Origin: Pirellulales bacterium
Lineage (GTDB): Bacteria; Planctomycetota; Planctomycetia; Pirellulales; DATAWG01
DNA: 40,684 bases
Direction of reading: 5' to 3'
NCBI GenBank assembly: GCA_035939775.1
Contig: DASZFO010000336.1
Coordinates: forward strand, 1-40,684
Shown here: piece after piece, positions 1 to 40,684 of the stretch
Layout of the letters: each line of letters opens with the position of its first letter
Position numbering within the stretch: position 1 is the stretch's first letter
Notes under the pieces: generated by a model
What the model saw: only the letters and a program-made list of their open reading frames with translations
What the model was told of the DNA's origin: nothing
Databases searched by the model: none
Made by a program: the position numbers and the translations under genes

Positions 1-590
1 CCGATCCCCAGCGCTCGCGGATTGATTGCGCCGCCGTGGTCGATCGTCTGCGAGAGGCGATAGAGAATGTGCTGATGGCCGTTGCCTTGATCGACGAGGC
101 CGAACAAGTTGCCCACCTGGCTGATCGCGATGAGCACGCCGGCGCCCGCCATGAACCCCAGCACGACCGACTCGGAGATATAGCGTGTCAGGTCGCCGAG
201 CTTGAAGAGCGCGATCGCGATTTGAATCCCGCCGACCATGACGGCCAACAGGAACATCGCCTCGGCGACTTTTGTCGGATCGGGATGCACCGACGAGCTG
301 AGAAACGCCAGCGCGCTGAACACGACCAGCGAAATGGCGTTCGTCGGGCCGTTGATCAGAAACGACGATGAGCCGAAGACCGAACCGACCGCCGTCACCA
401 CGATGGCCGCGTAGAGCCCATAGCGCGGCTCGACGCCGGCGATCAGGGCGTAGGCCATCGCTTGCGGGGTGGCGATCGCGGCCACGGTCAGCCCGGCGAT
501 CGCGTCATGTCGCACGCCGCTCCAACCGTAGCCGCGGCGCGCGGCGACCCGTTCAGGACGCTCGGGAGTGGATTCCAACGTCAAGGCCAT
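1..590 (-). CDS. SulP family anion permease, N-terminal part (truncated by window edge)
   Basis: The first 196 residues of a membrane anion transporter of the SulP (sulfate permease/SLC26) family; the rest lies beyond the left edge. After a short cytoplasmic leader with an Arg-rich stretch comes the family hallmark around residues 29-62, where DAIAGLTVAAIATPQAMAYA is followed by IAGVEPRYGLYAA. Then GSSSFLINGPTNAISL (73-88) matches the second conserved block, and several hydrophobic helices follow (about 111-130 and 141-160). The ATG at 588-590 is chosen because it precedes the conserved block by about 28 residues. It lies 9 bases after the stop of the upstream oxidoreductase gene, so the two may be co-transcribed. 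SulP members usually carry sulfate, bicarbonate or similar anions. The substrate here, and the presence of the usual C-terminal STAS domain, cannot be judged. Confidence 0.88.
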   Translation of the reverse strand, partial: MALTLESTPERPERVAARRGYGWSGVRHDAIAGLTVAAIATPQAMAYALIAGVEPRYGLYAAIVVTAVGSVFGSSSFLINGPTNAISLVVFSALAFLSSSVHPDPTKVAEAMFLLAVMVGGIQIAIALFKLGDLTRYISESVVLGFMAGAGVLIAISQVGNLFGLVDQGNGHQHILYRLSQTIDHGGAINPRALGI

Positions 591-599
591 CGCAATCGG

Positions 600-1880
600 C
601 TACTTCGGTTCCCAGCCCGGACGATACTCGCGAGCCCACAGTCGCATCGCATCGTCGTCGTGCAGAATGTGCCCGGTCTGCGGATCGCAGTCAAGAGCGC
701 GGCCGACACGGTAGGCAATATTGCCGAGATGGCAGAGGAGCGACGATTTGTGCCCTTCCTCGATGTCGGCATGCGGACGGCGTCCGGCGCGAACGCTCGC
801 CACAAAGTCGGCCATGTGGACTTGATCGCCAGCGGGGCCGGTCCCCTTGCCGATTTCCTTATTCATTAGGTCGTAAGCGGCGTAACCACCGCTGTTGATC
901 ACCATCGTTCCGCGCTCGCCGTGGAACGTGGCCCCGAACGTCTCGCCTTCCATGCCGCGCGGCGACCAGCTCAGTCCCTCCCAAAGAATCGACTTGCCGC
1001 CGAAGTCGAATGTGACCGTGTGCGTGTCGGGAGTTTCCTGGTCGTCGTCATAGCGGTATTTGCCGCCGCCGCTCACGACGCGCCGCGGATAATCGACGCC
1101 GAGGCCCCAACGGCAAACGTCCAGCGCGTGTACGCCGTTGTTGCCCAGTTCGCCGGTCCCCCAATGCCAGAATCCGTGCCAGTTATAGTGCAGATAATTA
1201 TCTTTGAACGGGCGCTCGGGAGCGGGGCCTTGCCACAGGCTGTAGTCGAGCCAATCGGGGATCGGCGCGAGCTTCCCTTTGCCGATCGACGGTCGATGGT
1301 TGGCATACCAGCCGCGAGAGTACAGCACGCGGCCGATCGCACCGCTGCGAACTTTGTCGATCGCCTCGATGATGCCGGGCCAGCTCCGCCGCTGCGTGCC
1401 GACCTGAACGACGCGGTCGTGCTTCCGCGCCGCCGCGATCGCCAGCTCTCCTTCGTGCGGATTTTGGCAGCACGGCTTTTCGACATACACATGTTTGCCG
1501 GCCGCGCAGGCGAGAATCGCCGCCGGCGCGTGCCAATGATCTGGGGCGGCGATCACCAGCGCATCGACGGCCGGATCGTCGAGAATCTTGCGAAAATCGC
1601 CGACGCCTAGCGGCTTGCGCGGCTGTTTGCCGCCGATGAGGTCCAGGCCGCGCGCGAGCGCGCGGCTATCGACATCGCAGAGATAGGTCACCTCGGCATC
1701 CGGAAGCGCGGCGACGGCGGTCGCCAGCGCGCTGCCGCGCCCCAGGCCCATCACGCCGATCGCGAGCTTATCGTTTGCCGACGTCGCTCCCCGGGCCAGC
1801 GCACTAGCGGTCGCCGCGCCGACGGCCGCGGCCGCCACCGAAGATTGCAAAAAATCGCGACGACACAGTGCAGCCGCCAT
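600..1880 (-). CDS. Gfo/Idh/MocA family oxidoreductase, Tat-exported
   Basis: A 426-residue NAD(P)-dependent oxidoreductase of the Gfo/Idh/MocA family, usually acting on sugars or cyclitols. The N-terminus is a twin-arginine signal (CRRDFLQSSVAAAAVGAATA, residues 6-25), so the enzyme is probably exported folded, as is common for this family in planctomycetes. The Rossmann nucleotide-binding segment starts at residue 40 (AIGVMGLGRGSAL), the conserved EKP motif is at 134-136, and the C-terminal half carries GNNGVHALDVCRWGL. The start at 1880 is preferred over a longer reading to 1955: it gives a well-formed Tat signal and has GGGGA six bases upstream, and the longer reading would run into a palindromic repeat at 1922-1957. 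The SulP gene follows 9 bases downstream. The physiological substrate is unknown. Confidence 0.9.
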   Translation of the reverse strand: MAAALCRRDFLQSSVAAAAVGAATASALARGATSANDKLAIGVMGLGRGSALATAVAALPDAEVTYLCDVDSRALARGLDLIGGKQPRKPLGVGDFRKILDDPAVDALVIAAPDHWHAPAAILACAAGKHVYVEKPCCQNPHEGELAIAAARKHDRVVQVGTQRRSWPGIIEAIDKVRSGAIGRVLYSRGWYANHRPSIGKGKLAPIPDWLDYSLWQGPAPERPFKDNYLHYNWHGFWHWGTGELGNNGVHALDVCRWGLGVDYPRRVVSGGGKYRYDDDQETPDTHTVTFDFGGKSILWEGLSWSPRGMEGETFGATFHGERGTMVINSGGYAAYDLMNKEIGKGTGPAGDQVHMADFVASVRAGRRPHADIEEGHKSSLLCHLGNIAYRVGRALDCDPQTGHILHDDDAMRLWAREYRPGWEPK

Positions 1881-1921
1881 GGTGAATCCCCGGTATTTCG
1901 TCAATCGTCGGTTCAGTGCCT

Positions 1922-1957
1922 GGGTGCCACTGCTGGACAAAGCCAGCAGTGGCACCC
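1922..1957. repeat. Perfect 15-bp inverted repeat (REP-like palindrome)
   Basis: GGGTGCCACTGCTGG at 1922-1936 is repeated exactly in reverse complement at 1943-1957, with a 6-base loop (ACAAAG). It lies between the kinase gene and the oxidoreductase, just upstream of the latter's start. The AGTGGCAC core resembles the ends of the palindromes at 34074-34116 and 35263-35334, so it is probably a member of a dispersed repeat family. Transcribed, it would form a strong hairpin, but no T-tract follows it on either strand, so a terminator call is not supported. Confidence 0.8.
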
Positions 1958-2003
1958 GCTGAACCTACTAGAATACCGGCACTATAAGCGGCGGCGGCTC
2001 GGC

Positions 2004-3557
2004 TCACAATCGGCTTCGCACCGAAGAATCCGCGGTGTTTGCCGCGAGCCGACGGCGCTTGCCTTCCTCGCGCCGCATAATGAGCCACACGACAAGGAAC
2101 AGCAACAGATAAACCAGCGTGACGATAATGCTCATCGCCGTCATCCAATACGGCCAGTGGTAGGCCCAGGGCTCGAAAAAGCTTTTAGCCGCTGGGTCTT
2201 GTCCATTGCCTCCCATCGCGTGAACGCCAAAGGCCGTCCCGCCGAACGCATAGTAGCCGCACGCCAGGCCCCCCATCGCCACGATCCCGACTCCGAGGCC
2301 GCCCCAGGCGAAGCCCCCCAGCGCCAAGCCGCCGAACGCCCCCAACAGCCCCACGGTGACGCCGCCGAGCGTCAACAATCCAAGCGACATCCCGCCAAAC
2401 GCCACTCCGCCGACAGCCAATCCGCCAAAGGCAAACACCCCGACCGCCATGTTGCCGAACGCGAAGATCCCTTTGGCAACTCGATTCCGGCCCGTCGCCG
2501 GGTCGAGGCCGTACGCGACGTGGACCAGCGGCAGCCCGAACAACGTGGCCTTCGAGCGAAACTCTTTGCCGAACGCGCGCTGAATCGCCAACGGCGCGAC
2601 GCCGGAGATCTTATCCAAGTCGATTCGGACTTCGCTGGCGTTCTGATAGCGCCGCTGCGGTTCGCGCTCGAGCGCTCGGAGCACGACCTCGTCGAGCCGC
2701 ACGTCGACATGCACGCTCTTCGACGGCGGTTCGAATCGCCCCATCGGAAGATGGCCGGTGAGCAGCTCGTAGAACACCACCCCCAGGGAATAGATGTCGG
2801 CCCGATGGTCCACATCGTGCGCCCCTTCCATCTGCTCGGGGGCCATGTAGCGGAGAGTCCCCATCACCTGATTCGTGGCGGTGAGCGCCTGCACCGCTTG
2901 CTCCTGCCGAAGTAATTTGGCCAGCCCGAAGTCGGCGATTTTCACTCGGCCGCGCTTGTCGATCAGGATGTTCTCGGGCTTGATGTCGCGATGGACGACT
3001 CCCTCGTCGTGGGCGAATTGCAAGGCGTCGCAGATTTGCGGGACGATTGCCAAAGTCTCTTTCGACGAAAGGTGGGATTGGATCGCCTGCCGAAGGTTGA
3101 CGCCGTCGACGAATTCCATCACCAGGTAGTAAAGCCCATCCACCTGGCCGAAATCGTAGACCGTGACGATGTTCGGATGATTGAGGTGGGCCAGCGCATG
3201 GGCTTCGCGCGTGAACCGGTCGGCGAAGGCTGGGTCGCGCCCGACCTCCGGCGGAAGAATCTTGACGGCCACGATGCGATTCAGCCCGCGTTGCCGCGCC
3301 TTGTACACCGCCCCCATCCCACCCTTGCCGAGCAGCTCGAGGAAATCGAGCAGCGGAAAGCGGGCCGAAAGCTGCTCGGGCGTCGGCGGCACGAAATCCC
3401 CGAACGACGATCGCGGCGGCTCGGTCGGCCGCGTCTTCGGATCGATCCCCGACTGGCTCCCCAACCCCGCCTTGAGCAAGCACTGCGGGCAAAGTCCGGC
3501 CGGCGAACCGGCCGGAATCTCGACACCGCAACCTGGGCATTTCAGAATATCGGGCAT
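2004..3557 (-). CDS. Membrane-anchored Ser/Thr protein kinase with N-terminal zinc ribbon and C-terminal Gly-rich decapeptide repeats
   Basis: A 517-residue Hanks-type Ser/Thr kinase. Residues 7-26 form a putative zinc ribbon (Cys7, Cys10, Cys23, Cys26). The kinase domain spans about 71-318: glycine loop GKGGMGAVY (77-85), ATP-binding Lys99 in AVK, HRDIKPEN with catalytic Asp191, DFG at 209-211 and APE at 239-241. These are all intact, so it should be active. Residues about 362-450 hold eight to nine copies of a loose decapeptide resembling VFAFGGLAVG, followed by one strong transmembrane helix (about 473-494) and a basic tail. This suggests one membrane crossing near the C-terminus. The start at 3557 has AAGGA upstream. 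The gene lies just downstream of an ECF sigma factor on the same strand, a recurrent pairing in planctomycetes, so the kinase may act on or with that sigma factor; this is inference. Confidence 0.93.
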   Translation of the reverse strand: MPDILKCPGCGVEIPAGSPAGLCPQCLLKAGLGSQSGIDPKTRPTEPPRSSFGDFVPPTPEQLSARFPLLDFLELLGKGGMGAVYKARQRGLNRIVAVKILPPEVGRDPAFADRFTREAHALAHLNHPNIVTVYDFGQVDGLYYLVMEFVDGVNLRQAIQSHLSSKETLAIVPQICDALQFAHDEGVVHRDIKPENILIDKRGRVKIADFGLAKLLRQEQAVQALTATNQVMGTLRYMAPEQMEGAHDVDHRADIYSLGVVFYELLTGHLPMGRFEPPSKSVHVDVRLDEVVLRALEREPQRRYQNASEVRIDLDKISGVAPLAIQRAFGKEFRSKATLFGLPLVHVAYGLDPATGRNRVAKGIFAFGNMAVGVFAFGGLAVGGVAFGGMSLGLLTLGGVTVGLLGAFGGLALGGFAWGGLGVGIVAMGGLACGYYAFGGTAFGVHAMGGNGQDPAAKSFFEPWAYHWPYWMTAMSIIVTLVYLLLFLVVWLIMRREEGKRRRLAANTADSSVRSRL

Positions 3558-3560
3558 GAA

Positions 3561-3665
3561 GGAAGTCCTTGCTTGCGGGCAGCGTCTCTACACATCCGTG
3601 CAGGGAGCACCCTCCGCAGCGTTCCGGCTGAGGGAAGTCGTCGCTTTCGGGCAATGTCCCTACAC
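3561..3665. repeat. Imperfect 33-bp direct repeat, 72-bp period, upstream of the kinase
   Basis: The 33 bases at 3561-3593 recur at 3633-3665 with six differences (27 of 33 identical by hand alignment). Both start with GGAAGTC and end with CTACAC. They lie in the untranslated region directly upstream of the kinase start, and the first copy includes the kinase ribosome-binding site read on the minus strand. They could be relics of a dispersed repeat or a duplicated regulatory site; nothing in the sequence decides which. Confidence 0.6.
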
Positions 3666-3717
3666 TCTTCTAAAGCAATGCGTGCCCGTTGTGACCACGA
3701 TTTCGGAGAAAATGGCT

Positions 3718-3738
3718 CCCTCTCCCTCTGGGAGAGGG
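3718..3738. repeat. CCCTCTCCC hairpin repeat (REP-like)
   Basis: CCCTCTCCC (3718-3726), a TCT loop and GGGAGAGGG (3730-3738) form a perfect 9-bp stem with a 3-base loop, followed by the GC-rich tail CGAGGTGAGGGG. The same hairpin core occurs at 38677-38697. Both copies lie between genes close to a gene's 3' end, here just after the ECF sigma factor gene. It is likely a dispersed extragenic palindrome. It could weakly terminate transcription, but there is no T-run. Confidence 0.7.
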
Positions 3739-3765
3739 CGAGGTGAGGGGAACTGACTTAAGTTG

Positions 3766-4515
3766 TTACGATCCCAGCGTCGTAAATAGGCTGCGGATTT
3801 CGTCGTCCACGTCCGCGGGGTCGGCGACCGTTTGGGCCAGCTCCTCGCGGAGCAGTTCCCGATATCGCCGCCGGAGGCGATGGGCCGTTTGGCGGACGGC
3901 CTCTTCCGAGATATCAAGCTCGCCCGCCACTGCGGTATAGTCAATCGCGCCGCGACCCCCTGCGAGCGCCTGCTTGAGCAAGTTGAACTGCCGCGATTTG
4001 CCTTCGGCGGCAAGCTCCGTCTTCAAACGCTCGACGACCAGCTCCAGCAGCGTCATCGCCCATTGCCGGTCGTAGAGTTTTTCTGGAGTCAGATCGTGGG
4101 CCGGTTCAAGGTTCAGCCGCGATTCGGCCGTGTCGAGCGCGAACGGCAAGAGCTGTCGACCGCCGCCGCGTTTCTGCGTCTTGGCCTTGTCCCACTCGTT
4201 GGCCAGAAAGTTCTTCATCGCCGAGAGCAAGAAGCTGCGAAAACGGCCGCGCTCTTGCGACGCGGCGGCCAGCACATTCTTTTCCAAAAGCCGCGCGAAG
4301 AATTCCTGCGTCAAATCTTGGGCCTCGCCCACGTCCTTGACGCGGCGCCGCACGTAGGCATAAAGCGGATACCAATACCGCCCACACAACTCAGCCAGCG
4401 CCGCTCCCGCCTCCCGACTCGCGCGATTCCCCGCATCGAGCACAAGGCTCCAATGCGTCGTCCGAAATTCGTCGGCGGCAAAGGTTGCAGGAGTTCGTTC
4501 GTCGGGTGCGCTCAT
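3766..4515 (-). CDS. ECF-type RNA polymerase sigma factor (planctomycete type)
   Basis: A 249-residue extracytoplasmic-function sigma-70 factor. The N-terminal part carries a recognisable signature, FRTTHWSLVLDAGN, then YWYPLYAYVRRR and a region-2 segment, EAQDLTQEFFARLLEK, that contacts the core enzyme and the -10 element. Region 4 lies in the C-terminal third as a helix-turn-helix (about 168-222, with YTAVAGELDISEEAVRQTAH). An in-frame GTG at 4551 would add 12 residues, but the ATG at 4515 is preferred because the conserved part begins soon after it; no clear Shine-Dalgarno precedes either. The kinase gene follows about 208 bases downstream on the same strand. No anti-sigma factor gene is adjacent, which fits control by the kinase. 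The promoters it recognises are unknown. Confidence 0.9.
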   Translation of the reverse strand: MSAPDERTPATFAADEFRTTHWSLVLDAGNRASREAGAALAELCGRYWYPLYAYVRRRVKDVGEAQDLTQEFFARLLEKNVLAAASQERGRFRSFLLSAMKNFLANEWDKAKTQKRGGGRQLLPFALDTAESRLNLEPAHDLTPEKLYDRQWAMTLLELVVERLKTELAAEGKSRQFNLLKQALAGGRGAIDYTAVAGELDISEEAVRQTAHRLRRRYRELLREELAQTVADPADVDDEIRSLFTTLGS

Positions 4516-4567
4516 GGCGTCAATTGTAGTCGCCGCGCAATTGTGTCGCACGCAAAATGTCGAGGGT

Positions 4568-5392
4568 CTACAGCGGCGCCGGTAGGTCGCGGCGGGAGAA
4601 GATCGCGGCCGCGACGATGTAGCAGACCATGCCGATCAGTAGCAGGGGCAGATTGTAGCTCATGGCAATTGTCGTGGCGTCGTATTGCGGATCGACAAAT
4701 CGTTGCGGCTCATAAGCCGTAAGAAACGAGCCATAGAGCAGCCCCGGATAGCCGTCGGCCATCCGGCCGACGACTTTCAGCACGAGCGACACGACGTAGA
4801 ACCCGGCGGCCAATCCAATCGTTCGCCCCCGATAGCGGTCGGCCGACGAGAGCAAGGTGGTGAACCCCGCCAGAAAGAACGCGTAGGCAAAAAGATTGAG
4901 CGCGCAGTAGCCATACGGCATTGCCGGCACGTCGTGCAACTTGGGGATCAGCGCCAGGCCGGTGCATGTGCCCAGCCAGCAGGCCGCTGCCATCAGGGCC
5001 GCCCCGACCGTGGCGATCACGGCGTTGCTCGCCAGCACCTCGACGCGGCGGACTGGCTGGGCCAGCACCATCTCGAGCGTGCCTCGATTCAGCGGCCCGC
5101 TCACCGCATCCGATCCGCGGGCGATGGCCCAGAATGCCATGCCGAACGCCACGAGCGGATGGTCGTAGCCGATGGCGATCCGCCCCGAATACGTGGCCAT
5201 GCTGTCGACCGAGACGGGCAAAAGCCGCTTCCAATAGTCGGGCATGTTTCGCAGAAAATGCTCGAAAAGTTGCAGATCGAGTTGGCTGGTGACCCAAACG
5301 AAGAGCACCTGAAACCCGAACATCAATACCAGAAAGCAGGGGAGCGCCACCCGCACTTCGCCCAATGCTTTTTTCCACAAGGCGCGATTCAT
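4568..5392 (-). CDS. ABC-2 type transporter permease subunit
   Basis: A 274-residue integral membrane protein with several hydrophobic helices: residues about 15-36, a pair in the middle (AVIATVGAALMAAACWLGTC and YCALNLFAYAFFLAGFTTLL), one near RTIGLAAGFYVVSLVLKVVG and a last one before the tail (LPLLLIGMVCYIVAAAIF). It also has the segment GPLNRGTLEMVLAQPVRR, typical of ABC-2 permeases of the multi-copper-maturation/bacitracin-export style. Its ATG overlaps the stop of the ATPase gene by four bases (ATGA at 5389-5392), so it is translationally coupled to its partner. The substrate is unknown. It ends with TAG at 4568-4570. Confidence 0.85.
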   Translation of the reverse strand: MNRALWKKALGEVRVALPCFLVLMFGFQVLFVWVTSQLDLQLFEHFLRNMPDYWKRLLPVSVDSMATYSGRIAIGYDHPLVAFGMAFWAIARGSDAVSGPLNRGTLEMVLAQPVRRVEVLASNAVIATVGAALMAAACWLGTCTGLALIPKLHDVPAMPYGYCALNLFAYAFFLAGFTTLLSSADRYRGRTIGLAAGFYVVSLVLKVVGRMADGYPGLLYGSFLTAYEPQRFVDPQYDATTIAMSYNLPLLLIGMVCYIVAAAIFSRRDLPAPL

Positions 5393-6390
5393 GACGCGGA
5401 CACCGCATGATAACGGTCGTAGATGACTTGCAGCCCCACCGGCTCGATATGCACCTCAGCCAGCGGCAGCGTCGCCAGCCAGCCTAAGAGCGGCGCGAGT
5501 TCTCCCGGCGTCTCGATCGTGACTTGATTGTGAGGTCCGTGCGCGATCTTGAGTTGCTGAGCTAACTCCGGCGGAGGGACGGGAAACGGGCCGCTGAGCA
5601 TCGCCCGAATCCGATGCTGCCGCCGCAGCTCGGCCACCACCTGCTCAAAAACCAAGCGTCCCTTTCGCAGCAGAACCACGCGATCGCATGATTGCTCGAC
5701 CTCGGAAATCACGTGCGACGAGAAGATCACCGTCCGCCCGGCATCGCGAGCTTCAGTGACGAGCGCAATCACCTCCCCGCGCACGGTCACGTCGAGGTTC
5801 GAGGTCGGCTCGTCGAGGATCACCAGCGGCGTGTCGGCCGCCAGAGTGCCGGCCAATGCGAGCTTCCGTTTCATGCCGGTCGAAAGTTGCGACACGCGCC
5901 GCGATAGATCAAGCTCCAGCCGCTCGGCCAGCTTGAGCGAGCGCTCGTAAGAGCCAAGCCGAGAACCGCCTGCGGAGAGGGGGACAGTCCCCTTTTTCTC
6001 CGCCGACCTGCCTTCGGACGGTGGCCGCGAAAAAGGGGACAGTCCCCGGCGGTTCTCGGCTTGGCCATAGGTCGGTTGGCGGCGCACGTCGGCGAAGAAC
6101 CGCAGCACCTCGCGGCAGTTCATCTCGGGAAACATCTGCATCTCACCGGGCAGATACGCGACGCGGCGACGCACTTCGAGCGATCGGCGATAGCAATCCA
6201 GCCCGTCGATCGCGGCCTCGCCGGCGGTGGGCCGCAGATAGCCCAACAGCAGCCGCAAGAGCGTAGTCTTCCCTGAGCCATTGGGACCGAGCAGCCCCAG
6301 CACTTCGCCGCGCCGCACCTGCAAATCACACCGATCCAGCGCCGTGACCCGGCCATAGCGTTTGGTGAGCGACGCGGTGCGAACGATCAT
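5389..6390 (-). CDS. ABC transporter ATP-binding protein with an in-frame repeat-encoded insert
   Basis: A 333-residue ABC ATPase, partner of the overlapping permease. Walker A is GPNGSGKTT (35-43), the signature is LSTGM (169-173), Walker B is LVILDEPTSNLD (189-200), and the switch His lies in FSSHVISE (His226). All catalytic parts are present. Between RRQPTYGQ (103-110) and SLKLAERLELD (151-161) lies an abnormal stretch of about 40 residues, rich in Arg, Ser, Pro and Gly, encoded by the palindromic element at 5953-6065. This segment falls in the helical subdomain between the Q-loop and the signature, where such proteins usually have little or no insert. The frame stays open, so the protein may still be made. 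Whether it folds and works is uncertain. Confidence 0.9.
   Translation of the reverse strand: MIVRTASLTKRYGRVTALDRCDLQVRRGEVLGLLGPNGSGKTTLLRLLLGYLRPTAGEAAIDGLDCYRRSLEVRRRVAYLPGEMQMFPEMNCREVLRFFADVRRQPTYGQAENRRGLSPFSRPPSEGRSAEKKGTVPLSAGGSRLGSYERSLKLAERLELDLSRRVSQLSTGMKRKLALAGTLAADTPLVILDEPTSNLDVTVRGEVIALVTEARDAGRTVIFSSHVISEVEQSCDRVVLLRKGRLVFEQVVAELRRQHRIRAMLSGPFPVPPPELAQQLKIAHGPHNQVTIETPGELAPLLGWLATLPLAEVHIEPVGLQVIYDRYHAVSAS
5953..6065. mobile_element. REPIN-like element inserted in frame within the ABC ATPase gene
   Basis: An 18-bp perfect inverted repeat (GCCAAGCCGAGAACCGCC at 5953-5970; its complement at 6048-6065) flanks two copies of GGGGACAGTCCCC (5980-5992 and 6035-6047). The first is followed by TTTTT and the second preceded by AAAAA. 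This is the layout of a REPIN: two REP hairpins in opposite orientation around a short spacer, normally moved in trans by a RAYT (IS200-like tyrosine) transposase. No such transposase is visible in the window. A second element with the same core lies at 37779-37884. The segment replaces no conserved ATPase motif and introduces no stop. Confidence 0.85.
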
Positions 6391-6517
6391 GGCGGTCGGA
6401 TGAGATGGAAAGCGACTCTAAGCGACCGCCCGATTTTTACGGATTCATCTCGCGAGACGGCGTATATCGTATTGTTTTAGCCTGATCGGAGTTTGCCAAG
6501 GGCAATTGACCAACGCA

Positions 6518-7309
6518 TTATCCGCCGGCGGAGCCAAGCAATTGCTCCAGTCTGCGAGTCAATTCGGGACCGCGGGCGTTGAGCGACACGACATTGCCGC
6601 TTTGATCGATCAGGATCGCGGTGGGAACGCTGGTCACACCGTAATACACCGCCAGCGGGCTGTCCCAGCCGGCGCCGGTTTCGTCGTTGCCCATCATCAC
6701 TGGCCACTTAATCTGTTCCTTGGCCAGAAACTCGCGAAGCGCGTCAGCATCCGTATCGAGGCTCACGCCGACGACTTCAAATCCGCGGTTGTGAAACTTT
6801 TCGTAGTTGCGTTTCACGTTGGGCAGCTCGCGGCGGCACGGCCCGCACCATGTGGCCCAGAAATCCACGAGCACGACTTTGCCCGCCAGCGGTGACGCGT
6901 CGAGCGGCGCGCCGTCGGGAAGCGAGCCGAAGATCTTCATCCGATGGCCGAGCATTCCGAGCCGGCGGGCGATGCCGGCGAATTTGGCTGCGCCGGCGGC
7001 GATCCGCTGATCTTTGCTCGTGCCGAGAATGGCGCTCAAATCGCGATAGGCGCGGATTGCCAGCTTCGCGGTCGCCGGTTGGCGTTCGAGCTGTTGCGCC
7101 GCCGCGGCCGCTTGCCGCAGCGCTTGCTCGTCGTCAGGTGCCTGGACCAGATTGGCCTTGGCAGCTTGCCAGAGTTGGGCTGCTTCAGCGGGGCTCACCT
7201 TCGAGCCGGTCTCGGCCGATGCAGCCGCTCGCGCCATGAGCGCAAGAATCGCCAGGGCGCTAAAGGCCGCCAGATAACGGAATCCACGTCGAAAACTGAG
7301 CCGTTCCAT
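6518..7309 (-). CDS. TlpA-family thiol-disulfide oxidoreductase, secreted
   Basis: A 263-residue envelope thioredoxin-like protein. Residues 1-32 are a signal peptide or N-anchor (FRYLAAFSALAILALMARAAASA). Residues about 35-115 form an Ala/Gln-rich helical region of unknown role. The thioredoxin fold follows from about 122, with GKVVLVDFWATWCGPCRREL giving the redox pair Cys155/Cys158 and the cis-proline at Pro229 in SVPT. Such proteins reduce or oxidise disulfides in periplasmic partners, for example during cytochrome maturation. The start at 7309 is clear: GGAGAAG lies just upstream, and a longer frame to 7639 runs antisense into the next gene with no signal sequence. The partner cannot be told from the context. 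Confidence 0.9.
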   Translation of the reverse strand: MERLSFRRGFRYLAAFSALAILALMARAAASAETGSKVSPAEAAQLWQAAKANLVQAPDDEQALRQAAAAAQQLERQPATAKLAIRAYRDLSAILGTSKDQRIAAGAAKFAGIARRLGMLGHRMKIFGSLPDGAPLDASPLAGKVVLVDFWATWCGPCRRELPNVKRNYEKFHNRGFEVVGVSLDTDADALREFLAKEQIKWPVMMGNDETGAGWDSPLAVYYGVTSVPTAILIDQSGNVVSLNARGPELTRRLEQLLGSAGG

Positions 7310-7410
7310 GACACTTCTCCGCGGTAAAGTTGACAGAATCAGACTGCGGGCCCAGTTGCCCAGTCTTCTGCTAAGCGCAACGCCGAGTGAAGTGTTACAG
7401 ATTTGAGCGG

Positions 7411-8439
7411 TTAAATGGCCGTTTGAAGCGCCGCTGCGGCTTCGTCGGCGAACGTGCCGCGGATTGAGATGAACTGCTCTTGGCAGTCCAAGAACGCGGC
7501 CACAACGTCGGGGTCGAAATGCGTGCCCGACTCGTTGATGATGATTTCGCGGGCGGCTTCGTGCGAGTAAGCCTCTTTGTAAACTCGCTTGGAGGTCAAC
7601 GCGTCGTAAACGTCGGCCAAGGCCACGATTCTGCCACAAAGTGGAATCTCAATTCCCTTCAGCTTGCGGGGATAGCCGGCGCCGTCGAACCATTCATGGT
7701 GCGAGGCCGCGATATTGCGGGCCATTTGCAGGAACTTCGCGCTCGGATACTCGCGCACGGCCGCTTCGAGCGTGTCGGCCCCCAGCCGCGTGTGCGTCTT
7801 CATGATCTCAAACTCTTCGGCCGTCAGCCGCCCCGGTTTGAGCAGCACGTGGTCGGGCACTCCCACCTTGCCGATGTCGTGCAGAGGGCTGGTCAGATAG
7901 ATCAAGTGGATGAAGTTCTCGTCCACCTCGCATTCATGCTTCGGTTGCCGAGCAAGTTGCCGGGCCAAAGCGCGCGAATACGAGCGGACCCGTTCCAAAT
8001 GCGCGCCGGTGTCTGGATCGCGCGACTCGGCCAGCTTGGCCAGCGCGAAGATCGCCAGATCGCGAGTTTCCAGCGACAAGATGCGCTCGCCCGCTTGCAC
8101 GCGGGCCAGCAGCTCGGGGGGATGGAACGGCTTCGAGATGTAGTCGTCAGCGCCGGCCGACATCCCTTCCGCAACCTTCTGCGGGCTTTCGTGGCTCGTG
8201 AGCAGGATGACGTAAACGTATCCGCGGCTATCAAGGGCGCGAATCCGCTGGCATAGTTCGACCCCAGTCATCTCCGGCATGTCCCAATCCGAGATGACGA
8301 GGCGGCAGCCGGTGCGGCGCAGCACGTCGAGCGCTTGGCGCCCGTCGCCGGCCGATTCGACCTCGTGGCCAGCCGAGCGCAGCGCGTCGCCGAGCAGCTC
8401 CAGGGCGATGTCGTCGTCGTCAACCGTTAGGATCCGCAT
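7411..8439 (-). CDS. Response regulator with HD-GYP phosphodiesterase domain (RpfG-like)
   Basis: A 342-residue two-domain regulator. The receiver domain (1-120) has the acidic pocket Asp8/Asp9, the phospho-acceptor Asp51 (SDWDMPEMTG) and Lys103 in SKPF. The HD-GYP domain (about 130-325) has HD at 187-188 (SPLHDIGKVGVPD), HHE at 247-249 and the DGAGYP box at 252-257, all needed for cyclic-di-GMP hydrolysis in this family. It should lower cyclic-di-GMP when phosphorylated. Its ATG is 7 bases after the stop of the hybrid histidine kinase gene on the same strand, so the two are almost certainly one operon and a cognate pair. Confidence 0.95.
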   Translation of the reverse strand: MRILTVDDDDIALELLGDALRSAGHEVESAGDGRQALDVLRRTGCRLVISDWDMPEMTGVELCQRIRALDSRGYVYVILLTSHESPQKVAEGMSAGADDYISKPFHPPELLARVQAGERILSLETRDLAIFALAKLAESRDPDTGAHLERVRSYSRALARQLARQPKHECEVDENFIHLIYLTSPLHDIGKVGVPDHVLLKPGRLTAEEFEIMKTHTRLGADTLEAAVREYPSAKFLQMARNIAASHHEWFDGAGYPRKLKGIEIPLCGRIVALADVYDALTSKRVYKEAYSHEAAREIIINESGTHFDPDVVAAFLDCQEQFISIRGTFADEAAAALQTAI

Positions 8440-8446
8440 GACGACA

Positions 8447-11095
8447 TCAACTCCCGGAAACCGCGGCGGCGGGTTCGTTGCAATCGGTCTGGTCGGACGA
8501 CACGGTTTCGATCAACGGCGGAATCGCCGCTACAATCGCCTTTAACTCCGCATTCAACCGATCGAGTACTGAATCCGGCGGCAGACACTTTTCGTGAGCT
8601 GACCGCTCGATTTGCGCCGCGGCGTGGCGCAGGCGCTCGGCCGACAAGTTGGAAGCTGCTCCTTTGAGCGCATGAGCGGCGCCAGCCAGTCGCTCGCAAT
8701 CGCCATCCGCGACTGCCGTGACGATTCGCTCACACCATTCGCCGGCGCGGCCGGCGAACTTCGCCAGCACGCGGGCGCACAGATCACGTTTGCCTTGGCA
8801 GCGAACGAGCAAACCGGCCAAATCGATCGGTTCCGCTGTCGCATCGAATTCGTTGTTGATCGCCTCGTCGCATGATTCCACACGCGCCGGCTTATCCGGC
8901 GCACAGGTCGCTGGCACTCGCTCGCTCGTCGGCCGCGATTCATCGGCGCTCGCCAACAGGGCTTGGATGGTTTCAATCAGCCGGATTGGATCGATCGGCT
9001 TGGTCACGTAACCGTCCATTCCCGCTTCGAGACAAAGCTCGCGATCTCCTTTGATGGCATTGGCCGTGAGCGCGACGATCGGCAGCCGTGCGGCACCGTC
9101 GCCAAGCTGCCGCTGACGCTCGCGGATCGCCCGCGAGGCCTCGAAGCCGTCCATCTGCGGCATCTGGCAGTCCATCAGCACCAAATCGTAATGGCCGCGG
9201 GCGACAGCTTCCGTCGCGGCCAGACCGTTATCGACCACATCGCAGACAAAGCCGGCTTGAGCCAGAATCTCGGAGGCGACGAGTTGGTTGACCTCGTTGT
9301 CCTCCGCCAGCAGAATTCGCCGCGAGCCGGCGGGAATGGAGTCGAGGTTCGAAGTGGATCGGGCGAGTCCCGAATCAACGTCGCGAAAACCGCGCGGATT
9401 GGCTGCCGCCGCGATGATCGCGTCGAAGAGCCGCGATTGCCGCGCGGGCTTGGTCAAATGGGCTGCCAAGCCGCATTCGTTCATTCGCTCGGCCGCGATC
9501 GACTCGCCGATTGAGGTGAGCATGATCAGCAGCACGTCGGCGATCGCCGGGCGGCCCTTGATCGCCGCGGCCAATTGCAGCCCGTCCATCTCAGGCATCT
9601 GCATATCGAGAATCGCGAGTCGGAAGGGCATGCCGGCCGTGGCCGCCTCTTCGAGCTTGCGAAGCGCCTCGGGGCCATTCTTCGACGTGGCGTAATCGAA
9701 CTTCCAGGCGGCCAGTTGGGCTTCGAGGATTTCCAGATTGGTGGCATTGTCGTCCACGGCTAGCACGCGCAACCCCGTCAGCTCTACGGGGAGTTTGGTC
9801 ATGCGATCGGCGGCCGGCTGTTTTTCCAAGCGGATCGTGAAGAAGAAGGTCGAGCCGCGGCCCGGCTCGCTCTCGACACCGATCGCGCCCCCTTGCAGTT
9901 CCACAAGCTGCTTGCAGACGGCCAAGCCCAGCCCGGTGCCGCCATAACGCCGCGTCGTCGAGGCGTCGACTTGCGAGAACGTCTTGAACAGCCGGTTCAT
10001 CCGATCCGGCGGAATACCGATCCCCGTGTCGCTCACTTCGATCCGCACGACGGCGTCGCCGGGCGTCTCGGCCTCGAGCGACACGCGAATCACGACCTCG
10101 CCGCGCTCGGTGAATTTGATCGCGTTGTTCGTCAGGTTGACCAGCACCTGCCGCAGCCGGTCGGGATCGCCGCGAACAGCGGCGGGAACATCGTGCCGAA
10201 CGTGGCAGGCCAATTCGAGCCGCTTATCCTCGGCCCGTTGGGCGAACATCTCCGACATGTCTTCGACCAACTGGTGAAGATCGAAATCGGTGTGGTCCAA
10301 TTCCAGTTTGCCCGCCTCGATTTTCGAGAAATCGAGAATGTCGTTGATCAGGCTCAAGAGCGAATCGGCCGAGCTGCGTGCGATGCGGGCATAGCGCTGC
10401 TGCCGCGCGTCGAGGCTGGTCCCCGACAGCAATTCGAGCATTCCGATCACGCCGTTGAGAGGCGTGCGAATCTCGTGGCTCATATTGGCCAAGAACTCGC
10501 TCTTGGCGCGGCTGGCCAACTCGGCGGCCTCTTTTTGCCGCTCCAGTTCTTCCGCTTCCTTGCGCTTGTTAATGTCTTCGACCGTGCCCTCATAATAGAG
10601 CAGCTCACCCGACTCGTCGCGCACGGCTCGGGCGCATTCCGAAATCCAAATGATCGAGCGATCGCGGCGATAGATTTCCGATTCGAATCCCTCGACCGTG
10701 CCGCGCTCGGCCATGATGTCGATGAATTCCTGGCGGCGGTTCGGATCGACATAAAGCTGCCGGCTAATGTCGCAGATGCCCGACATCAAATCGGGAACAG
10801 AATCGAAGCCGTAAATCCGCGCCAACGCCGGATTCACGCTGAGATACTGCCCGCCGGGGGAAGTTTGAAAGATTCCTTCGACGGCGTTTTCGAAAATGCT
10901 GCGGTACTTGATCTCGGTCAGCCGGGCGGCTTCCACGGCCCGCGATTGGGCTTCGATCTGATCGCGGAGGATCGCCACCTGCTCGCTGAGCAAGCGGCAG
11001 CGCTGGATCAGCCGCAAATCGGCTGCATGCGCATCGCTGGCGAGCGGACCGCTCGGCGGGGAATTGAAATCGAGTGGCTCGGACGGATCGGTCAT
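8447..11095 (-). CDS. Hybrid sensor histidine kinase: PAS - HisKA - HATPase - REC - REC - HPt
   Basis: An 882-residue soluble-looking hybrid kinase with no transmembrane segment, so it probably senses a cytoplasmic cue through its PAS domain (about 60-178). A coiled linker (180-198) leads to HisKA with phospho-His207 in MSHEIRTPLNG. The ATP-binding domain carries the N box around NLTNNAIKFTE (320-330), the G1 box DTGIGIP (356-362) and GGTGLGL (385-391). Two receiver domains follow (acceptors Asp497 in LDMQMPEMDG and Asp642 in MDCQMPQMDG), then an HPt domain with His808 in AAHALKGAASNL. This is a BarA/ArcB-type complete phosphorelay. The ATG at 11095 has AAGAGAG upstream; a longer reading from 11155 needs a TTG start. 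The HD-GYP regulator downstream is the likely final acceptor. Confidence 0.95.
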   Translation of the reverse strand: MTDPSEPLDFNSPPSGPLASDAHAADLRLIQRCRLLSEQVAILRDQIEAQSRAVEAARLTEIKYRSIFENAVEGIFQTSPGGQYLSVNPALARIYGFDSVPDLMSGICDISRQLYVDPNRRQEFIDIMAERGTVEGFESEIYRRDRSIIWISECARAVRDESGELLYYEGTVEDINKRKEAEELERQKEAAELASRAKSEFLANMSHEIRTPLNGVIGMLELLSGTSLDARQQRYARIARSSADSLLSLINDILDFSKIEAGKLELDHTDFDLHQLVEDMSEMFAQRAEDKRLELACHVRHDVPAAVRGDPDRLRQVLVNLTNNAIKFTERGEVVIRVSLEAETPGDAVVRIEVSDTGIGIPPDRMNRLFKTFSQVDASTTRRYGGTGLGLAVCKQLVELQGGAIGVESEPGRGSTFFFTIRLEKQPAADRMTKLPVELTGLRVLAVDDNATNLEILEAQLAAWKFDYATSKNGPEALRKLEEAATAGMPFRLAILDMQMPEMDGLQLAAAIKGRPAIADVLLIMLTSIGESIAAERMNECGLAAHLTKPARQSRLFDAIIAAAANPRGFRDVDSGLARSTSNLDSIPAGSRRILLAEDNEVNQLVASEILAQAGFVCDVVDNGLAATEAVARGHYDLVLMDCQMPQMDGFEASRAIRERQRQLGDGAARLPIVALTANAIKGDRELCLEAGMDGYVTKPIDPIRLIETIQALLASADESRPTSERVPATCAPDKPARVESCDEAINNEFDATAEPIDLAGLLVRCQGKRDLCARVLAKFAGRAGEWCERIVTAVADGDCERLAGAAHALKGAASNLSAERLRHAAAQIERSAHEKCLPPDSVLDRLNAELKAIVAAIPPLIETVSSDQTDCNEPAAAVSGS

Positions 11096-11439
11096 CGCGG
11101 CTCTCTTGCTGCGGCGCGCGGGACGGTCCCGCTCGCCTCGGGTGCGAGCAATCAAATCACAATGGAGCGCGACCTTGGAACGGCGCTCATCGCGCCGTTT
11201 TCCGCCCGAAAGGTCTGATGGAGCGGCAACTTCGCAATCCGGCGCGGTTTGCGCGGGCTGCGAAACGTGCCCCAGGCCGCAGGTTCCAAGTGCGAACCTT
11301 CAGCCAGAACTACCATAGCTTATCATTCCGTCGCGGTTAGCAGAAATCGGCGGCGCCCAATTTCGAAATCATGGGTGCCAGAAAACCCGCGGTCCGACAG
11401 CTTGGACCTCAATCGAGAAACGGCGGTATTTGCTTCCGT
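11096..11439. other. Gene-free 344-bp stretch between hybrid kinase and PIN gene
   Basis: I see no convincing reading frame here on either strand. It must hold the promoter and leader of the hybrid kinase (minus strand), but no clear -35/-10 pair stands out. The only structure noticed is a perfect 8-bp hairpin, AACGGCGC/GCGCCGTT at 11179-11199 with a 5-base loop. It is followed by TTTT only on the plus strand, where no gene ends. Confidence 0.5.
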
Positions 11440-11835
11440 TCAAGGGAGGATTTCGACGGCGATGTCGGGAAATCCAGCCAAGCGGGCATCATTGGTGAGA
11501 AAACGGTCGCAACTGCCGACGATTGCCACCGCCAGGTGCAGCGAGTCGGTGACTCGATAGTTGTGATCGGCTCGAATTCGAGCTGCCCTGTCGCAGACGG
11601 CGGACGAGATCGCCAGAACGGCGGTCGTGCTCAAGAACTTCGAATAATCTGCCTGCAAGACGATGTCATTGTTGCGAAACGGCTGAACGAGGCATTCCAA
11701 GCGAGTAAGATCACTCGTCGCAAGGCGGTCGCCGGCGGCATTGGCGGCGGCGAGACGAGTGACCGCACGGGCCTAAAATGCCGGGGCTCCTTCAATCGTG
11801 TAGATCACGATGACCCAATCCAGGTAGATCAGCAT
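11440..11835 (-). pseudogene. PIN-domain (VapC-like) toxin interrupted by an in-frame TAG
   Basis: Reading from the ATG at 11833-11835 gives a full-length PIN-domain ribonuclease frame of 131 codons, the normal size for VapC-type toxins. The single defect is an amber codon at 11773-11775 (codon 21, after EGAPAF). All four acidic metal-binding positions remain: Asp6 in IYLDW, Glu47 in LTRLECL, Asp97 in VTDSLHLA and Asp116 in TNDARL. Past the stop, the frame continues open to TGA at 11440-11442. A restart at the TTG at 11700 would give an 86-residue fragment lacking Asp6. The start codon overlaps the stop of the preceding small gene (TAATG). It is either a recently silenced toxin, a read-through gene or a sequencing error; it looks recent because nothing else has decayed. 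Confidence 0.85.
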
Positions 11836-12020
11836 TACCCGCCCATGTTGCCGTGGATTGTATTCTTGCGGATCTCGAGCGCCCGTTCCTCATAGCCATG
11901 ATCGCTTCGGTCAACTTCCATGACAGTCCCGACGAAACCACGTTTCTGTTGATCGGCTAGAACCTCTTGAAGTATCTGCCACCAGTTGTCGCCCTTGGCG
12001 GCGCGGGCGCTGACGCTCAT
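11835..12020 (-). CDS. 61-residue small protein in toxin-antitoxin cassette
   Basis: A 61-residue protein starting with ATG at 12018-12020 and ending with TAA at 11835-11837. Its start overlaps the stop of the DUF104-type gene (ATGA) and its stop overlaps the PIN gene start (TAATG), so it is translationally locked between antitoxin and toxin. The sequence has an N-terminal helix (DNWWQILQEVLADQQ) and a basic, polar C-terminal half (EERALEIRKNTIHGNMGG). I do not recognise a family. From position it may be a second antitoxin component, or the detached C-terminal, toxin-binding half of the antitoxin whose first half is the preceding gene. Longer readings upstream in this frame (to 12137) would overlap the DUF104 gene entirely and are less likely. 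Confidence 0.6.
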   Translation of the reverse strand: MSVSARAAKGDNWWQILQEVLADQQKRGFVGTVMEVDRSDHGYEERALEIRKNTIHGNMGG

Positions 12021-12124
12021 TTCTTCTGCACGACCACCTTGACTCGTTGGTGCTGTCCCAGCGGCAACAGTCGGTCGAGTATAAGCATTCCGCTCTCGTA
12101 AACCGCTTCGACTTCGATAGACAT
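12017..12124 (-). CDS. DUF104 (AF2212-like) antitoxin, 35 residues
   Basis: A very short gene giving a 35-residue protein that begins MSIEVEAVYESGMLILDR and continues PLGQHQRVKVVV. This matches the DUF104/AF2212-like antitoxin beta-hairpin pattern (IEVEAVYENGVL then PL.. G..V.V.V). DUF104 antitoxins usually pair with PIN toxins and are about 60-75 residues, so this one holds only the N-terminal DNA-binding/dimer part. GAGG stands seven bases before the ATG at 12122-12124. A plausible -10 box (TATAAT) lies about 40 bases upstream. The stop codon overlaps the start of the next gene by ATGA. Function as an antitoxin is inferred from family and position. Confidence 0.75.
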   Translation of the reverse strand: MSIEVEAVYESGMLILDRLLPLGQHQRVKVVVQKK

Positions 12125-12160
12125 GGTAACGCCTCAAGAGTTTTAGCCGTCCGCACCCTG

Positions 12161-12190
12161 ATTATACTTGCTAGCACGTCAGCCGGTCGA
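12161..12190 (-). promoter_or_regulatory. Candidate sigma-70-type promoter for the toxin-antitoxin cassette
   Basis: On the minus strand, TCGACC (12190-12185; four of six match TTGACA) and a perfect TATAAT (12166-12161) are separated by 18 bases. Transcription would start near 12154, giving a leader of about 30 bases before the DUF104 start. The site lies in the divergent gap between this cassette and the TPR gene. Confidence 0.45.
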
Positions 12191-12267
12191 TTCATCTTGC
12201 CGATTTTTCCGGCACAACGGTACTATGTGGCCCCGTTTGGTCTTTCACCGCCTCATTGCTATCGGCC

Positions 12268-14586
12268 ATGACCCGTCGATTCACCCACTGCGCTCGGATC
12301 GCAATTCCGCTGTTCGTCGCCCTCGTTTTTGCGCAACGCGCGCGCGCCGATGAAGCGGACGACCAATACGCCGTCGCGGCGGGGCATTATGCGGCGCAGC
12401 GCTGGGAGTTGGCCGTCGAGGAGTTTCGGTCGCTAATAAAAGATCATCCGGAGCACCCAAAGAGCGTGAAGTCGCTCTTTTTTCTCGGTGAAGCGCTCGT
12501 GCAGCTCGGCAAGTACGAGGAGGCGGCCGCGGAGTTCAATCGGTTTCTTGCTCGCGATCCCCAGAGCACCTACGTCCCGCAATCGCTATTCCGCGCGGGC
12601 GAATCCGCGTTCATGGCTGGCCAGCGCGAGGCGGCCCGGCGGTCGCTCGATGACTTCCGCGATAAGTATCCCGACGACAAGCTAAACGCCTACGTGCTGA
12701 TGTACCTTGGCGAAATCGCGCTGGCCGACAAGGACGCGAAGCGAGCGGAATCGCTGCTGGGCGAGGCGCTGGAGCGTTTCCCAACGGCCGCGCCGCGCGA
12801 CGAAATCCGCTTCGGCCTGGCCCGGGCCGCGGAACTGAAAGGAGACCAATCTGCGGCCGAAAAAATGTACGGCGAGTTGGTGGCCGGTCACGACGGGGGC
12901 TTTGCCGAGCAGGCCAGATCGCGGCTGGCGATGATGCAGCTCGCCCGAGCGTCGTCTCTGATCGCGGCCGACAAGTTTACCCCGGCCGCCAAAGCGCTCG
13001 AGGCCTACCTCAAATCGCAACCGAGCGGAGAGTTCGCCGACCGGGCGCTGGCTCAGTTGGCTGTTTGCTATGCTCGCACGAAGCGGCTCGAAGATGCCCG
13101 CGATGCCTTCGCGCGCTTCAGTGCAAAGCAGTCGCGACCGCCGCGCGACAAAGGGCCGAGCGAATTATCGCTCGCCACGACGCAACAATTGGCCGAGGCG
13201 GCGCTGGCGGCCGGCGATTCACACTGGGCCGGCGAGTTGTTCGCCGCGCTCGCGGCCGACGGAGTTCCGCCCGAATTTGCGGTGCAAGGATTGAGCGGGC
13301 TGGGCTGGTGCCAGCTTCAAGCCGGAGAAAACGACAAGGCGGCCGCCACATTCGATCGGCTCTTGGATCAGTTCCCGGATGGTCCGTCCGCCGCCGAAGC
13401 AGCCTGGGCCCGCGGCCAAGTACTCGAGCGGCTGAAACGGTTCGACGCCGCGCTCGATTCGTATCGGTTGATCGTCGAGAAGCACGCCTCGAGCAAGCGA
13501 TTCGAAGATGCCGCACTGGCCGCCGCGCGGCTGCATAGCCAGCTTCATCAGGACGCTCAAGCGATCGAGTTGTATCAGCGATTCATCCGCGAGCGTGCCG
13601 ATTCGGCGCAAATCGACGCCGCGCGCTACGGTTTAGCGTGGTCGCTGCGCGATTCCGGAAAGCGCTCGGAAGCCGACGAGCAATTCCAGAAGCTGCATGA
13701 CAATTTCCGCCCGAGCCGGTTCTGGAACGACGCGACGTTCCGGCTGGCCGAAAGCGCCCTGGCGGCGAAGCAATCGGACCGCGCCGAGCGCTTGCTCGAC
13801 GAGTTGACGGCCGCCAAGCCTCCTGCCGACATTCGACAGCACGCGCTCTATCTCCAAGGGCAATCCGCCGCCGCCGATCAGAAATGGGACCGCGTCGCCG
13901 CGATCATGGGGCAGTTGGCGCGCGACTTCCCCGATTCCTCGTTGCGGCTGCCGGCCGAGTATTGGATCGCCGAGGCGGCCTATCGGCGGGGTCAGTTCGA
14001 CGAGGCCGGCAAGCGGTTCGCCGCGTTGAGCGACCAAATCGCGGGCCGCAAGGACAATTGGCTGGCGATGGTCCCGCTGCGGCGAGCGCAGGTGCTGGCC
14101 CAGCAAAAGCAATGGGCCGACGCCCAAGCGATCGCCGTGCGGATCGAAATCGACTACCCCGATTTCAGCGAGCAATACGAGGCCGATTATCTGCTGGGCC
14201 GGGCGCTGGCGGCGCAGGCCGATTTCGACGGGGCACGCAAACGCTATCAGCGAGTGGTCCGCTCGGCCGGCGGCGGCAAGACCGAAACCGCCGCGATGGC
14301 CCAATGGATGATCGGCGAATCGTATTTCCATCAAGAAAACTACGAGGCCGCGCTGCGGGAGTATTTGCGAGTCGAGATTCTCTATCCCTATCCGCGGTGG
14401 CAAGCGGCGGCCCTTTTGCAGGCCGGCAAATGCCAGGAATCGCTTGACCGTTGGAAAGATGCCGCCGAATTGTACGCCCGACTCATTAAAGTCTATTCCA
14501 ATACCGAGTTTACTGATGAGGCGACGCGCCGCCTGCATGAAGTGGAGTCTCGGACGGCCACCGCCGCGCGAAAACAAGCCAATTAA
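12268..14586 (+). CDS. Secreted tetratricopeptide-repeat protein (YbgF/BamD-like TPR array)
   Basis: A 772-residue protein with a signal peptide (IAIPLFVALVFAQRARADE, cleavage about residue 26) followed by TPR-type helical hairpins along almost the whole length, such as YAAQRWELAVEEFRSLIKDHP, YEEAAAEFNRFLARDPQS, FDAALDSYRLIVEKHASSK and YEAALREYLRVEILYPYPRW. The repeat style, with (D/H)P...A..A....G near 35-residue spacing, is that of outer-envelope TPRs such as YbgF (CpoB) and BamD. The ATG at 12268 gives a better signal peptide than a TTG at 12256. It is followed by ExbB/TolQ-like, ExbD/TolR-like and cyclase-fold genes on the same strand, with gaps of 76, 92 and 17 bases. It is therefore likely a scaffold in that envelope machine, as YbgF is for Tol-Pal. 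This role is inferred. Confidence 0.88.
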   Translation: MTRRFTHCARIAIPLFVALVFAQRARADEADDQYAVAAGHYAAQRWELAVEEFRSLIKDHPEHPKSVKSLFFLGEALVQLGKYEEAAAEFNRFLARDPQSTYVPQSLFRAGESAFMAGQREAARRSLDDFRDKYPDDKLNAYVLMYLGEIALADKDAKRAESLLGEALERFPTAAPRDEIRFGLARAAELKGDQSAAEKMYGELVAGHDGGFAEQARSRLAMMQLARASSLIAADKFTPAAKALEAYLKSQPSGEFADRALAQLAVCYARTKRLEDARDAFARFSAKQSRPPRDKGPSELSLATTQQLAEAALAAGDSHWAGELFAALAADGVPPEFAVQGLSGLGWCQLQAGENDKAAATFDRLLDQFPDGPSAAEAAWARGQVLERLKRFDAALDSYRLIVEKHASSKRFEDAALAAARLHSQLHQDAQAIELYQRFIRERADSAQIDAARYGLAWSLRDSGKRSEADEQFQKLHDNFRPSRFWNDATFRLAESALAAKQSDRAERLLDELTAAKPPADIRQHALYLQGQSAAADQKWDRVAAIMGQLARDFPDSSLRLPAEYWIAEAAYRRGQFDEAGKRFAALSDQIAGRKDNWLAMVPLRRAQVLAQQKQWADAQAIAVRIEIDYPDFSEQYEADYLLGRALAAQADFDGARKRYQRVVRSAGGGKTETAAMAQWMIGESYFHQENYEAALREYLRVEILYPYPRWQAAALLQAGKCQESLDRWKDAAELYARLIKVYSNTEFTDEATRRLHEVESRTATAARKQAN

Positions 14587-14662
14587 GTCGAAGCGGAATC
14601 CTCGCGTCTATGTAATCGACAAACTCGACCCAATCGTCTTCTCATCACGCAAGGATGCACGC

Positions 14663-15553
14663 ATGAGAATGTCGTTGAATGTTTCCACCGTGCGCAGCCT
14701 GCTCGCCGGGTTCAGCCTGGTGATGCTAGCGGCCATCGCTTGCCTGCTGCTCGCGCGGTCCGCTCCGGCGGAATCGACGGCTAAACCGGCCAACGATGGA
14801 GCGGCTGTTCAAGCCTCGCCGTCGGACGACGCGGCCAGCGCCGCCTCCGCCAAAGCTCCGGACGAGGCCGCGATCCCGACCAAGAGCCTGCTCGGCATCT
14901 TGCGCGAAGGGGGCCTGGTGATGCTCCCGCTCGGCGCATGCTCCTTTATCCTGTTGGTGTTCGTCTTCGAGCGGTCGATCAGCCTGCGCCGTGGGCGAGT
15001 CGTCCCGCGACCGTTCGTGAAGCGATTCCTCCACCAGCTTGGAGACAATCAACTCGATCGCGAGCAAGCGGTGTTGGTGTGCGAAGAGAACGGCAGCCCG
15101 ATCGCGCGCGTTTTCGGAGCGGCGGTCAAGAAGTGGGGCCGCCCGGCGGTCGAAATCGAGCAAGCGATCATCGACTCGGGCGAGCGCGTGGTCCACGAGT
15201 TGCGGAGCTATCTTCGCGTGTTCAACGGGATCGCCACGGTCGCCCCGATGCTGGGCCTGCTCGGCACCGTCTGCGGAATGATCCGGGCCTTCAACGACAT
15301 CGCCAGTTCCGATGCCATGGGCCGACCGGAGCTATTAGCCAAGGGGATTAGCGAGGCACTGTTGTGTACTGCGATGGGGTTGATGGTCGCCGTGCCGGCA
15401 CAAGTTTTGTACTGGTGGTTTGTGAGCGTGGTGGATCGGCTCACCGTGCGCATTGATTCACTCGGCCAAGACGTGCTGAGCACGATCTCCGCCGAAGCAA
15501 TAAACGAGGCGAATCAATCCAAACCGGCCCGCGCGAGGAAGCCGGCCGCGTGA
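14663..15553 (+). CDS. MotA/TolQ/ExbB proton channel family protein
   Basis: A 296-residue inner-membrane protein of the ExbB/TolQ family. Residues 12-32 are an N-terminal hydrophobic segment, followed by an Ala/Pro/Asp-rich periplasmic stretch (35-75). The canonical three helices are at about 84-103, 188-209 and 231-254, with a cytoplasmic loop between the first two. The family signature is at 188-212 (NGIATVAPMLGLLGTVCGMI). The extra N-terminal hydrophobic segment and linker make it longer than Escherichia coli ExbB (about 244), a form common in PVC bacteria. AAGGA at 14651-14655 lies seven bases before the ATG. With the ExbD-like protein downstream it should form a proton-driven motor in the inner membrane. 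Confidence 0.93.
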   Translation: MRMSLNVSTVRSLLAGFSLVMLAAIACLLLARSAPAESTAKPANDGAAVQASPSDDAASAASAKAPDEAAIPTKSLLGILREGGLVMLPLGACSFILLVFVFERSISLRRGRVVPRPFVKRFLHQLGDNQLDREQAVLVCEENGSPIARVFGAAVKKWGRPAVEIEQAIIDSGERVVHELRSYLRVFNGIATVAPMLGLLGTVCGMIRAFNDIASSDAMGRPELLAKGISEALLCTAMGLMVAVPAQVLYWWFVSVVDRLTVRIDSLGQDVLSTISAEAINEANQSKPARARKPAA

Positions 15554-15612
15554 GCGCGGGCCGCCGCGCTCCCCTGGCGGGTCGCGGCTAAACTTCGGTG
15601 ATTAGCCTTTCA

Positions 15613-15640
15613 TACTTCGTACTTTGTACTTCGTACTTAG
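15613..15640 (+). repeat. Four tandem heptamers (TACTTCG-type) before exbD-like gene
   Basis: TACTTCG, TACTTTG, TACTTCG and TACTTAG follow each other without gaps, ending six bases before the ATG of the ExbD-like gene. It is a short, low-GC tandem repeat in a GC-rich setting. It occupies the ribosome-binding region, so copy number could affect translation; this is speculation. Confidence 0.75.
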
Positions 15641-15645
15641 AAGTC

Positions 15646-16065
15646 ATGCCGCTCAAGACTCACGCTGACGAAGATCCGGTGCTCAATGTGACGTCGATGA
15701 TCGATGTCATCTTGGTGCTCACCATCTTCTTCATGGTGGCCACGAAGTTTCGCGAGGACGAGCGGAAGCTCGATCTCAAGGTGCCGGTCGTCAGCAATCA
15801 AGGTGCGCTCACGACCGCTCCCGAGCCGAAGGTGGTCAACGTCTATCAGGACGGCCATGTCTCGCTCGGGACGAAGCCGGTGAGCCTCGACGAGCTGACG
15901 AAATTGCTCGCCGCGGCCCACGCCCAATACAAGAAGTTGACGGTGCTGATCCGCGGCGACAAACTCGCCACCCATGGCCGCATGACCGAGGTCTACAACG
16001 CTTGCCAGCGGGCGGGCGTCGCCGAGCTGGCGATTTCGGTCAAGCTCGACACTGCGAAAAGATAG
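15646..16065 (+). CDS. ExbD/TolR family biopolymer transport protein
   Basis: A 139-residue single-span protein, the usual ExbD/TolR length. The one transmembrane helix (about 18-36) contains the essential proton-carrying Asp20 in SMIDVILVLTIFFMV. The rest is a periplasmic domain with the typical beta-alpha pattern (VNVYQDGHVSLG, LTVLIRGDKLATHGRMTEVYNACQRAGV). The ATG at 15646 is preferred over the GTG/ATT-region reading from 15598, because that extension would be encoded by the tandem heptamer repeat. The next gene starts 17 bases downstream. It pairs with the ExbB-like protein upstream. Confidence 0.93.
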   Translation: MPLKTHADEDPVLNVTSMIDVILVLTIFFMVATKFREDERKLDLKVPVVSNQGALTTAPEPKVVNVYQDGHVSLGTKPVSLDELTKLLAAAHAQYKKLTVLIRGDKLATHGRMTEVYNACQRAGVAELAISVKLDTAKR

Positions 16066-16082
16066 CGCGGAAGAGGTAGCGC

Positions 16083-18194
16083 ATGGGATCGTTTTGGGAT
16101 CAGCTTCGGCATCTCTTCGGCGGTCCGCAATTGCCGTGGACGATCCTTTGGCTGGGGCTGGCGGCGCTGATCGTCGGACTGATCGTGCTGACGCGCACGA
16201 GTTGGGGCCAATCGCACCCGCTGCACAAATGCGCCGCGATGTCGCTTCTGGCTCATCTGCTCTTGGCCGCCTACGCCACCACGGTGCAAATCGTCACCGC
16301 CGGCTCGCCCGAAGGACTTGCTGACCACGGACCGGTGAGCATGGTCTTGGTCAACGATAGCGGCGATGCGGCAGAGAGCACAGCCGGCGCGAAAGCGCAA
16401 AACGCCTGGGACAAATTGGTTGCCGGCGCCGCAACGATCCCCGACGTGATGCACCTCGATCATCCCGAGCCGCTGGCCGCCACCGCGCCGCCGCAGCCCG
16501 CGCTAGTTCGCGATCCGTTGGCGGCCAAGCCGTTGCTCGATCCATCGCCGGCCATGTTGGCCTCGCTGGTCAAGCCAACCGCCGATCCGGGCGCAGCCGC
16601 GACGGCCTCGCATCTGGAACCGGCCGCGGAGATCGAGGTTCCAACTCCTCGCGCTCCGCAGCCGGCGGCTGCCACGAAGCCCGATGCTGCCGGGCCAGAC
16701 CGCCAGCCGATCTCGCCGAACGATCATGCGGCAGCGGCAAGCGATCCCGACGGTTCGCTTGTCGCCTCGGTCGACAAACCGAAGACGCTCGTCCCCAGCC
16801 CGGATGCGCTGTCTACGCCGCCCGAGCTGATCGGCGTCAAAACCGCCGCGCAGCTATCGTCCAGCGGAACCGACAAGGCGGTCGGCCCCACTCCGGTCGC
16901 GCCGGCATCGATCGATTCCGCCGCCGACAACAAAGCCGGCATGGATGCAACACCCGGAAACGCCAAGGCCGGCGGCAATGCGGCATCCGAGAATCACGGT
17001 CCAACGGGTCCCGGCGAAAGCCGGCTCGTCATGGTGCCAGTTCCCGGCACCGCAGGAGCATCCTCGGGCAACTCCGCAACCGGCGCGGCGACCGAACCGA
17101 AGGTTTATCGCGATCGAACGGCCAGCGATCGGACGGGCATCGTGCTTCGTCATGGCGGCTCGCCGGAAACTGAGGCCGCCGTGCAAGCCGCTCTTAAATG
17201 GCTGGCCACTCACCAAAGCACTGACGGCCATTGGGACGCCGACAAATACGGCGCTGGCCGCGAAGACCGCGTCCTCGGGCAAGATCGCCAGGGCGCCGGC
17301 GCCCGGGCCCACACCGCGATGACCGGCCTGGCGCTATTAGCCTTGCTCGGCAGCGGAAACACGCACCTCGAAGGGCCGTACGCCGACAACGTCCGCCGCG
17401 GGCTGAACTATCTGATCAGCGTGCAAGGGACGGACGGCAATCTTGGCGGGCAAGCCGAAAAGTTTGCCTTCATGTATTCTCACGGCATCGCCAGCTTCGC
17501 GTTGAGCGAGTCCTACGCCATGACTCACGATCGCCGGCTCGAACCGCCCCTCCGCGCCGCGATCGGCTACACGCTCGCCGCTCAGCACCCGGTCACCGGC
17601 GGCTGGCGCTATCAACCGCATGAGACCGGGGATACGAGCCAACTCGGCTGGCAGTTAATGTCGCTCAAGAGCGCCGAGTTGGCCGGGATTCCGATGCCGG
17701 AGACCACGCGTGCCGGCGTGGTGCGGTTCTTGAAGAGCGTCGCCTCGGGCACCAGCGGCGGGCTGGGGAGCTATCGCCCGAACGAAATGCCCAGCCACGC
17801 GATGACGGCCGAGGCGCTCGTCTGCCGGCAGTTTCTCGGCATGTCGCGCGACAATCCGGCCGCCGGTGAGGCGGGAGATTATCTGCTGGGAGAACTGCCG
17901 AGCCGCGACCACGTCAATCTCTATTATTGGTATTACGGCACGCTTGGGATGTATCAATTGCAAGGCGACCGTTGGCAGCGCTGGAACGAGTCGCTGCAAG
18001 CGGCGCTCGTCGGCCAGCAGGTGACGGAAGGAGATTCGGCCGGAAGCTGGGATCCCAAATGCATCTGGGGCGGCTACGGCGGCCGGATTTACAGCACCGC
18101 GATGTCGGCCCTCTGTCTGGAGGTCTACTACCGCTTCCTGCCGCTTTACAACGCCGAACCCAACGGCGCGGCAAAGCCCCAAGACGCCCCGTGA
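16083..18194 (+). CDS. Membrane-anchored protein with prenyltransferase/squalene-oxidase repeat (terpenoid-cyclase fold) domain
   Basis: A 703-residue protein in three parts. Residues 19-37 and 51-71 are two transmembrane helices; the second (HKCAAMSLLAHLLLAAYATT) resembles the N-anchor of TonB-like proteins. Residues about 75-350 are a low-complexity Ala/Pro/Ser/Thr linker, likely spanning the periplasm. Residues about 358-690 form an alpha/alpha-barrel of the prenyltransferase/squalene-oxidase repeat class, with QW-like motifs: AALKWLATHQSTDGHWD, LNYLISVQGTDGNLGG and IGYTLAAQHPVTGGWRY. No DxDD or DCTAE cyclase motif was seen, so enzymatic cyclisation is not supported; a binding or protease-inhibitor-like role is equally possible. 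GGAAGAGG precedes the ATG. Its position after ExbB and ExbD suggests it takes TonB's place as the energised effector (inference). Confidence 0.85.
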   Translation: MGSFWDQLRHLFGGPQLPWTILWLGLAALIVGLIVLTRTSWGQSHPLHKCAAMSLLAHLLLAAYATTVQIVTAGSPEGLADHGPVSMVLVNDSGDAAESTAGAKAQNAWDKLVAGAATIPDVMHLDHPEPLAATAPPQPALVRDPLAAKPLLDPSPAMLASLVKPTADPGAAATASHLEPAAEIEVPTPRAPQPAAATKPDAAGPDRQPISPNDHAAAASDPDGSLVASVDKPKTLVPSPDALSTPPELIGVKTAAQLSSSGTDKAVGPTPVAPASIDSAADNKAGMDATPGNAKAGGNAASENHGPTGPGESRLVMVPVPGTAGASSGNSATGAATEPKVYRDRTASDRTGIVLRHGGSPETEAAVQAALKWLATHQSTDGHWDADKYGAGREDRVLGQDRQGAGARAHTAMTGLALLALLGSGNTHLEGPYADNVRRGLNYLISVQGTDGNLGGQAEKFAFMYSHGIASFALSESYAMTHDRRLEPPLRAAIGYTLAAQHPVTGGWRYQPHETGDTSQLGWQLMSLKSAELAGIPMPETTRAGVVRFLKSVASGTSGGLGSYRPNEMPSHAMTAEALVCRQFLGMSRDNPAAGEAGDYLLGELPSRDHVNLYYWYYGTLGMYQLQGDRWQRWNESLQAALVGQQVTEGDSAGSWDPKCIWGGYGGRIYSTAMSALCLEVYYRFLPLYNAEPNGAAKPQDAP

Positions 18195-18261
18195 CCCGCA
18201 AGTCATGGCTGGCGCATGGGATGCGTCGGTCCGAATTCTCGCGGCCGACTTGGCCGACAGT

Positions 18262-18289
18262 TTGACAACCCTATCGGCACTGGTACAAT
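18262..18289 (+). promoter_or_regulatory. Strong sigma-70-type promoter before the TatA-like pair
   Basis: A perfect TTGACA at 18262-18267 and TACAAT (five of six match TATAAT) at 18284-18289 are separated by 16 bases. Transcription would start near 18296, about 100 bases before the first TatA-like gene. It is the best consensus promoter I found in the window. Confidence 0.7.
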
Positions 18290-18398
18290 TGCATGGTGCC
18301 GGGCGTTGCTGTGGCGATCCGGCCATGCAAGGCTGTTGCCTTTAGGCACTTTGCGCCTTTCTCCACACCCACCGCGGAACGTTTTTTAGAGACTCCCC

Positions 18399-18635
18399 AT
18401 GCCTGCCTTGTTTGCTTTCCTGCCCGGCGGAATGGACATGCTAATTCTCCTGTTTGTTGTCCTGCTCCTGTTCGGCAATCGCCTGCCGAGCGTCATGCGG
18501 AGTCTGGGGCAAGGCGTCACCGAGTTCAAGAAGGGTGTCGCCGGGATCGAAGAAGATCGCGACGAGCATCGGCCCAACGACCCCGGCCGCAAAATCGACG
18601 ACAACCGGAAGACGCCCGAAGAACGTCCCGCTTAG
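18399..18635 (+). CDS. TatA/E family twin-arginine translocase subunit (first of two)
   Basis: A 78-residue protein with the TatA plan: a short N-terminal hydrophobic helix (FAFLPGGMDMLILLFVVLLLFG, 5-26), a hinge at FGNRLP, an amphipathic helix (SVMRSLGQGVTEFKKGVAGI, 31-50) and a charged polar tail. TatA forms the protein-conducting part of the Tat export system for folded proteins. A second TatA-like gene follows 62 bases downstream. No TatC is in the window. At least one neighbour in the window, the Gfo/Idh/MocA protein, has a Tat signal. The ATG at 18399 has only a weak upstream purine stretch (GAGA). Confidence 0.88.
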   Translation: MPALFAFLPGGMDMLILLFVVLLLFGNRLPSVMRSLGQGVTEFKKGVAGIEEDRDEHRPNDPGRKIDDNRKTPEERPA

Positions 18636-18697
18636 TTCAGTCACATTGCTTCGGCCGTAACCTGCGGATCGTGTTGGCTCGTTTTCTTGGATGAGTG

Positions 18698-19045
18698 ATG
18701 TTGATCGGTGGTGCGATGCTCTTTGCATTTTTGCCTGGCCCGAGCGATATGATGGTCATTGGCGTGGTGGCCGTGCTACTCTTCGGCAAGAATTTGCCGC
18801 AGGTGGCGCGGCAAGCAGGCCGCGCACTTTCCGAGCTGAAAAAGGGGATGGCCGGCATCCAATCGGAACTCAACTCGGCGATCTACGACAGCGATACCTC
18901 AAGCCGCGACACCTCTAGTAGCAGCTATCGACAGCCATCGTCGTCGTACTCTTCGTACCGCGATGACGACGACCGCGACGAGCAAACCGCCCCAAAGTTC
19001 GAGCCGCCTCCGGCGGAGCCATCGATTGAAGGGCCGCGGGCGTGA
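18698..19045 (+). CDS. TatA/B family twin-arginine translocase subunit (second of two)
   Basis: A 115-residue TatA/TatB-type protein. The membrane helix (GGAMLFAFLPGPSDMMVIGVV) is followed by LLFGKNLPQVARQAGRALSELKKGM, matching the FG(x)KLP hinge and amphipathic helix. The tail is Ser/Asp/Tyr-rich and longer than in its neighbour, closer to TatB in length. The ATG at 18698 is used; a GTG immediately before it (18695) would add one residue. Together with the first copy it may form a TatA-TatB-like pair. Which copy plays which role cannot be told by eye. Confidence 0.85.
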   Translation: MLIGGAMLFAFLPGPSDMMVIGVVAVLLFGKNLPQVARQAGRALSELKKGMAGIQSELNSAIYDSDTSSRDTSSSSYRQPSSSYSSYRDDDDRDEQTAPKFEPPPAEPSIEGPRA

Positions 19046-19102
19046 CGCACGGGACCTCCGGCTCTAGCCGCTCTCATCGCCGGAGATTAAGATCAGCTAA
19101 TC

Positions 19103-19176
19103 GGGCGGCTAGCTCAGTTGGTTAGAGCGCTATCCTCACACGGTAGAAGTCACAGGTTCGAATCCTGTGCCGCCCA
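19103..19176 (+). tRNA. tRNA-Val (anticodon CAC)
   Basis: A complete cloverleaf can be drawn over 74 bases: acceptor stem GGGCGGC (19103-19109) with GCCGCCC (19169-19175); a D stem GCTC/GAGC with an AGTTGGTTA loop; an anticodon stem CTATC/GGTAG around the loop CTCACAC, giving anticodon CAC; a five-base variable loop; and a T arm ACAGG-TTCGAAT-CCTGT. The discriminator base is A (19176). The 3' CCA is not encoded. I saw no duplicate of its 3' end that would mark an integrated element. Confidence 0.95.
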
Positions 19177-19310
19177 TTCGCCCGATGCGAGCCAGCCACG
19201 GGGACGCGACTCGTTTCGATTTCAAAGTCGTGTTTTCCGTTGTCTGCCGCACGTCCTCTTTCCTGTCCATCGGCCCGGGCTCGAGTCATCATTATCCCAA
19301 CGACGGCGCA

Positions 19311-22058
19311 ATGACTTCGACCCACCGGCGCACATCCTGCGGTTTACTTGCCCTCGCATTCTTCGCCTGGCTCTCGAGCGGATCCAGTGCCGCCGCCGCT
19401 GGGCTGACGATCGTGCCGACCTATGATTCGAGCGTCACGGGCCTTTCCAACTTCGCCCAGATCCAAAACGCGGTCAACTACGTTACCCAGGAGTTCCAGA
19501 GCTACTATTCCGATCAGATCACGGTCAACATCACGATCAAGGCGGTTGACGGAACAAGCGTTTTTGGCAAATCCTCGTTTAGTCTCGTTGGAACGACTTA
19601 CAGCGATATCCGCAATAAGCTTGTGACCACCGCAACCACGTCCGCCGACAGCGTCGCGGTCGGCAGCGGTGGCTCCGTTGGCTCGGCCGATCCGACCGGT
19701 GGCGGCCAATTTTGGCTGGCCCGCGCACAGGCGAAGGCGTTCGGCGTGATCGGCGCCTCGGATCCCGCCAACGACGGCACATTCACGTTTGGCACCGGCA
19801 ACCCATTCACTTTCGATCCGAACAACCGCGCTGCTGCCAATACGTTTGATTTCATCGGGGTGACCGAGCACGAGTTCTCCGAAATCCTAGGGCGAATCCC
19901 AGGGCTGAATCAGTCCCTTGGCGGTACTCCACCTCAATACGCTTACTACGCCTACGATCTTTTCCGATACACGGCGCCCGGCGTGCGAAGTCTCAATACG
20001 ACCGACACGAATGTCTACTTCTCGCTCGATTCGGGTACGACGAGCCTAAGAAACTACAACGGTCCCGCCGCCGGCGGGGACCTTCAGGATTGGGCCTCTG
20101 GCCAGGGCGCGGATGCCGCGAATGCGTCGATTAACGGCTCTACGAGGAATCCCTTCACGTCGGTCGATGTCACGACTCTAGACGTGGTTGGCTACCACGC
20201 GACGACGGCCCTGGGCATTTTCACGAGCCCCGTCGGCGGCAACAACGTGGCGATCAATCAATCCTCGACCTCGACGATCTCGCTCGAGGCCGCGCCGCCA
20301 ACCTACTTCGACCTGACGACTACAGGCACTGGTTCGACCACGCTCCGACAAACCGCCACGACTCGCTATCCGCTCTACGTGACGGACGCGCTCCAAGTCG
20401 CGAACAACTCGAACCTGTTTCTCGGCGAGAGCACGGGGAATCCCGTGACGCTCAACACGACGAATGTAGTAATCAAAGACTCGGGCGATCTGCGCATTCA
20501 ATCCGGCTCGCTTCTGAACGGCGCGGCCGGGAGCATTGGCAATGCCGCTCAATCTTCGCCGGCCAAGATCGTAGTCACCGGCTCTGGCTCGACATGGACC
20601 AACAGCGGAAACTTGAATGTGGGGGACACCGGCAGCGGAAGCCTGTATGTACTTAACGGCGGTGCGGTGGCGACTGCCGGTGCTTCGATCGGCGCCAACA
20701 CCGGCGCGACCGGCGTCGTCAACATCAACGGCGCCACGTCGTCATGGACCACGACTGGCCTGCTCGCAATGAGCGCGGCAAGCACGCTGAACCTCAACGG
20801 CGGCACCGTGCAGGCCGGCGGCTTTGGTACGACCTCGGCGACCTCCGCCACCATCAATCTCAACGGCGGAACTTTGAGCAGTCCCGGTTGGAGCGCCGGC
20901 TCGAATACGACGCTCAACTTCAACGGCGGCGCATTGCAAGCCGCCGCCAACTCGAGCGCGTTCCTGGGCGCATTGCCGGCCAATCAAGTCATCCTCTACG
21001 CCGGCGGCGCGACGATCGACACGAACGGCAACAGTATCACGATCCCGCAGAATCTGACCAACGCCGCCAACCGCGGCGTCAGCGCCGTGACGATTTTGAC
21101 TCCCGACATCACAAATGTATTTGCTTCGCCTCCCGCGGTGACGTTCAGCGCCGGCGGCGCCTCGGGGTATGCCACCTTGGATTCCAATGGACATATCTCG
21201 GCGATCGTCGTGACCAACCCGGGCAGCTTCACCACGGCGCCCACCGCCACGGTCACCGGCTCGTCGGCCGTGCTGACTGTCGCCACCAGCCCGAATAGCA
21301 CCGGCGGCCTGACCAAGATCGGCGCGGGACGATTGACTCTCGCCGCTCCGGTTTACTCGGGAAATACGGTGGTCAACGGCGGGACGCTGCGGTTCGCTAA
21401 TGCCGACGCGGCGAGCATTGCCGCGGGAGCGACCGCAACGATCTCCGCTGGCGCGACCTTGGAACTGGCCGGCGCGGTATCGGCCTTGTCGTCCGGAACT
21501 CATCGCGTGAACATCATGAACAGCGGCGCGACTCCCGCGGGACTGCTCGTCTCCGGCATCCATCAACAAGTCGGCAACATCGACGGCGCGGGCGTCACCC
21601 AGGTCAACGCCGGGAGCGATCTGACGGCCAATCACATCGTGCAAAGCGCTCTGGTAATCGGCGGCTCGTCCTTCAGCCACGCACTGGTGACGATCGACGC
21701 TTCAGATTCGAGCGGCAATCCGCTCGACGCAGCTTTCGGCGAATCCCAAACCCAGTTGTCGGCGGAAGCGAGCAGCATGGTCTTGGCCGGTTCACTCGCG
21801 TCGGATAGCCCGTTTGAAGCGGGCATTGGCTCGCCCGGCTCGATCGGCGACTTAGAAACGAGCGGTTCAAGTCTTGCTAGTTCAGCGCTTGGCAGTGCGA
21901 TCGCCGGCGGAGACGCGTCATCGGTCCCCGAGCCTTCGACCTTCGTGCTTATAATGATGGCCGCGATTTCGTTGGCCGTTCTCGCTCGACGCGCGGTACG
22001 CCGTGTAGGGAACCCGCCGTGGCGGGTTCCCTACACCGCATCACGCAATCCCATTTAA
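19311..22058 (+). CDS. PEP-CTERM protein with metalloprotease-like N-domain and beta-strand repeats
   Basis: A 915-residue secreted protein. Residues 1-30 are a signal peptide ([21 protein letters not shown]). Residues about 31-345 resemble PEP-CTERM-associated metalloproteases: [12 protein letters not shown] (184-195) places His187, Glu188 and Glu191, an HExxE rather than HExxH arrangement. Residues about 350-770 are Gly/Asn/Thr-rich beta-solenoid-like repeats, including autotransporter-associated strands such as [13 protein letters not shown] module at about 715-805 is shared with the 1618-residue protein. Near the C-terminus, [23 protein letters not shown] is a PEP-CTERM exosortase sorting signal. 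The ATG at 19311 is chosen over a reading that would begin inside the tRNA. The last 18 residues are encoded by or follow the palindrome at 22003-22036, an unusual tail. The stop overlaps an ATG (TAATG) ahead of carbonic anhydrase. Confidence 0.87.
22003..22036. repeat. Perfect 16-bp palindrome inside the 3' end of the PEP-CTERM gene
   Basis: GTGTAGGGAACCCGCC (22003-22018) and its exact reverse complement (22021-22036) are separated by only two bases (GT). It encodes part of the tail [11 protein letters not shown] of the PEP-CTERM protein, after the Arg cluster where such proteins normally end. It is probably a dispersed palindrome that landed at the 3' end of the gene. It could also form a hairpin in the transcript between this gene and carbonic anhydrase. 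Confidence 0.85.
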
Positions 22059-22069
22059 TGGAGATCATC

Positions 22070-22765
22070 ATGGCACGCTATTTACCGAAATCCACGTGGT
22101 CCACCATGGCGCTTCTCGCCGCGGTGACACTATTCCCCGCCGCCGCGGCCTGGAGCGCCGAGCCATCGACCATCGATGCTGAAGGAGCGCTCAAGCGGCT
22201 CTTGGAGGGGAACGCCCGTTTTGTCGAGGGCAAGTTGCACTCGCCAACGGCCGCGGAAGTCGTCAAACGCCGCGCTGAGGTCGCGCATTCGCAGAAGCCC
22301 TTCGCGATCATCGTCAGTTGCTCGGATTCGCGGGTTGGGCCGGAGATCGTCTTCGATCAGGGGATCGGCGACATCTTCGTGGTTCGCACGGCCGGAGAGG
22401 TGGTGGACAACGCCGCGCTGGGGAGCATCGAATACGCCGTCGCGCATCTCGGCGCGCCGCTGGTAGTGGTGCTCGGCCACGAGCGCTGCGGCGCAGTGTC
22501 GGCGGCGGTGGCGGGCGCCAAAGAGCCGGGCCACATCGCCGACGTGCTCAAAGCGATCCAGCCGGCCGTCGATGAGACCAAGGGCAAGCCCGGTGACGCG
22601 GTCGACAACGCGATTCGGGCCAACGCACTCGACGTGGCCGCGCACTTGCAAGCCACCGGCCCAATCCTCGCCGAGCAGGTGAAAAGCGGCCGTCTTAAGA
22701 TCATGGGCGCCTATATCTCCCTCGATACGGGCAAAGTCGAGATGCTTGAGCGTGGGAAGAAATGA
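22070..22765 (+). CDS. Secreted beta-class carbonic anhydrase
   Basis: A 231-residue beta-carbonic anhydrase, which interconverts carbon dioxide and bicarbonate at a zinc centre. A signal peptide (MALLAAVTLFPAAAAWSA, 13-30) directs it out of the cytoplasm. The zinc ligands are visible: Cys84 and the Asp86-Arg88 dyad in CSDSR, and His137 and Cys140 in GHERCG. The ATG at 22070 is preferred over one at 22058 because GGAG stands six bases before it and it gives a cleaner signal sequence. It begins 11 bases after the PEP-CTERM gene stop and is likely co-transcribed with it. A SulP permease also lies in the window, but 20 kb away, so no functional link is claimed. Confidence 0.95.
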   Translation: MARYLPKSTWSTMALLAAVTLFPAAAAWSAEPSTIDAEGALKRLLEGNARFVEGKLHSPTAAEVVKRRAEVAHSQKPFAIIVSCSDSRVGPEIVFDQGIGDIFVVRTAGEVVDNAALGSIEYAVAHLGAPLVVVLGHERCGAVSAAVAGAKEPGHIADVLKAIQPAVDETKGKPGDAVDNAIRANALDVAAHLQATGPILAEQVKSGRLKIMGAYISLDTGKVEMLERGKK

Positions 22766-22782
22766 TCCGATCTGATCGGATC
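22764..22782. repeat. Small palindrome after carbonic anhydrase
   Basis: GATCCGATC (22764-22772), one base, and GATCGGATC (22774-22782) form a 9-bp palindrome overlapping the carbonic anhydrase stop codon. No T-run follows, so it is not a clear terminator. Confidence 0.5.
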
Positions 22783-22820
22783 GGCTCGTAACGTCCCAGT
22801 GACCAGTTAGTGAGGCGTCC

Positions 22821-24320
22821 ATGTCGCGAGTTTCCCGCAATTTCTGGCTCCTCGCGGTCGCTTTTCTTTCGCTGCTCCCCGTCGCGGCGCGGGCGGCGAC
22901 GCCGCACGTTTATGTCGTCCTGTGGTTCGACACGGAAGACTACATATTGCCGGCCGATGACGACGCCGCCCTGCATATCGCGGACTTTCTGACGCGAGTG
23001 AACATCCGCGGCACATTCAAGCTGGTTGGCGAAAAAGCCCGCACGCTCGAGCGCCGCGGCCGCAGCGACGTGATCGAGGCGCTGAAGAAGCACGAGATCG
23101 GCTATCACTCGAACTTCCACAGCGTTCAGCCGACGCCCGCCGTCTATCTCGACGCGCTCGGTTGGGATGACGGCGTGGCGGAGTTTGACCGCCGCGAGCG
23201 GCCCGGTTTCGACGACGTCAAGCGAATCTTCGGCGCGCCCCCCACCTGTTATGGCCAGCCCGGCAGCTCGTGGGCGCCGCAAGCCCTCGGCGCGATGCGG
23301 CAATGGGGGATGAAGGTCTATCTCGATGCCGGCCAACACGTCGGCCTCGATGGCAAGCCCTTCTATTACTGCGGGCTGCTCAACATCTACCAGATCGCGC
23401 ATATGCCGCGGGCCGATCTCAACAACCCGAGCGCCCTGACGGAGGCCGAGGGCAATTTCAGCGCGGCCCGCAAGCAACTTCAGGCCGAAGGGGGCGGCCT
23501 GATCAGCATCATCTACCATCCGTGCGAGTTCGTGCACAAAGAGTTTTGGGACGGCGTCAACTTCCGCAACGGCGCCAACCCGCCCCGTGAAAAGTGGAAG
23601 CTGCCGAGGGCCAAGACTCCCGAGGAAACGCGAGTTTCTTATGAAGTCTTCGAGAACTACGTCCGGTTCATGCAGCATTTCGACGACGTGAAGTTCATCA
23701 CGGCGAGCGGCGCGGCCCGCCTTTACGCCGACGCGGCAATCAACCGCACTTGGAAGACGGCGGACGTAAAAGAGCTGGCCGCCGCGGTCGGTGACGAACC
23801 TTGTTTCCAGCAGCACGAAGGCTACGCGCTATCGGCCGCGGAAGTCTTCGCGATCTTGAGCCAGTTCGTGACAGCCCGCGCTGCGGGACACGATCCCGAG
23901 ATTCAATATCCTGGCAGTCCCTATGGACCGAGCAGCCCGGTAGCGCCGCTCGACGCGCCCGTCACTGTTGAAGGTGAGCAATTCCTTCGTTCCACGGCGG
24001 ACGCGGCCGATTCAATTCGAGCGCACGAGCGAATACCGTCAACCGTATGGCTAGGGAGTCGCGCCGTGCCCGCCGAGGCGTTTCTCCGGTCACTGGCCCT
24101 GGTCGCTTTGAACATGGCCGACGGCAAACCGGTCCCGGCCACGGTCGAGATCAAGCCGGCTCGGCTGGCGGCTGTGAAGTACGTCGCCGACGACAACCCC
24201 GGTCTCTGGAAATGGGTGATCTTCCCGCCGAATTTCCACGCTCCGAACGTCATGGCCTTGGCCAAGCGGCAAGCCTGGACGTTGAAGCCGGCCTTTCGAA
24301 ACGACACATCGGCCGAATGA
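22821..24320 (+). CDS. Secreted polysaccharide-deacetylase-like protein
   Basis: A 499-residue protein with a signal peptide (FWLLAVAFLSLLPVAARAA, 8-26). The mature start, PHVYVVLWFDTEDY (28-41), resembles the first NodB motif with Asp37 and Asp40 as candidate base and metal ligand. GYHSNFHSVQ (94-103) resembles the second motif, with His96 and His100 as metal ligands. The region about 135-260 continues the distorted barrel of a polysaccharide deacetylase. The C-terminal part (about 330-499) is not a domain I recognise. GTGAGG precedes the ATG. It follows carbonic anhydrase by 55 bases on the same strand. Deacetylation of a polysaccharide is the family role; the true substrate is unknown. Confidence 0.75.
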   Translation: MSRVSRNFWLLAVAFLSLLPVAARAATPHVYVVLWFDTEDYILPADDDAALHIADFLTRVNIRGTFKLVGEKARTLERRGRSDVIEALKKHEIGYHSNFHSVQPTPAVYLDALGWDDGVAEFDRRERPGFDDVKRIFGAPPTCYGQPGSSWAPQALGAMRQWGMKVYLDAGQHVGLDGKPFYYCGLLNIYQIAHMPRADLNNPSALTEAEGNFSAARKQLQAEGGGLISIIYHPCEFVHKEFWDGVNFRNGANPPREKWKLPRAKTPEETRVSYEVFENYVRFMQHFDDVKFITASGAARLYADAAINRTWKTADVKELAAAVGDEPCFQQHEGYALSAAEVFAILSQFVTARAAGHDPEIQYPGSPYGPSSPVAPLDAPVTVEGEQFLRSTADAADSIRAHERIPSTVWLGSRAVPAEAFLRSLALVALNMADGKPVPATVEIKPARLAAVKYVADDNPGLWKWVIFPPNFHAPNVMALAKRQAWTLKPAFRNDTSAE

Positions 24321-24344
24321 TGCAGCAGATGTTTTCTCGACTAG

Positions 24345-24420
24345 GATCATCCGCAGATTGCGCAGATTTTCATAGATTGAGAAATGTCAAATCTGTGTTC
24401 ATCTGCGAAGTCTGTCGATC
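24345..24420. repeat. Imperfect inverted repeat built from GCAGATT/AATCTG units
   Basis: The left part (24345-24372) contains GCAGATT twice (CCGCAGATTGCGCAGATTTT). The right part (24387-24420) contains the complements AATCTGTGTTCATCTGCG and GTCTG. It lies in the 157-bp gap between two convergent genes. Similar AATCTGCG-type intergenic repeats are widespread in environmental bacterial genomes. The arms match imperfectly. Confidence 0.5.
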
Positions 24421-24477
24421 ATTCTTCTTGACTGCCGCGACTCGAACTAGGAATGAATCACGTTCGCCGCGCGCCTT

Positions 24478-24921
24478 TTAGTCAGGCCCCCAAATAGAAT
24501 CATCGTCAGCCCATTGCACCAGGAGTTCGGCCCGTGATTTGAGCAGGGGCGCAAGTTCGCGGTTCGAGTGCGGTCCAGGGATCCGAACACCCTCAAATTC
24601 TTGGCCGTCGTTCCACGCTTCAACTTGCTTGAGCCAACGCTCCGCGATCACTCGCAGCGCAAGCCGCGGGTGCTGGGGAGCTATGATATCCGCGGCCGAG
24701 ATATAGTCGGTCGGAAGGTCGCCGCAGATCACCCACCAACCGATCCATTCTGGCCTCGCCCGGCTCTCGATGGCCCAGATCGAAACGTAGGGCAGGACAT
24801 GCCAAGCGGGCCATTCACCGATGCGTCCATGCTCAACGCCTTCTGATCGAAGGTACTCGGCAACTCGCGTTCGCTGCTCATCGCACCATCGTTCTTCGTC
24901 ATCGTGATCCGGAGCATTCAT
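24478..24921 (-). CDS. DUF4826 family protein
   Basis: A 147-residue cytoplasmic protein with no signal or membrane segment. The middle part matches the pattern I recall for DUF4826: GEWPAWHVLPYVSIWAIES, then GWWVICGDLPTDYISAADI, with many conserved Trp residues and an ending in WADDDSIW. Its function is not known. The ATG at 24919-24921 is used; a longer frame to 25071 overlaps the end of the upstream gene and adds an unrelated tail. It starts 34 bases after the stop of the redoxin/cytochrome gene on the same strand, so it may be co-transcribed with it. Confidence 0.7.
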   Translation of the reverse strand: MNAPDHDDEERWCDEQRTRVAEYLRSEGVEHGRIGEWPAWHVLPYVSIWAIESRARPEWIGWWVICGDLPTDYISAADIIAPQHPRLALRVIAERWLKQVEAWNDGQEFEGVRIPGPHSNRELAPLLKSRAELLVQWADDDSIWGPD

Positions 24922-24955
24922 TGTCCGCCCATTGGAAGACAAAAAAGGAACAGGT

Positions 24956-27010
24956 TTAATGACCAGAAGTGGGACCGAGGTTCGCTTTAGTTGGCGCGGC
25001 GGTGGATCGTTGATGCAAGTTTGAGTCTCGTTGCACGTTCGCTGGCGCAATCGGCTGAGACGATGATCCACTCTCCGCCGGCACTTCCGCCACCGTCATG
25101 AAGCCCATGAACATCTCGTCCCATGTTTGCAGGCCGAATTTGACTTGTTTCGTCGGGTCGGGGTTCGTCGGGTTGCGGGCAGAGTTGTCGAAGCCGCCGG
25201 AGCAGATCACCCAGGTGCCGGCTGGGATGCGCTTCGGCTCGGCCAGGCGATGGCCGCTTTGCCAGTTGAAATCGTAGTGCGGCACGGAGAGGGCCGTCTC
25301 GCGCGTGCCGTCGGGGTAGAGGAACTGGAATTTGAACCATGAGCCGCGCAAGTGCATGTGCGGGCCGAGGTCGTAGAGCAAGGCGTCGCGCTTGAAGCAG
25401 TAAAAGCAAGAATGCTGGGCGTTCGATTCGCCGGGCGGAATGACGAGATCGCGGCACTCGCAGCCCCGTACCTCCAGCCGCATCTTCGGCGGCTCTTTGG
25501 CCAGGTACAGGCCCATCTCGCTTTGATCGGATTGCGGCTCGCCGTTGGTCGTGTAGTGCATCTCGAAGTTGAACCGCGCGCCCTTGGGGAGGAAGATGCC
25601 GGTGCCGGCCGGGAATTCCCCTTGCGGCACGCCCGGCGCCCAGGTGCTGATGAAATACGATTCGCTGGGTATGTCCTTGTAGTCTTGTGGATAGCGGACG
25701 CGGACGATGACGTGGTGCACGACCTTCGCGTTGTCCGGCCGGCAGACGGCGGCGCGGAGCCAGCCATCTTGCGGCATCGTGAAGTCAGCATCGAGATAGC
25801 GGTAGTCGAGCACGCCGGTGGCCGGGATCGTTTGCCGGCTCGGCAGCTTCACGACGAAATCGGGTTCGCCGAGAGCCCACTTCGCGGTGGGGGGCGCTGG
25901 AGCGGCCAGCGGATCGTCTCCGTCGCCCCGATTGCAGCCGTGTTCGATCCACTTCAAGAGCGTGCGAGCTTCAGCGGCCGACAGCGAGCAGTCGTTCGCG
26001 AATTTGCCGAACCGCGGATCGGCGTCCCACGGCGGCATGCGGCGATCGAGCACGACTTCCTGCATCATCGCCGACCATTGCTTCACCGCGTCGTAGCCGT
26101 CAAGCGCGAACGGCCCGATATGCCCGGCGCTGTGGCAGGCGACGCATTTCCTTTCGAGCAGCGGAGCGATCTGTTTGCTGTACGATGGTTCACGCTCCCC
26201 CAGCGTCGAGTCAAAGCTGATCAGGCAGCCTTGCGGCGGCGTCTTGGGATTAGCGACCGGCTTGCCGTCTAGAAACTCCGCCAGGGCCGAGTGCAAGTAA
26301 TTCTCCGTCGGCTTCGGCTTTTGCGCACCGGGGACCATCTGATCGTCGATCGCGCCGCGATAGAGGATGGTCATGTTCTTCGCGTCGATCGCGATCGCCT
26401 CGCAAGTGCGCTTGACGCCGAAATAGTGCGTCACCAATTGGTCGCTATCTCGCAACAGCGGCAGCACGCCGAGGCGCGCCGTCAGCACTTGTTGCCTCAA
26501 GTCTTCTCGGTCGCCCAGCGCCAGCGGCATGGGCATCAGCCCGGAAAGATTGGAAAGCACCCGCGCTCGGCGAATTTCGTTGTCGGCGTCCGGTCCGTCG
26601 CGCGGGATCAGATCGGCCAGGACGCCGCGGGCCGCCAGATTGCCGATCACCTCGACGAATCTGTCCTTCGGGTCTCCTTGCGGCATCGAATTGATGAGCC
26701 AGACGATAACGCCTTTGTCTTTGAATTCGGCTTGCAGCGCTTCGACCTTGCTCATGCTCTGCCGGGCAATGGGGCAATCGAGGCCGACGAAGTACAGCAC
26801 GACGACGCGCGCGTCGGCCCGCCGCAGCTCGTAATACTTGCCCCGGTAGTCGAGCAAGCTGAAGTTGACGACCGAATCGGCCTCGCTGGCGTTAAGGCGC
26901 GGCGCCCGCCGGCCACTCGCCCCCGCGCCGCTCGTCTCGGCGGCGATTGCGGAGGATGCGAATAGCACGAGGAGACCCATCAGCGGCAAGCACCGTAAGA
27001 TCCGAATCAT
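24956..27010 (-). CDS. Secreted redoxin / cytochrome c / copper type II monooxygenase-like fusion
   Basis: A 684-residue exported protein with three redox parts. A signal peptide (LPLMGLLVLFASSAIAA, 8-24) leads to a thioredoxin/AhpC-like domain (about 45-250) whose active-site region, VLYFVGLDCPIARQS, has one Cys (Cys79). Then comes a cytochrome c segment (about 275-365) with heme site CVACH (Cys289, Cys292, His293) and candidate axial Met in MPPW. The C-terminal domain (about 380-650) resembles copper type II ascorbate-dependent monooxygenases: HHVIVRVRY (His432-His433), MHYTTNG (His485) and HMHLRG (His551, His553) are candidate copper ligands. This architecture is known in planctomycetes but its substrate is not. 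The ATG at 27010 gives the only sensible signal peptide; GGAA lies upstream. Confidence 0.88.
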   Translation of the reverse strand: MIRILRCLPLMGLLVLFASSAIAAETSGAGASGRRAPRLNASEADSVVNFSLLDYRGKYYELRRADARVVVLYFVGLDCPIARQSMSKVEALQAEFKDKGVIVWLINSMPQGDPKDRFVEVIGNLAARGVLADLIPRDGPDADNEIRRARVLSNLSGLMPMPLALGDREDLRQQVLTARLGVLPLLRDSDQLVTHYFGVKRTCEAIAIDAKNMTILYRGAIDDQMVPGAQKPKPTENYLHSALAEFLDGKPVANPKTPPQGCLISFDSTLGEREPSYSKQIAPLLERKCVACHSAGHIGPFALDGYDAVKQWSAMMQEVVLDRRMPPWDADPRFGKFANDCSLSAAEARTLLKWIEHGCNRGDGDDPLAAPAPPTAKWALGEPDFVVKLPSRQTIPATGVLDYRYLDADFTMPQDGWLRAAVCRPDNAKVVHHVIVRVRYPQDYKDIPSESYFISTWAPGVPQGEFPAGTGIFLPKGARFNFEMHYTTNGEPQSDQSEMGLYLAKEPPKMRLEVRGCECRDLVIPPGESNAQHSCFYCFKRDALLYDLGPHMHLRGSWFKFQFLYPDGTRETALSVPHYDFNWQSGHRLAEPKRIPAGTWVICSGGFDNSARNPTNPDPTKQVKFGLQTWDEMFMGFMTVAEVPAESGSSSQPIAPANVQRDSNLHQRSTAAPTKANLGPTSGH

Positions 27011-27228
27011 GAGAGCATTCCGATTTGAAATACGTTTGTTCGATAGATCAATTAGGTCGCCGCCGCTGGCCGCTTCGGGCATTATCGTCCGCCGCAAGCA
27101 TCCTGAGCAAGAGACGCCAAATGCCGATACATTGGGACGCCGAATTCTCCTTACGATCGATTGAGATGCCGGCACTGACCGACTTCGCTGGGCAACGCCC
27201 CTTGGGGCAATTCTCGAACACTTTATTC

Positions 27229-27257
27229 TTGCCAATGCCGGAGGCGGGTTTTAGCAT
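27229..27257 (+). promoter_or_regulatory. Candidate promoter for the 1618-residue PEP-CTERM gene
   Basis: TTGCCA (27229-27234; five of six match TTGACA) and TAGCAT (27252-27257; four of six match TATAAT) are separated by 17 bases. Transcription would start near 27264, about 35 bases before the ATG. The remaining part of the 288-bp gap shows no gene. Confidence 0.4.
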
Positions 27258-27298
27258 ACTGGGGTGCCGGCTAAGCACCTCAAACGTAGGAGTGCCTC

Positions 27299-30200
27299 AT
27301 GTGCGTGTCTCATCGGTTCGCCGTCGCGCAGGCCGCCGCTTGTCCGCGGCGCAGCCTATTGGGTGCGTTCAGGATTCTGCTGTTCGTGTTGTCGGCCGTT
27401 GGTGCGGCCGGATCCAATGCGCTGGCCGGCACTAACGGCACCTGGATTGACGCGACGAGCGGCGGGCTTTGGTCGGCCAACGCCAATTGGTCGGGCGGCA
27501 ATATCGCCAACGGGACCGACGGAATCGCCGACTTCAGCACGCTCAACATCACGGCCGACAACACCGTCCATCTCGACTCGGCGCGCACAATCGGTCAACT
27601 GAAATTCGGCGATACGACCCCGAGCAACAACTGGATCCTCGACAACAACGGCAATGCAGCCGATATCCTCACGCTTGCAGTCTCGTCCGGCAGTCCGACG
27701 ATTACGGTCAATAACGACACGGCAACGGTCAACTTGGTGCTAGCCGGCACGCAGGGCCTTACCAAAATCGGTGCCGGCGACCTGCTCCTCGACGATGGCA
27801 ACACATTCACCGGCGCCGTTGCAATCAATGCGGGCACGCTGGCGCTCGGCAACTCGGGCGCGTTGGGGGGCACGTCCAACGCTGTCAGCGTAAACATCGG
27901 CGGCACACTGGATCTCGGCGGCCAGACGATCGGGGCGAACACCATGAACATTCAAGGCGCCGGCGTCGGCAGCAATGGCGCGCTTGTCAACGGCAGCACG
28001 ACGGCGGCCAGCTACGCCGGGACGATCACCGCCAACGCACCCTTCACGGTCGGCGGCACGGGCGATCTTACGCTGAGCGGCAGCGTCAACACCGCGGTCA
28101 ATGTACTCACTAAGATCGGCAACAACACGCTCACCTTAAGCGGCACGACGGACAATAACAACCTCCAACTCGTGGTCAACAGCGGCACGGTCGTCCTAGG
28201 TAAGATGAGCAACAGTAGCGCGCACGCCGTCGGCAGCCCTGGCCTGACGGTCAACGGCGGCACCGTCCAACTTGGCGGGACCGGCGGAGATCAGATCTAT
28301 GACTTCGCCCCCGTTACGGTCACCAGCGGTACGTTCGACACCAACGGCCGGAACGAGACCTTCTCGACCCTTTTCCTCCAGGGGACGGGCATCGGAGGCG
28401 CCGGCGCATTACAGATCACCGGCTTCAATCAATTCTCGACGATCACGCCCACAAATGGCACGGTGCTGACTGGCAACGCCACCATCGGCGTTAGCATCGC
28501 TTCCGCTCTCACGCTCAGCAACGCCGTCAGTGGAAATTTCGCGCTCACCAAAGCGGGTCCCGGCGAGCTGCTGCTGAACGGCACGAACAGCTTCAGTGGC
28601 GGCCTCACGGTTCAAAGCGGCGGGCTCGGCGTCAGCACCCTCAACAACGCCGGCACCAATGGTCCCTTGGGCAATAACGCGAGCGTTACGCTCGGTTCCA
28701 GTGGCCAGACCGGCACGCTTTTTTACGGGGGTGGCACGACGTCGAGCAACATGCCGTTCGTACTGGCCACAGCGGGGACCGGCGCGTTTTACGTGGAAAC
28801 TGGCGGCGTCAATCTTACACTCAATGGCGCCATCAGCGGCGGCGGCGCTCTTCTCGAAGACGTCGGCGACTTGACCCTCGCCGGCAACAACACCTTCACC
28901 GGCGGCGTGACAATCCTTTTCGGCACGCTCCAACTCGGCAACCCCGGCGCCCTCAATTCGAGTTCTCCTAATCCCGTCGCCTTCAGCAACGGCAGTGGAG
29001 GCAGCACGGGCACTCTGAGTCTCAATGGCAACAGCGTCACCGTCAGTGGTCTCACGGCTGCCACCGGGGGGGCCCCCGTTGTCCAAGACGCCAACGCCGC
29101 TTCGGCAGTCCTGACGGTCAATAATTCTGCCGCCAACACATACGCGGGCACGCTGCAAGATGGTCCCGGCGGCGGAAGCTTGGGACTAACGAAGTCGGGA
29201 AGCGGGACGCTGACTCTTGGCGGCAACAATACCTTCACCGGCGGCGTGACGATCAACGCCGGCAATCTCCAGATCGGAAATCCCGGCGCGCTCAATTCCA
29301 GTGCTCCTAATTTCGTTACCTTCGGGCCGTCCAGCACCGGAACGTTGAGCCTCAACGGCAACAGCGTCGCGATCAGCGGTCTCTTCAGCAACAGCGGCGC
29401 TCCGGTCATTCAGAACGCCAATAATGGAACGGCCGCAACGCTCACGATCAACAACGCCGGATTCAACTACTACGGCGGCACGTTGCAGGACGGGGCCGGC
29501 AGCACCCCGCTGTCGCTCGTCAAAAACGGCAACGGCCTGATCAATCTCGGCGGCGCCACCATGACCTTTACTGGAAGTGTAACGATCAACGCCGGCGACC
29601 TGCAAATCCCCACCAGCAACAACTTGACCGGCGGTGTGACGATCAACGGGAGTTCCATCCTCGAATTGATTGGCGGCAGCGGAGGCATATCGCCCGGCGT
29701 CGTCACGTTCGGCCCGGGCAGCACGGGCACTCTTTCGGTGGGCGTCAGCGGCACGATCGGCGGGTTGAACACCAATGCCGGCATGGTCGGCGCCCCCGTC
29801 GTCATGAGCAGCGCGTTTTCGTCGACGCTGACAATCAACAACTCGACGAGCAACACCTACGCGGGCGTTATGCAAGATGGCGTCAGCACGGCGCTATCGC
29901 TGGCAAAAAGCGGCGCCGGCGCGCTGACCCTTAGCGGGAATAATACGTTCACGGGCACGACGACCGTCAACGCCGGCACGCTGATTCTTGGCAATCCGAA
30001 CGCCTTAGGCGGCACGGCGGGCGGCACCATCGTTGCCAGTGGGGCCACACTGGACCTCGGCGGTCAGACCGTTGGCGCCGAGCCGTTAACGATCATGGGC
30101 AGCGGTGTCGGAGGCAATGGCGCGCTAGTGAATGGCAGCGCTAACCCCGCCAGCTTTGCCGGAACCATCACCGAAAGCGGCCCATTCACGGTCGGCGGCG

Positions 30201-32155
30201 CCGGCGATATCACGCTCAGCGGGAGCATCAACTCCGCCGTCAACACGCTAACTAAAATCGGCGCCGGCACGCTAACCTTAATCAATCAGAACGTGAGCAA
30301 CTGCCCGATCAACGTAAATGCCGGCACACTTGCCCTAAGCGGCGGAACGCTTACGGGAGCGCTGAACAATTCCGCCAACGTCGTGCTCAACAGTGGCACA
30401 TTCGGCGGCCCATCGTTAGCGAATTCCGGCACGTTCACCTACAACGGCGGTACGTTCAACGGCCGGTTGATTAACGCCGGAACGGCAATCTTTAACGCCG
30501 ATTTCACCGCCGGCAACGGGATGGAGAACGATGCCAACGTGTCAATTCCTTCCGGCCGAACGATCACGCTCAATGGCCAGGGGCTCGACAACGAGGGGAC
30601 GCTCACGATAGCCGGCGGAACGCTCAATCTCAGCACCGACGCCAGCGCCGCCAACCTCAATCGTGGCAACATCAATATCTCCGTCGCGGTCCCCTTCAAC
30701 CTCAACGGCGCGAGGTTGACGAACCTCGGCACTCTCAATGTGAATGGCGGCTTGATGAGCGGCACCGCTGCCCTGCTGACTAACGGCCCGGGCGGCACCG
30801 TCTCCGGCCCCGGCACGATCACCAGCCCCTTCACCAACAGTGGCGGACTTGTGGCGGTCACCGGCGGCACGCTGAACATCACCCAGCCCTTCCCCAACTC
30901 GGGCGCGATCCAGTTGTCCGCCATCACGGCCGCGCTCGGCGGCGGAGCGATCAATAACACGGGCACCATCAACGGCTTCGGCAATCTGGGCAATGCGGTC
31001 ACGAACTCCGGCACAGGCACGATCGAACCCTTCGGCGGCATCCTCTACCTTGGCGGCTCGCTTTTCAACCAGGCCGGCGGGACGATCCGAATCGGCACGG
31101 GCAATAAACTGCTGGTCATCCCCGGTTTACCTACGAACGGCAGCCTCATCAATCTCACCGGCGGCACGTTCGACAACGGCGGCCAGCCGCTCAACAACTT
31201 GGGCCAGATCAGCGGCTACGGCACTTTCGCGACCGGCGGGACCGGACTGGACAACAACGGCAGTATTACGTTTTCTGGCGGCGTCACCACCGTCAATGGC
31301 CCCGTCACGAACGAGAATGGGAAGACGATTGTCGTGGCCTACAATCCGGCCATCTTCACTGGACTCGTCACGAATAACGGGGGCGGGACATTCAACATCA
31401 TCAACACCACGGCCGTCTTTGCCGGCGGGTCGAGCGGTACCTTCGGCGGCACGTTCACCAACAACGCCAATTCCGCGTTCTCCGAAGGGGGCAGCGGGAT
31501 TCTGGAGGCCGACGGCGCTCCGACGCTCGGTTCGGCCAGTTCGCTGGCCGTCAACGATTCGAGCACGTTGCGCTTCAAGGCCACGTCCGGCGCGGCCACC
31601 ATCGGCACGGGCGTCACCGCGATGGTCAATAACGGTGCGACCTTGGAACTGGCCGGCTCCGTTTCGGCGCTTAGCAGCGGGTCCAGCCGAGTGAACATCA
31701 CGAACAATAGCAGCGCCGCTGCGGGCATCCTCGTCTCTGGCACGCACCAGCAAGTCGGCGGCATCGACGGTAGCGGCACCACGCAGGTCAATGCGGGAAG
31801 CGACTTGACGGCCAATCACATTGTTCAAAGCGCGCTCATAATCGGCGGCACTGCCGGCAGCCCCGGCCTCGTGATAACCGACGCCTCGGACTCAAGTGGA
31901 AACCCGCTGGCCGAGTCCTTGCAGCCAAGTGGTCCCTTCGCTGTCGGCGCGGCGGGTTTTTCGAGCTTGGATCCTCCTAGCGCAGCGGGCTTCAGCGGCG
32001 ATCCGATTCCGGCCGGTCCGCCGGTGGAAGGCGCGAATCTCGGCGGCAGCCCTTCCGCCGTGCCGGAGCCTTCCGGGCTGCTGTTGCTGGCTCTTGGCGG
32101 CGCCATTTGCCTGCTCCTTGGTCGCGGGAACTTTTCGCGCTCGGCCGTCGTCTGA
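27299..32155 (+). CDS. Giant PEP-CTERM protein of autotransporter-associated beta-strand repeats
   Basis: A 1618-residue secreted repeat protein. A signal peptide (GAFRILLFVLSAVGAAGSNALA, about 22-43) is followed by a start typical of this class (GTWIDATSGGLWSANANWSGG). The body is a chain of Gly/Asn/Thr-rich beta strands with at least five autotransporter-associated repeats of the type LTKSGSGTLTLGGNNTFTGG then VTINAGNLQIGNPGAL, beginning near 27755, 28849, 29185, 29515 and 29895. A segment of about 76 residues near 27907-28140 recurs near 30052-30285. The C-terminal module (about 31637-31907) matches that of the other PEP-CTERM protein. It ends in VPEPSGLLLLALGGAICLLLGR, a PEP-CTERM sorting signal. 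AGGAG stands six bases before the ATG. It is probably a surface or matrix adhesin; no enzymatic domain is seen. Confidence 0.93.
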   Translation: MCVSHRFAVAQAAACPRRSLLGAFRILLFVLSAVGAAGSNALAGTNGTWIDATSGGLWSANANWSGGNIANGTDGIADFSTLNITADNTVHLDSARTIGQLKFGDTTPSNNWILDNNGNAADILTLAVSSGSPTITVNNDTATVNLVLAGTQGLTKIGAGDLLLDDGNTFTGAVAINAGTLALGNSGALGGTSNAVSVNIGGTLDLGGQTIGANTMNIQGAGVGSNGALVNGSTTAASYAGTITANAPFTVGGTGDLTLSGSVNTAVNVLTKIGNNTLTLSGTTDNNNLQLVVNSGTVVLGKMSNSSAHAVGSPGLTVNGGTVQLGGTGGDQIYDFAPVTVTSGTFDTNGRNETFSTLFLQGTGIGGAGALQITGFNQFSTITPTNGTVLTGNATIGVSIASALTLSNAVSGNFALTKAGPGELLLNGTNSFSGGLTVQSGGLGVSTLNNAGTNGPLGNNASVTLGSSGQTGTLFYGGGTTSSNMPFVLATAGTGAFYVETGGVNLTLNGAISGGGALLEDVGDLTLAGNNTFTGGVTILFGTLQLGNPGALNSSSPNPVAFSNGSGGSTGTLSLNGNSVTVSGLTAATGGAPVVQDANAASAVLTVNNSAANTYAGTLQDGPGGGSLGLTKSGSGTLTLGGNNTFTGGVTINAGNLQIGNPGALNSSAPNFVTFGPSSTGTLSLNGNSVAISGLFSNSGAPVIQNANNGTAATLTINNAGFNYYGGTLQDGAGSTPLSLVKNGNGLINLGGATMTFTGSVTINAGDLQIPTSNNLTGGVTINGSSILELIGGSGGISPGVVTFGPGSTGTLSVGVSGTIGGLNTNAGMVGAPVVMSSAFSSTLTINNSTSNTYAGVMQDGVSTALSLAKSGAGALTLSGNNTFTGTTTVNAGTLILGNPNALGGTAGGTIVASGATLDLGGQTVGAEPLTIMGSGVGGNGALVNGSANPASFAGTITESGPFTVGGAGDITLSGSINSAVNTLTKIGAGTLTLINQNVSNCPINVNAGTLALSGGTLTGALNNSANVVLNSGTFGGPSLANSGTFTYNGGTFNGRLINAGTAIFNADFTAGNGMENDANVSIPSGRTITLNGQGLDNEGTLTIAGGTLNLSTDASAANLNRGNINISVAVPFNLNGARLTNLGTLNVNGGLMSGTAALLTNGPGGTVSGPGTITSPFTNSGGLVAVTGGTLNITQPFPNSGAIQLSAITAALGGGAINNTGTINGFGNLGNAVTNSGTGTIEPFGGILYLGGSLFNQAGGTIRIGTGNKLLVIPGLPTNGSLINLTGGTFDNGGQPLNNLGQISGYGTFATGGTGLDNNGSITFSGGVTTVNGPVTNENGKTIVVAYNPAIFTGLVTNNGGGTFNIINTTAVFAGGSSGTFGGTFTNNANSAFSEGGSGILEADGAPTLGSASSLAVNDSSTLRFKATSGAATIGTGVTAMVNNGATLELAGSVSALSSGSSRVNITNNSSAAAGILVSGTHQQVGGIDGSGTTQVNAGSDLTANHIVQSALIIGGTAGSPGLVITDASDSSGNPLAESLQPSGPFAVGAAGFSSLDPPSAAGFSGDPIPAGPPVEGANLGGSPSAVPEPSGLLLLALGGAICLLLGRGNFSRSAVV

Positions 32156-32195
32156 CTCGTGTTGGCCAATCTCGAACCACGAAAGGAGTAGGACC

Positions 32196-32738
32196 ATGCG
32201 CCTTGCGCTCTCGGTCACCATCACTATTTCTCTGTCTCTTTTGACTGCTCGAAGCGCCGTTGCCATGGGGGGCACGCTGACGACGCCCAGCATCTCGGTT
32301 TCCGCAGCGTCGGGTCGCGATGCCAAGGACTGGCTAGCGGTGCTGGCCAACAAGAAATACAAATTCATCGTCGGCGACTTCATCAACGCCACGACGAACC
32401 TCTACTATGCCGGCGATACTGTTAGCCTGAACTCGTTCCTGTCCGACCTCGCGGCCGTCGACGGCACCGAGATCGAGGTGATGTTTTCCAAGGAATCGAA
32501 GGATGCATCGTCTGCGTTCGGGAGCGACCAAGGACACACCGGTCCCTGCCAGTGGCAGATCCAACATCTGGGATACTCACCGGAGTTGTTTCACGTTACG
32601 GTCTTTCTGGGAGATGGCAAGATCGACATCGCCCAACTCGCGCTCCCGCCAATCCGGAGCGAAAAAGCCAAGCCGGCAGACGGAGGCGCCGCCCCGCCAA
32701 AACCAAAGACCGACTTGGATCAAAAGAATCGCCCCTAG
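32196..32738 (+). CDS. Small secreted protein of unknown function
   Basis: A 180-residue protein with a signal peptide (LALSVTITISLSLLTARSAVA, 3-23). I recognise no family. The mature part starts with Gly/Thr/Ser-rich sequence, then KDWLAVLANKKYKFIVGDFINATTNLYYAGD and a likely alpha/beta segment (IEVMFSKES, HVTVFLGDGKIDIAQLALP), and ends with a Lys/Pro/Ala-rich tail. AAGGAG seven bases before the ATG is one of the best ribosome-binding sites in the window. It starts 40 bases after the giant PEP-CTERM gene on the same strand, so the two are probably co-expressed. The next gene converges 14 bases away. Confidence 0.8.
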   Translation: MRLALSVTITISLSLLTARSAVAMGGTLTTPSISVSAASGRDAKDWLAVLANKKYKFIVGDFINATTNLYYAGDTVSLNSFLSDLAAVDGTEIEVMFSKESKDASSAFGSDQGHTGPCQWQIQHLGYSPELFHVTVFLGDGKIDIAQLALPPIRSEKAKPADGGAAPPKPKTDLDQKNRP

Positions 32739-32752
32739 CGCCGGCACGCCCT

Positions 32753-34015
32753 CTATTCCGCGCGCACGGCGGCGACGGCGAGTTGTTGGAATGCCTCGCG
32801 GACTTCCGAGGCGTCGCTGTTGCCGAAATCGTTCCGCTGGACCATCAACACGAGGATCAGCTCGCGCTTCGGGTCGATCCAGCCTTGGGTGCCAAACGCG
32901 CCGCCGTGGCCGAACGTGCCCGGGGAGAGCATCCGGGTGATCCCTTGTGGCTGGCGGACAATGCACCAGCCCAATCCCCAGCCGTTGCCCGGCGTGAAAC
33001 CGGTGACAATTTCGCCCGTCTGCACGCGGGTCATCTGCTCGACAGCCGCTCGAGAGACGACATGACTACCGGGCCCATTTAACTGGCCGTCGAGTGGGTT
33101 AGCGCTGTGGATCAACCGGCCAAGGGCCATTTGATAGAACCGGGCCATGTCGGACGCCGTCGAGTACAGGCCGCCGGACGGGCTCGGCGTGCGGCGCTGA
33201 GCCGGATCGGCGGATGAGAAAGTTCTTTCTACGGCCTCCAACTCGCCGTCCTTGGTGCGATGGTACATGGTCGCTAGGCGCAGCCGCGCTTTGGTGTCTG
33301 GAAAAAACGTCGTGTCGGTCATCTTCAGCGGCTCGAAGATGCGCTCCCGCAGGAATTCGTCATAGGGTTTCCCCGACACGGCCTCGATGATCGCGCCGCA
33401 CACCGTGATTCCATCGCTATACTTCCACTTGGAGCCAGGCTCGAACTGAAGCGGCTCGGCGGCAATTCGTTCCGCAGTCTCGCGGAGCGACGTGGCCGCT
33501 CCCCGCCCTTTCCCGTTGGGCGAACTGATCCCCGCGGTATGGGTCATCAGGTCGCGGATCGTGATCGGCCGAGCCGGCGGATGATCGCCGAGCCGCACAT
33601 CCTTGAATTGCGGGATGTATTTCGAGACCGGATCGTCCACCGAGAGCTTTCCTTCGTCTTGGAGGATCATGATCGCGGTGGCCGTGATCGGCTTCGTCAT
33701 CGATGCGATCGCGAACAGGGAGTCGATCGTCATCGGACGGTCGTGGGCGATGTCGGCCGACCCGACTGCCTCGAGATGGACCACCACTCCCGACCGCGCC
33801 ACGAACGTCACCGCCCCGGCGATCTGTTTATCGGCGACGAATTGCCGCATCCGCGGGCCGATCTTCGCTAGCTTGTCGGCATCCATTCCGACGGCGTCCG
33901 GCGCGCTCGGTTGAAGGGCCGTCCCGTGCGATTCTGCGGCGCGCAACCGGTTGAACGAAATGGCGACAGCAGCGATTAGAATCAGTGGAGCGATTCGATT
34001 CTGAATGGCGTTCAT
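32753..34015 (-). CDS. Secreted serine beta-lactamase-like hydrolase (class C / EstB type)
   Basis: A 420-residue exported protein of the beta-lactamase (AmpC/EstB/penicillin-binding) fold. A signal peptide covers about residues 9-27. The catalytic SxxK is SMTK (Ser105, Lys108), the second motif is Tyr199-Ser-Asp201 in WKYSDGI (a YSD variant of YxN), and the third is HGG in FGHGGAFGTQG. Such proteins include esterases, peptidases and transpeptidases as well as beta-lactamases, so antibiotic resistance must not be assumed. The ATG at 34013-34015 is chosen because a longer frame (to 34114) would run into the palindrome upstream. The start has GGCGGA in front. Confidence 0.9.
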   Translation of the reverse strand: MNAIQNRIAPLILIAAVAISFNRLRAAESHGTALQPSAPDAVGMDADKLAKIGPRMRQFVADKQIAGAVTFVARSGVVVHLEAVGSADIAHDRPMTIDSLFAIASMTKPITATAIMILQDEGKLSVDDPVSKYIPQFKDVRLGDHPPARPITIRDLMTHTAGISSPNGKGRGAATSLRETAERIAAEPLQFEPGSKWKYSDGITVCGAIIEAVSGKPYDEFLRERIFEPLKMTDTTFFPDTKARLRLATMYHRTKDGELEAVERTFSSADPAQRRTPSPSGGLYSTASDMARFYQMALGRLIHSANPLDGQLNGPGSHVVSRAAVEQMTRVQTGEIVTGFTPGNGWGLGWCIVRQPQGITRMLSPGTFGHGGAFGTQGWIDPKRELILVLMVQRNDFGNSDASEVREAFQQLAVAAVRAE

Positions 34016-34073
34016 TTCAAATCCGCCTTTGTGGAGATGAGGATTAGTGATCCAAGCCAGTATCAGCATAGCG

Positions 34074-34116
34074 CAGTGCCAAGCCGCCGACAATCCTGTC
34101 GGCATACTTGGCACTG
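34074..34116. repeat. REP-like palindrome with 10-bp outer and 7-bp inner stems
   Basis: Outer arms are CAGTGCCAAG (34074-34083) and CTTGGCACTG (34107-34116). Inner arms are GCCGACA (34086-34092) and TGTCGGC (34097-34103) around an ATCC loop. A 2-versus-3 base bulge separates the stems. It lies between two divergent genes. The AGTGCCA tip resembles the palindromes at 1922-1957 and 35263-35334. Confidence 0.85.
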
Positions 34117-34185
34117 GCCCAGTTCAAGGCGCATAATGTGCGTGCGCGATTTGGACCATTGCTCATAAACCGGGAGACCCAGGCC

Positions 34186-35241
34186 ATGGCAATCGACGAA
34201 GCGAAGATGCAGGCGTTTCTTGGTCAGGCGGTCGGGGACATCGGAGCGGCGATGAGCGCCGTGCTGGCGCTGATCGGCGACAAGCTGGGATTGTATAAAG
34301 CGATGGCCGGCGCCGGGCCGCTGAGCGCGGCGGAACTCGCCCGGCGAACCGGCACCTCCGAGCGCTATATTCGCGAATGGCTCGGGAATCAGGCGGCCGG
34401 CGGGTATGTCAGTTACGATCCGACGACCGAGACGTACACGCTCCCGCCTGAGCAGGCCGCGGCGCTTGCCGATGAGACGAGCCCGTTTTTCGTGTCGGGC
34501 GCGTTTCAAGTGATTGCCGCCATGTTCAAGGCCGAGCCGAAGATGGTAGAAAACTTTCGCAGCGGCGGCGGGCTGGCCTGGGGCGAGCACGACTGCCAAC
34601 TCTTCGCCGGCACCGAGCGGTTCTTTCGGCCGAACTATCGCGGGAACCTGATCGCCTCGTGGATTCCGGCCTTGACCGGGGTCCGCGAAAAACTGACCGC
34701 GGGGGGTAAAGTGGCCGACGTCGGTTGCGGGCACGGTGCCTCGACCATTCTGATGGCCGAATCGTTTCCCAAGAGCCGTTTCTTCGGATTCGATAATCAT
34801 GCCGCGTCGATCGAGACGGCGCGCAAGCGGGCGGCCGAAGCGGGCGTGGCGGACCGAGTGACGTTCGACGTCGCCGGATCGACTGACTACCCCGGCCGCG
34901 ACTTCGATTTCGTCGCCCATTTCGACTGTCTGCACGATATGGGAGACCCGGTTGGGGCGGCGCGGCACGTCGCGGAAACGCTCGGTCGCGATGGCGCATG
35001 GATGGTGGTCGAGCCGCTGGCCAGCGACCGAGTCGAGGAGAACCTGAATCCGGTCGGGCGGGTGTTTTACGCCGCGTCGACGATGATCTGCGTGCCGGCT
35101 TCGCTCGCCTATCACGGGCCGGCGCTCGGCGCGCAAGCCGGGGAAGCGCGGCTGCGAGAAGTGATCACCGCCGGCGGATTCACGCGCCTGCGCCGCGCGG
35201 CCCAGACGCCGTTCAATCTGGTGCTCGAAGCGCGGCTTTAG
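34186..35241 (+). CDS. Class I SAM-dependent methyltransferase with N-terminal winged-helix domain
   Basis: A 351-residue two-domain protein. Residues about 15-95 form a winged-helix dimerisation domain (GLYKAMAGAGPLSAAELARR then TSERYIREWLGNQAAGGYV), as in O-methyltransferase-like and Rv2258c-type proteins. Residues about 165-345 are the Rossmann methyltransferase core: motif I VADVGCGHGAST (176-187), an acidic motif II in FFGFDNH, and FDFVAHFDCLHDMGDP as motif IV/post-motif. It probably methylates a small molecule, substrate unknown. The ATG at 34186 gives an N-terminus right for the family; GGGAG lies upstream. It is flanked by two palindromes (34074-34116 and 35263-35334). Confidence 0.9.
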   Translation: MAIDEAKMQAFLGQAVGDIGAAMSAVLALIGDKLGLYKAMAGAGPLSAAELARRTGTSERYIREWLGNQAAGGYVSYDPTTETYTLPPEQAAALADETSPFFVSGAFQVIAAMFKAEPKMVENFRSGGGLAWGEHDCQLFAGTERFFRPNYRGNLIASWIPALTGVREKLTAGGKVADVGCGHGASTILMAESFPKSRFFGFDNHAASIETARKRAAEAGVADRVTFDVAGSTDYPGRDFDFVAHFDCLHDMGDPVGAARHVAETLGRDGAWMVVEPLASDRVEENLNPVGRVFYAASTMICVPASLAYHGPALGAQAGEARLREVITAGGFTRLRRAAQTPFNLVLEARL

Positions 35242-35262
35242 AATAAGAGGCCCTCACAAAAC

Positions 35263-35334
35263 GTGGCACTGCTTGACGGCTGCCATCCCGAGCGGAGTTC
35301 CCGCCAAGCAACGGCAGCCGTCAAGCAGTGTCAC
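35263..35334. repeat. 72-bp element with 22-bp near-perfect terminal inverted repeats
   Basis: The arms at 35263-35284 and 35313-35334 are inverted copies with one mismatch in 22 bases; the outer end reads GTGGCACTGCTTG. A 28-base spacer separates them. It lies between the methyltransferase and the F5/8 gene. It looks like a REP-type or MITE-like element and shares its AGCAGTG-CAC tip with the palindrome at 1922-1957. Confidence 0.85.
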
Positions 35335-35363
35335 TCGGCGACGACGGTCAGGGAGAGAATGTG

Positions 35364-35951
35364 ATGACGCTAGAGGACGCATGGCGACTGCTTTTTTTGC
35401 CGCCGAAGTGCGCGATTGCCCGCGTTTTCGCGGGGCGGACGCGGCGGGCGACGTGGCCTCTGATTGCGGCCCTTTCCGTGCTGGCCTGCGGGCGAGTTCC
35501 GATTTTTGCCGCGGAGCCCGTCAACTTGGCCTTGAACAAGCCGGCATCGAGTTCGTCGATTGAGAACGATGAGCACGACGCGGCCAAGGCGAACGACGGC
35601 GATGCGGAGACTCGCTGGTCCGCCGACGACGAACCGGAGGGAGGGCCGGAGTGGTGGCAGGTCGATCTCGAAAAACCCTTCGACCTCTCCGGTTGCCAGA
35701 TCCGCTGGCCTTTCGACGGAAAAAGATACCGCTACAAGGTCGAAGGCTCGACCGACGGTAAGCACTGGTCGCTGCTGAGCGACCAATCAAAAACCACCTC
35801 CACATCGCAGCTTCACGACCTCAAGTTCGAGCATGCTCGCCAGGTCCGTCGCGTGAAGATCACCGTGACGGAGCTTGATGAGGGCTGCTGGGCGGGCATT
35901 AGTGAAGTCAAAGTCTTCGGCATCCAACATTCAGAAGGAACATCACGATGA
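35364..35951 (+). CDS. Secreted F5/8 type C (discoidin) carbohydrate-binding protein
   Basis: A 195-residue exported protein. The N-terminus has a hydrophobic segment (ATWPLIAALSVLACGRVPIFA) acting as signal peptide or lipoprotein-like anchor. The mature part is one F5/8 type C domain: NLALNKPASSSS, NDGDAETRWSADD, WWQVDLEKPFDLSGCQIRW and YKVEGSTDGKHW, ending in VKITVTELDEGCWAGISEVKVFG. These are classic discoidin motifs that bind sugars on surfaces. The ATG at 35364 has GGGAGAG upstream. Its last codons overlap the sulfatase start by four bases (ATGA at 35948-35951), so the two are translationally coupled and probably work on the same polysaccharide. Confidence 0.92.
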   Translation: MTLEDAWRLLFLPPKCAIARVFAGRTRRATWPLIAALSVLACGRVPIFAAEPVNLALNKPASSSSIENDEHDAAKANDGDAETRWSADDEPEGGPEWWQVDLEKPFDLSGCQIRWPFDGKRYRYKVEGSTDGKHWSLLSDQSKTTSTSQLHDLKFEHARQVRRVKITVTELDEGCWAGISEVKVFGIQHSEGTSR

Positions 35952-37735
35952 AACTCGCGATTCCACTCTCGCTCATATTGCTTTTCTTCGCCGCGGCGGG
36001 GCCAGCCGCCGCCGAGCCGTCGAAACCCAACCTCATCTTCGTTCTTGCCGACGATCTGGGCATTGATGGAGTAAGCTGCTACGGCGCCGACAAGCACCAG
36101 ACTCCGCATATCGATGCGCTGGCGGAATCCGGCCTCCGCTTTCGTACTTGCTATGCGTCCCCCCTGTGCGGGCCGTCGCGCTGTCTGCTGATGACGGGGC
36201 GTTACGCCTATCACACCGGCGGATTGACCAACGAGTCGTGGCGCGCCGGCGGGCCGGGAGCGAAGTCGGCCGACGAATATCCGATGGCCAGGCTGTTGAA
36301 GCAGGCCGGCTACGCCACGGGACAAGCCGGCAAATGGCGGCAAGTGGGCGAGGCGCCGAGCGACTGGGGATTCGACGAATACCTTACGGACAACACCGCC
36401 AACGGCTGGTATTGGGAAACCAGGTACAACAAGAACGGCCAAGCCCTCAATCTTCCGGAGGGCACCTACGGCCCCGACGTCATCCAGGACTTCACGTTCG
36501 ATTTTCTCCGGCGGCACAAGGACAAGCCGTTTTTCTTCTATTACGCGATGCACCTCGTACATAAGCCCACGCTTCGCACGCCGGATACGGCGCAAGGCAC
36601 GAAGAACATCGACAAGCTCTACGACGACAACATCCGCTACATGGACAAGCAGCTTGGCGCGCTCGTGGCCGAATTGGAAAAGCTGGGGCTGCGGCAGAAC
36701 ACGCTCGTCATCTTCTCCGGCGATAACGGGACCGCCGCCGGTTACCCGGCGCCCGTGCAAGGCCGGATGGTCAACGGCTGGAAAGGGAGCATGCTCGAAG
36801 GCGGATCGCGCGTTCCGCTTATTGCAAGCTGGCCCGCCGTGACGCCCAAGGGAAAGGTGCTCGACGACATCATCAGTTTTGCCGATCCGTATGCCACGTT
36901 CGCCGAGCTTGCCGAAGTGAAGCCGCCGGCGGGATTCAAGACCGACGGCCAGAGTTTCGCTGCGCAGCTTCGCGGCGCGGCAGGCACGCCCCGGGCGTGG
37001 GCCTTCGTCCAGCTCGGCGCTCACTGGTATGTCCGCGAGCCGGGATTCAAGCTGAACGAGGCGGGCAAGTTCTTCGACATGAGCGACGCGCCGTTCGTCG
37101 AGAAGCCCGTCGATCCGGCCAGCGGCAACGAGCAAAGCAAAGCCGCGAGGCAGCGGCTCTCCGCGGTCTTGGCGGAACTGAACCCTGCCGCCGGTAAGAC
37201 TGACCGGGAGAACGACGGTCCCCGCAGGAACAATCGCGTCGCCGTCTCCGGATCGGCCAGCGCGGTCGGCCCATGGAAATCGGGTGACAGCTTGCCCAGC
37301 GCGGAAGCGCCGAGCATCGGTGGGAAGGCGCTCGAAGTCTCGGCGGAGATCGAGGCGGAGGGAACCGAAGGCGTGATTGTGTCGCAGGGGGGGCCTGCCC
37401 GCGGCTATGCCATTTATCTCACCAAGGGGAAGCTCGCCTTTGCGGTTCGGCAAGGCACGGAACTGACAGCCATCAACGCCAAAGATCCGTTGGGAAATGG
37501 CCATTTCGTAATCCAAGCGGCACTCCGTCAAGACGGCGCCATGACGATCTCAGTCGACGGAAAGCAAGTGGCCGAAGGCATGGCAAACGGCCTGATCCGA
37601 CAGCAACCCGGTGCAGGGCTCACGGTTGGTTCGTCAGGAAAGGCGGCGGTCGGCGAGTATACCGCTCCCAATCCCTTCGAGGGCAAAGTAACCAACGTCC
37701 GCGTCAAGGCCACCGCCGCCGCGAAGGAAAAGTGA
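35948..37735 (+). CDS. Secreted formylglycine-dependent sulfatase with C-terminal lectin-like domain
   Basis: A 595-residue arylsulfatase-type enzyme. The signal peptide (AIPLSLILLFFAAAGPAAAE) is cleaved near residue 22. Asp35-Asp36 in FVLADDLG are metal ligands. The sulfatase signature LCGPSRCLLMTGRY has Cys74, converted to formylglycine, in the C-x-P-S-R context (74-78). Lys129 in GKW and the FSGDNGT motif with Asp and Asn metal ligands are also present. The catalytic domain ends near residue 420. Residues about 430-590 form a beta-rich domain (VSAEIEAEGTEGVIVSQGG, YAIYLTKGKLAFAVRQG) resembling a LamG/concanavalin lectin fold, an addition seen in planctomycete sulfatases. It removes sulfate esters, probably from algal or host polysaccharides. 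It is coupled to the discoidin gene. Confidence 0.95.
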   Translation: MKLAIPLSLILLFFAAAGPAAAEPSKPNLIFVLADDLGIDGVSCYGADKHQTPHIDALAESGLRFRTCYASPLCGPSRCLLMTGRYAYHTGGLTNESWRAGGPGAKSADEYPMARLLKQAGYATGQAGKWRQVGEAPSDWGFDEYLTDNTANGWYWETRYNKNGQALNLPEGTYGPDVIQDFTFDFLRRHKDKPFFFYYAMHLVHKPTLRTPDTAQGTKNIDKLYDDNIRYMDKQLGALVAELEKLGLRQNTLVIFSGDNGTAAGYPAPVQGRMVNGWKGSMLEGGSRVPLIASWPAVTPKGKVLDDIISFADPYATFAELAEVKPPAGFKTDGQSFAAQLRGAAGTPRAWAFVQLGAHWYVREPGFKLNEAGKFFDMSDAPFVEKPVDPASGNEQSKAARQRLSAVLAELNPAAGKTDRENDGPRRNNRVAVSGSASAVGPWKSGDSLPSAEAPSIGGKALEVSAEIEAEGTEGVIVSQGGPARGYAIYLTKGKLAFAVRQGTELTAINAKDPLGNGHFVIQAALRQDGAMTISVDGKQVAEGMANGLIRQQPGAGLTVGSSGKAAVGEYTAPNPFEGKVTNVRVKATAAAKEK

Positions 37736-37778
37736 TCGAGACTGCCTGAACCACTTCCCGCTTGACGAGCGACCTTTT

Positions 37779-37884
37779 CTAGAAGCAGTTTCAAAACCGC
37801 AGGGGACTGTCCCCGTTTTGCGCAGTCTTCGGAGTAAAATGGGGACTGTCCCCGTCGCCCCAGCGGTTTTGAAACTGCTTCTAG
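37779..37884. mobile_element. REPIN-like element, second copy, intergenic
   Basis: Perfect 22-bp terminal inverted repeats (37779-37800 and 37863-37884, starting CTAGAAGCAG) flank two copies of GGGGACTGTCCCC (37802-37814 and 37841-37853). A T-run follows the first copy and an A-run precedes the second. The core is the same as in the element inside the ABC ATPase gene, but the outer arms are different apart from AACCGC next to the core. It lies between the sulfatase and the short-chain dehydrogenase-like gene. No transposase is present. Confidence 0.85.
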
Positions 37885-37912
37885 TGACAAGACGTTTTCG
37901 AGGTAGACAACC

Positions 37913-38641
37913 ATGAGCGGCCCACGGAAGACAGCCATCGTGACCGGAGCTTCGCAGGGGATCGGCGCGGGAATCGTGAAAGCGTTCGTCGAACGGGGTT
38001 TCAACGTCGTTGCAAATTCGCGGAAAGTGACCCAATCCACCGAGGTCGCGGCTTCCGACCACGTCGCTCTGGTGGACGGCCACATCGGTGACCCGACGAC
38101 TGCCGCCAAGATCGTCGAGACGGCGCTGTCTCGCTTCAAGTCGATCGACGTGCTGGTCAATAACGCCGGCATCTTCTTCACCAAGCCGTTCACGGATTAC
38201 ACGTCCGACGACTTCAAGTCGCTGGTCTCGACGAATCTCGAAGGTTTCCTGTACATCACGCAACTCGCCATCAAGCAGATGCTGGCGCAAAAGACGGGCG
38301 GGAGCATCGTCACGATCACGGCGGCCCTTGCTCGCAACCCGATCCGGGGCGTCACGGCGGCGGTGCCGATGATCACCAAAGGGGGTCTTGAAACGATCAC
38401 CCAGCACTTGGCGATGGAGTACGCGAAGGACGGCATCCGCGTGAACGCCGTCGCGCCGGGCGCTGTCTACACGCCGCTTCACCGCGACACTCCGAAGGAC
38501 GTGATGGAGAGCCTGTCGCCGATGGGTCGGCCTTCGACGGTCCAGGAAATCACGGACGCCGTCATCTACCTTACCGACGCCGCGACGGTCACTGGTGACA
38601 TCCTATACGTTGATGGCGGCGCTCATTTCGGCCGCTGGTGA
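37913..38641 (+). CDS. Short-chain dehydrogenase/reductase-like protein lacking catalytic Ser and Tyr
   Basis: A 242-residue protein of the classical SDR fold. The cofactor loop is TGASQGIG (11-18) and the NNAG motif is at 83-86; Asn108 in STNLEG also fits. In the catalytic block, the usual I-S-S position reads TITAALA, so the Ser is Ala (Ala137). The YxxxK motif reads VPMITKGGL, so Tyr is Pro152, with Lys156 kept. Two of the usual catalytic residues are therefore missing. I recall related SDRs with xLTKGGL at this place, so this may be a divergent subfamily rather than damage. The C-terminal part (RVNAVAPGAVYTPLH, DILYVDGGAHFGRW) is normal. GAGG precedes the ATG at some distance. It may act as a binding protein or use another mechanism. 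Confidence 0.9.
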   Translation: MSGPRKTAIVTGASQGIGAGIVKAFVERGFNVVANSRKVTQSTEVAASDHVALVDGHIGDPTTAAKIVETALSRFKSIDVLVNNAGIFFTKPFTDYTSDDFKSLVSTNLEGFLYITQLAIKQMLAQKTGGSIVTITAALARNPIRGVTAAVPMITKGGLETITQHLAMEYAKDGIRVNAVAPGAVYTPLHRDTPKDVMESLSPMGRPSTVQEITDAVIYLTDAATVTGDILYVDGGAHFGRW

Positions 38642-38676
38642 TTGAAAGGAGCTTGCGGGGATGACCCTTACGTCGA

Positions 38677-38697
38677 CCCTCTCCCAGCGGGAGAGGG
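38677..38697. repeat. CCCTCTCCC hairpin repeat, second copy
   Basis: CCCTCTCCC (38677-38685), an AGC loop and GGGAGAGGG (38689-38697) repeat the hairpin core at 3718-3738. It sits in the 98-bp gap between convergent genes. A smaller hairpin follows (GGGGATGGTCCCC near 38708-38720). Confidence 0.75.
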
Positions 38698-38739
38698 AGG
38701 TTGCGACGGGGATGGTCCCCGCCGGATTCGTCAGGCGAT

Positions 38740-40590
38740 CTATTTGTCGTCCGGTTTCCTCTCGTCGTCGGATTTCTTGGCGAGGTCCGGTTTGTTTTCG
38801 TCGGCCGGCTTCTTCGCGCCGTCGGGCTTCTTCTCTTCATCCGGCTTCGTCGCGTCGGCGGGCTTGGTCGCCTCGTCCGGCTTTTTTGCATCCGGCGAGT
38901 TGGCGTCGCCATCCGATTTCTTTTTGAGCTTCGCCTTGGCGGCATCTTCTTCGCTGAGCAACTCGCGGACCGGCTTTTTCTCCTTGTAGCTATCGAGTTC
39001 CTTTTGGAGCTGTTCCTTGATGGCCGGGTCGTTGGCTTCCGGATCGGTTCCGGAGCGGGCCACCTCGACGGCCTTCGACGACCATTTGATGGCCGTCTCG
39101 AAGTCGCCCGTCTCGGCGTAGGCGGCGCCCAACGTGCTCAGAATATGGGCCTTTTTGTAGTTTTCCTCGTCGCACGACTTCTTGGCCATCTCGAGCGAAC
39201 GCTTACCGTCTCGAAGTTTCTCGTCGGGTGAGGTGGCCAGCACCCAGGCGAAATTATTCAGCAGCCCCGAGTCGTCCGGCGCTGATTTGAACGCCTCCTC
39301 GTAGTCCTTGATCGCCTCGACGTGTTTGCCGACGTTGAGATAGGCATCGGCGCGAGCGCGATAGATCTGCCAGCTCTTCTTTTCCGCGTAGTCCAGCGCA
39401 CTGTTGTACTTCCCGATCGCCTTGGTGTATTCCTTGTTGATCGAATACAACTGGCCGATCTGGTAGAGCAGTTCCGCGTTCTTGGGCATGATCTTGAGCA
39501 GCTCTTCGAGTTCGGCGATGGCCTGGTCGTAGTCGCCGGCGCCGGCCGAGATCGCCGCATCGAGCGCTCGGGCGTCGATCACGTCGGGTAGATCGGGGTG
39601 TGTCTTGAGCACCGCCTCGACGTCGGCCTTCGCCCTCTTCAAGTCCCCGGCTTGCTGATGAACCCGCGCCCGCGCCAGCAGCACGGTCGCGCTGTCGGGA
39701 TCGATCTTCAAGGCCGTTTCCAAATCCTCGAGGGCCCCCTTCATGTCTTTCTGCTGCGCTCGCACTCGGGCCCGCTGGATATACGGCTCGACCGAGTTGG
39801 GCTGCAAATTAATGGCCTTGTCGTAACTTTCAATCGCCTTCTCGGGCTGCTTGAGCTGAAACAAGACCATGCCGCGAACTTCATAGAGCCGCGGGTTCTG
39901 CTGCGGGTTCGCGGCATCGGCCTTGATGAGCGCGTCGAGGTCCTTGAGCGCATCGTCGTATTTCTTCTTGCCGATGAGCAGCACGGCCCGAACTTGGAGG
40001 GCTTCCTGATCTTCCGGCTTAAGCTGAAGCGCCTCGCTCAGGTCGGCAAGCTGCTTGTCGGAGTCGTCCGAGACGGATGCCCGCACCACGAGCGCCGCCG
40101 CGGCGAGCGCCGGCTCGTCGATCTTGTTGATCAGTTTCACGGCCTGTTCCGCGGCCGCGAGGGCCTTGGCTCGATCCCCGTCGGGCAGAGCTTGCAGTTT
40201 GGCGATCATCAACTGGGCGGTGCCGGATTTCTGATCGCGGGTGACGACTTTGTCGAGATCGACCAGGGCCGAATCGCGAAGTTGCTTCCAACGCTGGGTG
40301 ACCCCCTCCTTCTGGGCGAAGATGGCCTGGGTCAGGATCGTGCCGCGCTGGAGCAACGTGCTCGTGTAAAGATCATTCGCGAACTGGGTGTTAGCGGGGC
40401 TCAGCCCCTTCTTCATCGCCGATTCGCAAAGCTTGAGCACGTCGGCCAAGTCGTCGAGGTTTTCGGACGAAAGCTTTTTCTCTGTCGCCTTGTCCAAATC
40501 CTCCTGGCCGTCATTTTCGCCGGCTCGCAATCGCGCGGCGCAGACGAACAGGGCGGCAAATAGCAGCGCGAAGGGCAGGTAGCGTTTCAT
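38740..40590 (-). CDS. Secreted TPR protein with Lys/Pro/Asp-rich tail
   Basis: A 616-residue exported protein. The signal peptide (LPFALLFAALFVCAARLRAG, about 5-24) leads into a run of TPRs covering about residues 60-500, for example YDDALKDLDALIKADA, PEKAIESYDKAINLQPNS, MKGALEDLETALKIDPDS and YDQAIAELEELLKIMPKN. The TPR consensus spacing of 34 residues is easy to follow. The last about 60 residues are a low-complexity tail of the type KKPDEATKPADATKPDEE, which is unlikely to be folded. The ATG at 40590 gives the clean signal peptide; a longer frame to 40629 adds only a polar leader. No enzyme domain is present; such proteins act as scaffolds. Orientation is convergent with the SDR-like gene. 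Confidence 0.88.
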   Translation of the reverse strand: MKRYLPFALLFAALFVCAARLRAGENDGQEDLDKATEKKLSSENLDDLADVLKLCESAMKKGLSPANTQFANDLYTSTLLQRGTILTQAIFAQKEGVTQRWKQLRDSALVDLDKVVTRDQKSGTAQLMIAKLQALPDGDRAKALAAAEQAVKLINKIDEPALAAAALVVRASVSDDSDKQLADLSEALQLKPEDQEALQVRAVLLIGKKKYDDALKDLDALIKADAANPQQNPRLYEVRGMVLFQLKQPEKAIESYDKAINLQPNSVEPYIQRARVRAQQKDMKGALEDLETALKIDPDSATVLLARARVHQQAGDLKRAKADVEAVLKTHPDLPDVIDARALDAAISAGAGDYDQAIAELEELLKIMPKNAELLYQIGQLYSINKEYTKAIGKYNSALDYAEKKSWQIYRARADAYLNVGKHVEAIKDYEEAFKSAPDDSGLLNNFAWVLATSPDEKLRDGKRSLEMAKKSCDEENYKKAHILSTLGAAYAETGDFETAIKWSSKAVEVARSGTDPEANDPAIKEQLQKELDSYKEKKPVRELLSEEDAAKAKLKKKSDGDANSPDAKKPDEATKPADATKPDEEKKPDGAKKPADENKPDLAKKSDDERKPDDK

Positions 40591-40684
40591 CGAATGGCAC
40601 TCCGTCGGAAAAGTTTCCCCAATGCGCATATTATTACAGTTCAGAGGTATGCCGCCAAGCGAGAATCGGAGGTCGGACCGTTGG

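Follow-up and report, generated by a model that had tools for sequence, protein, structure and literature searches.

A probably MITE-like palindromic element lies in frame in an ABC transporter ATPase gene and in many other genes of a Pirellulales bacterium

An in-frame insert in a NosF-like ATPase gene

The window, that is, the whole stretch of 40,684 nt from a Pirellulales bacterium that was analysed, contains a gene for an ABC transporter ATPase that overlaps the gene of its permease partner and carries a palindromic element within its reading frame. The following features are referred to below:

4568..5392, minus strand: ABC-2 family permease partner (Pfam ABC2_membrane_2, 6.7e-14), overlapping the ATPase stop
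5389..6390, minus strand: NosF-like ABC transporter ATPase, 333 aa (Pfam ABC_tran, 3.5e-28, residues 18-197), with the element in frame
5948..5950, no strand: left copy of the putative target duplication, TAA, assigned here from the 3-bp direct duplication seen family-wide
5951..6067, no strand: 117-bp palindromic mobile element of the long-loop class, with type A TIRs and a core spacing of 55 nt
5951..5970, plus strand: left terminal inverted repeat (TIR) GAGCCAAGCCGAGAACCGCC, differing from the family consensus GAGCCTATCCGAGAACCGCC at 2 positions, each with a matching change in the opposite arm
5971..5979, plus strand: asymmetric spacer of 9 nt, TGCGGAGAG, as is usual in the length classes divisible by 3
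5980..5992, no strand: inner palindromic core GGGGACAGTCCCC, exact, copy 1
6035..6047, no strand: inner palindromic core GGGGACAGTCCCC, exact, copy 2
6048..6067, minus strand: right TIR, 18/20 identical to the left TIR
6068..6070, no strand: probable right copy of the target duplication, TAG, one base decayed relative to the left copy
37782..37872 (ends approximate), no strand: second family copy in the window (type D TIR GAAGCAGTTTCAAAACCGC, 39-nt spacing, non-coding gap)

The sequence-only reading of this stretch had described an 18-bp perfect inverted repeat with two cores inside an open ATPase frame, and such a repeat (5953-5970 and 6048-6065, enclosing the two GGGGACAGTCCCC cores) is indeed present. 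The location given for it stands, whereas its extent had to be revised, since the 18 bp are a portion of the ~20-bp type A arm and the mobile unit spans 5951-6067, corresponding to residues 108-147 of the ATPase rather than to about 111-150. Folded as single-stranded DNA, the element reaches -48.2 kcal/mol (z = -8.6), a value as low as which was obtained in 0 of 200 shuffles.

The ATPase ORF is open throughout the element and retains Walker A (GPNGSGKT), the LSTGM signature, Walker B (LVILDEP) and the H-loop. These ABC motifs, together with the ABC-2 permease partner, identify the host as a NosF-type ABC ATPase, and TM_1403 and NosF are among the top Foldseek matches of the protein. A search of 58 genomes of the same order, including its own, gave matches in 32 at E<=1e-30, and at this threshold the gene is single-copy in its own genome. 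In an alignment with 29 relatives, all 28 that cover the site lack the insert and have 5-8 residues there versus 45 in the window protein, a net difference of 40 residues, as expected from the in-frame insertion proposed earlier. This number matches the 120 nt, or 40 codons, made up by the 117 bp of the element and a 3-bp duplication.

In the AlphaFold2 model the ATPase has a mean pLDDT of 90, while the insert (residues ~105-146) is coil with a value of about 55; the helices on either side of it, 92-104 and 147-157, belong to the ABC helical subdomain and score above 95. The insert is thus predicted to form an unstructured loop and, because this loop lies between two helices of the helical subdomain, the ATPase probably still works. 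It could instead be supposed that the gene is a decaying pseudogene that is still open by chance, given that the insertion is recent on the genus scale and shared by no relative. This seems very unlikely, since the catalytic motifs are all kept, the C-terminal part is 59-68% identical to most relatives, no other copy exists in the genome and the permease is intact. In addition, two substitutions are matched between the TIRs and one base of the duplication has changed, which indicates that the frame has been maintained for some time.

Copy number and modular structure of the element family

There are 385 exact copies of the core GGGGACAGTCCCC in the 6.39-Mb assembly (384 contigs, fragmentary), against none for the reversed control, as would be expected for a repeat of the kind proposed earlier, and two exact cores, separated by 20-50 nt, were found in 134 elements of about 100-130 bp. 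Within the window, seven core matches with up to 2 mismatches were found versus 0.66 expected. Neither of the two findings that the sequence-only reading had named as arguing against it, relatives with a similar insert or a core absent from the rest of the genome, was thus obtained. The core is also present in 26 of 118 genomes of the order, with 23 copies in a genome of the same family. The core sequence was not found in the literature, and the element had no match in plasmids or in Rfam, where the search for introns covered positions 4500-7000 of the window.

Apart from these core and two-core counts, which are genome-wide, all family figures given below come from a sample of ~1.8 Mb (~28% of the genome; loci L113-L231, a few earlier loci and the window) in which 117 elements were classified. 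The family has a modular build, consisting of an outer arm of ~20 bp, a spacer of 7-10 nt on one side, two cores, the inner palindromes GGGGACWGTCCCC, and a loop of variable length. Four types of TIR, 19-20 bp long, were distinguished: A (GAGCCTATCCGAGAACCGCC), B (GARCGCCTAACAAATCCGGC), C (GAACCCCTCACAAAACCGCC) and D (GAAGCAGTTTCAAAACCGC). Among 36 type A copies, 15 arm positions were changed identically in both arms, compared with 4.5 in shuffles (maximum 12 in 2000 shuffles). At six places (L003, L007, L028, L113 14921, L127 662 and L147 17113) the inner loop is replaced by another repeat, CTCTCCCTTGACGGGAGAGGGCCGGGGTGAGGGTG, and therefore inner modules have been exchanged.

Ends of the element and target duplication

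The sequence-only reading had taken the element for a REPIN, a REP pair mobilized by a RAYT transposase. As in REPINs, a hairpin is formed by a pair of inverted REPs, whereas the ends depart from the REPIN pattern, in which HUH chemistry leaves no target-site duplication. The three bases immediately outside the arms form a direct repeat, mostly TAA or TTA, in 21 of 66 copies, while shuffling gave a mean of 7.5 and never reached 21 in 5000 trials. Inverted 3-base pairs at the same positions are rarer than expected by chance (2 versus 7.8). Because direct pairs are enriched and inverted pairs are depleted, the outer arms are TIRs and not the continuation of a longer palindrome. Furthermore, some copies of 55 bp have the arms and the duplication and lack cores, as at L147 11260-11314 (TTA/TTA) and L246 1994-2048. 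The family therefore has the features of a miniature inverted-repeat transposable element (MITE), namely TIRs of about 15-30 bp, a short direct target duplication and a high copy number without a transposase of its own.

HUH enzymes such as RAYT are not known to make such target duplications, and for this reason the enzyme acting in trans is most likely a DDE transposase, as judged from the duplications. Duplications of 3 bp with the pattern TNA are reminiscent of IS1031-type IS5 elements, a resemblance that we mention as a lead only. No autonomous IS with these TIRs was seen in the 1.8 Mb of this fragmentary assembly, among TIR pairs 0.6-2.6 kb apart, in the surroundings of PF01609 genes, in plasmids or in viral contigs. 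Three candidate parents were examined and set aside: an arm pair at G000:C248 16918/18503, which looked like a 1.6-kb IS, resolved into a row of separate elements; the PF01609 transposase fragments have no matching TIRs; and a TIR match in a viral contig is a lone arm without a partner, probably a chance match.

RAYT-like genes, which the sequence-only reading had suggested looking for, do occur in this genome, one of them with AAAAGGGGACATTCTAC in inverted orientation on its flanks and another with AAAAGGGGATA ends. At L032 (1415/2136) and L033 the flanks of RAYT genes carry inverted AAAAGGGGACATTCTAC and AAAAGGGGATAAGTCC ends that resemble the inner part of the element. What the RAYT flanks share with the inner cores is AAAAGGGGACA or GGGGATA and not the whole core. 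Since the cores have AAAAGGGGACA in common with the flanks of a RAYT gene, RAYT may have played a role as the inner part arose. A true REPIN, with two REPs moved as a hairpin by a RAYT of the HUH type and with the outer arms belonging to the REP, would account for the nested inverted cores, the long hairpin and the likeness between AAAAGGGGACA and the AAAAGGGGACATTCTAC and AAAAGGGGATA ends of two RAYT-like genes. However, we regard this explanation as quite improbable, given the direct duplications at the outer ends, the existence of core-less copies with identical TIRs, and the absence of a complete core or element next to RAYT at all RAYT loci examined. An assignment to the GTAG/CGTC class of REPs was likewise rejected, as the ends have no GTAG/CGTC tag and a duplication is present. 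A MITE-like element, and not a strict REPIN, is thus the description that we adopt.

Reading frame and gene context of the copies

The length classes of the family differ in their relation to the reading frame. Core spacings of 37, 55 and 70 nt go with a 9-nt spacer and give elements of 99, 117 and 132 bp, all multiples of 3, which together with the 3-bp duplication add 34, 40 and 45 codons, respectively. In contrast, spacings of 39 and 57 nt go with an 8-nt spacer and give 100 and 118 bp (3n+1). According to gene calls based on Pfam and on a simple codon score, for which long ORFs served as the training set, 20 of the 117 sampled elements, about one sixth, lie as a single open frame inside an ORF with coding signal on both sides, at odds with the earlier view that a copy turned into coding sequence is unusual. 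Consistent with the length classes, in-frame location was observed for 17 of 54 two-core copies with a spacing of 1 mod 3, as compared with 2 of 46 others (Fisher p = 6e-4).

These copies would add loops of roughly 25-45 residues to many unrelated enzymes. Pfam domains were detected in 18 of the 20 host ORFs, and in several cases a single domain spans the insert. The hosts include a class-III aminotransferase, a xylose-isomerase-like protein, MetH, RecG, NadE, ZnuA, dihydrolipoyl dehydrogenase (Lpd), an HD phosphohydrolase, a CcsA-like protein, GH127, a transglutaminase, two histidine kinases and PMT-like glycosyltransferases, among others. Compared with relatives, the inserts amount to +37 aa in RecG, about +21 aa in MetH, +26 aa in Lpd (with zero gap in the closest relative) and about +35 aa in NadE (against most relatives, less against the same-family genome), and the same gaps appear when the proteins are aligned to the solved structures of RecG, Lpd and human methionine synthase in the PDB. 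The stretch KKGTVPLSAGGSR is part of the predicted insert peptide (ATPase, RecG or NadE). Many in-gene copies have lost or eroded TIRs, and in those the exact insertion event is no longer readable.

No clearly disrupted gene was found among the 117 sampled elements. Ten copies had at first been scored as gene breaks with a shifted or stopped frame, and this scoring was withdrawn because in all ten the ORF upstream terminates 22-36 nt ahead of the first core, so that these copies sit behind genes rather than break them. Copies directly behind genes are found at L116 4430, L127 1022, L129 6086, L142 1065 and other places, the end of the ORF often lying at or next to the TWA target, and stop codons may be a common landing site. 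Two further cases were observed. A copy that starts in a PQQ/beta-propeller-like ORF (PIKSQSENRRVEHPPRQGLS), from L246:2965 onward (G000:C248), is also in frame and lies outside the counted set. At L142:7070-7180, a CCCATCC arm variant of a type A copy forms a candidate ATG (ATG GGC TCT AAG) whose frame is that of an RNase HI-like ORF, and the element may supply the start codon of this ORF.

A very stable hairpin such as this one could bring its flanks together, as would suit an insert that never reaches the protein, being lost through intron-like RNA splicing or passed over by ribosome bypassing comparable to the mitochondrial byps. In that case, however, frame and stop codons would be irrelevant, yet the in-gene copies are open and nearly all are multiples of 3; Rfam gave no intron match in the region 4500-7000 either, and we consider skipping extremely unlikely.

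Orientation of the in-gene copies and the encoded peptide

A single orientation and frame, reading RGLSPF...KGTVPLS, is used by 13 of the 20 in-gene copies, where open frames alone would predict a share of 0.22 (p = 5e-5), and such copies outnumber those in the equally open frame of the opposite orientation by 13 to 2 (p = 0.007), these being 20 cases chosen by coding score and compared with a frame model that ignores the codon-phase preference of the TWA target. The excess is therefore suggestive of selection on the peptide and not proof of it. Intergenic copies of 3n length are open in each of the six frames in 24-57% of cases, and thus a 3n insertion in a gene will stay open fairly often without adaptation.

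Such an excess, significant against both comparisons, is what would be expected if the peptide were itself useful or selected, a domesticated linker for which copies are kept in genes, and an element in the same loop of two paralogous PMT-type glycosyltransferases points in the same direction. Nevertheless, the hosts and the insertion sites are unrelated, the insert is absent from relatives, variable in length and loop and predicted to be disordered, and, as the counts come from a small score-chosen set under a model blind to target phase, we think this explanation unlikely. The two glycosyltransferases, encoded at L200:258-2381(-) and L227:17555-19633(+), are 44% identical and carry the element in the same loop with different sequence; both also have element-like sequence near the N-terminus. 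Somewhat less doubtful, although still rather unlikely, is the idea of frame-adapted subclasses, according to which 3n elements with one open, low-harm frame would have spread through coding sequence as a protein-tolerated transposon, the RGLSPF...KGTVPLS loop being kept as benign or even useful.

Proposed origin of the in-gene copies and comparison with known systems

We consider it very probable that the family is a high-copy, non-autonomous, MITE-like palindrome that inserts without regard to reading frame and is retained in genes as loops where the frame is preserved. Under this model a DDE transposase provided in trans would insert the element into TWA (TAA/TTA) sites and duplicate 3 bp, and the insertion would be blind to the frame. 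Purifying selection would then retain the frame-preserving, stop-free copies as disordered surface loops. The 99-, 117- and 132-bp classes would be favored in genes, as they add whole codons and some of their frames are free of stops, whereas the 3n+1 classes would persist almost only between genes.

The closest known case is that of the Rickettsia palindromic elements (RPE), mobile palindromes of about 100-150 bp that occur in frame in many unrelated genes and encode a conserved peptide (PMC10969869; PMC3733652). Both features, the in-frame position in unrelated genes and the conserved peptide, recur here, a likeness at the level of description. The present family differs from RPE in belonging to what is apparently another phylum, in having TIRs of four types, 3-bp duplications and nested GGGGACWGTCCCC cores, and in a rule by which length sets the classes found in genes apart from the intergenic ones. 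A 2013 study described REPs located within ORFs, among them dimers that code for 20-30 residues, and found them most often in Opitutus terrae, a member of the PVC group, and Rickettsia conorii (PMC3733652).

With the GTAG/CGTC REPs and REPINs the family shares high-copy palindromes, RAYT-like genes in the same genome and location inside ORFs, but it differs from them in the direct 3-bp duplication, the long TIRs, the core-less copies and the lack of a GTAG/CGTC tag. Bacterial MITEs (NEMIS/Correia, ERIC, RUP) resemble it in TIRs, short duplication, absence of a transposase gene and many copies, whereas the share of in-frame genic copies is unusually high here and the parent IS was not found. 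The family can thus be placed, as MITE-like, among the mobile palindromes in coding sequence. The scale of the phenomenon outside Rickettsia, the contrast between 3n and 3n+1 classes and the combination of TIRs with a 3-bp duplication appear to be new.

So far, in-frame palindromic insertions have been looked on chiefly as a peculiarity of Rickettsia, apart from isolated REP cases in other organisms. An unrelated, free-standing planctomycete family does the same at large scale; a single genome contains four TIR types and several length classes, and the 3n and 3n+1 classes provide a built-in control. This allows tests of how frequently proteins gain new loops from mobile elements, whether the peptide or the frame alone is under selection, and how single-copy core enzymes such as RecG, NadE, MetH and Lpd tolerate identical inserts.
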